Shown: positions 1 through 64,000 of the stretch, one piece after another
Layout of the letters: each line of letters begins with the position of its first letter
How positions within the stretch are numbered: position 1 is the stretch's first letter
NCBI RefSeq assembly: GCF_005377625.1
Contig: NZ_CP040098.1
Span: forward strand, 1,605,501 to 1,669,500
Length of the DNA stretch: 64,000 nucleotides
Source: Desulfoglaeba alkanexedens ALDC
GTDB taxonomy: Bacteria > Desulfobacterota > Syntrophobacteria > Syntrophobacterales > DSM-9756
Direction: 5' to 3'
Position numbers and translations under genes: made by a program
The notes under the pieces: model-generated
What the model was told of the DNA's origin: nothing
Databases searched by the model: none
What the model saw: the letters and a program-made list of their open reading frames with translations, nothing else

Positions 1-493
1 TCGAAAGCGGCGGTCTGGAGCGGTTTTAGGCGGAATCTGGATGGCAGACTCTCGACCACTTGATGCACACCGCCGAGAAGCGTAATCGCCATACGTTGGA
101 GGCGTAAACCCTGCCGGACAAGTTCATGGCGCCTTGACAGGCAGAAACATCTTCGGGTATACATCGGACGCCACGAAGGCACCGGGAACCGCTTCCAAAC
201 GATTTGGAAAGAGAGGCCACGAAGGTCGAAACCGCTATGGAGGATTCGGCGTGGGTGGCTTTTTTGTTTGGATGAACTCCATGCGTTATCAGCCGATTGG
301 AGCGCCGACCTGGATGCGATGTTGTACCTGCTCCCTTCCGGCTGTTTTCGTGGTGTCCGTTTGGGCCTGTAGTATCGCCCGAGCCGAGGAGGTTCGGCGG
401 GACACCTATGGAGACGGAACGGTGGATCGCTCCTGCAACCGCAAGTGCATCCGGCACAACCGACATGATCCCTGAGCAGAACGGAGGTATTCC
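1..493 (+). promoter_or_regulatory. Leader region upstream of exbB, no gene recognised
   Basis: I see no convincing gene here. Around 171-240 a short motif (GCCACGAAGG followed by ACCGCT) occurs twice, separated by a small hairpin (CTTCCAAA/TTTGGAAAG, about 192-211). The region then runs into a terminator-like stem. This could be the aptamer and expression platform of a riboswitch or attenuator controlling the exbB-exbD-tonB genes. I could not match it to the cobalamin, Moco, c-di-GMP or other riboswitch consensus sequences I know. The left edge of the window cuts off whatever lies further upstream. Confidence 0.3.
214..266 (+). terminator. Possible intrinsic terminator/attenuator in the exbB leader
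   Basis: GCCAC at 216-220 can pair with GTGGC at 255-259, directly followed by a run of six T. The loop is long, so the stem is only moderately convincing. It lies about 230 bases before the exbB start and could stop leader transcripts. Confidence 0.35.
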
Positions 494-1108
494 GTGATCG
501 CGTTCCTCGCAAAGGGCGGCCCTTTGGTCGTCCCCATCCTGCTGTGCTCGGTGCTGGCCCTGGCGATCTTTCTCGAAAGAATGGTGCGATTTGCGATCCT
601 TCTGAAGCGAGGCCGACACGTGGCGGAACGCGTTGCGGAGTACGTTCAAGCCAAAGACTGGGAAGGTGCCCGCCGGGCCGCCCGGGAAAGCGAGTCTCCC
701 ATGGGCCGGGTGCTGCGCCAGGGACTGGAAATGGCAGGAAAAGACTGGGAGATCGTGGAGACCGTGCTCCTCCATGGAATCGAAGCAGAGGTCCACCAGC
801 TTTCCAGGTACCTTCAGGCTCTGGCCACCATTGGCACCATCGCCCCGCTCCTGGGGCTTCTGGGGACGGTCACTGGCATGATCAAGGCCTTCATGGCCAT
901 CGAACGGCTGGGCGGCAAAGTGGACGCTTCGGTTCTTGCGGGAGGCATCTGGGAAGCCATGCTGACGACCGCCCTGGGGCTTTCGGTGGCCCTGCCGGTC
1001 ATGGTGGCCCACAGTTATCTCACGAGTCGAGTGGACCGGTACGAAGCGCGCCTTTATGATGGTGTGGTTCGGTTTTCAAAGAGTCTTGCCAAGGCTCTGG
1101 GAGAGTGA
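494..1108 (+). CDS. exbB: ExbB/TolQ/MotA-family proton channel protein
   Basis: Inner-membrane proton channel subunit of a TonB-type energising complex, 204 residues. The predicted protein has an N-terminal membrane segment (about residues 8-28) and two further hydrophobic segments separated by a cytoplasmic loop. The ATIGTIAPLLGLLGTVTGM stretch near residues 112-130 is the ExbB/TolQ hallmark. The GTG start is chosen because a GGAGG ribosome binding site lies six bases upstream. It is followed within a few bases by exbD and then tonB, and by a TonB-dependent receptor, so it most likely energises outer-membrane import rather than Tol-Pal or a flagellar motor. The family does not reveal the imported substrate. 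Confidence 0.92.
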   Translation: MIAFLAKGGPLVVPILLCSVLALAIFLERMVRFAILLKRGRHVAERVAEYVQAKDWEGARRAARESESPMGRVLRQGLEMAGKDWEIVETVLLHGIEAEVHQLSRYLQALATIGTIAPLLGLLGTVTGMIKAFMAIERLGGKVDASVLAGGIWEAMLTTALGLSVALPVMVAHSYLTSRVDRYEARLYDGVVRFSKSLAKALGE

Positions 1109-1114
1109 TCCCCG

Positions 1115-1525
1115 ATGTTGGTTCATCGAAAGCGGAGAGCGCGGACCGGGGTCGAGGCCCCGCTGACATCTCTCATCGATATCGTTTTTCTCCTAATCAT
1201 CTATTTTCTGCTCACCACCAACTTCATGGCGGAAGACGGGATCCGGGTGCAGCTTCCCCAGGCCACGTCGCAGCCCGCCGCGGAAGAGGAGGAGCTCACG
1301 GTGGTTGTGGATTCCGACGGCACCGTGTTCCTGGGCTCCCGTTCCGTCGCGCTCCACGAACTGTTGGACGCCCTCAAGAACCGCCTTGAGACCGCTCCCG
1401 AGACGGGGATCGTTGTCAAGGCCGATCGGACGCTGGTTTTGGACCGGGTGGTCCAAGTCATGGACGTGATCAGAGCGGCCGGCGCATCACGCCTGCGTCT
1501 GGCCACCGAGAGGCCGCGGCCGTGA
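1115..1525 (+). CDS. exbD: ExbD/TolR-family biopolymer transport protein
   Basis: Second subunit of the ExbB-ExbD-TonB energising complex, 136 residues. After a short basic N-terminus there is one membrane segment (about residues 18-38) beginning PLTSLIDIVFLLIIYF. The Asp of this segment is the conserved proton-relaying residue of ExbD/TolR proteins. The remainder is the small periplasmic domain. It starts 6 bases after exbB and is followed directly by tonB, indicating one operon. Confidence 0.92.
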   Translation: MLVHRKRRARTGVEAPLTSLIDIVFLLIIYFLLTTNFMAEDGIRVQLPQATSQPAAEEEELTVVVDSDGTVFLGSRSVALHELLDALKNRLETAPETGIVVKADRTLVLDRVVQVMDVIRAAGASRLRLATERPRP

Positions 1526-1560
1526 ACAAAGCCGCCGGACGCACACAGGAGGCTGTTTTG

Positions 1561-2433
1561 GTGAAGGTGGATGACGGCGGACCACCGGATCGTCTCCTCT
1601 GGGCTTTCATTTTCATTTCTGTGGCGCTGCACGTTCTGATTTTATTCGCGGGACCGCACCCCTCGCCAAGCCCGCCGCTTCAGATCATCGAGCTGGAACT
1701 TGCGGCACCGGCGGAACGCAACACCTCGAACGAACCGCCACCCAAGGGCATCGCCATGAAGGCTCCGCCCGTTGCGCGACGCCTTGAATTGCCGGACGTG
1801 CAACCGGTCGAACCGGATCTTCCCGAGCCGCCGCGTCAGCCGCCTGAGCCGGTTTGTAAACCCGAAACGTCAAAACCGGTGACCATCCCCGAAGTGCGGC
1901 CTCAGCCGAAGCCCGCTCCAAAGCCCAAAGCGGTGCCAAAGCCCAAGCCGGTGCCAAAATCCAGAGTTGCGATAGCCGAACCGGCCGCCTCCGCGCCGGA
2001 ACGTCCCCCGGCTGACCCAGCAGCCCCGGCGCAACCTGCGGCCGGCGCGCCGGACTCCCCCAGACCGCCAGGAGATCCGACTTCAAACCGCGCGGGCGTG
2101 CCCGACTCCCTCAAACCAGCCGGAAATCCGACTTCAAACGAGGATGGCATTCGCAGTTTTCTGGCGCAGGTTCGTCGAAGAATCGACCAGTCCAAGCAGT
2201 ATCCTTTCGCGGCGAGACGCCGCCACATGGAAGGACGGGTGACGGTGCGCTTCGCCATCCGCCCCGACGGGTCGGTCGACCAGCTTGAGGTGGCCAAGAG
2301 TTCCAAAATTCCTCTTCTCGACAAAGCGGCCTTGGAGGCCGTGCGACAAGCGGCACCGTTTCCAGAGTTTCCCAAGGAACAACTGCGGCATTCTCTGGTT
2401 GTGGAAATCGGCATCGTCTTTGAGCTTTCATGA
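1561..2433 (+). CDS. tonB: TonB energy-transducing protein
   Basis: Periplasm-spanning link between ExbBD and the outer-membrane receptor. One N-terminal membrane anchor (about residues 10-30) is followed by a long Pro/Lys-rich linker with PKPxPKP-type repeats. A C-terminal TonB domain (about residues 200-290) contains the typical YPxxARRxxxEGxVxVRFxIxxDG pattern. I place the start at the GTG preceded by AGGAGG with an 8-base spacer. A GTG at 1522 that overlaps the exbD stop is the alternative and adds 13 residues. The linker contains an imperfect tandem repeat (PDS-K/R-P-x-G-x-PTSN, nucleotides about 2050-2140). Confidence 0.9.
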   Translation: MKVDDGGPPDRLLWAFIFISVALHVLILFAGPHPSPSPPLQIIELELAAPAERNTSNEPPPKGIAMKAPPVARRLELPDVQPVEPDLPEPPRQPPEPVCKPETSKPVTIPEVRPQPKPAPKPKAVPKPKPVPKSRVAIAEPAASAPERPPADPAAPAQPAAGAPDSPRPPGDPTSNRAGVPDSLKPAGNPTSNEDGIRSFLAQVRRRIDQSKQYPFAARRRHMEGRVTVRFAIRPDGSVDQLEVAKSSKIPLLDKAALEAVRQAAPFPEFPKEQLRHSLVVEIGIVFELS

Positions 2434-3052
2434 AGGGATCAAGATCTCACCGATCCGCGCCTGAGACAACGTGCTCGAAGCCCACCGCAACGGTCCGTTT
2501 TAGATCCAAAACCTTGGTAGCGTTCTAAAGTGGAGACCTTAAGCAAAAAAGGTTAACGAAGGTCAAAAAAAGCCCCCTCTTCCCCCTCCCCTTGATCCCC
2601 TCCCACAAGGGGAGGGGAAATAGAATTTCCCCTCGTTCCCAAGCTCTGGCTTGGGAACGGGCTCACCGAAGCTGGAGCTTCTGCACAGTTGTGTTCCCAA
2701 GCTGGAGCTTGGGAACAAGAAGCAAAAGATCTGCATCCAAAACCTTACGGGCCCTTGCGTATGTTGACCCTTAACGCAAACACCGCGGGCAAACCGGCCT
2801 TGCGATGCGGGAAGGCCGGCCTTCCGAGAATCGAACATCCAGTGTTCGTTAAGAAATGAGCTCCACCTGGGCCGTATCAGCCGGTGTGGAGTCCCCACCA
2901 CACCACATCGAAACCCAAAGTCACGAAGACCCCATCGACGGCACGAAGCCGCGGTCGTGTGAGCCTGGTGTCCTGTTGGTCAAGGGCCGCGGCGTCGCGG
3001 AACGTAACACCTTGAGTGCGCCGCGCCGGTTTCCGAAAGGAGGTGCCGAACG
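2434..3052. repeat. Intergenic repeat cluster (GC-palindromes and CCCCTCCCC element)
   Basis: There is no gene in this gap between tonB and the receptor. About 2505-2640 carries an element with GGTAGCGTTCTAAAGTGG, an AAGGTCAAAAAA tract and two near-complementary C-rich/G-rich arms (CTCCCCTTGAT...AAGGGGAGGGG). The same element recurs in inverse orientation near 25315-25469 and in part near 43200-43290. About 2634-2720 contains palindromes of the GTTCCCAAGCT...AGCTTGGGAAC type, also seen near 43273-43299. The tandem of several palindromes suggests REP-type or MITE-type insertion between genes of one functional unit. Confidence 0.7.
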
Positions 3053-5230
3053 ATGGGTGGAATCCGGATGAAAATCTTTGTGCTGTTTATCACGGCCTGT
3101 CTGAAGCCTTCCCTGGCGGCGGTGGCGGCGGAAGACGTCCACACGTTGCAACCGGTGACTGTAGTCGCTGAAGGCATGGTCTCTCCGGAACAGAATGTTC
3201 GCACTGTGGACCTCACCACCGAACAGAAGCCCGTCGCCGGAACGGTTCCCGACGCTCTGGACAAGGCCGCCGGAATCGACATCCAACGACGCTCCGTTCT
3301 CACCCCCAAGAGCAGCCAAGTGCGGATTCGAGGTCTCGAGGAACAGCGCTCCCTCATTCTACTGGATGGTCGCCCTTTGAACGGGACAGGGGTCATGGGG
3401 GGCCAGTTCGTGGATTGGAGTCTCCTTGCCGTCGAGAATTGGCAGGCGGCTGAAATCGGGAAAGGCGCTTTCACCGCCAGGTACGGGAACACACTGGGCG
3501 GCACCATCAACCTGGTTCCCGCCTACCCGCCCATTGAACCGACCTTTTCCATCGTGGGAGGATTCAAGCGATACGACACCTATTCCGGTTCGGCGGCCGT
3601 AGCCGGGCGCCTGGGGTCCTTCGGAGCCCGCCTTGCCGCCGCATACGTCGAAACCAGCGGAAATATGAGGAACAGCGAGGCCGAGCGCAGCAATTTTTCC
3701 GGCGATTTTTACTGGTTTTGGGGTGAAGACGGCGAAGTTCGGCTCAGCGCCCGATACACCCAAGGGGATTTCAATATGCCCGTGCGCAACGACAAAGATC
3801 TTCCCGGCTACGATTCCGATTATCCCGAAAGCACGGGAAGTTATCTCATCGGACCCGGCATCGCCTTCCCTGCCGGTGACACTCACGGTGACGGAAGCTT
3901 CTACACCAAAGAACGCACGGAGCTGGATCTCAGCGTGAAAAAACTCATCGCCGGATTCGATTCGGAATGGAAGCTGTATTTCAACAACGAAGATCGGACG
4001 GACCGGATCGATTCCTACAATCAAGACGTGAAAGTCCTGGAACGAGAGGCGACGCCGGATCGCAGCTGGGGCTGGCTGGCTCATTTCAGCAAACCGCTGG
4101 GTGATCATCGGTTGGGATTCGGTGCGGACGCCAATTACCAGGGATACGGCGGCGCGGAAAACACCTTCGTCTTGAGCGGCTATTTTCCCAAGCCGCCCAT
4201 GGACGGAAGCGACGAATGGGACGCCACCCGTTATCACGGGGCCTTTGTGGACGATACCTGGACGATTCGCTCTTGGTTGAGCCTATACGCCGGCCTCCGC
4301 TACGAAGACTATTTCGGAGACCGGAGCGTGGACCAAGTGGTGGGTTACAACGCTCAAGGCAAGCCCACCGGGTTCGAAACGACCCGAGCCCGTTTCGATG
4401 AAAACACCCTTCTGCCCAAATTCGGGGTCACCCTCAAGCCTCTGGAGCATCTCACCGTCTTCGGCCACGCAGCGCGTGCCACGAGATTTCCCGACAATCC
4501 GGCTTTTTCTTGGTATTTCGGAGGCTACCGGCCCGAAGTCGATCCCAATTCGGGGGTCGTCCGCAAAAACCTTACCTTCGAGGACGCCCTTCAGTACGAA
4601 GCCGGCCTCCATTACGCGGGAATACCTCGAACGGCCCTCACGCTCACCTGGTACCGTTACCGCGTCGACGACTACATCCGCTGGATCTTCGGCTACGCTC
4701 CCAGCCGCGTGGTCTACAACGTGGATCGCGTGGACCTCCAAGGAGTGGAACTGGAGGCTCAAACGCGGATCGGCGGGCCCGTAACCGCCTTTGGAAACGT
4801 AGCCTGGCAGGACACGAAAAAAGAAGGCGATGTTCTGGACGCTTCCAACCACCTCACCGATGAACTTTCCGAACTCCCCAAATGGAAGGTCAACCTGGGA
4901 ATCAAGGCCGAATGGGCCCAGGGCTTTCTAGCCAAGGCGACCCTCCGGTGGGTGGACGACCGCGAGGTTCCATATTTGGGAACGCCCGGAGCCCCATTCG
5001 CCGGATCCAGTTCACCGGAGGGCGCGCCGCTCGGAAGCAATGTCACCCTGCAAAAAATGGACGCCTTTGCGGTGGTGGACCTCCTGTTGCGGGTCCCCGT
5101 GCTCAAAGGGCACGTCCAGGGCTTTGTGACCGCCGGCGTGGAAAACCTTTTCGACGAATCCTACGAAGAAGAGTTGGACTTCCCTGCTCCCGGCCAAACC
5201 TTCTTCGCGGCCGTCGAACTGAAGTTCTGA
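3053..5230 (+). CDS. TonB-dependent outer-membrane receptor
   Basis: Predicted 725-residue outer-membrane importer, lying downstream of exbB-exbD-tonB. A signal peptide ends near residue 26 (LAAVAAED). A probable TonB box (residues 30-40, LQPVTVVAEG) follows. A plug domain comes next, with the diagnostic VRIRGLEEQRSLILLDGRPL stretch near residues 90-110 and GKGAFTARYGNTLGGTIN near 137-154. The rest is the 22-strand barrel, ending in aromatic F (VELKF). The start has an AAAGGAGG site 8 bases upstream. An internal ATG at 3068 is possible. The substrate cannot be read from sequence. Iron complexes, cobalamin or other metal chelates are all possible. Confidence 0.9.
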   Translation: MGGIRMKIFVLFITACLKPSLAAVAAEDVHTLQPVTVVAEGMVSPEQNVRTVDLTTEQKPVAGTVPDALDKAAGIDIQRRSVLTPKSSQVRIRGLEEQRSLILLDGRPLNGTGVMGGQFVDWSLLAVENWQAAEIGKGAFTARYGNTLGGTINLVPAYPPIEPTFSIVGGFKRYDTYSGSAAVAGRLGSFGARLAAAYVETSGNMRNSEAERSNFSGDFYWFWGEDGEVRLSARYTQGDFNMPVRNDKDLPGYDSDYPESTGSYLIGPGIAFPAGDTHGDGSFYTKERTELDLSVKKLIAGFDSEWKLYFNNEDRTDRIDSYNQDVKVLEREATPDRSWGWLAHFSKPLGDHRLGFGADANYQGYGGAENTFVLSGYFPKPPMDGSDEWDATRYHGAFVDDTWTIRSWLSLYAGLRYEDYFGDRSVDQVVGYNAQGKPTGFETTRARFDENTLLPKFGVTLKPLEHLTVFGHAARATRFPDNPAFSWYFGGYRPEVDPNSGVVRKNLTFEDALQYEAGLHYAGIPRTALTLTWYRYRVDDYIRWIFGYAPSRVVYNVDRVDLQGVELEAQTRIGGPVTAFGNVAWQDTKKEGDVLDASNHLTDELSELPKWKVNLGIKAEWAQGFLAKATLRWVDDREVPYLGTPGAPFAGSSSPEGAPLGSNVTLQKMDAFAVVDLLLRVPVLKGHVQGFVTAGVENLFDESYEEELDFPAPGQTFFAAVELKF

Positions 5231-5287
5231 GCGAAGCGTGTGGCCGCGGCCTCGGCAACGCCTTGAATAGTCAGGATACCTGCCAGG

Positions 5288-5458
5288 TTAGAGCTTGTCC
5301 AAAAACAAGCTCCTGAAAAAGACGGGCACTGAGTTTCCTTGTTCCTGGAGGAGCGCCCTTGGCCGCAATCGGGGTCGCCGGCTAGCCGGCTCTTACAGGG
5401 GATAGGCCCGGTGTTCTGTTATCGGTAGGAGCGGGCTTGCCCGCGAGAGGAGGGGCCC
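5288..5458. repeat. REP-like palindrome cluster
   Basis: A perfect hairpin GAGCTTGT/ACAAGCTC (about 5291-5312) is followed by GAGCGCCCTTGGCCGC, GTCGCCGGCTAGCCGGCTC and GTAGGAGCGGGCTTGCCCGCGA units. Close relatives occur at about 11096-11295, 43070-43200 and 62168-62480. The unit GTAGGAGCGGGCTTGCCCGCGA matches the kind of extragenic palindrome known from pseudomonads. The cluster abuts the broken 5' end of the manC fragment. Confidence 0.75.
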
Positions 5459-5489
5459 GTGCCCGCGACACGCAACCCCCGACTTTGAC

Positions 5490-6305
5490 GGGACCCTGCC
5501 GGCGGACCGCCGGCAACACCTGCGCCGGCATGCGCCCCGGATTTTTTCCGCCACCCGGGAAGCGGTCCAGGCCGGACGGACCGACCTGGATTTTTTCCGC
5601 CTGGATCCGTCCGCCTTCCGGGCCTGCCCGTCGGATTCCATTGACGATGCCGTCATGGAAAAAACCGATCGGGCCGCCACGCTGATGCTCGACGCTGGCT
5701 GGGACGACGTGGGCTCGTGGGAGGCGTTGTGGCAGGTGGGCGACAAGGACGAGGACCGCAACATCCTCAAGGGCGACGTCCTGGTGCACGAGGTCAGCGA
5801 TTCCTACATCAACGCCACCAGCCGCCTGGTGGCCGCCGTGGGGCTCCAGGGACACGTGGTGGTGGAAACCGCCGATGCGGTGATGATTTCTCCGCGCCAC
5901 TGCACCCAGGAGGTGAAAAGGCTGGTGGAAATTCTCAAGGCGAAGGGGCGCGCCGAGGCGGATGTCCATCGCCGTCGCTACCGGCCCTGGGGGGTACTGG
6001 AAGTGATCGCCCTGGCCCCTCGCTTCCAGGTCAATCGACTGACCCTGCGGCCCGGCGCCAGCATCTCGCTCCAGAAGCACCACCGTCGCTCGGAGCACTG
6101 GATCGTCGTCCAGGGCACCGCCCGAGTGACCCGCGATGATCGGCAACTGACGGTGGGCACCGACGAATCGGTGTTCATCCCGGCGGGAGTGGTCCACCGC
6201 ATTCAGAACCCGGAAAAAATCTCCCTGGAGGTCATCGAAGTCCAGACCGGAGACGACCTCGGCGACGGGGATACCATTCGCCTGGAGGCGCCCTTAATCC
6301 CTTGA
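5490..6305 (+). pseudogene. manC: 5'-truncated mannose-1-phosphate guanylyltransferase/mannose-6-phosphate isomerase
   Basis: This is the C-terminal part of a ManC/AlgA-type bifunctional enzyme that makes GDP-mannose. The reading frame can be followed upstream of the first ATG (5655) to about 5490. There family-like sequence (LRRHAPRIFSATREAV, then CPSDSIDDAVMEKTDRA) begins abruptly next to a REP cluster. GWDDVGSWEALW from the nucleotidyltransferase half and the cupin isomerase half (RPWGVLEVI, QKHHRRSEHWIVVQGTA, IPAGVVHRIQN) are intact to the stop. The nucleotide-binding N-terminal 200 or so residues, including the GGxGxRLWPxSR motif, are missing. The guanylyltransferase is therefore dead. 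An isomerase-only product from the internal ATG is conceivable but unlikely. Confidence 0.85.
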
Positions 6306-6550
6306 CACCTTTGAGCGACGCGAGTGCCCTCTTGCATGATCGCCGTCCGGGGACCGGCCGGCGATTCGGGCCTTCCCGGCTGCTCGCCGGTTGAAGTGCA
6401 ATACCCTGCCATTCGTCGCTTCCCTGTCAATCCGACGGTGAGCCCACCGCAGTTCACAGGTCGCGACACAACCTTATTTTTTCGGCAACAGGGAATGCGG
6501 CGGCGGGCGCCGGTATGCCGCAAGACGGTCCGTGGGGCAGTAAGGGTTCA
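6306..6550. other. Intergenic stretch without recognised features
   Basis: This lies between the tail of the manC remnant and the stop codon of the minus-strand thioredoxin gene. I see no promoter, hairpin or coding signal that I would defend. Confidence 0.5.
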
Positions 6551-6913
6551 TCAAACCTCTCGATGGGCATCGGTGGGCGCCGGCTGCAATGCCCACCGGT
6601 TCAAGGCCTCGATCAAAATTTCGGGGGACTGGATGCCAATGAATCGTTCCCGCTCGATGGCTTGAAAAAAAATGATCAATGTCGGGATGCTGTGAATATT
6701 CAGGCGGGTCGCCAGTCCGCGGTTGCCGTCGATATCCACCATACAGACCCGGGCCCGGCCCCTCACTTGCCGCGCCACTTGTTCGGTGACGGGCTGTTGT
6801 CTTCGGCACGGCAGGCACCAGGCGGCACCGAAATCGATCAGCACCGGCACATCGGTGCCCTCGATGGTCTTCCGCACCGCGTCGCCCGCCAGTTGAAGCA
6901 CCCGGTTGGACAT
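6551..6913 (-). CDS. Thioredoxin-fold protein
   Basis: Small cytoplasmic thiol-disulfide oxidoreductase of 120 residues, close to the usual thioredoxin size. The active site is WCLPC (about residues 33-37) rather than the canonical WCGPC. VDIDGNRGLATRLNIHSIPTLI contains the conserved cis-Pro segment. A GAGG ribosome binding site precedes the ATG by six bases. It is the last gene downstream of the flavin oxidoreductase and DUF1638 genes on the same strand. The changed XX pair should alter the redox potential relative to classic thioredoxins. The partner reductase is not apparent here. Confidence 0.85.
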   Translation of the reverse strand: MSNRVLQLAGDAVRKTIEGTDVPVLIDFGAAWCLPCRRQQPVTEQVARQVRGRARVCMVDIDGNRGLATRLNIHSIPTLIIFFQAIERERFIGIQSPEILIEALNRWALQPAPTDAHREV

Positions 6914-6933
6914 GGTTCCTCGGGGGCCCGGAG

Positions 6934-7134
6934 CTAGAGTTTCGCCAGGGCGTCTTTGGCCGCGAAGGTGTAAATGATGATGGCATCGCGTTCTTCCATT
7001 TCGATCGATGCTCCTCTTTCGGGTTTCGTGGCAGAGGCCGGCAAGGGCCGGGAAACGAACCCGACCTTGCGCGGCTTCAGTCCATCCTCGTGAAAAATGC
7101 CTTTCTTTCGCCCTGGCCGCTGTTCAATCCTCAC
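6934..7134 (-). CDS. Small open frame of doubtful status
   Basis: A 66-codon frame between the DUF1638 gene and the thioredoxin gene, beginning with a GTG that overlaps the DUF1638 stop. The sequence is basic and matches no family I know. The end (RDAIIIYTFAAKDALAKL) looks protein-like, with an alternative ATG at 6999. It may be a gene remnant in this damaged block or simply non-coding. Confidence 0.25.
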   Translation of the reverse strand: MRIEQRPGRKKGIFHEDGLKPRKVGFVSRPLPASATKPERGASIEMEERDAIIIYTFAAKDALAKL

Positions 7135-7783
7135 CGTGGAGCTTGCGTGCCTGATCGGCGAGCAGCGACAGGAAGCGGTCGAAGGTCACCGAGTAGGCAA
7201 CCATGGGGATGCCCATCCAGTCGCAGTATTCGAGAAACTCCTCCGGTTTTTCAGTCATATACCGGTCGAGGTAGCCGATGGCGTCCAGGACGATGGCGCC
7301 GCCGGTGTGGCGGGGGAAATTCTCGTTGGCCAGTCCCTTGTCCCACCCCTTGAACACCAGCTTGCGAAATTTCACCCATCCCGGCGTCATCCACCAGACC
7401 GGCTCGCCGCCGGCCACCTCCCGGGCGATGGCGGTCCGCTCGGCCTCGCTGGCGAGCATGTCCATGCAGTGGGTGGCGTTGATACGGGCCACCCCGGCCC
7501 CCTGTTCGGCGATGATGGTGCGCATTTGGCGGGTGGGCTCGTCGGCGTTGACGTAGCAGAACTTCCCCCCGTAGACCACGAGGACCTTGTCGGTCCTCTC
7601 CTTGGCCTTCTGGATCTGGCGCACCAGTTGGCGTTCGAGCTCGTGGATGTCCTGGTGCAGTCCCGGCGTGGTGTAGAGAATCTGGGCCGGATCGATGAGG
7701 CCTTCCTGCTGCAGGTGGTTCAGCTCCAGGCTCAACGTGCCGCAGGAGACGATGGAAATGTCGGCGAACGATATCTCGGCCAT
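7124..7783 (-). CDS. DUF1638 domain protein
   Basis: 219-residue protein of the DUF1638 family, which is often found near corrinoid methyltransferases. Its chemistry is not established. Family-like features are the N-terminal ISIVSCGTLSLEL, the TTPGLHQD segment, VLVVYGGKFCY and the Cys/His-containing INATHCMDML. The ATG at 7783 is preferred over an upstream TTG because GGAGG lies seven bases before it. It sits a few bases downstream of the deleted flavin oxidoreductase gene and shares its orientation. Divergent to both lies a sigma-54 activator. Confidence 0.75.
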   Translation of the reverse strand: MAEISFADISIVSCGTLSLELNHLQQEGLIDPAQILYTTPGLHQDIHELERQLVRQIQKAKERTDKVLVVYGGKFCYVNADEPTRQMRTIIAEQGAGVARINATHCMDMLASEAERTAIAREVAGGEPVWWMTPGWVKFRKLVFKGWDKGLANENFPRHTGGAIVLDAIGYLDRYMTEKPEEFLEYCDWMGIPMVAYSVTFDRFLSLLADQARKLHGED

Positions 7784-7793
7784 GATCAACCTC

Positions 7794-9035
7794 CTAGTAT
7801 TTCAGCGCGGTGTCGTAGCCGGCATGCACCGCAGCGTAGATGTCCATCACCTCGGCGGCATCGCCGATGACCTCCACCGCGGGCACGGTCTGGCGCAACT
7901 CGGCCTCCGGCCCCGGGGCCGGCCGCATGCCCGACGCGAGAATGACGGTTTGAAACGGCTTCAGGACCTTGGGCTGGTCGTCCTGGAGCACTTCCACGCC
8001 ATCCGCCCGGAACTGCTTGACGGCGGTATGGGGCATCATGGTCACGTTGGAAAGTTTGCCCAGCCGCATCAGCATGAGACTCTTGGTGATGACTTCCATC
8101 ATGGAACCGATGGGGTCGGTGCGTTTCGTGGCCACCACCTCGAAGCCGGCGGCCCCGAGTTTTTCGGCGATTTCCAGGCCGGTGCGGCCGGCGCCGATCA
8201 CCAGGACCCGCGGCCCCCGCACTTCCTTAATGCCGGCGAAATACTCGATGGACGTCATCCGGTACTGGTCCTCCAGGTCCTCGATGGCCGGGATGTTCTG
8301 AACCGCTCCGGTGGCCCACACCAGAAGGTCGGGCGTCCGTTCACGGACGAGGTCGAGGTCCACTGCGCGGCCGGTCAACACCTCTTCGGCGTGGGCGCGG
8401 ACCTGCCGTTTCAGGTTCTCGAGGCCGTCGTGCATGGTCTTTTTGCCCGGCGCTTGCCAGGCAAGGTTGAACTGTCCCCCCAGGCGATCTGCCTTTTCGG
8501 CCAACGTCACGCGATGGCCCCGGAGGTAGCCGTGGCCGGCCTGGACCTCGATCAGATCGAAACCGGCCGCCGCGGCCCGCTGGGCCGCCACCCGGTAGCC
8601 CTCGACGATGGCGTCGATCTGGTCCTCGGTCAACACTTCAGCCGGCACACCGACGCTGGCGCAGGTGAAGGCCGACGGGGCCCGGGGCGGCGTCCCGCTC
8701 GCCTTGGGATTGGCGGCCGCACCGCCATGGTTGAGATGCAGGCAGGCCAGCCGGTCCTCCTGGTGAATCGCCGCGACGATTTTCGTCAGCTCGGCGACGC
8801 TGTCGTCCAGGTGCACGCAGAGCTGCCTGGGATGTTCCCGGCCGTCGGCGGTGACCGCCATCGGTTCGAGGATCACGATGGCCGGGCCTTGGTGGGCGAT
8901 CTGGCGATACAAGGTCACCTGGCGATCGGTGACCTGGCCCCGGGGGGTCCCGGAAGCGGTCTTGATGGGCGGAAAGACGAACCGGTTCGCCAAGGTCAAC
9001 GGGCCGAGGGTCATGGGAGTGAACAGGTCTTGCAT
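7794..9035 (-). pseudogene. Old-yellow-enzyme/FAD oxidoreductase with a large in-frame internal deletion
   Basis: Relatives of the NADH:flavin oxidoreductase/2,4-dienoyl-CoA reductase family are about 640-700 residues: an FMN TIM barrel with a 4Fe-4S cysteine motif, then FAD- and NAD(P)-binding domains. Here the product is only 413 residues. The barrel begins normally (LFTPMTLGPLTLANRFVF) and runs to AGHGYL near residue 165. It then jumps straight to RGHRVTLAEKADRLGGQ, a segment normally just after the FAD GxGxxG motif. The second half of the barrel, the Fe-S cysteines and the first Rossmann motif are therefore absent. The second nucleotide motif (VLVIGAGRTGLEIAEKLG) remains. The frame is open, with a good start (GGAGG six bases before the ATG), so a protein may be made, but normal catalysis is not expected. 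Confidence 0.8.
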
Positions 9036-9110
9036 CGGTTGCCTCCATCGTGTGGGATGACGCCTTGAAACAGACGGCGGTTTCAGGCGGTGATCAATCG
9101 CCCTTGAAGC

Positions 9111-9130
9111 CTTCACACAATTTGTGCCAG
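9111..9130 (-). promoter_or_regulatory. Weak sigma-54-like promoter candidate upstream of the oxidoreductase
   Basis: On the minus strand the sequence TGGCACAAATTGTGTG resembles a -24/-12 promoter. TGGCA is present, but the -12 dinucleotide is GT instead of the near-invariant GC. It sits about 80 bases before the oxidoreductase start and opposite a sigma-54 activator gene. I regard it as a candidate only. Confidence 0.3.
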
Positions 9131-9225
9131 TTTGTCCGTTGAACCCCGCAATTTCGCCAAACGGCTCACCAACTGATCGAAATCCGTCAAAATCAAACGA
9201 TTTCAAGCTTCGCCGGCACCCGTGC

Positions 9226-9254
9226 TTGACAGGGATCGGGACGTTACCTATGAT
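9226..9254 (+). promoter_or_regulatory. Sigma-70 promoter with GTAACG operator repeats
   Basis: TTGACA at 9226-9231 and TATGAT at 9249-9254 are separated by exactly 17 bases. A CGTTAC at 9242-9247 inside the spacer faces GTAACG copies at 9261-9266, 9271-9276 and 9292-9297. The inverted pair CGTTAC-N13-GTAACG brackets the -10 box, and the direct copies lie over the expected start and leader. This looks like an operator for repression. It drives the sigma-54 activator starting at 9312. Confidence 0.75.
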
Positions 9255-9311
9255 GACGCAGTAACGTAAAGTAACGTTTCAAGCCAACAGGGTAACGCGC
9301 TGGAGACGCCC

Positions 9312-10715
<1,404 letters not shown>

Positions 10716-10772
10716 ACATTGGAAGGATGAGGGGTCCGGGCGAATCATCGGCAACGGTTGCGTTGCCGCGCC

Positions 10773-11101
10773 CTAGCGCATGCCGCCGCTTCCGGTGCCC
10801 AGATCGTGCACCGTCAGCCGCGAGGGCGCCAGGCGGTCGGCCGCCAGGTCCACCAGATGGCGGTGGTGGGTGAAGAAGACATGGCCCCGGAAAGATCCAC
10901 CGGCAGGTGGGCCCACCGGAGGACGTCCAGCGGCACGTGGCGGATCTCCGGCGCCGCCCCTTCCGTCACCGTTAACAGCACGCCCCCCTTTGGCCCGGTT
11001 TCGCGGATGTGGCGTCCCTGGATGCATCCCGGAAAAACCACCGCCGGATCACGGGAGACGATCTCGAACTGGTGCACATGCCCCGTTTCGGCCAATGCCT
11101 A
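10773..11101 (-). pseudogene. Scrambled remnant of a YhaO/SbcD-like nuclease joined to a YhaN/SbcC-like C-terminus
   Basis: Reading on the minus strand from 11101, ALAETGHVHQFEIV...PGCIQGRHIRETGPKGG...LDVLRW matches the C-terminal half of an SbcD/Mre11-type DNA-repair phosphoesterase (YhaO-like). Near 10885 the frame shifts. The other frame continues as GHVFFTHHRHLVDLAADRL to a stop at 10773, which resembles the extreme C-terminus of the partner ATPase (YhaN/SbcC-like). Two adjacent genes thus appear to have been fused by a deletion that removed the end of one and nearly all of the other. The 5' end runs directly into a REP cluster. No function is expected. Confidence 0.65.
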
Positions 11102-11295
11102 AGCTGTTTTCGCGGGCATGGCCCGCGACCCGTTAAACCGGCCATGCCGCGTTGACCTGGGTCGCCGGCAAGCCGGCTCCTACAGGGCATGAGTCGCTCC
11201 TTAAGTGCCGTTCGCGAACCGCCCCCTACGCGAAAAAACGGACAGTCAATCCCAAAAGAGTGAAGGGTATTCTCAGACAGCCTCTTATCGGCGGC
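11096..11295. repeat. REP-like palindrome cluster, inverse copy of the one near 62168-62480
   Basis: In reverse complement this contains GCTGTCTGAGAATACCCTTC, a GGGATTGA...TGTCCGTTTTTTCGCGTAGGGG segment, CCTGTAGGAGCCGGCTTGCC and GGGTCGCGGGCCATGCCCGC. The same order of blocks appears on the plus strand at about 62168-62430. It abuts the broken end of the nuclease remnant. Confidence 0.75.
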
Positions 11296-11581
11296 GCAGT
11301 CCTCGCCGCAACACCTTCGAGACACCGCGATAGCGGCGCGCGGTTTGGGCGGCGACGTCATTTGGCTTTGCGACTTCGGCTCAAGAACCGGGCAGGCAGG
11401 GATCGACGGCAAATCTGCCCTACGGAACTTGTACTGACATGCTTTGGCAGAGAAATTTATGGTTAGTTTTCGTTTGACAGGTTACATGACATGAGCGATT
11501 TGTGAGAAGAAGATCACGTGGTGGAGGCATCCTCGGCCGGTTAGGGCGTTTGTGTTTCGTTTTTGACAAAGGAGGAAAACG
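11296..11581. promoter_or_regulatory. Upstream region of the octahaem cytochrome gene
   Basis: There is no gene here. A TTGACA at about 11474 is followed at 17 bases only by a poor -10 (GATTTG), so I do not commit to it. TGTGA-N8-TCACG at about 11500-11518 is an inverted repeat but has the wrong spacing for a CRP/FNR half-site pair. A strong AAGGAGG ribosome binding site lies just before 11582. Confidence 0.4.
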
Positions 11582-12700
11582 ATGACGCGACGAGAAGGCA
11601 AGGGTGCGGCTGCGTATCGGCTTGGAATTCTTTGGGCTGTGCTTTTCCTCTGTTGGGTTGCGGGCGGCCGGGTCGACGCAGCCGAAACCCCTTCACCGTG
11701 TCTCCGGTCCTTTTTCACGAAAAGCCTTCATTTCACAGGTGAAGGTATGCGGTACTGGTACGAAGAAGCCGGGGGCTTCATGCAGATCACCGGCATTCCC
11801 TATCGAGACCTGGACTGCAAAAACTGCCACGTGGAAAGCTGCGATCAATGCCACGCCAAAAAACGGGGCGAAAAACTCGCCTTTTCCGAATCCAAGGCCA
11901 AGGACATGAACACGTGCCTTCCCTGTCACAGCCGTGAAGGACTCACTTTCCGCTTCGACAGCGAAAGAGACAAGCTGGATGTTCATGTCTCTTCCGGTAT
12001 GGTCTGCGCCGATTGCCATTACGGAAGCGATGTCCACGGCGACGGGCGCCCCAGAACTTCCATGAGGGATCCCAAGGCCGTCCGGGCCACGTGCGGCGAA
12101 TGCCACATCGATCAGGAAAGGGACGCACCCTATTTCGACGATCAGTCTGTGAGTCACACCGTTCACCAGGGGAAGCTGGATTGCGCGGCCTGCCATGTCC
12201 AGGACACCATGGCGTGCTTGAACTGCCACTTCGATACCTTCCTTAAAACCGGCGAACGGGCCGGCAATTTCATCCCGGTCAAAGACTGGGTGATCCTTAT
12301 GAATTGCGAGGGTCGCGTCACCTCGGCAAGCGCCATGACGCTGGTCCATGAGGGCCGGAAGTTCGTCGCTTATGCCCCTTATTTTACGCATTCGATTACT
12401 CCTGCCGGACGAAGCTGCGAACAGTGCCATAACAACGAGTCCGTGAGGAAGATGCTCGCCGGCGAAACGATTCAAGTGCTGGATTTCAAAGACGGCCACG
12501 CGGCGTCATGGAAAGGCGTCATACCGCTTATCGAAAACCGACTCCAATGGGTTTTCTTGGACAAGAAAGACGACGGATGGGAACCCATAAAGGGCGGCGA
12601 GGCACCGCTCGTTCAGTATGTGGCCTATGGTTCGCCGCTCACCGATGAGCAGCTCAGAAAGCTCGCCGTGAAGCAAGCGAAAGACGCCATCCAGCCCTAG
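11582..12700 (+). CDS. Periplasmic octahaem c-type cytochrome
   Basis: 372-residue exported electron carrier or reductase. An N-terminal signal peptide (hydrophobic core about residues 14-28, cleavage likely near VDAAE) is followed by eight CxxCH haem-attachment motifs: CKNCH, CDQCH, CLPCH, CADCH, CGECH, CAACH, CLNCH and CEQCH. Extra histidines such as HFTGEG and DVHVSSG can serve as distal ligands. It is not an obvious NrfA, Hao or tetrathionate reductase by signature, so I call it only a multihaem cytochrome. The next gene is a CoA-disulfide/polysulfide reductase with a rhodanese domain, which hints at a role in sulfur-compound redox. The last 60 or so residues lack haems and may be a docking or membrane-associated segment. 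Confidence 0.88.
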   Translation: MTRREGKGAAAYRLGILWAVLFLCWVAGGRVDAAETPSPCLRSFFTKSLHFTGEGMRYWYEEAGGFMQITGIPYRDLDCKNCHVESCDQCHAKKRGEKLAFSESKAKDMNTCLPCHSREGLTFRFDSERDKLDVHVSSGMVCADCHYGSDVHGDGRPRTSMRDPKAVRATCGECHIDQERDAPYFDDQSVSHTVHQGKLDCAACHVQDTMACLNCHFDTFLKTGERAGNFIPVKDWVILMNCEGRVTSASAMTLVHEGRKFVAYAPYFTHSITPAGRSCEQCHNNESVRKMLAGETIQVLDFKDGHAASWKGVIPLIENRLQWVFLDKKDDGWEPIKGGEAPLVQYVAYGSPLTDEQLRKLAVKQAKDAIQP

Positions 12701-12930
12701 CCGGCGGCCGCGCGACGGGGACAGGCTGTGGCGGGGTGCGTCTTCCCGGTCTCCATCCTTCCCGTATCCCTAAGAACGCGCAGCTTAAGAATTCCAGGAG
12801 GAGACTTTGCTGGAAACACTTTCGGGTCCCGGGAGGCACGTGAAGGTTCACGGACCCACATCAAGCGACGGCGTTCCCGCAAAACACGAAGGTTCATGGT
12901 CCTACAACTCAGTGGAAGGAGGTAGTGACA

Positions 12931-14622
12931 ATGCGTGATGATTTGAAGGTGCTTGTGATCGGTGGTGTAGCGTGCGGGCCGAAGGCCGCTTCGAGGCTCA
13001 AGCGGCTCATGCCCCATGCGGATGTGACGCTCATCGAACGCGATGATGTGGTTTCTTATGGAGCCTGTGGCCTTCCCTATTATGTCGAAGGGGTCTTTTC
13101 CGACGTGGCCATGCTCACCGAAACTCCGGTGCGCGTCCCGAGAACGCCTGTATTCTTTGAGACCGTGAAGGGTATCCGGGTTCTCACTCGCACGGAAGCG
13201 GTGGCCATCGACCGTAATCGGAAGATCGTACGGGTCCGGGAAGGGAACACGGGCACGGAAAGCGAACTCGCTTACGATAAGCTGGTTCTGGCCACCGGTG
13301 CCCGCCCCTTCATCCCGCCTGTAGAGGGCGTAGACCTGGAACACGTTTGGACCATCCGGCGACTTGAAGACGCCGTGACTCTGACAGAGGCCATCGAAAA
13401 GAAAGGCCTCAAAAAGGCTGTCCTGGTGGGAGCCGGATACATCGGCATAGAAATGGCCGAGGCTTTGGTCGAACGCGGGCTCGAGGTGACCTTGGTGGAC
13501 ATGTTCGACCAGGTGATGCCCCAGTTCCTCGATCGCGATATGGCCCTGCTCGTGGAAAAGCATCTCCAACCCAACGGGGTCAAACTGGTGCTCGGCGAAA
13601 AGGTCACCGCCCTCGAGGGTGATCACGGCGTTCTCCGCAGGGTGCGGACGGAGAAGCAGACGTTGGAGGCGGATTTGGCGATTATCGCGGTAGGGGTTCG
13701 ACCCAACGACAGTTTGGCTCGAGACGCCAAAATCCAGTGCGCACCACAAGGCGGTATCGTCATCAACAGCTATTGCCAGACAAGCGACCCCGACATCTAC
13801 GCGGGCGGTGACTGCGTGGTGAATCAATACGTCCATCCCATTATCGGAACCCCTCTCTTCATCCCCTTGGGATCCACCGCCAACAAGCACGGCCGAGTCA
13901 TCGCCAACCATATTGCGGGCCTACCGTCCCCCTTCCCCGGCGTAACCTCTACCGGCATTTGCCGCATTTTCGATATCACCGTCGGCCGAACAGGCCTTAC
14001 CGAAAAACTGGCCCAGGAGCTGAACCTGGACGTAGAAACGGTCATCTGGTCCGGACCCGACCGACCACACTACATTCCGGAACAGCGCCCCATGGTCATA
14101 AAGATGATCGCCTGCAAGCGGTACCGGAAGCTTCTGGGGCTCCAGGTGGTCGGGCCCGGAGACGGTGCGAAACGACTGGATGTCGCGGCGACCGCCATCT
14201 TTTTCGGCGCCACATTGGACCAGATCGGAGGCATCGATCTGGCATATGCGCCCCCTTACGGGCCCCCGATCGACCCGATCGCCACCACCGCCCACGTCCT
14301 TCTGAACAAGATGAACGGCCTGGCCCACGGGATCTCGCCCCTGGAAGCCAAGCGGATCATGGACGACGGCGCGGATGTCGTACTGCTCGATGTGCGCACT
14401 CCCGACGAATTCCGGGAAACGCGGCTGGAAGACCCGCGGGTGGTTCACATCCCCTTGGGGGCGCTCCGGAAGCGTTTGCAGGAACTCCCGAAAGACAAGG
14501 AAATTCTGGCCTTCTGCAAAGTGAGCATGCGAGGTTACGAAGCGCAGCGGATTCTCAACGCGGCGGGCTACGACCGCGTCCGCTTCATTGAAGGCGGGCT
14601 GCTCGCGTGGCCTTTCGCCTGA
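12931..14622 (+). CDS. FAD-dependent CoA-disulfide/NADH-polysulfide reductase with C-terminal rhodanese domain
   Basis: 563-residue flavoprotein of the CoA-disulfide reductase/NAD(P)H sulfur reductase group. The FAD motif VLVIGGVACGPKAA is at the N-terminus. The single redox cysteine lies in SYGACGLPYY (about residue 43). An NAD(P)H motif AVLVGAGYIGIEMAEAL follows near residue 170. A dimerisation domain precedes the rhodanese module (about 460-560), which has a persulfide-forming cysteine in AFCKVSMRGYEAQ. I chose the ATG at 12931 because AAGGAGG is eight bases upstream. The GTG six bases earlier is too close. Enzymes of this layout reduce polysulfide or CoA persulfide with NAD(P)H. Its neighbours are an octahaem cytochrome and a sigma-54 activator. 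Confidence 0.88.
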   Translation: MRDDLKVLVIGGVACGPKAASRLKRLMPHADVTLIERDDVVSYGACGLPYYVEGVFSDVAMLTETPVRVPRTPVFFETVKGIRVLTRTEAVAIDRNRKIVRVREGNTGTESELAYDKLVLATGARPFIPPVEGVDLEHVWTIRRLEDAVTLTEAIEKKGLKKAVLVGAGYIGIEMAEALVERGLEVTLVDMFDQVMPQFLDRDMALLVEKHLQPNGVKLVLGEKVTALEGDHGVLRRVRTEKQTLEADLAIIAVGVRPNDSLARDAKIQCAPQGGIVINSYCQTSDPDIYAGGDCVVNQYVHPIIGTPLFIPLGSTANKHGRVIANHIAGLPSPFPGVTSTGICRIFDITVGRTGLTEKLAQELNLDVETVIWSGPDRPHYIPEQRPMVIKMIACKRYRKLLGLQVVGPGDGAKRLDVAATAIFFGATLDQIGGIDLAYAPPYGPPIDPIATTAHVLLNKMNGLAHGISPLEAKRIMDDGADVVLLDVRTPDEFRETRLEDPRVVHIPLGALRKRLQELPKDKEILAFCKVSMRGYEAQRILNAAGYDRVRFIEGGLLAWPFA

Positions 14623-14647
14623 AGCAAAGAGGCGCTCTCACCCCGGG

Positions 14648-14694
14648 TCGGAGCGAACTTCCGCGAAGGCTCTTTCGCGGAAGCGCTCCGAACC
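14648..14694. terminator. Strong hairpin between convergent genes
   Basis: CGGAGCG and CGCTCCG enclose TTCCGCGAA and TTCGCGGAA, giving a long nearly perfect stem. It lies just after the reductase stop and before the convergent sigma-54 activator gene. It lacks a clear T run and may act as a processing or termination structure, or be a REP element. Confidence 0.5.
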
Positions 14695-14840
14695 GGCTTT
14701 GTTGCGTCGGTATCGCCCTCGCCACAGAGAGGGCGCGGCAAACCGCACTCCCCAAACCTTGTCCCGCCGAAACGCCCCCTCGGGAACCAGCCTTTACCGT
14801 CCGAGACAAGACAAAAAACCAACGAACGAAGGGACGCGGT

Positions 14841-16262
14841 CTAAGTTTTCAGGTGCGTCGATTCCGCTGGCCTATCGGGAAAGACGACGGATCGGCGAAT
14901 GTCAACCCCGTATTTCCGCATTCGGTTGAGCACGGTATTCCGGTTGACTCCGAGCAGTCTGGCAGCACGGGTCTTGTTGCCGCCGGCACGTTGAAGCGCT
15001 TCGAGCAACGCTTGTTTTTCCGGAAGTTCCGAGCAAGAGATCGATCTCTTGGGCGGCCTCACCAATGTTCCCTCTCCGCCTTGAACCCAGCTGGGCAGAT
15101 GCTCCGGCCGGACCACTCCAGACCGAGCCGTCACGGCGGCGTATTCAAGGGCATTTTGAAGTTCCCTCACGTTCCCCGGCCAATCGTAGCTCAGGCACAC
15201 ATCCAAGGCTTCCTCGCTCAAGCCGAACAGCGCCTCGCCCGTTCGAAGATGCCGTTCCCGCAAAAAATGGTCGATCAGCAGCGGGATGTCCTCACGACGG
15301 TCGCGAAGCGCCGGGACGTAAAGCGGGATGACCCTGATTCGAAAATAGAAGTCTTCTCTGAAGCGTTTGGCCTTCACGAGCGATTCGAGCGGCTGGTGGG
15401 TGGCGGAAATGATCCGCACGTCCGCCGATCGCGATCGAAGCTCACCGACCCGTTCGAAACGCTTGCTTTCGATCACCCGCAGAAGTTTTACCTGGACTGA
15501 AACAGGAACATCTCCGATTTCGTCCAGGAAAAGATCGCCGCCGTCGGCCGCTTCGAAGCGACCGGGACGGTCGCGGTAAGCGCCGGTGAAGGCACCCTTG
15601 GCGTGCCCGAACAACTCACTTTCCAAAATGGCTTCGTTGAGCGCGGCGCAATTGAGTTCGAGGAAGGGTCCGTCTTTACGGTGACTGCGCTGGTGAATGG
15701 CTCGAGCCACCAACTCCTTACCGCTCCCACTTTCACCCTGGATCAAGACGGGGGCATCGCTGCGGGCGACGTTTTCGATTGCCTCGAAAAGCGAACGCAT
15801 CACGGCGCTTTTTCCGACCATCCCGCAGTAAGTATCGCCGGCGTTGCTGAGCCGGGGCACTTCGCTGGCGCGCTGGTCGAGCTTGTCCAGTTTGGAAAGG
15901 TCGATGACGGATTCTACGGCGCCCAAGATTTCACCCTTCCCATCTTTGAGGATAACGGCGTTTTTCAGGACAGGGACCCGGGAGCCGTCCTTTTTTCGGA
16001 TGGTCGCCCGCTTCATGCTGAATCGTCCTTCGGAAAAGAGCACACACCATCCGTCACCGTCGTGCTTGCGCGACCAATAGCAGACATCGCAGTCCAAGAC
16101 GGTACACGGAGAACCCACCAATTCCGACCGCGAATACCCCGAAAGCCGCTCGGTCGCCCGGTTCACCCGCTGAATGACTCCGTCGCGGCCGATCACCAGC
16201 AGCCCATTGTTCATGGTTTCCGTGATCAGTTCAAAAAACGAACTCCAATCCCGAGCTTCCAC
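14841..16262 (-). CDS. PAS-domain sigma-54-dependent transcriptional activator
   Basis: 473-residue enhancer-binding protein with the same plan as the one at 9312. A PAS domain (about residues 8-130) has a conserved [17 protein letters not shown] cysteine cluster. The AAA+ domain (about 150-385) has [14 protein letters not shown] and [10 protein letters not shown]-terminal Fis-type helix-turn-helix ([20 protein letters not shown]) ends the protein. The GTG start has GGGGGAGG six bases upstream. It lies opposite a porin-like gene that has a well-formed sigma-54 promoter, so that gene is the most likely target. The cysteine cluster in the sensor may respond to redox or a metal cofactor. Confidence 0.9.
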
Positions 16263-16340
16263 CGCAAACCTCCCCCCCGTTGTGCACTTGCCTACGCACC
16301 TGCCTATTCAAGGTCCATCCATCCAATAGGCCGCTCACCC

Positions 16341-16360
16341 TGTCAAGTTAGAAAACTTAA
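16341..16360. promoter_or_regulatory. Inverted repeat, candidate enhancer-binding site
   Basis: GTCAAGTT-AGAA-AACTTAAC is a nearly perfect dyad (7 of 8 positions per arm) about 40 bases upstream of the -24 element at 16391. Its position between the activator gene and the sigma-54 promoter makes it a candidate binding site for the activator. Confidence 0.45.
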
Positions 16361-16390
16361 CGCTGGCCCCTCGCATGCACACGTGGTTGT

Positions 16391-16406
16391 TGGCATGGTT
16401 GTTGCT
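16391..16406 (+). promoter_or_regulatory. Sigma-54 promoter of the porin-like gene
   Basis: TGGCATGGTTGTTGCT matches the -24/-12 consensus TGGCAYR-N4-TTGCW, with GG (16392-16393) and GC (16404-16405) separated by exactly ten bases. It lies about 60 bases upstream of the gene starting at 16467 and next to a divergent sigma-54 activator. Confidence 0.85.
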
Positions 16407-16466
16407 TCGCCGATTCCATGAATGGTTAAGGATAAAGTCAACTTCACGGACTAACGGAGGTCGTCC

Positions 16467-17879
16467 ATGCAGTGCCGTCTTCTAAAGCTTGTCTTACTTT
16501 TTGCTGTAATATGTTTACCGGTTCCTGTTAAGGCCATACAGCTCGAAATGCATGGCGACATGAATCATCGTTTTCAGCTGTATACCAATCAGAATGCGTT
16601 TTTCGTTGCTGAGCACAAAGGCCGAATCAGCGATAAAGATCTTGAAGATACTTTTGGGGAAATAAAATATCGGTTCTGGTTTGAAGGAACGTCAGATGAT
16701 GAAAATGTTAAGGCCGTGTATGCATGGGAAGTGGGCGGACTTCGCTTTGGAGAAAGAGATAAAGGCGGGGGATATTCGGGAGACGGGGTTAATCTTGAAA
16801 CAAGATGGGGCTATATTGATTTCAGGCTGCCAGGATTAGATACATATGGTTTTGACACAAGAACAAGGATAGGCTTACAACCGGTTGACGTCAATTATTG
16901 GTTATGGAACGAAACCGCAATGGGAGTATTGTTTAACGGTTCACATAACGCTTTTGATTATCACCTAGGTTGGATCAGAGGGTACGAGGTAAATGTTATA
17001 AGGGATGATGACGAAGGCCTTAGGGATGAAGATGCTTTTTATGGAAAAGTGTACTATAATTTCGGTGACGGCAATAAGGCGGGGTTTTTTGTTTTATACC
17101 AAACGAGCGATGCCGACCGTGACGCGGAATTAAATGATGAGATAACCTCACAACTTTGGGAAGTAAAATACTTTCAGGATAATGCAGATTTAAATGTTGC
17201 AACATTGGGTTTAGATGGTAAATATAAGTTTGGCAATTTTTTTACCAACTGGGATTTAATGTATCAGACCGGTAAGATAAAGGACGCAAATTTTGTGGAT
17301 GGTTTTACAAATGCGGTGAATGATGAATACCGTTTTGGCGGGCGTTCTGGAAATTTCGATGTCAGTGCCTATTTCATGCACTTTGACTTAGGATATAATC
17401 TTCGCGACGTAAAGGTTACCTATAGATTCTGGTATGCTTCCGGTGATGACGATCCCAATGATGACGATTTCAATGGCTTTTTGGCAACCGATGTCGATAT
17501 TTTTGATAGCATCGTTTTGTTTGAAGGGGGTTATACAGATGATGATTACTTTACTGAAAGGCCTTACATCATGGATAAAGGCTTTATAATGAACAAGCTT
17601 TCCCTGGATTATCAAGCAACAGAAAAATTAAAGACTGGTTTGGCTGGGATGTATATGATGACTGCTGAAGACTTAGAATATGAAAATCATAAATCAGATG
17701 AGATTGGTTTTGAAATTGATGGGTACACTGAGTATGAAATCTACAAGGGTCTGAAAATTGCGCTAAATGCAGGTTATTTAATAGGAGGGGATGCTTTAGA
17801 TATGTTTGAAGAGGACCCCGACGGAGAATCGGATGAAAATATTTTCAGAACTACGATGAGAGTGCGTTATGCTTTCTAG
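16467..17879 (+). CDS. Outer-membrane porin-like beta-barrel protein
   Basis: 470-residue exported protein with a clear signal peptide (about residues 1-23, ending VKA). It is rich in alternating aromatic and acidic residues typical of beta-barrels, such as WGYIDFRLPG and DLGYNLRDVKVTYRFWYASG, and it ends in an aromatic residue (MRVRYAF) as porins do. Asp-rich loops (DDDPNDDDF) could bind cations. The gene has an excellent GGAGG site and is driven by a sigma-54 promoter. Base and codon use are visibly more AT-rich than the flanking genes, which suggests recent acquisition even though the promoter matches the adjacent regulator. The substrate is unknown. Confidence 0.8.
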   Translation: MQCRLLKLVLLFAVICLPVPVKAIQLEMHGDMNHRFQLYTNQNAFFVAEHKGRISDKDLEDTFGEIKYRFWFEGTSDDENVKAVYAWEVGGLRFGERDKGGGYSGDGVNLETRWGYIDFRLPGLDTYGFDTRTRIGLQPVDVNYWLWNETAMGVLFNGSHNAFDYHLGWIRGYEVNVIRDDDEGLRDEDAFYGKVYYNFGDGNKAGFFVLYQTSDADRDAELNDEITSQLWEVKYFQDNADLNVATLGLDGKYKFGNFFTNWDLMYQTGKIKDANFVDGFTNAVNDEYRFGGRSGNFDVSAYFMHFDLGYNLRDVKVTYRFWYASGDDDPNDDDFNGFLATDVDIFDSIVLFEGGYTDDDYFTERPYIMDKGFIMNKLSLDYQATEKLKTGLAGMYMMTAEDLEYENHKSDEIGFEIDGYTEYEIYKGLKIALNAGYLIGGDALDMFEEDPDGESDENIFRTTMRVRYAF

Positions 17880-17893
17880 TAATGAATATAAAA

Positions 17894-17976
17894 CCAGCAA
17901 TTCCCGGAGCTGAGATGGTCCCTGGGTGAAAAGCGGCCTTAAAAAGAGATTCTCAGAGCGGCTCCGGAATTGCTGG
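17894..17976. repeat. Long inverted-repeat hairpin between two AT-rich genes
   Basis: CCAGCAATTCCCGGAGC at 17894-17910 pairs with GCTCCGGAATTGCTGG at 17961-17976, with one bulge. CTGAGA at about 17910-17915 can pair with TCTCAG at 17951-17956. The whole is an extended stem of about 80 bases located between the porin-like gene and the next gene. It could be a terminator without T run, an RNA-stabilising structure, or a small palindromic element. Confidence 0.6.
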
Positions 17977-17993
17977 TATAAAACAACGGGTGA

Positions 17994-19682
17994 ATGATTA
18001 TGCATAGGTGGAAGATTATCTGTTTGCTTTGCATAGTGTATCATGTATTAATGGTCCATAGCTCATATGCTTATGATGTCTGCGAAGACATAGTCTGCGA
18101 TTTTAAGCAGGTCTCCGCATATATTGTAGGTAAGGAGGGTGATTACCTTATCATTGATGTCGGGATAGATAATAACATAAACGTTGGCGACATCTTTTCA
18201 TTGGTAGATAAGAAGACGATTATCCACCCGAAAACGAATCAAGAGATGACATATAGTGTCGTCGTTTCACACTTAAAGGTTATTGGAATCAAGGACAATT
18301 ATTCTCTTGCCGAATCGCTGGGCGATAATTTGAACCAAGCAGCAATAGGGAGTGAAGTTGTCCGATATGAGCATGTTCCATCCACCTTTTTTGATCTCAC
18401 AGGAAAAAGCAAACATATCTATCTTTATCTAAAAGAACATCTCCCTTTCTTAAAGTGGGAAGGCTATCAATATATTGAGGATGCCGACAATAGCGTACTC
18501 ACAAAAGTATGTGACAAAAGTACAGTTTGTCTGGCATTTATCGCCTATGATGATAAAATTGAAGTATATGGTGGAGATAATGACCTGATAAATATTTATA
18601 GCGATGCCAATGGGTCGCCCAAGGCGGCCGGTGATTTAAATAAAGCGAGTACAGTTGATGCAAAAGATAGCGAAGCTATTCTAGGGAACGCTGTTACCTA
18701 TGAGAAATTAAGACGTATTGACAGTTTTCCCTTTTATACAAAGATGGCAGATTTTTTAAAGATTAATGGAGATCTCTATTTAGCAGCCATAAATGACAAA
18801 CGCATTCGAGTAATCAATGTGAATGATCGTGATGCATTAAATATTGAGGTTGATGTCCCGGATAACAACGAAGGCCTCACAGTCCAGTGGCTACAAGTAG
18901 AGGAGAACGATAATCTTTATATTATAATCAATACCTGGTCAAGGCTGCACAACAGGATCGTAAGTTATCTTTCAAGAATAAATGGAGACAAACTAAGTAT
19001 CCTAGATAGTTCACATTCTATAATGGGTGTCTTTGATGACAACAGCGATGGCAGGAGAACATTTATATTGGGACAAGAATATGATCCAGAGGAATTCTAT
19101 GGCAAACGCATTAGAAAATATAATATTAACAGCGACGGACTCCATCAAGGTGAATATATATATGAGTTTCCAACCAAATTTACGGTGTTAGGTAGTGCGA
19201 TCTCTGATGTTACCGGTGACGGTGTAAATGAGAACATATTTATTCGTAACAACATACTATATATTTATAGCGGAAATGAGCTTATTTATACTTCCTCTAA
19301 GGTGATAGGCAACAATGCATCTATGCTCACATATGAAATAAATCCAAAATCACCCTATGTTAGGCAAAATACTGTTAGTATAGAGCTACCTCCTGTAACA
19401 GAAGATGTTGATGCGGATGGAACTTCGGAACTTTTAGTAATAGCAAGTAAAAGAAATGAGCTTGGCTCAGTTGTAGGTATTAGTGAGATTGAGAACAATT
19501 GGATGGTGTCGTTTAAATATAAAGATAATCAGTTCGTAAAAGGATCAATAGAACGAGTAATTGACGAGCATATAAAGGGCTTTACAATAGTCGACAATAA
19601 CATAGTTGCTGTGGTTTCAACAAAAAAGGGCTTGTTAGAAGATGTAAAGGAGACAACAGATATAGTTGATTTTGGTCTTTAG
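17994..19682 (+). CDS. Secreted protein with FG-GAP/VCBS-like repeats
   Basis: 562-residue exported protein with a signal peptide (hydrophobic residues about 6-24, ending SSYAY). The middle and C-terminal parts contain calcium-binding-like repeats with Asp-x-Asp-x-Asp-Gly spacing, for example FDDNSDGRRT, ISDVTGDGVNENIF and TEDVDADGTSELLV, as in VCBS/FG-GAP propellers. The N-terminal 100 residues (DYLIIDVGIDNNINVGDIFSLV) resemble a small beta domain of the kind found in FlgT-like or SH3-like folds. AT-rich codon use is shared with the porin-like gene upstream, so both probably came together. An ATG two codons downstream (18000) is an equally good start. The function is not recognised. Confidence 0.6.
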   Translation: MIMHRWKIICLLCIVYHVLMVHSSYAYDVCEDIVCDFKQVSAYIVGKEGDYLIIDVGIDNNINVGDIFSLVDKKTIIHPKTNQEMTYSVVVSHLKVIGIKDNYSLAESLGDNLNQAAIGSEVVRYEHVPSTFFDLTGKSKHIYLYLKEHLPFLKWEGYQYIEDADNSVLTKVCDKSTVCLAFIAYDDKIEVYGGDNDLINIYSDANGSPKAAGDLNKASTVDAKDSEAILGNAVTYEKLRRIDSFPFYTKMADFLKINGDLYLAAINDKRIRVINVNDRDALNIEVDVPDNNEGLTVQWLQVEENDNLYIIINTWSRLHNRIVSYLSRINGDKLSILDSSHSIMGVFDDNSDGRRTFILGQEYDPEEFYGKRIRKYNINSDGLHQGEYIYEFPTKFTVLGSAISDVTGDGVNENIFIRNNILYIYSGNELIYTSSKVIGNNASMLTYEINPKSPYVRQNTVSIELPPVTEDVDADGTSELLVIASKRNELGSVVGISEIENNWMVSFKYKDNQFVKGSIERVIDEHIKGFTIVDNNIVAVVSTKKGLLEDVKETTDIVDFGL

Positions 19683-19878
19683 CCAGTGCTAGGTGATCTG
19701 ATCACAGGCTCGGGCTTGCTACGCCAGACGGGTGGCCCAGTCGAGGTCGGTGTGTTGCTCTCTGAAATAGGAATCGAAGGCCTGCACAAGGAGCAATAGA
19801 GTCGACATCTTGTACAGGCGGCAGGTTTGCCGCTCCGACAAGATGCGCTACGCTGTCTATTGGCATCAGCCGGTGGGT

Positions 19879-20895
19879 TCAGTCAAACTTCAAGAACGGG
19901 CTCCCAGTTGCGGATGTTGCCACTCCAGCGTTCCGGATGCCGGGCCTTGGCCTCTTCGTACACGCGCCGCTGAGCGGCCAGGATGTCGTGGTCTTCACCG
20001 CCGTGCCGCCGGCAAGGAGGGACAAAACGGATGGCGCTGTGCTGGTGATCATGATTCTACCAGCGCACAAATTCAAGTACCCAACGCCGGGCCTCTTCGA
20101 GGCTCTCAAACCCGCGGCACGGATAGTCCCGCCGCTATTCGACCGTCCTGAACAGGGCATCCGAATAGGGATTGGCGTCACTGACGTGCGGGCGGCCGTA
20201 AGAGGTGGTGACCCCCAATGCTTCCAGTTTCGCCCGCAGGGTGAAGCTTTTCTGTGGCGCGCCGTTGTCTTGGTGAAGTACCGGCGGCGACGCGGTGCAG
20301 CCTTTAGACAAAATCGCTTTATGGACCAAAATGCCGGCATTGAAGCCAGACTCCTCAGCGTGGACCTACCCCAGCCGACAATTTTTCGGCTGAAGACATC
20401 TATGATCATGTACAGGTAGAAGAATATTCCGCTGACAAGTGTAGGCAAATACGTAATGTCCCACGACCACACCTGGTTCGGCCCCGTGGCACAGTAGCCT
20501 TTAGGAGGCGTGCTCGCCTGCGGTTTCCGGCTGCGGCCCCGGTGATGTTGCTCGTCAGCCTCGCGCAAAAGCAGCTAGAAGCTCGACTCTGAGGCTATCT
20601 AAACGCCCTGATCGGCCAATTTGGGCACGATCTGCCCCGGAGGAAGGCCGGCATATCGAGGATTATGGCAAGCGCTCAAAACGGTCTTTCGCTCCTCCGA
20701 CGACAGCTTGTTTGCTGGAGCCGGCCGTGGCACCTCAGGTCGCAGGTCGGTTCTCACCTAGCCGTCTCTGGTCCAGCGCTGATAGGTACGCGCGGTTATC
20801 CCCAGCTCCCGGCACGCCGGCTCCAGCCGCGCACCGATCTTACGGGCCTCTTCGATCAGCTCGACAGCTCGACGGCGATCCGGGGCGCTGATCAT
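19879..20895 (-). pseudogene. IS3-family transposase OrfB, broken by several frameshifts and stops
   Basis: The N-terminal helix-turn-helix (SAPDRRRAVELIEEARKI, GITARTYQRWTRDG) is in one frame. The integrase core (ATGPNQVWSWDITYLPTLVS, then YMIIDVFSRKIVGW) continues in another. Further downstream pieces such as VLHQDNGAPQKS and PHVSDANPYSDALFRTVE occur in yet other frames, along with stops. The DDE core residues can be glimpsed but no single frame carries them all. Transposition from this copy in cis is not expected. Confidence 0.85.
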
Positions 20896-21386
20896 TCGCC
20901 CTCGGGCTCCCCCCAGATCGCCTCGGCTTTTTTTCGAAGCACCATCAGTGCCGCCGCTTCGGCCAGTGCCTTCTCCTTGCGGTGCAGCTCGCGTTCGAGC
21001 CGGCGGATGCGCTTGCGATCGGCCTTCTGTTCGCTTTTTAGCCGGCGGTTCACTTCGCGGTCCCAGTCGTTGGCCGTCTCGCAGGCCCTGCGCCACCGGG
21101 CCAACTGCTCGGGATACAGCCCCTTCCGGCGACAGTAGTCGGCCAGCTCGGCCTCGTTCATGCCGGCACTCTCGGCAACGGTATTGAACTTCTCCTGCGC
21201 GCTCCACCCCTCGGGCCCCCTATCCGAGTCGGGCAGCAACAGGCCCCGCTCGCGCGCCTGCCGGCGCCAGAGGTACAGAGTCGCGTCGCTGATGCCTTCC
21301 TCCCTGGCCGGCTCGATGATCGACCGGTTGTGCGGCGGCATCATCTTTTTCAGAACAGCTTCTTTACGCTCTTTGGAATATTGCAT
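20892..21386 (-). CDS. IS3-family transposase OrfA
   Basis: 164-residue DNA-binding subunit. The N-terminal helix-turn-helix (KERKEAVLKKMMPP, then GISDATLYLWRRQARERG) is followed by a second helical domain (GLYPEQLARWRRACE). The C-terminal coiled coil (KRIRRLERELHRKEKALAEA) is typical for pairing with OrfB. An upstream GGAGG with 8-base spacing supports the ATG at 21386. The reading frame is intact, although OrfB is not. Confidence 0.85.
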   Translation of the reverse strand: MQYSKERKEAVLKKMMPPHNRSIIEPAREEGISDATLYLWRRQARERGLLLPDSDRGPEGWSAQEKFNTVAESAGMNEAELADYCRRKGLYPEQLARWRRACETANDWDREVNRRLKSEQKADRKRIRRLERELHRKEKALAEAAALMVLRKKAEAIWGEPEGE

Positions 21387-21593
21387 GATCCGATCCTCCA
21401 TCGCCCCCAAGAAATTCGATTGTAGATGGATTTAGATCATGCGATAACTATCCTGCCACAGGGAGGATCTGCACCCATAGGAATTCCGCTACGCTACATT
21501 GCCGCCGCGTCTGTCTTGATATGCTTTGCGGCATTATGTATCTTGATCAAGATTTTGTATCAATATAAACTTTTTTGAATTCGGAGGTGCATT

Positions 21594-22160
21594 GTGAAAA
21601 TTATAGTAATTTTGGGAAGTCCAAGAAGAAAAGGGAACACAGCCAAAATGGTGTCCATGTTTGAAGATAAAGTTAAGGAGAATCATGAAATAGAAATTAT
21701 TAACATCAGCAAGTATAATATAGGTGGCTGTCTTGGATGTTATAGATGCCAGGAAAAGAAAGATGAACCCGGATGCGTTCAAAAAGATGATGCATTGTTG
21801 ATATTTGACAAATTAATCCAAGCTGATGCAATTGTGTATGCTTCCCCATTATATTGGTGGAGTTTTACTTCTCAAATAAAACCCCTGATTGACAGGCATT
21901 TTTGCCTTGTCAAAGGCTATGGTACACCTGACTACACGTCCCTTATTAGCGATAAACCTGCGGCCTTACTTGTTACCTGCATGGGGCCGATCGAACGCAA
22001 TTGTGACGCTATACAGAGTATTTTTAACGGTATTTGTGAATATGCCAAGTTAGCATCAAAAGGGAATTATATTTTACCATTTTGTACAACGCCTGATGAA
22101 ATTGGAGCTAATGGGGAAGAGCTTGCCGAAAATCTGGCAAACGCGATTACCGGAAATTAA
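21594..22160 (+). CDS. Flavodoxin-fold NAD(P)H-dependent FMN reductase
   Basis: 188-residue cytoplasmic flavoprotein of the NADPH-dependent FMN reductase/iron-sulfur flavoprotein group. The N-terminal phosphate-binding motif GSPRRKGNT (about residues 8-16), GGCLGCYRCQEKKDEPGC in place of a typical Fe-S or thiol motif, and ASPLYWWSFTSQIKPLIDR for flavin binding are all visible. The GTG start has GGAGG six bases upstream. It is strongly AT-rich compared with the rest of the chromosome and lies between an IS element and a block of inverted repeats, so it was probably transferred in. The physiological substrate is unknown. Confidence 0.8.
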   Translation: MKIIVILGSPRRKGNTAKMVSMFEDKVKENHEIEIINISKYNIGGCLGCYRCQEKKDEPGCVQKDDALLIFDKLIQADAIVYASPLYWWSFTSQIKPLIDRHFCLVKGYGTPDYTSLISDKPAALLVTCMGPIERNCDAIQSIFNGICEYAKLASKGNYILPFCTTPDEIGANGEELAENLANAITGN

Positions 22161-22229
22161 TACAATTAGATAACGTACAAGTTAACGTGCATTGAACAGA
22201 GATTAAGTATCAGTATTGCGAGAAGCGTC

Positions 22230-22460
22230 GTAAGCCTAACGAGAGCATTAAGGGCGACGGCAAAAAGACGCGGCCCCTTATGCCCGACATTCGCGGCACG
22301 TCTCCGGCGCGCCGCGAATGGGGCGAGCTGAGCTTCGCTCCAGCGCCTATTCTTGAGGCCGCCGCAGGCGGCCCTTCGAACAATCGCTGGAGCACTTAAC
22401 GGCCTAAGAACGGCAACAGGGATGCCGTCTTAGGCCGTATGTCCTCAGCTCGCCCCGTTA
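22230..22460. repeat. GC-rich island of nested inverted repeats (attC-like features)
   Basis: GGGGCGAGCTGAG at 22319-22331 is exactly complementary to CTCAGCTCGCCCC at about 22444-22456. Inside lies a hairpin, ACGGCCTAAGAACGGCA (22399-22415) against TGCCGTCTTAGGCCGT (22423-22438). Motifs fitting the integron attC core sites occur at the edges: GCCTAAC near 22235, ACTTAAC near 22394, and GTTAAGC near 22457. No integrase gene is in the window. The structure follows an AT-rich cassette-sized gene. It could be one or two attC sites, a REP cluster, or another structured element. Confidence 0.45.
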
Positions 22461-22486
22461 AGCAACATAAACCAAAAGGAGAGAAA

Positions 22487-22900
22487 ATGAGCAACTGGGA
22501 CGAACTGTTACGAAGCATGACATTTGATTTCTTCGCAAGCGGCGGACACAAGATCGAAATGGAAAACCTGCTTGCGACGAAAGATGCAATCTTTCTAGAT
22601 GTGAGATCCCGCCAAGAGTGGGAATCACTTCAGATTAGACTGGAACATCACATACGGGTTCTATGGATTCCGATTGATGAAATCCCAAATCGTCATAACG
22701 AGATACCTCGTGATAAAACCGTCGGCGTTTTTTGCTCTGCTGGCACCCGTTCTACCATCGTATACATGTATCTACGCTCCCTTGGTTATGAAAACGTGCG
22801 TATTACCGCCAGCAATTATGATGCAATCACCAGTCAGCTATTGCCGGGGAAATTGTACAAGGCAATTGGCAATCACAAAATTGAACAGGAGAGGCACTAA
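22487..22900 (+). CDS. Rhodanese-like sulfurtransferase
   Basis: 137-residue single-domain rhodanese. The domain shows AIFLDVRSRQEWESL, a PIDEIP loop and the active-site loop VFCSAGTRSTIVYMYL, whose cysteine (about residue 85) would carry the persulfide. The start is placed at the ATG preceded by AAAGGAGA. It is followed after 5 bases by a TauE/SafE permease, so the pair probably moves and activates sulfur species together. Flanking repeats and lower GC suggest the pair may be part of an acquired segment. Confidence 0.85.
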   Translation: MSNWDELLRSMTFDFFASGGHKIEMENLLATKDAIFLDVRSRQEWESLQIRLEHHIRVLWIPIDEIPNRHNEIPRDKTVGVFCSAGTRSTIVYMYLRSLGYENVRITASNYDAITSQLLPGKLYKAIGNHKIEQERH

Positions 22901-22905
22901 TCGTA

Positions 22906-23697
22906 ATGCACACTTTTATAGTTATCGCTATCATTTTTGCCCTCACGGTAGTCATGATCATGAGCGGACGCGGCGGCGGCAACTTTTATGTAGCGGCGCT
23001 TGTCTTTTCGGGAGTCCCGATGCACACAGCTTCCACAACCAGCCAGTTCATTCTGCTTGTAAGCGCGTTAATGGGAGCCGTTGTCTTTGGGAAGGCAAGG
23101 ACGATGTCTTGGCCGCTGGTATTCTTCTTTGGTGGCCTGAACGCAACGCTGGCCTTTATCGGAGGGTTCATGGCCCATTCGTTCGGCGGTACGACATTGA
23201 AAACAGCATTGTCCCTGTTATTGTTCATCGCAGGCGTTGCCATGCTGTTGCCCGAAAAACAGGCACATAAGGTCGCTGTTTCACGCTTTGGTTATTGGAA
23301 TGTCAAGGAAGGCATCAATCAATATGTCATCAATTTGTGGGTCGCTGTGCCCTTAACCATGGTTACCGGTTTTTTCTCTGGGATGGTAGGAATTTCAGGG
23401 GGATCATTCCTTGTCCCGTTGATGGTTGTTGGGTGTGGCGTAATGATGCGTACTGCTGTCGGTACAGCGACAGCCATGCAAGCGGCAACTGCGTTGACTG
23501 GATTTGCTGGCAACGCTTTGCATGGAGGGTTTGACCCGGCGTTGGCGATTCCGTGTGGAGCGGTGGCAGTAATAGGCGGGCTGATCGGCAGTAGAATTGC
23601 GCTAAAGACAAAACCGAAAAGCCTGAAAATCATTTCCGGAATTCTCACGATAGCAGCCGCGATATTTATGCTGGTGAATGCACTCTCGGGTAAGTGA
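22906..23697 (+). CDS. TauE/SafE (TSUP) family permease
   Basis: 263-residue inner-membrane protein with about eight hydrophobic segments in two repeated halves, typical of the TSUP family that moves sulfite, thiosulfate, sulfoacetate or related anions. The half-repeat signatures are MSGRGGGNFYVAALVFSGV (about residues 19-37) and FFSGMVGISGGSFLVPLM near residues 160-177. It is the partner of the rhodanese gene immediately upstream. I infer export or import of a small sulfur compound but cannot name the substrate. Confidence 0.87.
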   Translation: MHTFIVIAIIFALTVVMIMSGRGGGNFYVAALVFSGVPMHTASTTSQFILLVSALMGAVVFGKARTMSWPLVFFFGGLNATLAFIGGFMAHSFGGTTLKTALSLLLFIAGVAMLLPEKQAHKVAVSRFGYWNVKEGINQYVINLWVAVPLTMVTGFFSGMVGISGGSFLVPLMVVGCGVMMRTAVGTATAMQAATALTGFAGNALHGGFDPALAIPCGAVAVIGGLIGSRIALKTKPKSLKIISGILTIAAAIFMLVNALSGK

Positions 23698-23706
23698 CGC
23701 ACCGCA

Positions 23707-24051
23707 ATGCCGGGGTTAAATGCATATAAAGACGGGTTGCCTAACCACTACATGGAGCGGATCGGCGAAAAAAGGCGCTTCGCCGTCGGCGACACGCTGC
23801 TGGGACGCATCACGCCATGCCTCGAGAACGGTAACACGGCGTTTGTTGACTTCCTCCAGAACGGAGTGGGTGAAAAGCACAAGCACCGCTGGACCGAGTC
23901 GTTTCGCGACAAGGAAGCCTACCTTCCCGACGACATCAGCGCCACCTGGGACCAGCCCATGGAGGTCCGGCAGCAGTTCTGCCGCAAGGCAAAGATCGAG
24001 CACCGTGGCCAGATGCATGCTCCTTCAGCACTAGAGGAGTTGCCCCTATGA
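23707..24051 (+). pseudogene. Fragment of a type I restriction specificity subunit (HsdS)
   Basis: The frame contains GDTLLGRITPCLENGNTAFV, a signature of HsdS target-recognition domains. It is followed after about 20 residues by sequence I cannot place (SFRDKEAYLPDDISATWDQP). HsdS proteins are about 400 residues; here only one piece of a recognition domain survives. It lies at the head of a string of unrelated fragments, consistent with a restriction locus collapsed by deletions. Confidence 0.6.
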
Positions 24052-24099
24052 ACGCTGAAGAACTGTGCAGAAAGTTGCGTACTGCGGGTCCCCCGCTCT

Positions 24100-24460
24100 T
24101 CGAATGCAGCTCCGCTTGGTCGGCTATCGGGTCAAATCCCTGCGCGGCACCCAGTTTCGCATCTGGGCGATGCTGACCCTGCGCGAGGACCTTGCGTCGT
24201 GCGCCGAGGCCGGGACCCTATTCGGCCAGGAGCGCGGCGATGCTCTGGCCGGGATCCTCGGGGCCGTCGAGCAGACCTTCGGTGGTGAGCCGCGCCTCAC
24301 CGACAACGCGATGGTGGCGCTGGAGCTGCTCATCGCCGGGCGCATCGTCCGCGAGCCGGCGATGGAGAACCCGACCGTCGTTGTGCTCACCGCTCGCAAC
24401 CATCTGGCCGATCAGCTCTTCGGCACATTTGTTCAGGCCGCTCGGATAATGCGCCGGATC
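24100..24460 (+). pseudogene. Fused fragments of a RhuM/Fic-type protein and a type I restriction subunit R
   Basis: Three pieces lie in one frame. [17 protein letters not shown] comes from the RhuM N-terminal region. [13 protein letters not shown]...[23 protein letters not shown] comes from the region before the Fic/DOC domain. [32 protein letters not shown] comes from the HsdR helicase domain, where relatives read LTDRNDLDDQLFGTF. Large parts between the pieces are missing. The 3' end overlaps the stop of the minus-strand protease gene. No function is expected. Confidence 0.6.
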
Positions 24461-25248
24461 ATCCAGGCAACCAAAAGGAAGGCCAGAAGCCAGCCGAGCC
24501 ACCGCCCTCCGGCATGGGTCAATCCCGGCACCACGCGTTTCACGTGGTTTATGGGAATGGCGAAACCGATCCCTACGCTGGAGCCGGTGGGGCTCAAAAT
24601 GGCGGTGTTGATGCCCACCAGTTTCCCGGCGGAATCCACCAGCGCACCTCCCGAGTTGCCGGGGTTCACGGCGGCGTCGGTCTGGATGAGCCCTCGAAAG
24701 ACTCCGCCGTCGCTCCGGAGGTCCCGGTTCAACTGGCTCACAATTCCCACGGTCAGTGTCTGGCCCAGCCCAAAGGGATTCCCTATGGCGAAAACCTTTC
24801 GGCCCACCTCCAGTTCGTCCGAATTCCCCAGGGCGATGGGCGCCAAGGTGCGGTCTTCGGCGTGAATGCGGATGACGGCCAGGTCGCTTTCGGGCGACGT
24901 GCCAACAACCTCCGCTTCCCAGTGGGACCCGTCACTCAGGGTGACACCCAGAGCGCGAGCGCCGGCGATCACATGATAATTCGTAACGATGGTTCCCTCG
25001 GCGTCGAGGATGACGCCGGAACCGGCACCGGAGGTCGGCACCGGCCGGAAAAAGAAGTCGAATTGCAGCACCTCGGCTGTGATGTTCACCACCGAAGGAG
25101 CCACCCGTTGATAAACGTCGATGGTATTCTTCTCTTCACCGGTGAAGGCGAAGGAGGCGCCGTAATGTGCCATCAGGAGGAAGCACAAAAACGTTGCAGC
25201 CAACAAGCGGCGGGGGCCCGTCTTTTCGGTCCTTTTCAGCGTCGGCAT
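24433..25248 (-). CDS. HtrA/DegP-type serine protease without PDZ domain
   Basis: 271-residue exported trypsin-like protease. A signal or anchor segment (about residues 14-34) precedes the catalytic domain, with His in VTNYHVIAG, Asp in ESDLAVIRI and Ser in [11 protein letters not shown]. Normal HtrA enzymes add one or two PDZ domains. Here the protein ends after the protease domain in a second hydrophobic segment ([20 protein letters not shown]), which would anchor it in the membrane. Loss of PDZ domains may mean regulation by another partner or constitutive activity. A MITE-like repeat lies just upstream. Confidence 0.85.
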
Positions 25249-25314
25249 GGGTCACTCGCAAAGGAAGTGCGACCACCCCCGCACTTTACCAGAGCCTTCC
25301 GGAGGTCGCAAAGT

Positions 25315-25469
25315 TTTGGTAGCGTAAAAAAATAATAGACCTGATGTTTGATGCCGAATTCTATTTCCCCTCCCCTTGTGGGAGCGGATTAAGGGGAGGG
25401 GGGAGACGGGGATTTTTTGACCTTCGTCAGCCTTTTTGCTTAAGGAGTCCACTTTAGAACGCTACCAAA
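25315..25469. repeat. MITE-like element with terminal inverted repeats
   Basis: TTTGGTAGCGT at 25315-25325 and its exact complement ACGCTACCAAA at 25459-25469 bound a 155-base element. Its interior contains the arms CCCCTCCCCTTGTGGGAG and TTAAGGGGAGGGGGGAG and the tract TTTTTTGACCTTCGTC. In inverse orientation much of it matches 2505-2640, and part matches 43200-43290. It encodes nothing. The rest of the gap 25249-25577 shows no other feature. Confidence 0.7.
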
Positions 25470-25577
25470 GTTTTATCATGCGCCTCGCCCGGTGACGGTC
25501 CCCGCCCGCGCACCCCCACGTCGAGCCGGAACCGCCTGGCGGGGTCCCTCTCCGGACTGCAATCACCCGCGGGCCTG

Positions 25578-26045
25578 TCATCGACCGACCCACTGGAGCA
25601 CTCCCCAGACGCACACATGAGCATAAAGACCCGCCGCCACGTCGTCGGCCACGATTCCCAAACCTCCCCCAAGACGTCTGTCCAGAACCGAAACCGGCCA
25701 CGGTTTCCAGATGTCGAAAAGCCGAAAGGCCACAAACCCCGTCGCCAGGGAAAGCGGGGACACCGGAAGCCCCACCATGGTCACCAGATAGCCCACCAGT
25801 TCGTCGATCACCACCTGGCGGGGATCATCGTCTTCCAGAACCGACGCCGCCCGGGCACTCGCAAGGCAGGCCAGAAAAAAAACCAGGACCACCACACCGT
25901 AGTCCCACGGAGCGGAAAGGAAAGAGAGAAGCACCGCGGAGGGAACCCCGACGACCGCGGTCGCAACCGTCCCCGGCGCCGGGGAAACCGTCCCCACGCC
26001 GCACAAGCGCGCCACGGCCAGCCAGAAACCAGACGCCCGCCCCAT
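25578..26045 (-). CDS. pgpA: Phosphatidylglycerophosphatase A
   Basis: 155-residue membrane enzyme that dephosphorylates phosphatidylglycerol phosphate in phospholipid synthesis. The family motif GVGTVSPAPGTVAT (about residues 16-29) and the acidic DDDPRQVVIDELVGYLVT segment (catalytic region) are present. So is FRLFDIWKPWPV, diagnostic of PgpA. Three to four membrane segments fit the family. The ATG at 26045 has GGGAG seven bases upstream. A longer frame starting at 26267 would add over 70 unusual residues and is rejected. It is divergent from the giant gene at 26201. Confidence 0.88.
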   Translation of the reverse strand: MGRASGFWLAVARLCGVGTVSPAPGTVATAVVGVPSAVLLSFLSAPWDYGVVVLVFFLACLASARAASVLEDDDPRQVVIDELVGYLVTMVGLPVSPLSLATGFVAFRLFDIWKPWPVSVLDRRLGGGLGIVADDVAAGLYAHVCVWGVLQWVGR

Positions 26046-26200
26046 TCCGAAACTCCCTTTCACAGATTGGCCTTTATGGGTGGCATTTGAGCATGGTAGG
26101 GTTATCATGAGCGAAACGGCGGGAACAAGGTTTTTTCTCCGCGTTTCCGACCGGCAACGAGATCGAAAACCGAGGGCGGGATCATCAGAGGCTTCCGGGC

Positions 26201-29200
26201 GTGGATCCCGCTCTTTCCAAACGGCGGCATCCCATGAGTTTTTCTTCAGGCAAACCGGAAGGCCCACCCGACTCCCAGAAGGCCTTCTTCCGGATCATCT
26301 CTCCCGACGAATACGGCCGCTACGGCATCGACGCGCGGGATGTTCCCATGGGGACGTTCGCGGCGGAAGATCACCCCAACTTTCTTCTCAGCCGGTATGG
26401 AGGAAACGCTTACGGGCTAGGCCTGGTGGAGCAGAACAAGCTCTCCGGAGCCGACTTCGAATTCCTGCAGAATCTCAACCTGAAGGACACCGGCGACATT
26501 ATCCGCAACGCCCGGCGCATCAACCGGATCTATCAGCGGCTTGGACTTCTCATCCGCTACAGCGAAAGCGGCCGCCGCTATTTCCTCATCCCCATCAATC
26601 TGGTGGCCCATTCGCTTCAGGACATCAAGACCAAGGCCGACGAAATCGAAGAACTGGTGCTCCAGCACCTACTGAAAACCGGGATTGAACGGCTCGATAT
26701 CGGCCTGGTCGCCCCCCGCCAGGATCTGATTGTCCACGAACTGACGGCCCGGCTTTCCCTGCACCGCATTGTGCTCTTCGATTCCATAGACCGAATCCGC
26801 TCCTGCCGCACGCCGCTCGACATCGTGATTTTTCCGAAGGACCTGTTCGAAGTCCTGCTGGAACAGGGTCTTCCGCGGCCCGTTCAGCAAACCTCCAGGC
26901 TCCAGCGCCTGATCCAGTGGGCCACCTATCTTTCGGGAAAATTGTACGACCTTCTTGAACAAGACGGAAAGTTCATCGTGATGGCCCACTGCCCTTATAC
27001 GCGGGAAGAGACCGACTACCAGGTAGAGTTCAAGACGGAAGAAGAACTAAAGAATTTCCTTATTTACACCCACATTTTCAGGACGAAAAAGAAATATCGA
27101 ACCAGCTCCAGGCAACTCCAAATCCATCCCTCCGATCTTTATCACTACCTGAACCGCTACGCCACTCTCGACGCCCACCTCCGGGAACTCCTCAAAGACC
27201 GCCGCCCGGAAAGCTTGACCCTGGAAGACCTTCACGCCCTCCCTTACCTCAACATTCGACTTCCCGGCGGCTACGCCCGCAACCTGGACAAGCAATGGGA
27301 AAAGGCCTTCTCCCCGTACTTCGAAACGCTTCAGCTCACCCGCAAGACTCCCGCTCCCTACCGGGAATACTGGGATCAACGCCTGAGCCTGGACCGCGAA
27401 CTTCCGGAAAGCCTGCTCATCTACTCCGGCACTCCTCGAACGCCCGCGGTCCGCTCAAGCGAACTGGAAGAAGAAGTGAGGCGTTCCGGCCTAATGGGCT
27501 GCAGCCTGCCCCTGGTGGCCGCCTACCGCAATTCCTTTCGCTATGTGGTGGATGTGCTGCAAAACCTTGGGCATATCAGGGACGGCCGGTTTCCCAAGCT
27601 TTCTCGAATCGAACAGGACCGGATCAGCAACCCGTTCAAGCTTCGTCGAAGCCGCCATGAGGGGTTCAACGCCGCCTGCCAGCTTCTTAAACAGGTGGGA
27701 AAGCTGCGGGCGACCGCCGCCGTTTTGAACCCGGATCACGTCGAAGGCCAAACCACTCCCGTGCTGGAAAACATGGAAAAGCTTTCGCTTCACGGCTTCA
27801 CCCGGGCTCAGCTCAAGGAACTGCTGCTCATCGTGGTGGGCCACACCACCATGAGCCGCGTCGTTTTCGGCAAGATTTCTCCCAAGAGCCTCAAGCCCGT
27901 GACCGACATGGCTGACGAGGACGATTACCGACACATTGTGGAATTGCTGCGCATCTGCCGGGTCATGACTCTGGCGGAAATCGCGGCGTCTCTTGGAGAC
28001 GAGTTCACGCCGGCCCAGGTGCAGGAAATCTTCAGGCTCTATTATGACGCCATCCAGGTGGCCACCCAGCCGGAACTCGACTGGGAAAAACTGGTGGACC
28101 TTCAGATCAGCGAACTGGGAGATGTCCAGTACAAGGCCGTCCGGGAAATGATGAAGTTTTTCAACTTGTTCGAGTTTCTCAACAACTGGCAGGAACTCCA
28201 GGATAAGGGCCCCTGCCAGAAGGAAGTGCTGTGCGACTACTCCCCGCGAATGCTCAGCAAGCTCCAGGACGCCTTGGACCTCGCCGGGGCCGCCGCCGAT
28301 TACCGGCAGCGCTTTCTCGCCGATCCCATCCCTGGGCAGACCCACTTCTTCCGCCGGTTCCTGGAAACCGAATTCCACGGCACCGGCCACCTCTTTCCGC
28401 GTCTGGGCACCCGCGCCGGATTCACGCTCCTTTGGATCAGCGTCAACGCCACCGTCAAATACATCGTCAACTTCAACCCTATCCTCGCCGGGGTTTCCGC
28501 AGGCCGCTGTGATCAGAGGATCGAAAAGATCCGAAGGGCCCTCCTCGATATTCCCGAAGCCGACCTGGGGCCGCCGTTCATCGAATCCATCCGGGAAACC
28601 CTTTCAAAGAATGAACCCGCTTTCGCCTTCGAAAGCGGCATCCGGCTCATGTTGAACCCGGTCACCCAGGCGGTGGACGTGACCTTCGTCGACGTGGACG
28701 AGGACCTGCTCCAGCTCGAAGCCCTTCTGCAGCACTTCGAGGCGCACAAGCTGCAAGGCATTGCCTTGAAACACTTACAGGACTTGGAAAGACTTTTTTC
28801 GGAACTGGACAGCTATCGAAGTTTTTTGAATCGAAAGAGCCCTAACCGTTCAGCGGTGGCCGCCGAACGGCCGGAAAGCGGCATCGTTCTGCAGCGGATC
28901 GAACACCTGGAAGACCGGCTCCGGGTGATCTTCCAGGGCCAGATTTTCGTTCCCGAGGAAATCTACGATACCGTGAGCGTGCTCGCAGCCCACTGCCCTC
29001 ATGTACTGCGTTTCATCTTCCCCGAGTTCCACGCGCTCGGCAATCTGATCGAGAATTGGCCCACTCGCAAGAAACAGTCAGTGGGCAACTACGTGATGCG
29101 CTGCCTTCAAAAATTCCAGGCGCTCATCACCAAAGACCGCGAAGGATTCCAAGACCGGAACACGTTCTACCAGCTCGCCAAGCAGGAATTCGGCCCCCTG

Positions 29201-30973
29201 GCCGAGGAGGATACCGGTGCCAAGCATCCCCAACTGGAAATCCTCGAACACCTGGTGGAACGTATCCGGCAGCGTCGCACACTTTATCAGGCCTTCACCC
29301 TGGGCCTGCTTTTCCAGGACATCGGAAAGATCGAACCATACCGCGCCGCCTACCCGGAACTTTCCGATCTGTTGACCCACGCGGAACAGGGAACCGCGCT
29401 TCTTCGGAAGGCAGGTATTTTGGAGCAATACCAGCCGGATCCGAAAATCCGAAAGACCGCGCTCCAGCTCATCCAGCACCACGGTTCCATCGGTCACGTG
29501 ATCCAGGGAGAGGAACCCGTCACGGCGCTGGAACACCTGACGGCAAGCCGTGACGAACGCCTCCTGGACGCCTTCGTGGTGCATTCCATCCTGGCAGCGG
29601 CCGCCGTGGAAGAAGGACTCATGACCGAGGATCTGCTGGATCTTTTTCTGTGGTACCGAGCCGTCGCCTTGCAGATTCTAAAGTCGCGGAGCAGTTGGGA
29701 AAGCTGGCTGAAGGACGCCTTGCGCGAAAAGGCCGATGCGGCGGTGGTCGACTCCCAGGCTTTACCGGAAATGTTCCGGATCTTCCTGCCCCACGAGGAG
29801 AGCCCTTGCGGTCCCGGCGACGACCTACGCCTCCGGCGCGGCCGGCGGATCGCGGCCTTCGAAAGACTGCTCCGACTTCTGGACCTGAAGTGGGTGGACT
29901 ACCAGGATCTCCAGATGTTCGGCCTGAACATGCCTCCGAACTTTATCTACCATAAAAAGGGACTGAAAAGCACCGGGCCGTCGCGATTCAAGGAGCAGCT
30001 GGAACAGGCGGCCGCCATACTGAAAATCGTTTCCGAAATGCCCGCCCGAACCCGGGGCCTCCTTTTCGATTGCCTGGATCCCTTCGCCCGGAGCTACCGG
30101 ATTTACGATTTCCATGCCCTCAGCCGCTACCTGGCAGCGAGCGAATGCATCAAACTGCTGCAGCTGAGCTTTGATGCCTTCGAACGGGCCCACGGTGCGA
30201 ACGTTCGAAACGGACTCATCAGTTTCCGCCCCTTGGGACAGAACATCCGCAAGAAGCAGGACGTGGTGCGGGAGATCCTTCGCGACGCTCAGCAGGCCGC
30301 CGTGTCAACCCCACAGGCCGATACCCCCGCTTCGCCGCCATCACCGCGGGTCGGTTTCCATTTCCAGCACACCCCCCACGGCCCGGGCATGCGCGTCGGC
30401 TTTCAGGACATGCTCCAGGTCGAACAGCTCATCGAACCGCTACGCGCCGCCCGGACCCATGAACAACTCAAGGCCCGCTACAAGTCCCTGCTCAAGAACC
30501 TGCGCAATCTCCCCTACGACACCTCCGATTACGCCGAGCAGTTGAAACAGGCCTATCAAGATCAAATGGAGAAGATCAGCGACGAAATATTGCTGAATAT
30601 CCAGGATCGGCTGAAAAAGGTGAGCGATTTTTCGGAACTGGATCAAATTCATCAGGAAATGAACAGAATAAAGGAAGAAGCCAGTCTTTCCGAAGAACAT
30701 GAATTCATGATGGAAGAACTCTTCGAGCATCATCGGGCGCGTGTCCGCGATGACTACCTGCGCTCCATACTCGAAAAGATATGCGAATGCCCGACCTCCG
30801 AGGCCTTGTCACATTATTGGGATGAAATCAAAAAGGAACTTTTCGCTTACCGGCCGTTTGTGGGCAAAGAGTACGAATCCATCATCGCGGCCTTCATCGA
30901 CGAGCAGCTTTCCGAAAGGAATCATCCAAGCTGCTCCACGGACATTTCCTCTTTCAGCGGCAAGATGAAGTAG
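26201..30973 (+). CDS. Unrecognised 1590-residue cytoplasmic protein with a degenerate HD-like region
   Basis: This very large protein has no signal peptide and no membrane segments that I can see. I do not recognise the first 1000 residues. They look globular, with a possible nucleotide- or ligand-binding part near 130-300 (LDIGLVAPRQDLIVHELTARLS, KFIVMAHCPY). Around residues 1035-1100 the pattern LLFQDIGKI, THAEQGTALLRKAGI, IQHHGSIGHV resembles an HD-type phosphohydrolase, but the first metal His is replaced by Gln (QDIGK instead of HDIGK). The last 150 residues are predicted coiled coil rich in Glu/Lys/Gln. The start is uncertain: GTG 26201 or ATG 26234, neither with a strong ribosome binding site. 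It converges with, and overlaps by 52 bases, the kinase gene at 30922-32322. Confidence 0.75.
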   Translation: MDPALSKRRHPMSFSSGKPEGPPDSQKAFFRIISPDEYGRYGIDARDVPMGTFAAEDHPNFLLSRYGGNAYGLGLVEQNKLSGADFEFLQNLNLKDTGDIIRNARRINRIYQRLGLLIRYSESGRRYFLIPINLVAHSLQDIKTKADEIEELVLQHLLKTGIERLDIGLVAPRQDLIVHELTARLSLHRIVLFDSIDRIRSCRTPLDIVIFPKDLFEVLLEQGLPRPVQQTSRLQRLIQWATYLSGKLYDLLEQDGKFIVMAHCPYTREETDYQVEFKTEEELKNFLIYTHIFRTKKKYRTSSRQLQIHPSDLYHYLNRYATLDAHLRELLKDRRPESLTLEDLHALPYLNIRLPGGYARNLDKQWEKAFSPYFETLQLTRKTPAPYREYWDQRLSLDRELPESLLIYSGTPRTPAVRSSELEEEVRRSGLMGCSLPLVAAYRNSFRYVVDVLQNLGHIRDGRFPKLSRIEQDRISNPFKLRRSRHEGFNAACQLLKQVGKLRATAAVLNPDHVEGQTTPVLENMEKLSLHGFTRAQLKELLLIVVGHTTMSRVVFGKISPKSLKPVTDMADEDDYRHIVELLRICRVMTLAEIAASLGDEFTPAQVQEIFRLYYDAIQVATQPELDWEKLVDLQISELGDVQYKAVREMMKFFNLFEFLNNWQELQDKGPCQKEVLCDYSPRMLSKLQDALDLAGAAADYRQRFLADPIPGQTHFFRRFLETEFHGTGHLFPRLGTRAGFTLLWISVNATVKYIVNFNPILAGVSAGRCDQRIEKIRRALLDIPEADLGPPFIESIRETLSKNEPAFAFESGIRLMLNPVTQAVDVTFVDVDEDLLQLEALLQHFEAHKLQGIALKHLQDLERLFSELDSYRSFLNRKSPNRSAVAAERPESGIVLQRIEHLEDRLRVIFQGQIFVPEEIYDTVSVLAAHCPHVLRFIFPEFHALGNLIENWPTRKKQSVGNYVMRCLQKFQALITKDREGFQDRNTFYQLAKQEFGPLAEEDTGAKHPQLEILEHLVERIRQRRTLYQAFTLGLLFQDIGKIEPYRAAYPELSDLLTHAEQGTALLRKAGILEQYQPDPKIRKTALQLIQHHGSIGHVIQGEEPVTALEHLTASRDERLLDAFVVHSILAAAAVEEGLMTEDLLDLFLWYRAVALQILKSRSSWESWLKDALREKADAAVVDSQALPEMFRIFLPHEESPCGPGDDLRLRRGRRIAAFERLLRLLDLKWVDYQDLQMFGLNMPPNFIYHKKGLKSTGPSRFKEQLEQAAAILKIVSEMPARTRGLLFDCLDPFARSYRIYDFHALSRYLAASECIKLLQLSFDAFERAHGANVRNGLISFRPLGQNIRKKQDVVREILRDAQQAAVSTPQADTPASPPSPRVGFHFQHTPHGPGMRVGFQDMLQVEQLIEPLRAARTHEQLKARYKSLLKNLRNLPYDTSDYAEQLKQAYQDQMEKISDEILLNIQDRLKKVSDFSELDQIHQEMNRIKEEASLSEEHEFMMEELFEHHRARVRDDYLRSILEKICECPTSEALSHYWDEIKKELFAYRPFVGKEYESIIAAFIDEQLSERNHPSCSTDISSFSGKMK

Positions 30974-32322
30974 AAGACGTTTCCGTAATCCTTGGGTTCG
31001 AAACCCACCCGGCCGCCGTGAATCTCCACGATGTTGCGGACGAAATGCAGCCCGTGGCCCATCCCGCGTTCGTCACCCACATTGGAACCGCGGTAACCTT
31101 CGTCGAAAAGCTTTTCCGCTTCGTTTTCGGGCAATGGCTCTCCGGTGGAGAAGATATTGAACTGAACACCGTGAATGCCTTCTCCGAAGTAGTCTCTGAG
31201 GATCTTCCGGTTATAGGAAACCAGCTTGATCCGGCGGCCGGTCGCGTCTTGCACTTCCCGAGTGTATTTGACGGCGTTGGAGAACAGGTTGTCAAAAACC
31301 TGCGAAATCAGGCCTTTGTCCACGAAAAGGGTCACTTCCTCATCGGGGATCTCCTCCAGACGGTTATCCAGCGTGATGCCTCTCTGGGCGAAGATGGGGC
31401 GATAGCGTTTCAGGATCGGCTCGATGATTTCAAAACGGAAGTTGCAAGGCTGCTTCCTAAGGACATACGTGCCTTTTTCAAAATGGTCCCGCCTGAGGAG
31501 CGTTTCGAGAAAAAGGCTCGTGTGTTCGTAATGATTGGAAAGCGACTTCCATTCCGTTTCCAGGTTTTCGTTGTTGGTGGACAGGTCGTGGTACAGTTCA
31601 CACAGTTGCCGGCAGTGCGGCTCGTTGCAGTCGCCGTAGAACAGGATCAGGTTGTGGAGCTTCTCCTGGATGTTCTGGTAGCTTTCCAGGTTTTTCCTGA
31701 GTCGAAGAATGAACAACTTGTAGTAAAGGTTGGGAGAAATGACGTTGTGTTCGATATTGGCCACCAATTGGTTGATGAACTTGAGGTGTTCGATGTTCTG
31801 TTGGATGAGCATTTTCTGATGCAGGTTGTAACCGATCCGATTGGTGAATTTTTCCAGGAAGAAATGATTCTTGGCGTCCACCTTATCCTTGGGCTCGATT
31901 TCAAAGAGTCCCAGCACATTGTGCTGACTGTGAAACGGAAGCCAGTAGGTGAGGGCGCGGTTGCCTCGGATAGGGAAAACCAGCGACACATCCGTTTCGT
32001 AACCGGTTTCTGAAAGCTTCACCGAAACGTTCAGCCGTTCTTCCTTGTCCTGGATCAACCCCTCTTCGCTGGTGCACACCTTTTCCAGCTGCGACGTCTT
32101 CGGATGAATGACATAGAGCCGGCTCTTCAGCTGGAAGAATGCCTCGGGCACTGCGACACAGATCATGTACAGATACTTCAGGCTGGTGTATTCCTGGGCC
32201 AGGTCAAAGAAGGTGGCAAACGCTTCTTCCTGGAGGCGTTCGAAGTTGTAACGGCGGTAGTCCTCCTTCTTTTGCTTCACGCGCTCTCGGATTTCCCTCA
32301 TGCTGTCATCGCCCATGGGCAT
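30922..32322 (-). CDS. GAF-like sensor histidine kinase with an altered H-box
   Basis: 466-residue soluble kinase. The N-terminal half (about residues 25-165) looks like a GAF-type sensor. The H-box region reads IEHNVISPN, keeping His and Pro at the usual spacing but with Asn in place of the acidic residue that normally follows His. A long helical spacer precedes the ATP-binding domain, with N-box DNLFSNAVKYT and G-box GMGHGLHFVRNIVEIHGGRV. No membrane segment is visible. It overlaps the end of gpsA by 17 bases and is probably co-transcribed with dnaN-gyrB-gyrA-gpsA. No response regulator is adjacent. Confidence 0.8.
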   Translation of the reverse strand: MPMGDDSMREIRERVKQKKEDYRRYNFERLQEEAFATFFDLAQEYTSLKYLYMICVAVPEAFFQLKSRLYVIHPKTSQLEKVCTSEEGLIQDKEERLNVSVKLSETGYETDVSLVFPIRGNRALTYWLPFHSQHNVLGLFEIEPKDKVDAKNHFFLEKFTNRIGYNLHQKMLIQQNIEHLKFINQLVANIEHNVISPNLYYKLFILRLRKNLESYQNIQEKLHNLILFYGDCNEPHCRQLCELYHDLSTNNENLETEWKSLSNHYEHTSLFLETLLRRDHFEKGTYVLRKQPCNFRFEIIEPILKRYRPIFAQRGITLDNRLEEIPDEEVTLFVDKGLISQVFDNLFSNAVKYTREVQDATGRRIKLVSYNRKILRDYFGEGIHGVQFNIFSTGEPLPENEAEKLFDEGYRGSNVGDERGMGHGLHFVRNIVEIHGGRVGFEPKDYGNVFYFILPLKEEMSVEQLG

Positions 32323-33361
32323 ACCCGTTCAAGATAGGGGCGTTTTCGTCATACATTTCCAGTTCGTGTTTCAGATCCCGTTCCATGAGTTCCTGAACCG
32401 CACGGCGCGGGTCTTTGCCTTCGTAGAGGACGCGGTATACCTGCTCGGAGATGGGCATCTCGACGTTGAGCCTTTTCGCGAGATGATATACGGAACGGGC
32501 GGTTTTCACTCCTTCGGCGACCATACGCATATCACCGAGCACTTCTTCGAGCTTCCGGCCCTGTCCCAGTTTGTAGCCCACGGTTCGATTGCGACTCAGG
32601 TCGCCCGTGCAGGTGAGCAGCAAGTCCCCGATGCCGGAAAGGCCGGCAAAGGTGAAGGGATGCGCTCCCATGCGGACGCCGAGCCGGGTTATTTCCGCAA
32701 GCCCCCGTGTGATAAGCGCCGCCCGGGTATTGTGACCGCAACCCAGTCCGTCGCAGACGCCCGCCGCCAAGGCGATGACGTTCTTGAGGGCCCCGGCCAG
32801 TTCCACTCCTATCTTATCCACACTCGTGTACACGCGAAAATAGGAGGTGTGGAAGACCCGCTGCGCTTCTCTGGCCGTATCCAAGTCATCCGCAGCGACC
32901 GTGACCGCTGTGGGCACTTTTCTCATAACCTCCGGGGCAAAGGAAGGCCCAGCCAGGCTCACGACCCGTGTCGCCTCAGAAAGTTCGTTCCAAACCTGGG
33001 ACATGGTCAGGAGCGTTTCGTTTTCGATGCCCTTGGTGGCCGTGACCAGGATGGCGTCTCGCCGCAGGTGGGGAAGCATCTGAAGGGCCACCTGACGGTA
33101 AACGTGGGAAGGAACCACCATCACCACCAGGCGGTGTTCCGACACCACCGCTTTCATGTCCAGATGCGGACGTATATTCCCGCTCAAGGCGAACCCCGGA
33201 AGATAAATCCTGTTTTCGCGGTTGTCCCTGATGGCTTCAAAGACTTCCTTTTCGTAGACCCATAGGTCCACCGGATATCCCTTGTCGCCGAGAAGATGGG
33301 CGAGCGTCGTCCCCCAACTTCCGGCACCGACGACCGCCACGGATTCGAGATACTCCGTCAC
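32306..33361 (-). CDS. gpsA: Glycerol-3-phosphate dehydrogenase [NAD(P)+]
   Basis: 351-residue cytoplasmic enzyme that reduces dihydroxyacetone phosphate to sn-glycerol-3-phosphate for phospholipid synthesis. The N-terminal NAD(P)-binding motif [17 protein letters not shown], the TKGIENETL substrate segment, the catalytic-lysine region [16 protein letters not shown] and [22 protein letters not shown] are all present. Length is normal, with a slightly extended C-terminus. It overlaps gyrA by four bases upstream and the kinase gene by 17 bases downstream. Confidence 0.95.
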
Positions 33362-35793
33362 TGGTCTTCTTCCTCTCTTTCTTCTTCGGATTCGACCAGC
33401 ACCGCCACGTCCACCACCTTTTCCGCATCGCCCAAGTCCATGAGTTTCACGCCCTGCGTGGCGCGGCCCATTTCACGGATTTCCGAAACGGCGATTCGTA
33501 TAAGGCGGCCGCTGTTGGTGATGATGAGGATCTCGTCTTCTTCGCTCACCTGGCGAAACGCCACCACCTCACCGTTCTTTTCCGTCACCCGGATGTTGAT
33601 CACCCCTTGGCCGCCGCGGCGCTGAACCTTGTACGCCGCAGCCGGTGTGCGTTTGCCGTATCCCCGTTCGGTCACCACGAGTACGGCGTAGTCGTCGCTC
33701 AAGAGGTCCATGCCGATAAGTTCGCTTCCGGCCAGTTCCATGGCCCTAACGCCCCGGGTCACTCTTCCCGTGGGCCGAACGTCCTTTTCTTCGATCCGGA
33801 TACACTTGCCGGCCTTGCTCATGAAAAACAAATGCTGGTTTCCATCGGTGATCCGGGCACAGATCACTTCGTCACCCTCATCGATCACCAAGGCGCGGAT
33901 GCCGCTCGGCCGCGGGTTGCTGTAGGCGGAAAGCTCCGTCTTCTTGACGACGCCCCTGCGCGTGGCCATGATCACGTACCGGCCGTCGTCAAAGTTCCGA
34001 ACGGGAAGGATGGTCGCCACCCGTTCGTTTTCCATCAGCGGCAGCAGATTCACGATGGCTTTGCCCAGGGCCGCCGGAGCCACTTCCGGAATGGTGTAGA
34101 CCTTGAGCCAGTAAACCCGGCCGAGCGTCGTGAAGACCAGCAGGTGATCGTGGGTGGATGCGGTGAAGACCGTGGTGACCACGTCCTTTTCCCTGATGTT
34201 CATCCCGGTGCGGCCCTTTCCGCCGCGCCGCTGGCTTCGGTACACGTCAAGCGGCGTCCGCTTCACGTACCCGGCCCTGGAAATGGTAACCACCACTTCC
34301 TTTTCGTCGATCAGGTCCTCGAGGTTCACCTCGCGTTCTTCGACAACGATGTCCGTCCGCCTCCTGTCACCGTAGAGATCGATCAGTTCCTGGATTTCGC
34401 CATGGATGATTTCGTCGACGAGGACGGACGAGGCGAGAATCTTCTTGAATCGTTCGATATCTTGAAGGATCTTCCGATAGTCTTCGAGGATCTTCTCCCG
34501 TTCCAGGCCGGTAAGGCGCTGGAGCCGCATGTCGAGGATGGCCTGAGCCTGCACCTCGGTCAACTCCAGGTGCTCCACGAGTTGCGCCCGGGCGGTGGGC
34601 GGGTTGGGCGCTTCCCGGATCAGCCGGATGACCTGATCCAGGTGATCCAGAGCCCTTTTGAGCCCTTCCAAAATGTGAGCCCGCTTTTCGGCCTGGCTTA
34701 GATCGTACCGGGTGCGCTTCACGATGACATCCCGGCGGAAATCCAGGAAATGGCCGAGCACGGATTTCAGATCCAGAAGTTCGGGACGGTTGTCCACCAC
34801 GGCAAGAAGAATCACGCCGAAGGTCATTTCCAGGGACGTGAACTTGAACAGCTGATTTTCCACCACCTTGGGGTTTTCACCGGCTTTGAGCGAAAGGACG
34901 ATCCGCATGCCTTCCCTGCTGGATTCGTCGCGAATGTCCTGGATGCCCGTGATCCGCTTCTCCTTGACCAGGTCCGCTATTTTTTCGAGCAGTTTCGCCT
35001 TGTTCACTTGGTAGGGCAGTTCGGTGACGACAAGCTGCTGTTTCCGGCCCGCGCCTTTTTCTTCCAGTTCCATGCGGGCCCGCATCTTGACAATCCCCCG
35101 GCCCGTCTCGTAAGCCTCCCGTATTCCCTCCGTCCCGTAGATGAATCCCCCGGTGGGGAAATCCGGCCCGGGGATGTGCCGCATGAGTTCCGCCAGGCTG
35201 AGCTCGGGATCCTTCAGGAGCGCCTGAAGTCCCCGACAGAGTTCGGTCAGGTTGTGAGGCGGGATGTTGGTGGCCATCCCGACGGCGATTCCCGAAGCTC
35301 CGTTGAGCAGCAGGTTGGGAGCCCGGGTCGGAAGCACCACCGGCTCCATCATGGAATTGTCGTAGTTGGCGATAAACGGTACCGTTTCTTTTTCGATGTC
35401 CTGGAGGAACTCGTGGGCCAACCGAGCCATGCGCACCTCGGTGTAGCGCATGGCCGCCGGCGGATCTCCGTCCACGGACCCGAAGTTTCCCTGACCGTCC
35501 ACCAGCGGATAACGCATGGAGAAGTCCTGCGCCATGCGCACGAGCGCGTCGTATACCGCTGCGTCCCCGTGGGGATGATACTTACCAATCACGTCCCCGA
35601 CCACGCGCGCGGATTTCTTGTAAGGCTTGTTATAGTCGTTTTTCAGTTCGTGCATGGCGAACAGGATCCGCCGATGCACGGGCTTCAGGCCGTCTCGCAC
35701 ATCCGGCAAAGCACGCCCGATGATGACGCTCATGGCGTAGTCGAGGTAAGACAGCTTGATTTCGTCCTCGATATTGATAGTGCTCTGACTCAT
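33358..35793 (-). CDS. gyrA: DNA gyrase subunit A
   Basis: 811-residue DNA-cleaving and religating subunit of gyrase. The breakage-reunion domain starts with [27 protein letters not shown]. The quinolone-resistance-determining region reads [22 protein letters not shown], with Ala at the position of the usual Ser83 (GDAAVYD), a change often linked with reduced quinolone susceptibility. The catalytic Tyr lies in MRYTEVRM. The C-terminal beta-pinwheel carries the GyrA-box-like [10 protein letters not shown] and further repeats. It is followed by gpsA with a 4-base overlap and preceded by gyrB about 110 bases away. Confidence 0.97.
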
Positions 35794-35905
35794 GAAGGCA
35801 AAGGCTCCAGAAAATCAAAAGGTGTAAAGCGGTAAGCAATGCGCTCGCTGCGAACGGTAGGTAACGGCCGGCACACAGCCGGCGGCTGCAGACCGGCCGC
35901 CTTCC

Positions 35906-38488
<2,583 letters not shown>

Positions 38489-38600
38489 TTAAATCAATAT
38501 ACTATAGCGCCTTCTTCAGCCGCTTTCAATGAATTTCTCGATGGGGTTTAAAGGTTTAATCTAGTGATTTCAATGCTTTAAAAGAAAGGCGGGAGGCTAG

Positions 38601-39710
38601 CTAAACCATCATGGGCATGACCAACCCCAAGCGGCCCGGGTTGTCCGGTTCGCAAAAAATCGCGCCGTGGAATTCGTCCAGCCACTCCAGGCGAACCGCG
38701 TCGGATTCCAGGGCATGGATAGCGTCCAGAACATAGCGAATATTGAAAGCCACCGTGAATTCGTCCCCTTTGTACTGCACATCCAGTCGTTCCCTGGCCG
38801 TTCCCAATTCGGGGTTTCCCGTTTCCAATTCCAATTCGCCATCACGCATGATGAACCGTACGTGCCTCCAGGTCTGGTCCGTAAGGACGGCCATCCGCTT
38901 CAAGGCGAGAAAAAGCCCTTCCCGGTGCACGGTCAGGTGGTGAGGGCGTTCTTGGGGGATGATCAATTCGTAGTCGGGAAATTCCTCTTCGAGCAGTTGA
39001 ATGCTGAGAAATAGCGCATCGGAGGCGACTATGAGGCGGCTCTCGTGGACCACCACGTTCACCGACTCTTCCTTTTCGAACATGCGGATCATTTCCTGTA
39101 CGCCCTTTCGAGGGATCGTGACGCCTTTACCCACACCGAGCGCTTCAACGGAATCCAAGGCCAACTCTTCGTAGGCCAGCCGATGTCCATCGGAAGAAAC
39201 CATCCGGACCCGTTTGCCGTCCAACGCATGCCAGTAAAGCCCTGGAACACTGAAAGGATCCTCGTCCACCGGAATCGCATATGATGCTCTGGATAAAGCC
39301 GCCCTCAGTTCCGGGGCCGAAACTTGTACACCGGAGACATCGTCATGAATCGCGATGTGAGGAAAATCTTCGGGGGCAAGTGTGGTCAATTCGAAATAGG
39401 ATCGTCCCGCCTGAATGGCCAGACGCTGATTGGCGAGCAGTTCCAGGCTCAATCCGTCCACGGAAACCTCGCGTGCCAGTTCGAGCAGTTTGCGTGCCGA
39501 CACGCACAATTTTCCTTCCTGTTCGACAGACGCTTCGAAGTGAGTTCTCAGGCTGAGGTTTAGATCCGTAGCGAAGACCGCCGTCCGGTTCGGGCCGAGC
39601 GTTTCCAAAAGAACATGAGAAAGAATCGGCATCGTGGTTTTCTTGTCCGTGATGCCGACGACTTTCTGTAGAGTCTTAAGGAGTTGTTCCCTGTCCGCGT
39701 GAAACTTCAT
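38601..39710 (-). CDS. dnaN: DNA polymerase III beta subunit (sliding clamp)
   Basis: 369-residue processivity clamp. N-terminal MKFHADREQLLKTLQKVVGI and PILSHVLLE, the SASYAIPVDEDPFSVPGLYW-like middle region, RMVSSDGHRLAYEEL, and the C-terminal NPGRLGLVMPMMV match DnaN. I place the start at the ATG at 39710 (TGGAG six bases upstream) instead of a GTG four codons earlier. In many bacteria dnaN follows dnaA. Here the upstream neighbour is fhs on the other strand and gyrB lies 226 bases downstream. Confidence 0.97.
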   Translation of the reverse strand: MKFHADREQLLKTLQKVVGITDKKTTMPILSHVLLETLGPNRTAVFATDLNLSLRTHFEASVEQEGKLCVSARKLLELAREVSVDGLSLELLANQRLAIQAGRSYFELTTLAPEDFPHIAIHDDVSGVQVSAPELRAALSRASYAIPVDEDPFSVPGLYWHALDGKRVRMVSSDGHRLAYEELALDSVEALGVGKGVTIPRKGVQEMIRMFEKEESVNVVVHESRLIVASDALFLSIQLLEEEFPDYELIIPQERPHHLTVHREGLFLALKRMAVLTDQTWRHVRFIMRDGELELETGNPELGTARERLDVQYKGDEFTVAFNIRYVLDAIHALESDAVRLEWLDEFHGAIFCEPDNPGRLGLVMPMMV

Positions 39711-40325
39711 GGATGACTCCACGCATCACATCCAGCCCATCGCGTTCCGTTTCGGGGCTTGAAGATGGTTTTGTATTTTATATCAGCAAGAAGGTTCATC
39801 ATCTTAATCAGATGCTGTCTAAATGTCAAAAAAAATGCCAATGCATTGATGTTATTGGGTGAGTTCTTCGACCATCTTTCGGAAAAAGCCGCCGTAATCT
39901 GCCCGGTCGTCCACGGACCGGCTCGAGTTTCGAAAGGCTTTCGACAGACTTTCGACGGTTTCCCTTTCGAATCTCGCCCGGTTCTGCAACCTTTCCTCGG
40001 CTGGTCTTCCTGGAGATCACTGAAATGTTGTTTATCTTGTCATGTTACTTTACAAATGCTGTTTTCCGCTTGACAAAAAGGCTTTGCCCAAGTAGGGTTT
40101 CGTGCGCATGTGAAAAGTATTTCTTGAAGGCGTTCGTGGTCGAATTCATATCGTATCCGCTTTCTCCAGTGCCTGTCCGGATTGATGGCCGGCTTTTCGC
40201 GCGATATTTGAGCCGAATCTCTTCAGGAGGGGTGATGTAGTCCGCTCTATTTGAGAGGAACGAGGGTAGGGAGCCGTTTTTCGCTCCAGGAAGCCAAAAC
40301 GATTAACGTGAATCAGGAGGAGAAA
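39711..40325. other. Intergenic region between dnaN and fhs
   Basis: The region is AT-richer than its surroundings and lies between divergent genes. It holds the fhs promoter described separately. I looked for DnaA boxes (TTATNCACA) because of the adjacent dnaN and found none convincing. A cluster of TTTCGA/TTTCGAAAGG repeats near 39925-39985 is notable but unexplained. Confidence 0.5.
40070..40098 (+). promoter_or_regulatory. Sigma-70 promoter candidate for fhs
   Basis: TTGACA at 40070-40075 and TAGGGT at 40093-40098 with exactly 17 bases between. The -35 is perfect and the -10 imperfect. A leader of roughly 220 bases would follow. Confidence 0.55.
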
Positions 40326-42089
40326 ATGCCTTACGATCCAACCAAAATGGCCGACTGGCAGATTTCCGAAGAAGCCGAAAAGAACATGCCGTCGCCGTTT
40401 GACTGGCAGAAAAAGCTGGGCCTGCAGGCTGACGAAATCCTTCCCATGGGCCGCCTGTGCAAACTCGACTTCATGAAGATCATCAACCGGCTGAAAGACA
40501 AGCCCGACGGAAAGTACATTGAAGTCACGGCCATCACTCCTACGCCGCTTGGGGAAGGCAAGAGCACCACGTCACTAGGGTTGATCGAAGGTCTCGGAAA
40601 GCGCGGAAAGAATGTCGGCGGTTGTCTCCGGCAGCCTTCCGGCGGCCCTACCATGAATATCAAGGGAACGGCGGCCGGCGGCGGAAACGCCCTCCTCATT
40701 CCCATGACGGAATTCTCCATGGGTCTTACCGGCGATATCAACGACATCATGAACGCCCACAATCTGGCCATGGTCGCTCTTACGGCCCGCATGCAGCACG
40801 AGCGGAACTACACGGACGAACAGTTGGAGCGCCTCACCAAGATGCGCCGCCTGGACATCGACCCCACCCGGGTGGAAATGGGCTGGATCATCGACTTCTG
40901 CGCTCAGGCTCTCCGGAACATCGTCATCGGGCTCGGCGGCCGCTATGACGGTTACACCATGCAATCGCGGTTCGGGATCGCGGTGAGTTCGGAACTGATG
41001 GCCATTCTTTCCATCGTGCGGGACCTCAAAGACCTGCGCGAACGGATGGCCAACATCACGGTGGCCTTCGACAAGCGCGGAAAGGCCGTGACCACAGGAG
41101 ACCTTGAAGTCGCCGGGGCCATGACCGCCTTCATGCGAAACACCATCAACCCGACGCTTTGCTGCAGCGCCGAATATCAGCCGGTGATGGTGCATGCCGG
41201 TCCCTTCGCGAACATCGCCGTGGGTCAGTCGTCGATCATCGGCGACCGAGTCGGCTTGAAGCTTTTTGATTACCACGTGACCGAAAGCGGTTTCGCAGCG
41301 GATATCGGCTTCGAAAAATTCTGGAACGTGAAATGCCGGTACAGCGGTCTGAAGCCTCATGTGTCGGTACTCACCACCACCATCCGGGCCCTCAAGATGC
41401 ACGGCGGCGGGCCCAAGGTCGTGGCGGGGCTTCCACTTCCGGAAGAATACACCAAGGAAAACGTGGCGCTGGTGGAAAAGGGCATCGAGAACATGGTGCA
41501 CCACATCAACACGATCCGAAAATCCGGGATGAACCCGGTGGTGTGCATCAATGCGTTCCATACGGACACCAAGGACGAAATCGCCGTCGTTCGCAAGGCC
41601 GCGGAAGCCGCCGGTGCCCGTTGCGCTCTGTCCGAACATTGGCTCAAAGGCGGTGAAGGGGCGCTGGAACTCGCCGACGCCGTCATCGATGCCTGCGAAC
41701 AAAAGAGTGAATTCAAGTTCCTGTATCCTATGGAAATGAAGCTCCGCGACCGCGTGGCACTTATCGCGAAGGAAGTCTACGGAGCCGACGGTGTGAGCTG
41801 GTCGCCGGAAGCCGAGGCCAAGGCCAAGATGCTCGAGGCGGACCCCAAGTACGATGATTTCGCCACCATGATGGTCAAGACTCACCTGAGCCTCACCCAC
41901 GATCCGACGATCAAGGGCGTTCCCAAGGGTTGGGTGCTTCCCATCCGCGACGTGCTCATCTACTCGGGAGCCAAGTTCCTGTGTCCGTGCGCCGGGACTA
42001 TCAGCCTCATGCCGGGCACCTCTTCCAATCCGGCCTTCCGCCGCATCGACGTGGACGTGGAAACCGGAAAGGTGATGGGTCTGTTCTAG
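40326..42089 (+). CDS. fhs: Formate-tetrahydrofolate ligase
   Basis: 587-residue cytoplasmic enzyme joining formate to tetrahydrofolate with ATP, the first tetrahydrofolate step of the Wood-Ljungdahl methyl branch. The ATP-binding motif [18 protein letters not shown] (about residues 75-92), [35 protein letters not shown] and the C-terminal [15 protein letters not shown] are characteristic, and the length is typical. A strong AGGAGG supports the ATG at 40326; an in-frame extension upstream is not protein-like. It is separated from folD by an intrinsic terminator. Confidence 0.97.
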
Positions 42090-42103
42090 CAATCGCTTCC
42101 AAG

Positions 42104-42136
42104 GAATGGCAGGGACAGACCCTGCCATTCTTTTTT
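42104..42136 (+). terminator. Intrinsic terminator between fhs and folD
   Basis: GAATGGCAGGG and CCCTGCCATTC form an 11-base perfect stem with a 5-base loop, followed by six T. It should stop most fhs transcripts before folD, whose start lies 23 bases further on, unless there is read-through. Confidence 0.9.
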
Positions 42137-42158
42137 GGGTCCGTAAAGGAGGGAGACA

Positions 42159-43049
42159 ATGGCTGCCAAACTGATCAAAGGCGCTGAAGTGGCCAAGGAA
42201 ATCCGGGCCGAATTGCAGCAGGAAGTTCAGCAGATGAAGGAAAAGCATGGGGTCGAACCCGGACTCGTGACCATCCTGGTCGGAGAAAATCCGGCGTCCC
42301 AAAGCTATGTCCGAGCCAAGCAAAAGGCCGCCCACGATCTGGGCTTCTATTCCGTCCAGGACAACCAGCCGGCGGATCTGAGCGAAGAGAAACTGCTGGC
42401 CCTCATCGATCAGTACAACAAGGACCCTAAGATCGACGGCATCCTGGTTCAGCTCCCGCTCCCCAAGCATATCGACGAAAACAAGATCCTCTACGCCATC
42501 GATCCTGGAAAAGATGTGGACGCCTTTCATCCGTTCAACGTGGGCAAACTCATGATCGGCCAGCCTGACTACCTCCCCTGCACCCCGGCGGGTATCCAGG
42601 AGCTTCTGGTCCGCTCCGGAACGGAAACCTCGGGTGCGGAAGTGGTGGTGGTGGGCCGGTCGAACATCGTCGGGAAGCCCATCGCGGTGATGCTCATGCA
42701 GAAAGGCAAGGGCGCCAATGCCACGGTGACCGTATGCCACACGCGGACCAGGGACGTTCAGTTCCACACCAAGCGGGCCGATATCCTCATCGTGGCCGCG
42801 GGCGTTACGGAATACGTTAAAGGAAGCTGGGTGAAGCCCGGTGCGGTGGTGATCGACGTGGGGGTGAACGAAGTGGGGAAGACCGCCGACGGCAAGCGCA
42901 TCCTCAAGGGCGACGTGGCTTTCGATGAAGTGGCCGAGGTGGCCAGTGCCATCACACCGGTCCCCGGCGGTGTGGGCCCTATGACCATCACCATGCTGAT
43001 GAAAAACACCGTCCGCGCGTGTAAAGTGCACCACAACATCAAAGACTGA
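42159..43049 (+). CDS. folD: Bifunctional methylene-tetrahydrofolate dehydrogenase/methenyl-tetrahydrofolate cyclohydrolase
   Basis: 296-residue cytoplasmic enzyme that interconverts formyl-, methenyl- and methylene-tetrahydrofolate. Family motifs are GEKxxSQSYVRAKQKAA (here ENPASQSYVRAKQKAAHDLG, with the catalytic Lys), GILVQLPLPKHIDE, KDVDAFHPFNVGKL and the nucleotide-binding VVVGRSNIVGKPIAVMLMQ. It ends with the PVPGGVGPMTITMLMKNT signature. The start has a good GGAGG site. Together with Fhs and MetF it covers the methyl branch except methyltransferase and CO dehydrogenase/acetyl-CoA synthase, which are not in the window. Confidence 0.97.
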   Translation: MAAKLIKGAEVAKEIRAELQQEVQQMKEKHGVEPGLVTILVGENPASQSYVRAKQKAAHDLGFYSVQDNQPADLSEEKLLALIDQYNKDPKIDGILVQLPLPKHIDENKILYAIDPGKDVDAFHPFNVGKLMIGQPDYLPCTPAGIQELLVRSGTETSGAEVVVVGRSNIVGKPIAVMLMQKGKGANATVTVCHTRTRDVQFHTKRADILIVAAGVTEYVKGSWVKPGAVVIDVGVNEVGKTADGKRILKGDVAFDEVAEVASAITPVPGGVGPMTITMLMKNTVRACKVHHNIKD

Positions 43050-43069
43050 CCGGGCGGCGGCCCTGCAAG

Positions 43070-43330
43070 AAAGAGCTTGTCCAAAAAACAAGCTAATAAA
43101 AGTCGGGCACTGAGGCTCCTTGTTCCTGTAGGAGCGGCCTTGGCCGCGACCCGTAAAACCGGCAATGCCCCGTTGACCCTGATCGCTGAAGCTTGGGAAC
43201 AAGGTCAAAAAATCCCCCTTTTCCCCCTCCCCTTAATCTCCTCCCACAAGGGGAGGGGAAATAGAATTCCTCTCGTTCGCAAGCTCCGGCTTGGGAACGC
43301 CTCAAGGGAAAAAAACGGAAACTCAATTCC
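43070..43330. repeat. Composite repeat cluster (REP-like plus CCCCTCCCC element)
   Basis: About 43070-43200 repeats the block at 5288-5380: hairpin AGCTTGT/ACAAGCT, then GGGCACTGAG, then GTAGGAGCGGCCTTGGCCGC. About 43200-43290 repeats the element found near 2560-2640 and 25355-25440. GTTCGCAAGCTCCGGCTTGGGAAC closes the cluster. The two repeat families are joined directly here. No gene is present. Confidence 0.75.
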
Positions 43331-43361
43331 CAGAAAGGACGAAGGGCCGATCGATGGCAGC

Positions 43362-43397
43362 AAAAGGGGCGGGGAGTTCCAACTCCCCGCCCCTTTT
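43362..43397. terminator. Bidirectional intrinsic terminator
   Basis: AAAAGGGGCGGGGAGTT and AACTCCCCGCCCCTTTT form a perfect 17-base stem with a 2-base loop, flanked by A and T runs. It separates folD (plus strand) from the end of the Hdr gene set (minus strand) and can terminate transcription from both sides. Confidence 0.93.
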
Positions 43398-43430
43398 GTC
43401 GAGAGGGTTACCTCGGGGACGGTGCCCGGC

Positions 43431-43841
43431 TCACCCTTTCACAGGGCTCGGACCCAGAGCTCGGATCTTTTCGACCATCTCCAAGGCCGCTTCGATGAAA
43501 AGCTGCCCTTTTCCGGCCGACATGTTGTAGAGGGCCACGCGCTCGGTTTCCATGCCCAGCTCGGCAAGGATGCCCTGAACCTGTTTCACTTTTTTCTGCG
43601 CCTTCTCGACCCCGTGCTTGAATTGGCAGCTGTCGGGCTGACATCCGGCCACGTAGACCCCGTCGGCCCCGGATTCGAGCGCCTTGAGGATGTGCAGGGT
43701 GTCGAGACGGCCGGTGCAGGGCAACTGGATGATCCGGACGTTTTCGGGAAGATGAAGCCCCATCTTCTCGGAAACCTGCGCCGCCGCGGAAGCGCAGTTC
43801 GAGCAGCAGAATGCGACGATTTTCGGTTCAAATTGGCTCAT
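43431..43841 (-). CDS. mvhD: MvhD-family iron-sulfur protein (cysteine form)
   Basis: 136-residue homologue of the delta subunit of methyl-viologen-reducing hydrogenase, which binds a 2Fe-2S cluster and passes electrons to HdrA. The cysteines lie in FCCSNC (C12, C13, C16), PCTGR, and AGCQPDSCQF. The start at 43841 is chosen for its AAGGAG site and because it aligns with the paralogue at 58344. It is the last gene of the minus-strand set, 40 bases after the double-FAD HdrA. No hydrogenase large subunit is nearby, so another donor such as MetF/MetV or a formate dehydrogenase is likely. Confidence 0.9.
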   Translation of the reverse strand: MSQFEPKIVAFCCSNCASAAAQVSEKMGLHLPENVRIIQLPCTGRLDTLHILKALESGADGVYVAGCQPDSCQFKHGVEKAQKKVKQVQGILAELGMETERVALYNMSAGKGQLFIEAALEMVEKIRALGPSPVKG

Positions 43842-43880
43842 GGATGAACTCCTTATGGCGTCTGACATGCCTCAGGGAAT

Positions 43881-46646
43881 CTAGTTGGCCAGCTTTCCGA
43901 AGAGCGAACCGGCCACGGCGGCGATCTGATCGTCGCTGAGTCGCCTGAAGGAAATGGCTTTAGCCGGACATTCGCTCACGCACATCCCGCATCCCTGGCA
44001 CAATCCGGGATCGATGTAGGCCGCACCCTGGGAGCTGTCGATGAAGGGGATATTGAAGGGGCAGGTGCGGACGCAGGTGAGGCAGACGGCGCACTTGTCG
44101 GGGTTCACTTCCGCGACCGCTCCGCCCACCAGCACGCTCGTTCGGTTGAGCACCCGCATGGCGCGGCCCGCCGCCGCCCAGCCTTCGGCAAGCGCTTCCT
44201 CCACCGGTTTGGGACCCAGGGCGAGCCCCGCAAAGTAGACGCCTTCCGTTTCACCATCCACCGGGCGCATCTTGGCCGGGCTTTCCTTGAAGAAGCCGTC
44301 CTCGTTCACGGTCACCTTGTAAATTTTTGCCAGGGAATCGGGCGCTTCCGGGAGGATGGCCGTCTGGAGCGAGATGAAATCGGGCTTCAAGATGAGTTCG
44401 CGGCCGAGGATCGGGTCCAGCACCGTCACCTGGAGTCCACCGTTGGTGACTTGGACGGACGGTTTGCGGTCCAGGTCGAATCGGACGAAGAGTACGCCTT
44501 TTTCCCGCGCTTCCTTGTAGAGGGATTCCCTTTCGCCGAAGGTGCGCACCTCGCGGTAAAGGACATAGACGTCCATGCCAGGATGGCGGGTTTTCAGGTC
44601 GACGGCCGCTCGGACGGCGAAGGTGCAGCAAAGCCGACTGCAGTAAGGCCGCTCGGGCTCCCGCGACCCGACGCATTGGATGAAGACGCCGCAGGCGGCA
44701 TCGGCAAAAGCATTGGGATCATCGATGAGCTTCTTGGCAAAATCCGACCAACGATAGATTTCCGGGTGTTCACCGTAGGCGTATTCGGTGGGTATCAAGG
44801 GATGACCACCTGTGGCGAGAATCACCGCGCCGTGATGCACTTCGATCGTTTCGCCGTTGCTTTGAATCTTGGAGGTGTAGTGGCCCGCGAATCCCTTGGC
44901 GTCCAGCACCTGGGCGCCGGTCAAAACCCGGATGTTGGGGGTGGATTCCACGCGCGAAATCAGGTCCTTGAGATAAGCCTGAACCGATGCTCCGGTCCAG
45001 GTGGATTTCACCTTATGAGCGTGCCCACCCAATCGGTCGTTCTTTTCAACCAGGGTGACGGGGACGTCCTGTTCGGCGAGGGCAAGCGCCGCCTGCATGC
45101 CGGCGAGTCCTCCGCCCACCACCAGGGCGGACCGCTCGACGGGAATTTCCGTTAATTTGAGGGGTTCGAGGAGGGCCGCCCGGACGGTTGAGGTCCGGAG
45201 GAGATCCTTCAGCCGGTCCAGTTCCGTCGGATTGGCGCTCAGCGTTCTCAGATCCAGGAAATCATATAGCGTGGGATTGAGACCGGCCTGGGCCATGGCC
45301 CATTCCACCAGTTCCTGGTGCATGATGGGGCTGCAGCTGGCGTAGATCAGCCGGTTGGCCGCCTTCTCTTTGAGCAGCCCCGCGAGCTTCATGAAGGAAG
45401 CAGCGTCGGTGAGGTCCAGCCGCTGGGCGAAGGCCACGTTGGGCAGCGATTCGGCGAACTTCTGAAGTTCGCCCACCAGGCTGTCGAAGCCCGGGGCCTT
45501 GGTTGGGCAGAGGCTCAAGACCACGCCGATGGCCGGCTTTTCACCGGAAACGTCCCGGTACTCGGCTGTCGCGGCGACCGGAACGGCTTTCTTGAGGAGT
45601 GCCGCCGCCTTTGCGGCCGCGGCGGCCGCTTCCACCACGCTTTGATGAACATCCCGCGGTCCGGCGGCGCCGCCGCACACCAGGATACCCGCTACGTTCG
45701 TTTCCATGGGCTTGAATTCGTTTGTGGCCACATATCGGTCGGCGGTCAAGTGGACGCCCAGTCGCTTGGCCAGGCTTTCCAGTTCGGCCGACGGGCGCAG
45801 GCCCACCGAAAGGACCACCAGATCGAAGACCTCTTCGCACTTTTGGCCGTTTTCATCCACATATGCCAGGACCAGGTCCTCCGCTCCGGGGGCCTTTTCG
45901 ATGCTGTGGATGCGGCTGCGAACAAGGCGGACACCCTTTTCCTGCGCTGCATTGTAGTATTGTTCGTAACCCTTACCGTGAGTCCGCATGTCCATGAAGA
46001 AGATGTACGTCGCCGTTTCCGGGTTCATGTCCTTCATCTGCACGGCTTCCTTCAAGGCGTACATGCAGCAGACGGACGAGCAGTAGGGCGCATCGCACTT
46101 GTTGATTTCGCGGGATCCCACGCATTGGAGCCATGCCACGCGCTTGGGAATTTCACCGTCGGAGGGGCGTTTCACCACGCCCTGAAAAGGACCGGTCGGT
46201 TTCTGCAGCCATTCCAATTCAATGCTTGTCACCACGTTCTGGAACTGTGCATAGGCGTAGGTGTCGTAAGCCGTGGGGTCGAAGGTTTCCACACCTAGAG
46301 CCAAAATGATGGCTCCGGCTTTCACCTGTTCCGATCCCGCTGGGCCCTGAAGGGTCACCGTGAAATCGCCCGCCCGGCCCGCTGCGTCGACCACCTGGGT
46401 CTCCGTCCATACCGTGATTTGCGGGTGCTGCAGGCAGGCGGTCTCCCGGTTGGCCGCCTTGCAGCAACTGCAAAGCGGGTAGAGGCGGTGGAGTTTGGAC
46501 ACGGTACCGCCCAGTTCCGCATGCTTCTCCACGAGATCCACGTGATATCCCTGGGCGACCAGATCGAGAGCGGCATTCATGCCGGCCACACCACCCCCGA
46601 CCACCAGGACGTTTCCTCTGCCGTTGCTTCCTGTTGCATCCGTCAT
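43881..46646 (-). CDS. hdrA: HdrA-like flavoprotein with two FAD domains
   Basis: 921-residue homologue of heterodisulfide reductase subunit A, the flavoprotein core that can split electron pairs. The first FAD motif VLVVGGGVAGMNAALDL is at about residues 13-29, followed by the HdrA cysteine segment RLYPLCSCC. A second FAD motif (ALVVGGGLAGMQAAL) begins about residue 500, so the protein is a tandem duplication of the HdrA FAD unit. Two 4Fe-4S clusters are bound by CAVCLTCVRTCPFNIP and CQGCGMCVSECPAK at the C-terminus. A sigma-70-like promoter lies about 420 bases upstream, which would let it be expressed separately from the HdrA-GltD gene. MvhD follows directly. Confidence 0.92.
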   Translation of the reverse strand: MTDATGSNGRGNVLVVGGGVAGMNAALDLVAQGYHVDLVEKHAELGGTVSKLHRLYPLCSCCKAANRETACLQHPQITVWTETQVVDAAGRAGDFTVTLQGPAGSEQVKAGAIILALGVETFDPTAYDTYAYAQFQNVVTSIELEWLQKPTGPFQGVVKRPSDGEIPKRVAWLQCVGSREINKCDAPYCSSVCCMYALKEAVQMKDMNPETATYIFFMDMRTHGKGYEQYYNAAQEKGVRLVRSRIHSIEKAPGAEDLVLAYVDENGQKCEEVFDLVVLSVGLRPSAELESLAKRLGVHLTADRYVATNEFKPMETNVAGILVCGGAAGPRDVHQSVVEAAAAAAKAAALLKKAVPVAATAEYRDVSGEKPAIGVVLSLCPTKAPGFDSLVGELQKFAESLPNVAFAQRLDLTDAASFMKLAGLLKEKAANRLIYASCSPIMHQELVEWAMAQAGLNPTLYDFLDLRTLSANPTELDRLKDLLRTSTVRAALLEPLKLTEIPVERSALVVGGGLAGMQAALALAEQDVPVTLVEKNDRLGGHAHKVKSTWTGASVQAYLKDLISRVESTPNIRVLTGAQVLDAKGFAGHYTSKIQSNGETIEVHHGAVILATGGHPLIPTEYAYGEHPEIYRWSDFAKKLIDDPNAFADAACGVFIQCVGSREPERPYCSRLCCTFAVRAAVDLKTRHPGMDVYVLYREVRTFGERESLYKEAREKGVLFVRFDLDRKPSVQVTNGGLQVTVLDPILGRELILKPDFISLQTAILPEAPDSLAKIYKVTVNEDGFFKESPAKMRPVDGETEGVYFAGLALGPKPVEEALAEGWAAAGRAMRVLNRTSVLVGGAVAEVNPDKCAVCLTCVRTCPFNIPFIDSSQGAAYIDPGLCQGCGMCVSECPAKAISFRRLSDDQIAAVAGSLFGKLAN

Positions 46647-47165
46647 AGAATCCCTCGACTCTCGTTAACCGTTAAGAAAAGTGGTCTGCCGCCATAAGCG
46701 TTCACCCTTCACCCTTTTCCACGCAACGTCAAGAAACTTTTCCCAAGCGGGAACCGCCGCCGCCCTCTGCGCCGAAAACCGCTTCACGGCGCTGGAGCGC
46801 ACATTTTTACAGAAACTGCGAAAGGAACCGGGAGCCGCGCGGAGCGCACCCGTGAGCGGAAGCGAAGGGCAGGGTCGAGATGAGCGGATCGACCGGCTGC
46901 AACCGGAGCGTGTGGCGTCGAGCTGTGTCCTGTTAGACCCACAGGGTGGAAACGATGGCTCATCCCCCTTTCCACGCGGCAAACGGCAAGGTTCAAGCAC
47001 CGAAACTTCCGGTCCGTCGAGTGTCCCGATGCGCCTCCCTTCCGATCCACAATCGAAGATTTTTTTATGTGAAAAAAGAATCAACGTCAAGAATAAACCG
47101 GAATGGCACCTGCGACATACGGGGATGCCTCAAAGACCGTCGCTCTTCCCGGAAGCCTTCCGCGT
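46647..47165 (-). promoter_or_regulatory. Intergenic region with a promoter for the double-FAD hdrA
   Basis: On the minus strand TTGACG (plus coordinates 47085-47090) and TAAAAA (47062-47067) are 17 bases apart, giving a plausible sigma-70 promoter with an unusually long leader of about 410 bases. I see no conserved protein in the gap. Confidence 0.45.
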
Positions 47166-50100
47166 TCAGGAGGCGGCGGCCGCGGTTTTTTCGATGAGCT
47201 GCTGATCGGTGAAATGCTGCAGCTGGATGGCCTTTGCGGGACACTCGGCCACGCAGGCGCCACAGCCTTGACAAAGGGCCGGGTCGATATAGGCGGCCTT
47301 TTTCACGGATTGCCCGGGCGATACCACATAAGGCACATGGTAGGGGCAAGTGCGCACGCAGGTGAGGCAGACGGCGCACCGCGACGGATCCACCACCGCC
47401 ACGCGGCCGCCCACGGTCATTTCTTCACGGCTGAGGATGGTGGCTGCTCTGGATGCCGCCCCGCGGGCCTGGGCGATGGATTCGTCGAGAAACTTGGGGC
47501 TGTGCGCCAGTCCACACAGATAGATTCCCGCGTTGGCGAAATCCAGGGGTCGGAGCTTCACGTGGGCTTCCATGAAAAAGCCGTCGGCGTCGGTATTCAG
47601 TTTGAAGATTTCCGCCAGATCCCGGCTGGAGACTCTCGGCACCACCGCAGCACTCAAGATCAACCGGTCGGCTCGAAGCACGATTTCCCGTCTCAGGTTC
47701 TGGTCGAAGACGCGGATTCGGAGCGTATCATCCTGCCTGGTCACCTCAGGTTTTTTTTCGGGTTCATACCGGCAGAAGCGAACGCCCTGCTCCCGCGCTT
47801 TCCGATAGAGAATCTCCCGGGTTCCGAAGGTTCGAATGTCGCGGTAAAGGATGGTGATGCGGGCCTCGGGGGTGATTTCCTTCAGCTTCAGAGCATTGCT
47901 CACCGCCGCCGTGCAACATACCCGGCTGCAGTAAGGCCGCTCTTCATCCCGTGACCCCACGCATTGAATCATGACGAAATCCCGAGCGCCGGCAAGCTTC
48001 CCACCGCCGTCCGCCAGGAGTTCATGAAAGGCCAGCTGGGTGAGAACCCGTTCGTCTTCTCCATAGAGGTATTCTTTGGGCCGGTATTCCTGGCCTCCGG
48101 TGGCCACGATGAGCGCGCCGTACTGCACGGTTCGATCCCCGTCCGCCGTTCGGACGACGCTTTCGAAGCGGCCCGGATGGCCTGAAAACGAAGCGATCTG
48201 GGATCCTTTGAAGACCTGGATGTTCGGGTGGCTCTCGATGGAGGCGATCAATTCCGAAACGTACGGTTGAACCGCTTCCCCCGTCGGCAGAAAGCGCATG
48301 GTCTTTCGAGCCTGGCCGCCCAGTTCTCCTTCCTTTTCCACCAGGATGGTGGGGAATCCCTGGTCGGCCAAGTTGAGCGCCGCCGTCATTCCGGCCACGC
48401 CTCCCCCCACCACCAGGGCCGACTGGACCACAGAGAATGGGATTTCGTAGAGAGGTTCCAGAAACCGGGCCTTGGCGACGGCCATGCGGACGAGATCCTT
48501 GGCCTTTTCCGTGGCCTGGTCCGGGTCCGCCGCGTGGACCCAGCTGCATTGATCGCGGATGTTGGCCATTTCGAACAGATACTTGTTAAGGCCGGCTTCG
48601 CGGATGCAATCCTGAAAAAGGGGTTCATGGGTTCTGGGGGAACAGGAGGCCACCACCACCCGGTTGAGGTGGTGTTCTTGGACGATTTCCTTGATGCGTT
48701 CGGTGGAATCCGTCGAGCAGGCGAACAGGAGGTGGTCCGCGTAGGTCACGTTGGGAAGGGTTTTCGCGTATTCGGTCACCGCTTCCACGTTCACCACGCC
48801 GGCGATGTTGATGCCGCAATGGCAGACGAAGACCCCGATGCGCGGGATTTCCCCGGTTACCTGCCGCTCCTGGATCACGGCGGGGCGGGTGATGAGCGTG
48901 TTTCGAGCGGGGGCGAGGAGCCGTTGGGCGGAAGCCGCCGCAGCGCTGGCCTGAGCCACGGTTTCGGGGATGTCCTTGGGGCTGGTGCTCACCCCGCACG
49001 CGTACACGCCTGGCCGTGACGAAGCGACCGGATCGAACGGATCGCAGCCGGTGAACCCGAAACGGTCGGTGGCGATCCCCAGCGTCGCGGCCGTCTTGAG
49101 GGCGTCTTCGGTCGGCTTCAGGCCCACCGATAAGATGACCAGGTCGAAGATTTCGCGGCGGATTTCTCCCGTTTCGTCCACGTACTGGATTTCCAGGTCG
49201 CCGCCCTGAGGCGTTTCGATCACGCGGCTGATGTGGCTCCGAACGTAGCGGACGCCGTGCTGCGTCCGTGCGCGTTCGTAATAGCGCTCGAATCCCTTCC
49301 CCATGGCGCGGATATCGATGAAAAAAATCGTCGCCTCAAGGTCCGGTTCGTGCTCCCGGGCCACGATGGCTTGCTTGGTGGCGTACATGCAACAAACCGA
49401 AGAACAATAATCCTGGCCGACGGTGACATCCCTCGAGCCGACGCATTGAATCCAGGCCACCTTCTTCGGGGCTCGTCCGTCTCCCGGTCTCTGGATGTGG
49501 CCGCCTGTGGGCCCGGTGGGTGCCAGAAACCGTTCGAACTCCAGGCTGGTGATCACGTTGGGATACCGGCCGTAGCCGTATTCGGGCTTCTTTCGAGCGT
49601 CGAAGGGTCGAAAACCTGTGGCGTAGAGAACGGCGCCCACTTCCACTTCTTCGATTTGGGGCGACATGGAGTGGTCGATGGCGCCCGCGAGGCAGGCATC
49701 CACGCACCGATAGCATTCACTGCAAACCCCGCACTGAAGACAGCGCCGGGCTTCGTAGCGGGCCGCTTCCTCGGAAAAGCCCTTCTGCACCTCTTCGAAG
49801 GTCGTTCGGCGAACGTGCGGTTCCAGTCTCGGCATGAGCGCCCGGCGTGCGGGATAAACCGTCATTCGGGGCACGGGGGCCGTACGGCGGGTCTGTATCC
49901 GCCCGGTCCTGAGGTTTTCTCCCTTGAGGTATCGATCGATGGATTCGGCCGCTTCCTTTCCCGCGGCGATGGCCTGCACCACCGTGGCGGGTCCCGTGGC
50001 CACGTCGCCTCCCGAAAACACGCCGGGGAGGTTCGTTTCGCAGGTCACCGGGTCCACCATCACCGTCCCCCAGCGGCTGAGTTCGGGACGTTCGTCGGGC

Positions 50101-51635
50101 GGCAGGCCCTCGAAGACATCCAGATCCGTCATCAGGCCGATGGCGGCGATCACGCTGTCGACGTTCATGGTGTACTCGGATCCTTCCACCGGAATGGGCC
50201 GGCGCCTGCCGCTTTCGTCCGATTTGCCCAGTTCCATATGAATGACATGGAGCGCCTTTACGTTGCCGGCTTCGTCGCTCACAATTGCCACGGGAGCCGC
50301 AAGAAAGTGTATTTTCACGCCTTCTTCTTCGGCCTCTTCGATTTCTTCGACATTGGCCGGCATCTCGGACCGGCTCCTTCGGTAGAGTATATGAACTTCT
50401 TCGGCGCCGAGCCGGAGAGCCGACCGCGCTACATCCAGCGCACTGTTCCCGCCGCCGATCACGGCCACCTGTTTTCCCAGTTCGGGCGTTTCGCCCAGGT
50501 TCACCTTCCGGAGGAAGCTGGTGGCGGTATAGACTTGCGGAAGGTCTTCTCCGGGAATGTTGAGGGTGAGGTCTTTCTGAGTGCCGATGGCGAGGAAGAA
50601 GGCTTCGAAACCCTCTTTTCGGAGATCCTGGAAGCCGAAGTCGACCCCAAAACGCCTTCCGGTTACAATCTGAACGCCGGCGGCCCGGATATAATCGATT
50701 TCGGCCTGAAGGATGGAACGTGGCAGCCGATATTCCGGTATCCCATAGCGAAGCCATCCGCCGGGTTCGGGCATGGCCTCGAAGAGGGTCACTTCGTAGC
50801 CTTTCCGTGCCAGGTAGTATCCGGCGGTGAGGCCCGCGGGGCCGGAACCGATGATCGCAACCTTTTTGCCGTTGGACTCTTTCCTCTCTGGGGGCTTTTG
50901 CGTTCCTTCCTGCAGCTCCAAGTCGCTCACGAATCGTTTGAGAAAATCGATAGCGATCGGTTCGTCGTATTGCCCGCGGCTGCAGACCGATTCACAGGGG
51001 TGATGGCAGACTCGCCCGCAGATCCCCGGCAGGGGGTTGTCCTTTCGGATGAGCTCCAGCGCTTCCTGGTAGCGGCCCTGAGCGATGAGCGCCACGTAGC
51101 CCTGGACGCTGATCCCCGCCGGGCAGGCGGCCTTACAAGGAGCGGTGCCCCGTTTGTCGATGGCGAAACTCGAAGGGATAGCCTGAGGAAAATGCCGGTA
51201 GATGGCCTTGGTCGCATTCAGCCCTTCGTTGAATGCCGCCGGTATCTCCACCGGGCATACCTTCAAGCATTCACCGCAGGCGGTGCACTTGTCTTCGTCC
51301 ACGAAGCGGGGTTCCCGAAGCAATCTGACCTTGAAGTCGCCCGGTTCACCCGAAATCGATTGAACGGTGGTGCGGGTGAGGATCCGGATGTCGGGATGGT
51401 TGGCCACTTCGATGAGTTTCGGAGAAAGCATGCACGTCGAACAGTCGTTGGTGGGAAACGTCTTGTCGAGTTGAGCCATGACGCCCCCGATACTGATATC
51501 TTTTTCCGCCAGGATCACCTGATAGCCGCTGTTGGCTAGATCGAGGCTCGCCTGAATGCCCCCGATGCCTCCGCCGATAACCAGAACCGATCCGATCACT
51601 CGGGAAGAACGGGACTGCTCTTGATGCGCGCTCAT
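47166..51635 (-). CDS. HdrA fused with a GltD-like NAD(P)H-binding domain
   Basis: 1489-residue flavo-iron-sulfur protein. Order: HdrA FAD motif (residues 17-30), HdrA cysteines (NDCSTC), a 4Fe-4S site CTACGECLKVCP (about 117-128), a cysteine-rich GltD-type N-domain (about 167-220), a GltD FAD motif VAIIGSGPAGLTAGYYLA (259-276) and an NAD(P)H motif VAVIGGGNSALDVA (390-403). Then come CLQCGVCSECYRCVDAC, the rest of HdrA, a second HdrA FAD unit (ALVVGGGVAGMTAALNLA) and two C-terminal 4Fe-4S sites. A full glutamate-synthase-small-subunit-like module is thus inserted into an HdrA. I infer that NADH or NADPH is the two-electron partner for a bifurcating flavin. HdrB and HdrC are encoded just upstream. 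Confidence 0.9.
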   Translation of the reverse strand: MSAHQEQSRSSRVIGSVLVIGGGIGGIQASLDLANSGYQVILAEKDISIGGVMAQLDKTFPTNDCSTCMLSPKLIEVANHPDIRILTRTTVQSISGEPGDFKVRLLREPRFVDEDKCTACGECLKVCPVEIPAAFNEGLNATKAIYRHFPQAIPSSFAIDKRGTAPCKAACPAGISVQGYVALIAQGRYQEALELIRKDNPLPGICGRVCHHPCESVCSRGQYDEPIAIDFLKRFVSDLELQEGTQKPPERKESNGKKVAIIGSGPAGLTAGYYLARKGYEVTLFEAMPEPGGWLRYGIPEYRLPRSILQAEIDYIRAAGVQIVTGRRFGVDFGFQDLRKEGFEAFFLAIGTQKDLTLNIPGEDLPQVYTATSFLRKVNLGETPELGKQVAVIGGGNSALDVARSALRLGAEEVHILYRRSRSEMPANVEEIEEAEEEGVKIHFLAAPVAIVSDEAGNVKALHVIHMELGKSDESGRRRPIPVEGSEYTMNVDSVIAAIGLMTDLDVFEGLPPDERPELSRWGTVMVDPVTCETNLPGVFSGGDVATGPATVVQAIAAGKEAAESIDRYLKGENLRTGRIQTRRTAPVPRMTVYPARRALMPRLEPHVRRTTFEEVQKGFSEEAARYEARRCLQCGVCSECYRCVDACLAGAIDHSMSPQIEEVEVGAVLYATGFRPFDARKKPEYGYGRYPNVITSLEFERFLAPTGPTGGHIQRPGDGRAPKKVAWIQCVGSRDVTVGQDYCSSVCCMYATKQAIVAREHEPDLEATIFFIDIRAMGKGFERYYERARTQHGVRYVRSHISRVIETPQGGDLEIQYVDETGEIRREIFDLVILSVGLKPTEDALKTAATLGIATDRFGFTGCDPFDPVASSRPGVYACGVSTSPKDIPETVAQASAAAASAQRLLAPARNTLITRPAVIQERQVTGEIPRIGVFVCHCGINIAGVVNVEAVTEYAKTLPNVTYADHLLFACSTDSTERIKEIVQEHHLNRVVVASCSPRTHEPLFQDCIREAGLNKYLFEMANIRDQCSWVHAADPDQATEKAKDLVRMAVAKARFLEPLYEIPFSVVQSALVVGGGVAGMTAALNLADQGFPTILVEKEGELGGQARKTMRFLPTGEAVQPYVSELIASIESHPNIQVFKGSQIASFSGHPGRFESVVRTADGDRTVQYGALIVATGGQEYRPKEYLYGEDERVLTQLAFHELLADGGGKLAGARDFVMIQCVGSRDEERPYCSRVCCTAAVSNALKLKEITPEARITILYRDIRTFGTREILYRKAREQGVRFCRYEPEKKPEVTRQDDTLRIRVFDQNLRREIVLRADRLILSAAVVPRVSSRDLAEIFKLNTDADGFFMEAHVKLRPLDFANAGIYLCGLAHSPKFLDESIAQARGAASRAATILSREEMTVGGRVAVVDPSRCAVCLTCVRTCPYHVPYVVSPGQSVKKAAYIDPALCQGCGACVAECPAKAIQLQHFTDQQLIEKTAAAAS

Positions 51636-51690
51636 GCTGCCTCCGAAATCTCCACTGTGGCATGATGAAAGGGTCTCCCCCGGGTAATGC

Positions 51691-52545
51691 TCAGGCCAGG
51701 CCCACCGACCGCAGGAGCGGCAGCGGGTCCACCATGTGGCGGCGGAGCCAACGGTCCGGTCTGCGGCACCCCAGAGCGATCCCCATAAGTTCCGTGAAAT
51801 AGAAGATGGGTAGTTCGTAGGATGTGCCGGCGAGCCGCCCGATCCGCTCCTGATACAGGTCCAGGTTGGCTTGACACATCTGGCAGGAAGCTACGATGCA
51901 GTGGGCACCTTGAGCGACGGCTCGGTCGTAGAGTTTTCGAACCAGTTCAAAAACCAGGTCCGGGTGGGTCACAGCGTGGCTTGCTCCGCAGCAGTCCGTC
52001 TTGAACGGCCAATCGAGCACTTCGGCTCCCAGGTCCGCCAACAGTTCGTCCATGTTGGTTGGGTTTTCCCAGGTCGGTGCATCAGTCATCTTTGGCGGCC
52101 GGTTCACCATGCAGCCGTAGTAGCAGACGGCCCGCAGTCCCTGGAGCGGCCGAACCAACCGATCGCGCACCTCTTGGCGGATGTTGGGTCGGCTCAAATA
52201 ATCCAGTAAATCAAAAACCTGGATGGTACCCTCAAGGGGCATGCCATACCTACGATCTGTATCGTTCAGCAGGCGCTTTTGGGCGACTTTCAACCGGTTG
52301 AAGCATAGGGCGCACGGAACGACGATATCGAGGCCTTCTCTTTCGGCGATGACCAGGTTCCGGCCGGCAAGCCTGACGGCGATCCGTTCATCCAAGCTGT
52401 GAGCAGCGGTGGCGCCGCAGCAATTCCAATCCGGCAGTTCCCGCAGCTTGATCTCCAGCAGGTCACAGACGTCATGGATGGATTGCCGATAGTCCCGGGC
52501 GGTTCCTTGCAGTGTGCAGCCGGGATAATAGCCTATCTCATGCAT
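51691..52545 (-). CDS. hdrB: HdrB-like CCG-domain protein
   Basis: 284-residue homologue of heterodisulfide reductase subunit B, whose CCG domains hold non-cubane iron-sulfur clusters that reduce disulfides. The first CCG domain ends in DWNCCGATAAHS with PCALCFNR. The second has YYGCMVNRPP, TDCCGASHAV and ASCQMCQANLD. The ATG at 52545 has GAGG six bases upstream. The true substrate in sulfate reducers is unknown: no CoB-S-S-CoM exists there, so a DsrC trisulfide, another disulfide or ferredoxin are candidates. Confidence 0.93.
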   Translation of the reverse strand: MHEIGYYPGCTLQGTARDYRQSIHDVCDLLEIKLRELPDWNCCGATAAHSLDERIAVRLAGRNLVIAEREGLDIVVPCALCFNRLKVAQKRLLNDTDRRYGMPLEGTIQVFDLLDYLSRPNIRQEVRDRLVRPLQGLRAVCYYGCMVNRPPKMTDAPTWENPTNMDELLADLGAEVLDWPFKTDCCGASHAVTHPDLVFELVRKLYDRAVAQGAHCIVASCQMCQANLDLYQERIGRLAGTSYELPIFYFTELMGIALGCRRPDRWLRRHMVDPLPLLRSVGLA

Positions 52546-52613
52546 GGGTGACCTCACGTTTCAGGACGGTTTAAAGAGGCCGTCGGATCTCAACGCCGAA
52601 GGCGGCGGTGCCT

Positions 52614-53228
52614 TCAAGTATTTTCGTCGCCTTCCGTTTCCGCGGCACCCGGTTCTTCCTCGATGAGGCTCCGGATTTCCTGCTTGTTCATCACCCCGTG
52701 GGGAAACAGCGGCAACCGGCGCCTGGAAAAAAGAGCCCACCCGAGGCGGAGGTCCCCCCAGAGGGTGCCCGTTTCCAGTTTGGCCTTCCATTCGCCGCTT
52801 TTCAGCAGGTACCGGTTGAGCAGGCCGCTTTCGAAAACGCGCCCGCGCCGGGCGATGTCATCGAGGAACACCTTGTGAAAGGCGTACGTGGGGTTTCCCT
52901 TCGGCCGGACGATCCCTCGCCGGTGTGCCTCGCTCTTGAGATGATCCATCAAGCCGGCGATGTCGATGTCGTTCGGGCACCGCGTGGTGCAGGTTTCGCA
53001 AGACGAGCAAACCCAGATGGTGGCGCTGTGGAGGACTTCCTCTTCCCGACCCAACAGCAGAAGCCGAACGATCTGGTCCGGATAATAATCCATGGCGAAG
53101 GTGAGCGGACAGCCGTTGGTGCATTTTCGGCACTGGTAGCAGGCCGTTACAGTGATACCGGTTGCATCGCGCACCTTCTCCGCCAAGTCGAAATACACTT
53201 CCAGGGGCGCAGCGGCCGTCTGTTCCAT
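52614..53228 (-). CDS. hdrC: HdrC-like iron-sulfur protein
   Basis: 204-residue homologue of heterodisulfide reductase subunit C, which wires HdrA to HdrB through two 4Fe-4S clusters. The motifs CYQCRKCTNGCPL (about residues 28-40) and CSSCETCTTRCP (about residues 74-85) are complete. The ATG at 53228 (MEQTAAAP) is chosen because AGGGAG precedes it; an upstream start would add 34 basic residues. It lies between the GcvH-like gene and hdrB, with short gaps. Confidence 0.93.
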   Translation of the reverse strand: MEQTAAAPLEVYFDLAEKVRDATGITVTACYQCRKCTNGCPLTFAMDYYPDQIVRLLLLGREEEVLHSATIWVCSSCETCTTRCPNDIDIAGLMDHLKSEAHRRGIVRPKGNPTYAFHKVFLDDIARRGRVFESGLLNRYLLKSGEWKAKLETGTLWGDLRLGWALFSRRRLPLFPHGVMNKQEIRSLIEEEPGAAETEGDENT

Positions 53229-53339
53229 CAGGCGCTCCCTTGCTTCCTTTGTATGCAACACAAATCGGGAGCGGGATTCTCCCCGCCCCCGATGCCTTCT
53301 GAAAACAACCCGGTCGCAACCCATCCGCACGGCACGCTA

Positions 53340-54251
53340 TCACGGCCGCAGGAATTCCTTGACCAAAGTGTCCCACTGCAGATGCCGTACATTCCCGTAG
53401 ATATCCTCCGCCACTTCGCCACCCGTAGCCGCCAGGGGGAAGGGTTCCCCTGCCGAAATCATGCTTTCCAGCTTGTGCACGTGATCCGTGAGCCAGGAAA
53501 GAGCGCTGTCGCCGATGAGGAGCTCCTGAACGTTCTGTTTGAGATTTCGAGGTTCCACTGCCAGCAGCCAGCCTTCGGTGTAAGGCGCCCGTTTCGCTAG
53601 ATCCGGCGTGTCCAGCACTCGGTGATTCACCGCCACTACGATGCCTTCCAACGGAGCGAGGAAATCCGCAAGCTTTTCTTCCCGCCTGAGTGTCCATCCC
53701 GGCCGATGCTGTTCCAAGTGGGCTCCCAACCTGGGAAGACGAAATTCAGTAACATATCCTAACAAACGAAGCGCAAAGTCATCAACACCTATTCGGATCA
53801 GCCCTCCGGGTTCGACTCGGGCCCAAGTGTGGCCTGCGTGATAGTAATAATCATCCGCTATCGCGAATCCACTCACTTTGCGGATGGTTGGAACACCGAC
53901 CGCCGCGGCCAGTTCCCGGTCTTCGATCATCTGATCGAATTCGCAATTGTTGCAGTTGTACGCGTTCCCGCACAATCGGAAAGCCACCCTCCCGGACAGC
54001 ATGTGGCGGCATTCCTTCTGGTTGTAAGGCTTTTCCCGCATGACTTCTCGCCAGCTCACCTGCTTTTCGGGATGATCCGCCACCCGCGCGCTCATGGCCT
54101 TGTCGAAGGAACACGTGAGGCAGTCGTAGGCGTTGTCGCAGAGCTTGAAATTGATGACACCGGCTTTCATCCAGACACAGGGGAGTTCGTCGCCGATGGC
54201 GAAAGCGCGAACCTTGCTCCGGGTTTTTGCGTGCATCTTCTTGCTTTCCAT
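53340..54251 (-). CDS. GcvH-like protein with N-terminal cysteine-rich repeats
   Basis: 303-residue soluble protein, much longer than the roughly 130-residue glycine-cleavage H protein. The first half holds two related cysteine motifs, CDNAYDCLTCSFD and CGNAYNCNNCEFD, that may bind a metal or Fe-S cluster. The second half is a GcvH-like domain (GHTWARVEPGGLIRIGVDDF ... GYVTEFRLPRLG ... APLEGIVVAVN ... GWLLAVEP). At the lipoyl-lysine position relatives read VKAASDIYSPVSG. This protein reads EEKLADFLAPLEG, with Lys one residue displaced, so lipoylation is doubtful. It is the first gene after the sigma-54 promoter and precedes hdrC, hdrB and hdrA-gltD. It is probably a carrier or assembly partner of the Hdr complex. 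Confidence 0.8.
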   Translation of the reverse strand: MESKKMHAKTRSKVRAFAIGDELPCVWMKAGVINFKLCDNAYDCLTCSFDKAMSARVADHPEKQVSWREVMREKPYNQKECRHMLSGRVAFRLCGNAYNCNNCEFDQMIEDRELAAAVGVPTIRKVSGFAIADDYYYHAGHTWARVEPGGLIRIGVDDFALRLLGYVTEFRLPRLGAHLEQHRPGWTLRREEKLADFLAPLEGIVVAVNHRVLDTPDLAKRAPYTEGWLLAVEPRNLKQNVQELLIGDSALSWLTDHVHKLESMISAGEPFPLAATGGEVAEDIYGNVRHLQWDTLVKEFLRP

Positions 54252-54306
54252 GGCTTTCCCCTTCTGATATGGATTTTGTGTTGAATGCTTTTGCTGCTTA
54301 TGGAAA

Positions 54307-54323
54307 GGCAACTCCCGTGCCAA
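54307..54323 (-). promoter_or_regulatory. Sigma-54 promoter of the GcvH-like/hdr genes
   Basis: On the minus strand TTGGCACGGGAGTTGCC fits the -24/-12 consensus TGGCACG-N4-TTGC with GG and GC at the correct ten-base separation. It lies about 55 bases upstream of the GcvH-like start. The neighbouring plus-strand two-component system includes a sigma-54 activator. The rest of the 54252-54576 gap holds no gene. Confidence 0.88.
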
Positions 54324-54576
54324 GCCGGCGGGATCGACGTGACAAGAACGTGCGGCTGGGCGGACTGCCGCTGTTTTCCAACGGGCAACCGCGCCCACGG
54401 AGCCCCGTTCCGCCTCACCGGCCGGTACGGAAATGGAGATGCTGCTGCACAATTCCTGGCCAGTCGCCGCCGGGGCTTTCTCGGAAAGCGCGCTGCAGTG
54501 CAACGAGCCGGGGTTGTTGAAATAATGAACACCCTGTCCCGATTTTCATCAGTCTGTCGGAAATCGAAAGGCATCC

Positions 54577-56106
54577 ATGCAGGACCCGGTCGCTGCGGAT
54601 AAAGAAAAAGGTCCCATGCGGATCGCCGTGATCGGCGGAGGCCGCAGGTGTCGGGCGTTTCTCGAAATGCTGGACGCGCGGCGTTTTCCCGCCCTCAAGG
54701 CGGAAATCGTGGCGGTGGCGGACCCGGACGACGAGGCGGTAGGGATCAGGCTGGCCCGGGAGAAAGGTATCTTTACCACCCGCGATTATCGGGACTTTTT
54801 CAAGATCCCCGATTTGGACCTGGTTATTGAACTGACCGGCAAGGAAGAACTCCTCGAGGACTTCATCCGCCACAATTCCGCTCACGTCCGGATCCTGGAG
54901 GCTGCTATATCGCGGCTTTTCGGCGATATCATCCGCTTTCAGGAAGAATATCTCTTTAGGGAACGGCAGCTGGAACTTATCGAGAACATCGCGGACAGTA
55001 TCTTTTCCAGTATTCGCGACCGTGTGCTCATCCTTCAGCCGGACCGGAAGATCCTGGACGCCAACGAGGCCCTGCTGAAATGGGTGGGCATGGGAAAGGA
55101 AGAAATTATTGGTAAATTCTGCTACCAGGTGACTCACCGATCGATGCGACCATGTGAGGAAAGCGGGTGTCACTGCCCGCTTTCGGAAAGCCTCCAAAAT
55201 GGAGGTACGGGTCACGCCATCCACGAGCACTACGATCGATTCAACAAGTTACGTTACTGTGAGATCACCACCGTGCCATTGAAGAACCGCAAAGGCGACG
55301 TGGATCTGGTCCTGGAGATCATCTGGGACATCACCGATGAGCTGGAGCAGAAGCTGGAACAGAAGACCCTGGCCCTCAAGCGCGACCTAGCCCGCCTCAT
55401 TCACGAGGACAAGATGATCGCTCTAGGTAAGTTGGTGGCGAGTGCGGTCCACGAGATCAACAATCCGCTTTCGGGAATCCACGCCCTGGCCCGGCTCATG
55501 CGCCGGCAGTTGGAAGACGGTCTGAGCCCGCAAGACCTGGAAACGTTCCACTACTACCTTGGTCTCATTGATACCGAATCGGCACGGTGCAGTTCCATAG
55601 TGAGCAATCTCCTTTCTTTTTCCAGGCAGCAGAAGCTCGAATGGGTGTTTTTCGACCTCAACGAAGTGGTGGAAAAGGTGGTGCTGCTCAGTAAACACAA
55701 AATGGAACTTCAGCACATCCAGCTTCACCTGGAGCTGGAAGAAAACCTCCCACAGATGAAAGGGGATCCTTCCCAGATCCAGCAGTGCCTCATCAACCTC
55801 ATCTTCAACGCCATGGAGGCCATGCCTGACGGCGGACGCCTGACCATTCGGACTTTTAACGACGCTCAGCGCAACCAGTTGCGGTTGGAAGTGGAAGATA
55901 CTGGGGTCGGCATCCCGGAGGACAAGATTTCACAGATTTTCGAGCCGTTTTTCAGCACGAAGAGCCAGGATAAGGGCGTGGGGCTGGGCCTTTCCGTGGT
56001 CTACGGGATCATCAAGGAGCACCGGGGATCCATCTACGTGAAAAGCGACGTAGGCAAAGGAACCAATTTCATTCTGCGCTTTCCTCTTGAATTCGGGGAA
56101 AGTTAG
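54577..56106 (+). CDS. Histidine kinase with N-terminal Rossmann-like domain and PAS domain
   Basis: 509-residue soluble sensor kinase. Residues 14-110 look like a dinucleotide-binding fold of the GFO/IDH or homoserine-dehydrogenase type: MRIAVIGGGRRCRAFLEML, VAVADPDDEAVGIRLAREKG, then DLDLVIELTGKEELLEDFI. A PAS domain (about 140-255) contains the cysteines of FCYQVTH, CEESGCHCPL and LRYCEITT. The kinase core has the phospho-acceptor His292 in SAVHEINNPLSG, N-box QCLINLIFNAMEAM, and G-boxes VEDTGVGIPE and GVGLGLSVVYGI. It overlaps nothing and is followed 15 bases later by its response regulator. I infer sensing of NAD(H) or a related redox signal for the adjacent Hdr genes. Confidence 0.87.
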   Translation: MQDPVAADKEKGPMRIAVIGGGRRCRAFLEMLDARRFPALKAEIVAVADPDDEAVGIRLAREKGIFTTRDYRDFFKIPDLDLVIELTGKEELLEDFIRHNSAHVRILEAAISRLFGDIIRFQEEYLFRERQLELIENIADSIFSSIRDRVLILQPDRKILDANEALLKWVGMGKEEIIGKFCYQVTHRSMRPCEESGCHCPLSESLQNGGTGHAIHEHYDRFNKLRYCEITTVPLKNRKGDVDLVLEIIWDITDELEQKLEQKTLALKRDLARLIHEDKMIALGKLVASAVHEINNPLSGIHALARLMRRQLEDGLSPQDLETFHYYLGLIDTESARCSSIVSNLLSFSRQQKLEWVFFDLNEVVEKVVLLSKHKMELQHIQLHLELEENLPQMKGDPSQIQQCLINLIFNAMEAMPDGGRLTIRTFNDAQRNQLRLEVEDTGVGIPEDKISQIFEPFFSTKSQDKGVGLGLSVVYGIIKEHRGSIYVKSDVGKGTNFILRFPLEFGES

Positions 56107-56121
56107 GAGAGCCGGCCGGTC

Positions 56122-57495
56122 ATGGTGGGACGTTTCAAGATTCTGGTGGTCGACGACGAACTGATCGTTCGGGAATCGCTGGTGGGCTGGCTCAAAAAAG
56201 GCGGCTATCAAGTGGACACGGCCGCCGGGGGCCGCGAAGCCATCAGTCTTCTCGATCAGAAGGACTTTGACCTGGTCTTTCTGGATATCAAGATGCCGGA
56301 CCTCGGCGGCATTGAAGTCCTCAAACACATCCGGGTGCGCTATCCGCAGACCATGGTGGTGATGATCACGGCTTATGGTTCGGTGGAAACCGCCGTGGAA
56401 GCCATGAAGAGCGGCGCCAACGACTACCTGATGAAACCCTTTGAACCGGAACAGTTGACACTCCTCGTGGAAAAGCTGCTCCAGCAGAGACGCATCATCG
56501 AGGAGAATCTCCTGCTCAGGGAGCAGGTGGCGGCTTCCGAGCAGGTGCGCTACGGCGACCTCATCGGATCGGCCGACTGCATGCAGCGCCTCTTCGATCT
56601 CATCGAAGAAGTGGCGGCGGTGGACTCCCCGGTACTCCTGCGCGGGGAGACCGGGACGGGCAAGGAATTGGTGGCCAAAGCCATTCATTCCAAGAGCGGC
56701 CGGCGCTACGGACCGTTCATCCCCATCAACTGCGGGGGTTTTACCGAGACGCTTCTCGAAAGCGAGTTATTCGGCCACGAGATTGGGTCCTTCACGGGTG
56801 CCGTGCGAGCCAAAAAAGGACGGCTGGAACTCGCCCAGGGAGGAACGCTGTTTCTCGACGAAATCGGAGAAATCCCCCTCAAGATGCAGGTCGACCTCCT
56901 CAGAGTCCTGGAGGAGAAGAAATTTCACCGGGTGGGAGGCACCCGGGACATCCCGGTGGATTTTCGGCTCATTTCCGCGACGCACCGGGATTTGGCCCGG
57001 GAAATCGAACAGAGGAACTTTCGCCAGGATTTTTTCTTTCGCCTGAACGTGATCGACATCGAAATTCCGCCGCTGCGCAAGCGAAAGGAAGACGTGCCCC
57101 TGCTCGCCGACCACTTCCTCAAAAAGTTTCGGCGGGAAACCAACAAGCCGGTGGAAGGCATCGAGGCGGATGCCCTGGAATTACTGATGTCCTACGAATG
57201 GCCCGGGAACGTCCGGGAGCTGGAAAACGCCATGGAACGCAGCGTGGTCCTGGCCAAGGGACGTTACCTCCGGAAAGAAGACTTTGCGTTTCTCTTTCGA
57301 GCGACCGCAGTCCCCGAAGAACCCCGCTCGCTCCAAGAAATGGAAAAGCGTCACATCCATCGGACACTCAAATCCTGCGGCTGGAACATCAGCCGGGCCG
57401 CCCGGATCCTCGAAATCAACCGGACGACCCTTCACAACAAGATTCGAAAGTATCGCCTGGACGCCGTCGAGCGGGAAACCGATGGAAGACCGTAG
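56122..57495 (+). CDS. NtrC-family sigma-54 response regulator
   Basis: 457-residue regulator. The receiver domain (residues 5-120) has acidic pair DDE and the phospho-acceptor Asp55 in FLDIKMPD. The AAA+ domain (about 145-375) has GETGTGKE and LFLDEIGE. The sigma-54 loop reads GSFTGA, with Ser for the usual first Ala (GAFTGA). The C-terminal Fis helix-turn-helix is WNISRAARILEINRTTLHNKI. It is cotranscribed with the kinase and is the obvious activator for the sigma-54 promoter at 54307-54323, and perhaps for other Hdr/C1 genes. Confidence 0.92.
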   Translation: MVGRFKILVVDDELIVRESLVGWLKKGGYQVDTAAGGREAISLLDQKDFDLVFLDIKMPDLGGIEVLKHIRVRYPQTMVVMITAYGSVETAVEAMKSGANDYLMKPFEPEQLTLLVEKLLQQRRIIEENLLLREQVAASEQVRYGDLIGSADCMQRLFDLIEEVAAVDSPVLLRGETGTGKELVAKAIHSKSGRRYGPFIPINCGGFTETLLESELFGHEIGSFTGAVRAKKGRLELAQGGTLFLDEIGEIPLKMQVDLLRVLEEKKFHRVGGTRDIPVDFRLISATHRDLAREIEQRNFRQDFFFRLNVIDIEIPPLRKRKEDVPLLADHFLKKFRRETNKPVEGIEADALELLMSYEWPGNVRELENAMERSVVLAKGRYLRKEDFAFLFRATAVPEEPRSLQEMEKRHIHRTLKSCGWNISRAARILEINRTTLHNKIRKYRLDAVERETDGRP

Positions 57496-58066
57496 GGAGG
57501 AGCCCGTTTTCCTGGAACCGGTCGTTTCGGTGTGCCCTTTGGGGGACGCAACGGCGGTGGATGTGCGGGTGGTGGCGGCAAACGTTCAGGCCGTCTTCGA
57601 CCTGGGAGTGGACATTCTGGAGCGGAGCCCCTTGCCGGAGGAGGCGTTTCTTGCCGACCGCCGGCAGTATGACGCGGCGGCGGTGCTGCGCCATCTGGAC
57701 GCGATGGTTCGGCCGCCGTTCCGGAAGATCCTCGGCGTGACGACAGTCGACCTTTGCATCCCCGTGTTCACTCATGTCTTCGGGGAAGCGCACCTGGGCG
57801 GCCGGGCCGCGGTGGTTTCCAGCTTCCGGTTGCGCACCAACGAAAACGGGTTCAAGGCGTCCATCGAAACCTATACGCATCGACTCATCAAGGTGGCGCT
57901 CCACGAACTGGCGCACACGCGGAACTTGGTCCACTGCGACAATCCCCGGTGTCTGATGCATTTCAGCCCGAAAGTCAACCACCTGGACCGCTTGCCCATC
58001 CTCTTTTGTGAAAGATGTCGTTACCTGCTGACCCAAGATTGGAGAAGGCCTGCCGGGATGGGGTGA
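57482..58066 (+). CDS. Archaemetzincin-like zinc metalloprotease
   Basis: 194-residue protein of the archaemetzincin (AmzA) family. The zinc site reads HELAHTRNLVHC, then CLM, then CERC, close to the family pattern HExxHxxGxxHC-x4-CxM...CxxC. The conserved glycine after the second zinc His is replaced by Asn. The start ATG overlaps the regulator gene by 14 bases, so it is translationally coupled with the two-component system. The substrate and role are unknown for the family. The Gly-to-Asn change may alter the turn that positions the third His. Confidence 0.82.
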   Translation: MEDRREEPVFLEPVVSVCPLGDATAVDVRVVAANVQAVFDLGVDILERSPLPEEAFLADRRQYDAAAVLRHLDAMVRPPFRKILGVTTVDLCIPVFTHVFGEAHLGGRAAVVSSFRLRTNENGFKASIETYTHRLIKVALHELAHTRNLVHCDNPRCLMHFSPKVNHLDRLPILFCERCRYLLTQDWRRPAGMG

Positions 58067-58131
58067 ACCCAGGGCCGCGGTTCGCAATGATCTCAGTCCT
58101 CTGTAACTGTTCGGGGACCAAAACGGCGGGG

Positions 58132-58160
58132 TTGACAACGGAAGGTCCATTGGATATATG
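58132..58160 (+). promoter_or_regulatory. Sigma-70 promoter upstream of the selenocysteine mvhD
   Basis: TTGACA at 58132-58137 and TATATG at 58155-58160 are separated by exactly 17 bases. It lies about 180 bases before the ATG at 58344, with a terminator-like stem between them. Confidence 0.7.
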
Positions 58161-58241
58161 CTCAACCTGTGAAATTTGTCCCATGTCACTAGGGGCTGCG
58201 GCTTACCCTTCGTTGTCCCGCCGGTGTCGGGACTCCGGCAG

Positions 58242-58264
58242 ACCCGCTTTGCGGGCGGGTTTTT
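58242..58264 (+). terminator. Stem-loop with T run in the mvhD leader
   Basis: CCCGC-TTT-GCGGG followed by CGGGTTTTT. It can end the two-component/metzincin transcript. It also lies downstream of the promoter at 58132, so it could act as an attenuator of mvhD-metV-metF. Confidence 0.5.
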
Positions 58265-58343
58265 CCCTGATGCACTTGAGCCGCCTGCCGTGTGAGTCCG
58301 GGAGTCGCAAACCGGCTCCGGCCAACCTTCCGACGAGATGATC

Positions 58344-58790
58344 ATGGATGCATTCGAACCGCGAATTGTAGCTTTCTGTTGCATGTACTGAGCCTACACG
58401 GCGGCGGACCTGGCAGGTTCCATGCGACTCACTTATCCCGCGAACATCCGTATCATCAACGTCCCGTGTACGGGCCGCGTGGACATGATCCACTTGTTGA
58501 AGGCTTTTGAAAACGGCGCCGACGGCGTATACGTGGCCGGTTGCCTGGAAGGGGAATGCCACTTCCAGAACGGGAACCTCAAGGCGAAAAAACGTGTCCA
58601 CGCGGTCAGGAAGATCCTCGAAGAGATCGGGATCGAACCGGAACGGGTGGAGATGTTCAATATGGCGGCTTCCGACGGGCCGCGATTTGCGGCCGTTGCC
58701 CGGGAGATGACCGAACGTATCAGGGCCTTGGGACCGTCACCGCTTCGCAGTGCGGCACGCGGCGAGGAAGGGGTCCGGACGGCGTGCTGA
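58344..58790 (+). CDS. mvhD: MvhD-family iron-sulfur selenoprotein with in-frame TGA (Sec16)
   Basis: 148-residue protein if the TGA at 58389-58391 is read as selenocysteine. The reading frame before the TGA, MDAFEPRIVAFCCMY, and after it, AYTAADLAGSMRLTYPANIR, aligns without gaps to the cysteine paralogue at 43841 (MSQFEPKIVAFCCSN-C-ASAAAQ...). The TGA replaces that protein's Cys16. Twenty bases after the TGA a hairpin, GGACCT-GGC-AGGTTCC (58406-58421), with a bulged T and G in the loop, has the shape of a bacterial SECIS. Downstream PCTGR and AGCLEGECHF retain the other cysteines. Ordinary gene calling would start at 58422 and lose the N-terminus. An ATG at 58338 is an alternative start. 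MetV follows, so it probably feeds electrons between Hdr and MetFV. Confidence 0.85.
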
Positions 58791-58910
58791 AGAGGATCGA
58801 GGAAATGCCTCCGGAGCCTCCATGGGGAGCCGGCCGGAGAGAAGCATCACGGTGAAGGCGAAGTTTTCTTGGCGGTGCATGCGAGAGGTGTGCCGGGGAG
58901 GAAGGGACCT

Positions 58911-59582
58911 ATGGTTGTCGCGGAACGAAAGCCCATCGAAGAAATCCTTGCCATGGTCGCCGATTACAGGAAGATCCTTTTGGTCGGCTGCAAGGGTTGC
59001 GTGACGGTCTGCTGTGCGGGCGGGACGAAGGAAGTGGGGATTCTCGCTTCGGCGTTGCGGATCGCGAGGAAAAAGGAAGGCAAACCGCTGGAAGTGGTGG
59101 AACACACGCTGGAACGGCAGTGCGATCCCGAGTACATCGAACAGCTGGCGCCCATGCTGGAGGGCGACGGGATCGAGGCGGTGGTGTCCATGGCCTGCAG
59201 TGTGGGTCCCCAATACATCGCCAAACGTTATGTCATCCCGGTCTATCCGGCGCTCAACACGACCTTCATCGGCGGGTCGTTGGAACACGGAGTCTGGGCG
59301 GAATACTGCCAGGCCTGCGGGAATTGCATCATCCATCATTTCGGCGGCCTGTGCCCGATCTCGCGTTGTTCCAAGAGCCTCATGAACGGTCCGTGCGGCG
59401 GATCCGCCAACGGCAAGTGCGAGGTGAGCCCGGAAATCGACTGCGTGTGGCACCTCATTTACGACCGCATGAAAGAACTGGGGCAGTTGGATAAATTGCG
59501 CCAGGTTTTCCCCGCAAGGGATTGGTCCACGAGCCGCGACGGCGGTCCCCGCAAGATCGTTAGGGAGGATTTGAAGCTATGA
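58911..59582 (+). CDS. metV: MetV, zinc/iron-sulfur partner of methylene-tetrahydrofolate reductase
   Basis: 223-residue protein of the methylene-tetrahydrofolate reductase C-terminal-domain family, required with MetF for activity in acetogens. Cysteines lie in VGCKGCVTVCCAGG (about residues 28-41), ACSVG, and the C-terminal cluster AEYCQACGNCIIHHFGGLCP with SLMNGPCGG. The ATG at 58911 is preferred over an upstream ATG at 58869 because GGAGGAAGGG precedes it. The stop overlaps the metF start (ATGA), so translation is coupled. Confidence 0.9.
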   Translation: MVVAERKPIEEILAMVADYRKILLVGCKGCVTVCCAGGTKEVGILASALRIARKKEGKPLEVVEHTLERQCDPEYIEQLAPMLEGDGIEAVVSMACSVGPQYIAKRYVIPVYPALNTTFIGGSLEHGVWAEYCQACGNCIIHHFGGLCPISRCSKSLMNGPCGGSANGKCEVSPEIDCVWHLIYDRMKELGQLDKLRQVFPARDWSTSRDGGPRKIVREDLKL

Positions 59583-60505
59583 AAGCTGGAAGCAATCTCG
59601 AAAAAGTCTTGACCAGCGGTCATTTTGCGCTCACCGGCGAACTCGGTCCTCCCAGGGGGGCGAACGTCGAGGTGATCCGTAAGAAGGCGGCGTTCCTCAG
59701 GGACAAGGTGGATTCCATCAATGTGACCGACAACCAGACGTCGGTGGTTCGCATGTCCAGCCTCGCTGTCTGCAAGCTTCTGGTGGACATGGGCCTGGAA
59801 CCCAATCTTCAGATGGTTTGCCGGGACCGCAACCGGATCGCCATGCAGAGCGACCTGCTCGGCGCCTACGCCTTGGGCATCCGGAACGTGCTGTGCCTTT
59901 CCGGCGATCACAACAAGTTCGGTGACCACCCCCAGTCGAAAAACGTCTTCGACCTGGATTCCATGCAGCTTCTGGCGATGGTGAAGAAGCTCCGTGATGA
60001 AGGCAGAATGTTGAGCGGTCAGGAATGCGACGGGGTGCCCAAGTTCTTCATTGGAGCGGCGGCCAATCCTTTCGGCGATCCCTTCGAGTTTCGGGTCACG
60101 CGGTTGGCGAAAAAGATCGACTCGGGAGTGGATTTCGTTCAGACCCAGTGCATCTACAACATGGACAAGTTCCGGACCTACATGAAAATGGCCCACGAAG
60201 AGGGGCTCACGGAAAAATGTTTCATCCTGGCCGGCATCACCCCGCTCAAATCCGTCGGAATGGCCCGCTACATGGCCAAGTTCGTTCCGGGACTCGAAGT
60301 GCCGGACTACTACATCGAGCGGCTCAAGGGTGTCGAAAAGAACAAACAGGCCGAGGAAGGCATCAAGATCGCGGTGGAGCAGATCCAGGAAGTCCGGGAA
60401 ATGCCGGGTGTGGCCGGGGTGCACCTGATGGCCATCGAGTGGGAAGAAAGGGTGCCGGAAATCGTTGAAGCGGCCGGTCTGCTGCCGCGGCCCAGCGTGA
60501 ACTGA
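59579..60505 (+). CDS. metF: Methylene-tetrahydrofolate reductase
   Basis: 308-residue flavoprotein catalysing methylene-tetrahydrofolate to methyl-tetrahydrofolate, or the reverse during acetate oxidation. The TIM-barrel signatures include FALTGELGPPRGAN, DSINVTDNQTSVVRMSSLA, NVLCLSGDHNKFGDHP, FFIGAAANPFGDPFE, and the SGVDFVQTQCIYNMDKF strand. In acetogens this enzyme works with MetV and, in some, with HdrABC-MvhD. All of these parts are encoded within 17 kb here. An intrinsic terminator follows. Confidence 0.94.
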   Translation: MKAGSNLEKVLTSGHFALTGELGPPRGANVEVIRKKAAFLRDKVDSINVTDNQTSVVRMSSLAVCKLLVDMGLEPNLQMVCRDRNRIAMQSDLLGAYALGIRNVLCLSGDHNKFGDHPQSKNVFDLDSMQLLAMVKKLRDEGRMLSGQECDGVPKFFIGAAANPFGDPFEFRVTRLAKKIDSGVDFVQTQCIYNMDKFRTYMKMAHEEGLTEKCFILAGITPLKSVGMARYMAKFVPGLEVPDYYIERLKGVEKNKQAEEGIKIAVEQIQEVREMPGVAGVHLMAIEWEERVPEIVEAAGLLPRPSVN

Positions 60506-60530
60506 CCTCTGTTCCATCGATGGTGAAACG

Positions 60531-60566
60531 TGCGGGCGGAACCCGTAGGGATTCCGCCCGTTTTTT
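60531..60566 (+). terminator. Intrinsic terminator after metF
   Basis: CGGGCGGAA at 60532-60540 pairs with TTCCGCCCG at 60551-60559, with additional CCC/GGG pairing inside. Six T follow. It separates metF from cooC. Confidence 0.9.
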
Positions 60567-60660
60567 GTGGGGTGTGCGCAGTGGAGGTGCGGTTGACAGG
60601 CCGGTGTCCCGGGAATAGGATGATGCGGCGTCAAACATTCTGTTCACAGGAGGAGTATCC

Positions 60661-61422
60661 GTGAGCTTTACTGTTGCTTTGGGTGGAAAGGGCGGTACGG
60701 GAAAGACGACGATCGCCGGACTGCTGGTGCGCTACATGATCGAAAGAGGTATGAAGCCGGTACTGGCGGTGGATGCCGATGCCAACGTGAACCTGAACGA
60801 AGTCCTGGGGGTGCCCCTGGACGAGACCCTTTCCGATGCCCGCGAAATGATGAAAAAGGACGTCCCCATCGGGATGACCAAAGACATTTTCATGCAGATG
60901 AAAATGGAGCAGGCCCTAGTGGAAGGCGAGGAGTTCGATCTTATCGCCATGGGGCGGCCCGAAGGACCGGGCTGCTACTGCGCCGCCAACAACCTGCTGA
61001 GCAGCCTGCTGGACCGACTCATGGGGAACTATGATTATCTGGTTGTGGACAACGAAGCCGGCATGGAACACTTCAGCCGGTTGACCCAAAAGGATGTGGA
61101 CCTTCTGCTTCTGGTTTCCGATCCCAGCCGGCGGGGTCTCACGGCGGCCTGCCGCATTTCGGAACTGGTGGAAAGCCTGCCCATACGGGTGAAGCAGAAA
61201 GTGTTGCTTGTCAACCAGGTCCAGGCGGTCCCCAACGGTTGGCCCGAGGATGTGCTCCAGGCGTTCGGCGAAGAAAACATCGCGGTTCTGCCTGCAGATC
61301 CCTTGCTGGTTCAATACGACATAGAGGGAAAGCCCACAAGCGCCCTCCCGCGGGATTCGGCGGTGGTCAGGGCGGCTTACGACGTCTTCGATCGGCTCTT
61401 CGCGCAGGCCGAGGCCGCGTGA
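60661..61422 (+). CDS. cooC: CooC-type ATPase for CO dehydrogenase nickel insertion
   Basis: 253-residue P-loop ATPase of the MinD/Mrp superfamily. The deviant Walker A GGKGGTGKTT (residues 8-17) and DADANVNL are typical. The CYC pair in GPGCYCAANN (about residues 100-110) is the metal-binding CxC motif that distinguishes CooC from MinD. The GTG start is preceded by AGGAGGAG. It helps assemble the nickel cluster of CO dehydrogenase or acetyl-CoA synthase, which must be encoded elsewhere. Its location after metF fits a C1/Wood-Ljungdahl gene region. Confidence 0.93.
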   Translation: MSFTVALGGKGGTGKTTIAGLLVRYMIERGMKPVLAVDADANVNLNEVLGVPLDETLSDAREMMKKDVPIGMTKDIFMQMKMEQALVEGEEFDLIAMGRPEGPGCYCAANNLLSSLLDRLMGNYDYLVVDNEAGMEHFSRLTQKDVDLLLLVSDPSRRGLTAACRISELVESLPIRVKQKVLLVNQVQAVPNGWPEDVLQAFGEENIAVLPADPLLVQYDIEGKPTSALPRDSAVVRAAYDVFDRLFAQAEAA

Positions 61423-61562
61423 CAGGAGAAAGGGCGCCGTTTTTCCGGCCGCCGGAAGCCATTGCGTGAATTACTTCCGGCATTTCATTGAATGCATTTG
61501 TTGCGGGTTCCGATTTTCGCCGAAGCGGTGAAAATCGTGCCGCTTTTCCAGGAGGCGCTGCC

Positions 61563-62165
61563 ATGATTTCGGTGCGTCGGGCGTTGATGAGCGTCACGGA
61601 CAAGTCGGGGCTGGCCGTTTTCGGCCGGAGCCTCCAGGAAGCGGGAGTGCACATCCTTTCAACCGGCGGCACCGCGAGGATTCTCCGGGAAGCCGGGGTC
61701 GCCATAACGGAAGTCTCCGATTACACTGGGTTTCCCGAGATCCTGGACGGGCGGGTGAAAACGCTCCACCCGAAAATCCACGGCGGCATCCTGGGGCTCC
61801 GGGACAACGAGGAACACCGTAATACCATGGCCCGGCATGGGATCGAACCCATCGATATGGTGGTGGTGAACCTGTATGCCTTCAGGGAAACGGTGGCCCG
61901 GCCAGGTTGTACCCTGGAAGACGCACTTGAGAACATCGATATCGGAGGCCCGACCCTCATCCGGGCGGCGGCCAAGAACTTCCGTCACGTTGCGGTGGTG
62001 ACGGATCCGGGCGATTATGGGAGACTGCTGGAGGAAATGCAGCGCTTGGAGGGGCGGATATCGGCGGAAACGAGCCTGGAGCTGGCACGCAAGGCGTTCT
62101 GCCTCACCCAGAGCTACGATGAAGCCATCTGCCGCTACCTGGGGCGCTACTGCGAGGGCCGGTAG
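61563..62165 (+). CDS. purH: Stand-alone IMP cyclohydrolase (N-terminal half of PurH)
   Basis: 200-residue enzyme that closes the ring of formyl-AICAR to give IMP. It matches only the cyclohydrolase domain of Pur[62 protein letters not shown], and [17 protein letters not shown]. The AICAR formyltransferase domain (over 300 residues) is absent. The ATG at 61563 is chosen for its AGGAGG site. A REP cluster begins immediately after the stop, so either the split is natural for this lineage or the second domain was lost. PurD and PurE follow. Confidence 0.88.
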
Positions 62166-62167
62166 CC

Positions 62168-62480
62168 GAGAAGCTGTCTGAGAATACCCTTCACCCTTTT
62201 TGGGATTGAGTGTCCGTTTTTTCGCGTAGGGGAGCAGCATGCCGGCGACCCGGCATCGCTGTAGGAGGCTCGCCCTCGGGCCGATGGGGCGGAGCATTGG
62301 GGTTGGTTCGTCGCGGCGAGGGCGCCGCTCCTACAACGATTTATGCCCTGTAGGAGCCGGCTTGCCGGCGACCAGGGTCAACGCGGCGTTTCCGGTTTTG
62401 CGGGTCGCGGGCAAGCCCGCTCCTACCGATAACGGAACACCGGGCCGATTCCCTGTAGGAGCCCGACGACGGGGGCCGAG
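62168..62480. repeat. REP-like palindrome cluster
   Basis: A series of units including GCTGTCTGAGAATACCCTTC, TGTCCGTTTTTTCGCGTAGG, CCTGTAGGAGCCGGCTTGCC, GGCGACCAGGGTCAACGCGG and GGGTCGCGGGCAAGCCCGCT. The same order, inverted, is at 11096-11295, and partial copies are at 5288-5458 and 43070-43200. It fills the gap between the cyclohydrolase gene and purD. No gene lies within. Confidence 0.75.
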
Positions 62481-62524
62481 GAGGGACGGAAGGGAACTTC
62501 GAGCGGAGTCGAGAGAGATCATCG

Positions 62525-63820
62525 ATGAAGGTGCTTGTGGTGGGAAGCGGGGGAAGAGATCACGCCATTGCGTGGAAATTCGTTCAAAGCGGTAGGGTTA
62601 CGAAGGTTTACGCGGCGCATGGGAACGCCGGCATTTCCCAGGTGGCGGAATGCGTCGATGCGCGAACCCCCGAAGCGATGGCCGACTTCGCCGAGAAGGA
62701 AAAGATCGATCTGACCTTCGTCGGTCCGGAGAAACCGCTTTCGGCGGGGATCGTGGATCTGTTTGAAAGCCGCGGCCTCCCCATCATCGGTCCCACGCAG
62801 CGCGCGAGCCGCCTCGAGTCGAGCAAGTGCGACACCAAGATCCTCCTGCGGGAACTGGGGATTCCCGTTCCGGAGTTTGCGGTTTTCTCGGATCCGGACA
62901 AGGCCCGTGAATATGTCCGCTCGGTGGGATACCCCGTGGTGGTGAAGGCGGACGGGCTGGCGGCGGGGAAAGGTTCGCTGGTCTGTGACGGGGTGGAGGA
63001 CGCCGAGGAGGCCGTTCAAGCCATCATGGAAGATAGGATCTTCGGTGAATCGGGAAACCGGGTGGACATCGAAAAGCGCCTATACGGCCGCGAGCTTTCC
63101 TTCTTCTGCTTCACCGACGGGTATACGGTGCTCCCCATGGTGGCGGCCCAGGACTACAAGCGGGCCCGCGACAACGACGAAGGCAAGAACACTGGCGGCA
63201 TGGGATCCTATTCTCCGCACCCCTGGCTCGACGAGGACCTGGTGGCGACCATCATGAACCGGGTGGCGTTGCCGCTCATCCATGGCATCCGGGATCGTTG
63301 CGACATTCTGTACCGGGGGATCCTCTACCTGGGGCTCATGCTGGTGGAAGAGCCCCGGGGCGTCATGCCCTATGTTCTGGAAATCAACATTCGGCTGGGA
63401 GATCCCGAGGCCCAGGTGATCCTCCCGCGACTGCGGACCGATCTGGTGGACGTCTCGGAAGCGATCCTCACCGGCCGGCTCAAAGACCTTGACCTCGAGT
63501 GGGACCCGCGCTACAGGCTATGCCTCGTCGCCGTGAGCGGCCGGAGCCGAGGGAAAAAGGGCTGGTACAAGGGCTACCCGGATCGTTACAAGATCGGTGT
63601 TCCGGTCCAGGGGCTGGAGGCGGTGGATCCATCCTGCGTTGTGTTTCATTCCGGGACCGGTTGGGGGGAAAACGGAGAGCTCATCACGACCGGCGGCCGG
63701 GTCCTGGGGATCGTGAGTACCGGGGAGACGCTCCAGGAAGCGAGGGATGTCGCCTACCGGGAAATGAAGAAGGTTTCGTTTGAAGGCATGTACTACCGGA
63801 GCGATATCGGGGCCGCATGA
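62525..63820 (+). CDS. purD: Phosphoribosylamine-glycine ligase
   Basis: 431-residue ATP-grasp enzyme of purine synthesis that attaches glycine to phosphoribosylamine. N-terminal [18 protein letters not shown], the ATP-grasp core ([17 protein letters not shown]), [20 protein letters not shown] (substrate loop) and FHSGTGWG are all present, with normal length. The ribosome binding site is weak (GAGAGA), perhaps because the REP cluster was inserted just upstream. The purE start follows 32 bases later. Confidence 0.95.
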
Positions 63821-63852
63821 GCCCCTTCACGGGCGATCGAGGAGCGACTGAG

Positions 63853-64000
63853 ATGGGCGTTTCCGGCCGACCGGCGGCGGTGGGCATCCTCATGGGAAGC
63901 GATTCCGATCTTCCCGTCATGGAAGCGGCTTTCGGTGTGTTGAGGGAATTCGGAGTGCCGTTCGAAGCGGCCGTTCTTTCGGCGCATCGGACGCCGGAGC
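63853..64000 (+). CDS. purE: 5-(carboxyamino)imidazole ribonucleotide mutase, N-terminal part
   Basis: Only the first 49 codons lie in the window. [30 protein letters not shown] is the PurE signature, including the active-site Ser-Asp and His-Arg-Thr. GAGGAG lies 8 bases before the ATG. The gene continues past the right edge. With the cyclohydrolase and purD it forms a purine gene group. Confidence 0.9.

Follow-up and report, generated by a model that had tools for sequence, protein, structure and literature searches.

A probable selenocysteine-containing MvhD encoded beside metVF in Desulfoglaeba alkanexedens

The occurrence of selenocysteine (Sec) in the FrhD/MvhD/VhuD family is established. 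A recent review (2026) lists it as experimentally verified, with the motif CxxU (PMC13188914), and such proteins have featured in lists of bacterial selenoproteins since 2006, including those of Syntrophobacter, Desulfobacterium and Desulfococcus. The 2006 table has 19 entries for FrhD selenoproteins of bacteria, more than one of them from Syntrophobacter fumaroxidans, and reports Sec/Cys conversions in both directions (PMC1794560). Desulfobacterium autotrophicum has four Sec-MvhD proteins (mvhD1, 2, 3 and 5; PMC2702500), and Desulfococcus multivorans has one Sec-mvhD, annotated as two split locus tags (dmul_C28840/50; PMC5109826). In solved relatives, the [2Fe-2S] cluster of MvhD passes electrons to the bifurcating flavin (PMC12350162). 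MvhD is also found with methylene-tetrahydrofolate (methylene-THF) reductase: in pulldown experiments on Sporomusa ovata, it binds HdrA, HdrB and MetF, and the HdrA of Moorella (162.8 kDa) reaches at least amino acid 1487 (PMC9430772).

The window, that is, the whole stretch of 64,000 nucleotides from Desulfoglaeba alkanexedens ALDC analysed here, contains a gene of this family that is interrupted by an in-frame TGA. The host genome consists of one contig of 3.37 Mb. The features of the gene are as follows:

58344-58790, + strand: predicted Sec-containing mvhD (flpD/frhD/vhuD-like), 148 aa, stop TGA at 58788-58790; PF02662, E 2e-53
58389-58391, + strand: in-frame TGA, predicted Sec16; motif FCCMYU, CxxU counted from Cys13
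58406-58420, + strand: putative bacterial SECIS hairpin GGACCU-GGC-AGGUUC, starting 14 nt past the TGA

We consider 58344-58790 to be a full-length MvhD/FlpD selenoprotein gene in which the TGA is read as Sec, with a probability of roughly 95%. The TGA at 58389-58391 is the only internal one in the frame that opens at ATG 58344. An in-frame stop lies 5' of the gene at 58293, which leaves ATG 58344 available as a start, and the equivalent Met is found in most orthologues. The frame ahead of the TGA encodes MDAFEPRIVAFCCMY, and the read-through product begins MDAFEPRIVAFCCMYUAYTAADLAGSMR. The read-through of 58344-58787 matches PF02662 over the whole domain (positions 1-123 of 123; 180 bits against a cut-off of 22.3). 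Since ATG 58422 is the first listed start 3' of the TGA in this frame, an annotation clipped to the ORF 58422-58790 is plausible. The initial annotation had proposed that the TGA conceals a selenoprotein MvhD and had noted that Sec is known in such proteins from methanogens and some sulfate reducers. The proposal is supported by the Sec machinery, the TGA codons of orthologues, the conserved SECIS element and the corresponding residue of a solved structure, all described below.

The absence of a Sec machinery can be dismissed as an objection, as selA (623 bits), selB (379 bits), selD (380 bits) and selC, encoding tRNA-Sec (75 bits; ARAGORN agrees, anticodon TCA), are all present in the genome. 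The selD gene (L054, G000:C1:409171-410097) has its own in-frame TGA within a GAGU-ASK motif; hence the genome encodes at least one other selenoprotein besides MvhD. A GGTCC/GGACC repeat shortly past the selD TGA could form the SECIS of that gene. The co-occurrence of selA is uninformative as to whether a given MvhD is in the Sec form, for 39 of 39 genomes in the order have selA, those of the Cys-form family among them.

The block at 58406-58420 is almost certainly a SECIS element, because it is invariant among Sec copies and the same codons vary freely among their Cys relatives. In particular, the 15-nt sequence GGACCTGGCAGGTTC is identical in 41 of 41 Sec rows of the codon alignment, window included. 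In these rows, codons 22-25 (GAC CTG GCA GGT) show zero synonymous entropy, compared with 0.64-2.25 bits at the other measured codons; among the 37 Cys homologues the values at codons 22, 24 and 25 are 0.99, 1.71 and 1.75 bits, respectively (at codon 23 the residue is not always Leu), a contrast that is drawn from related rows and is not a formal probability. The wobble base just before the block is G in 41 of 41 Sec rows and in 13 of 37 Cys rows. In L033, a Sec copy from the wider set, GGG replaces the GGT of the block. RNAfold pairs 58406-58411 with 58415-58420 (six pairs including one G.U), so that a hairpin whose loop (GGC) opens with G residues lies near the TGA. The initial annotation had placed a hairpin with a bulged T at 58406-58421, 20 bases downstream; the hairpin and its GGC loop stand, but it starts 14 nt past the TGA, only the loop lying at 20 nt, and the bulged form is an alternative to the unbulged pairing of 58406-58420. 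Folding of a single sequence proved uninformative as proof of a SECIS: the 55-nt fold around the hairpin is no more stable than shuffled sequences (z = +1.17), and when codons are randomly replaced by synonyms, approx. 9% of the resulting sequences match the native hairpin in folding. Covariation is unusable as support, since the stem is invariant. Near-SECIS blocks are also present in three Cys mvhD genes (L092, L087 and L089; GAT CTG GCA GGT TCC in L092), and these are possibly fossils of a recent Sec-to-Cys change.

TGA occupies the same codon in all eight genomes of the window's family (one locus each) and in 18 loci of a neighbouring family, which gives 26 Sec loci in the order altogether. 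At these loci the motif is FCC, two residues, then U-AY. In a third family of the order, four loci (L046, L050, L051 and L052) have Cys, though the family has selA. A scan of named genomes yielded 80 loci, 77 of which contain the motif, 40 with Sec and 37 with Cys, and the codon aligned with 58389-58391 is TGA in 41 rows and TGC or TGT in 37 homologues.

These data bear on two simpler readings of the TGA. It might be a true stop, the gene being a pseudogene or encoding a truncated protein from ATG 58422; TGA is indeed a stop in table 11, and the clipped ORF 58422-58790 exists. However, dozens of genomes have kept both the TGA and the 15 codons upstream of it, conservation extends to both sides of the TGA, and Sec and Cys alternate at one codon, which makes a true stop very improbable. 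Close relatives with a plain stop and no homology upstream of it, a pattern that the initial annotation had named as contrary evidence, were likewise not what was found. The second reading, a sequencing error that turned TGC or TGT into TGA, would take one base change; it is refuted by the orthologues, as the TGA recurs along with the SECIS block in independent assemblies, and its probability is negligible.

The selenoprotein reading places the window protein within the described family, with which it shares the CxxU motif, the Sec position and deltaproteobacterial hosts such as S. fumaroxidans. The initial annotation had suggested an alignment with MvhD/FrhD families. Besides the PF02662 match, a solved methanogen VhuD (PDB 9sfi_K, under the name F420-non-reducing hydrogenase subunit delta) contains non-standard residues, printed X, at the positions of U16 and C67, and these are presumably Sec, judging from the family. 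The two proteins differ in that the second such residue of 9sfi_K corresponds to Cys67 in the window protein, which has one Sec. Along with U16, the protein has conserved cysteines at C12, C13, C42, C67 and C72, and most likely carries a [2Fe-2S] cluster; Sec16 may lie at or near it. The AlphaFold model (pLDDT 81, pTM 0.76), which holds no cofactor information, shows a fold of alternating strands and helices.

The remaining genes of the cluster are listed below:

58914-59582, + strand: metV, encoding the zinc/FeS partner protein of methylene-THF reductase, 3' of mvhD; PF12225, E 1.2e-38
59579-60505, + strand: metF, methylene-tetrahydrofolate reductase; PF02219, E 2.4e-43
52614-53330, - strand: hdrC-like, 4Fe-4S dicluster domains; conserved in the family
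51691-52542, - strand: hdrB-like, CCG domains (PF02754)
47166-51635, - strand: large hdrA, 1489 aa, with an inserted Fer4_20/pyridine-nucleotide oxidoreductase (GltD-like) module (Pfam)
43881-46646, - strand: second hdrA (921 aa), forming with the Cys mvhD a pair that six same-family genomes conserve
43431-43868, - strand: mvhD paralogue with Cys, its protein starting with MSQ at 43841; PF02662, E 1.6e-42
40326-43049, + strand: FTHFS and folD, methyl-branch Wood-Ljungdahl genes, assigned by translated sequence and gene order

The window and six family relatives (a seventh being seen only on a short contig) share a cluster whose left part is FTHFS-folD followed on the minus strand by mvhD(Cys)-hdrA-hdrA(large)-hdrB-hdrC-gcvH-like, and whose right part, on the plus strand, is kinase-regulator, mvhD(Sec)-metV-metF-cooC-like. 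The GcvH-like protein (53340-54263, - strand), conserved beside hdrC in the family, has a Cys-rich N-terminal region, and Sec-mvhD is separated from the response-regulator gene by one for an archaemetzincin-like peptidase (PF07998; 57494-58066, + strand). The sister family has hdrA(large)-mvhD(Sec)-metV-metF as an uninterrupted run. Across many families, metV directly follows the Sec gene in 38 of the 38 loci with enough DNA, and it has the same position at 28 of 35 testable Cys homologues. Given the 38 Sec loci, the Sec protein is very probably the MvhD of a methylene-THF reductase of the Moorella/Sporomusa HdrCBA-MvhD-MetVF type. The likeness is one of genes, not of compared sequences: the set hdrCBA, mvhD, metV and metF is the same, and the large HdrA (1489 aa) has about the same size as that of Moorella. 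The window differs in the predicted Sec of its MvhD and in the orientation of its hdr genes, which are divergent from mvhD-metVF; PMC9430772 makes no mention of selenocysteine. Because hdrCBA shares the cluster with mvhD-metVF but lies on the opposite strand, one shared complex is proposed here from the other relatives. D. multivorans and D. autotrophicum resemble this case in having Sec-MvhD in sulfate reducers that use the Wood-Ljungdahl pathway; the neighbours described in the relevant passages of these two papers are hdr, mvh, fdh and dsr, not metVF, whereas the window gene lies beside metVF.

Two further alternatives concern the role of the protein. The same selenoprotein might chiefly serve a hydrogenase or a formate dehydrogenase, or be shared among several Hdr complexes, as VhuD of Methanococcus is common to hydrogenase and formate dehydrogenase (PMC6019823); the location of hdrCBA on the other strand from Sec-mvhD would also fit. 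This is unlikely in view of the 38 loci from many families with metV straight after the Sec gene, and the neighbourhood of Sec-mvhD in the window contains no recognisable subunit of a hydrogenase or formate dehydrogenase. It might also be thought that the supply of selenium decides which of two interchangeable isoforms, the Sec or the Cys copy, is used, as with Vhu and Vhc in Methanococcus, since Sec/Cys switching is documented in methanogens (PMC11097638) and has been proposed for D. autotrophicum (PMC2702500). The gap-free alignment with the Cys paralogue reported in the initial annotation was confirmed over 135 residues, with the TGA on the Cys of the paralogue, but identity is only 56%. 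The paralogue sits on a very long branch (its exact place in the tree is unsure), does not have the DLAGSM segment, retains Cys at the Sec position both in the window and in the six relatives from its family, and is conservatively paired with its own HdrA; for these reasons a function as a selenium-shortage backup is unlikely. Nor was a closer Cys copy found among the six PF02662 matches of the genome, the other two stand-alone copies being 46% identical. With a long separate branch and different neighbours, the two genes do not look like a regulated pair of the Vhu/Vhc type, which is a quite improbable explanation; the Cys paralogue more likely belongs to a separate Hdr complex. Accounting for the two paralogues, the initial annotation had offered either different redox partners or selenium supply: the former is favoured (Sec with metVF, Cys with the second hdrA), and the latter fits poorly with a distant, separately conserved paralogue.

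In the reading favoured here, SelB with Sec-tRNA(Sec), guided by the hairpin at 58406-58420, would read the TGA at 58389-58391 as Sec16. In the HdrCBA-MvhD-MetVF reductase, the [2Fe-2S] cluster of the protein would relay electrons between the HdrCBA bifurcating module (47166-53330, - strand) and MetVF (58914-60505). The complex would serve the Wood-Ljungdahl pathway, which, if the host is a sulfate reducer like its relatives, probably oxidises acetyl-CoA for at least some of the time. Reading frame, homology, Sec machinery, conserved SECIS block and gene linkage are observed, whereas Sec insertion itself, the complex, the way its electrons flow and any advantage of selenium over sulfur at position 16 are what we infer. 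Cys forms of metVF-linked MvhD exist and presumably work; thus, Sec is not obligatory for the role. Homologues of this kind, with Cys, also occur at L112, L109, L114 and L157, in MAGs labelled Chloroflexi and Bacillota, labels that may be wrong. At L075, L083 and L112, the gene for HdrA has an in-frame TGA in place of the second Cys codon of the NDCSTC motif (position 68 in the large HdrA of the window), which suggests a CxxU Sec-HdrA. In L075 and L083, this TGA occurs on the same locus as Sec-MvhD, so that two subunits would be selenoproteins; in the Chloroflexi-labelled L112, MvhD has Cys and the TGA is in HdrA instead.

Routine gene calling is liable to clip such genes at their most important residue, so that a complex of core carbon metabolism would seem to lack an electron-transfer subunit. 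The conserved SECIS block of 15 nt provides a simple DNA signature with which they can be found and corrected. A literature search outside subscription journals found no paper tying Sec-MvhD to MetVF, and given this scope the link to a MetVF partner is a possible addition to knowledge. As Sec and Cys forms occur naturally in a single gene context, what selenium does in an Fe-S electron-transfer subunit can be examined experimentally. We propose tentatively, and with some doubt, that in Desulfobacterota a single orthologous methylene-THF reductase complex has repeatedly exchanged selenium with sulfur at this position of its MvhD. In a count of independent switches, the protein tree requires six Sec/Cys changes, but its well-supported branches force only one. 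If the proposal is true, the complex would offer a natural series for studying what Sec does at an electron-transferring [2Fe-2S] cluster or in its vicinity, such as tuning the cluster potential for acetyl-CoA oxidation.
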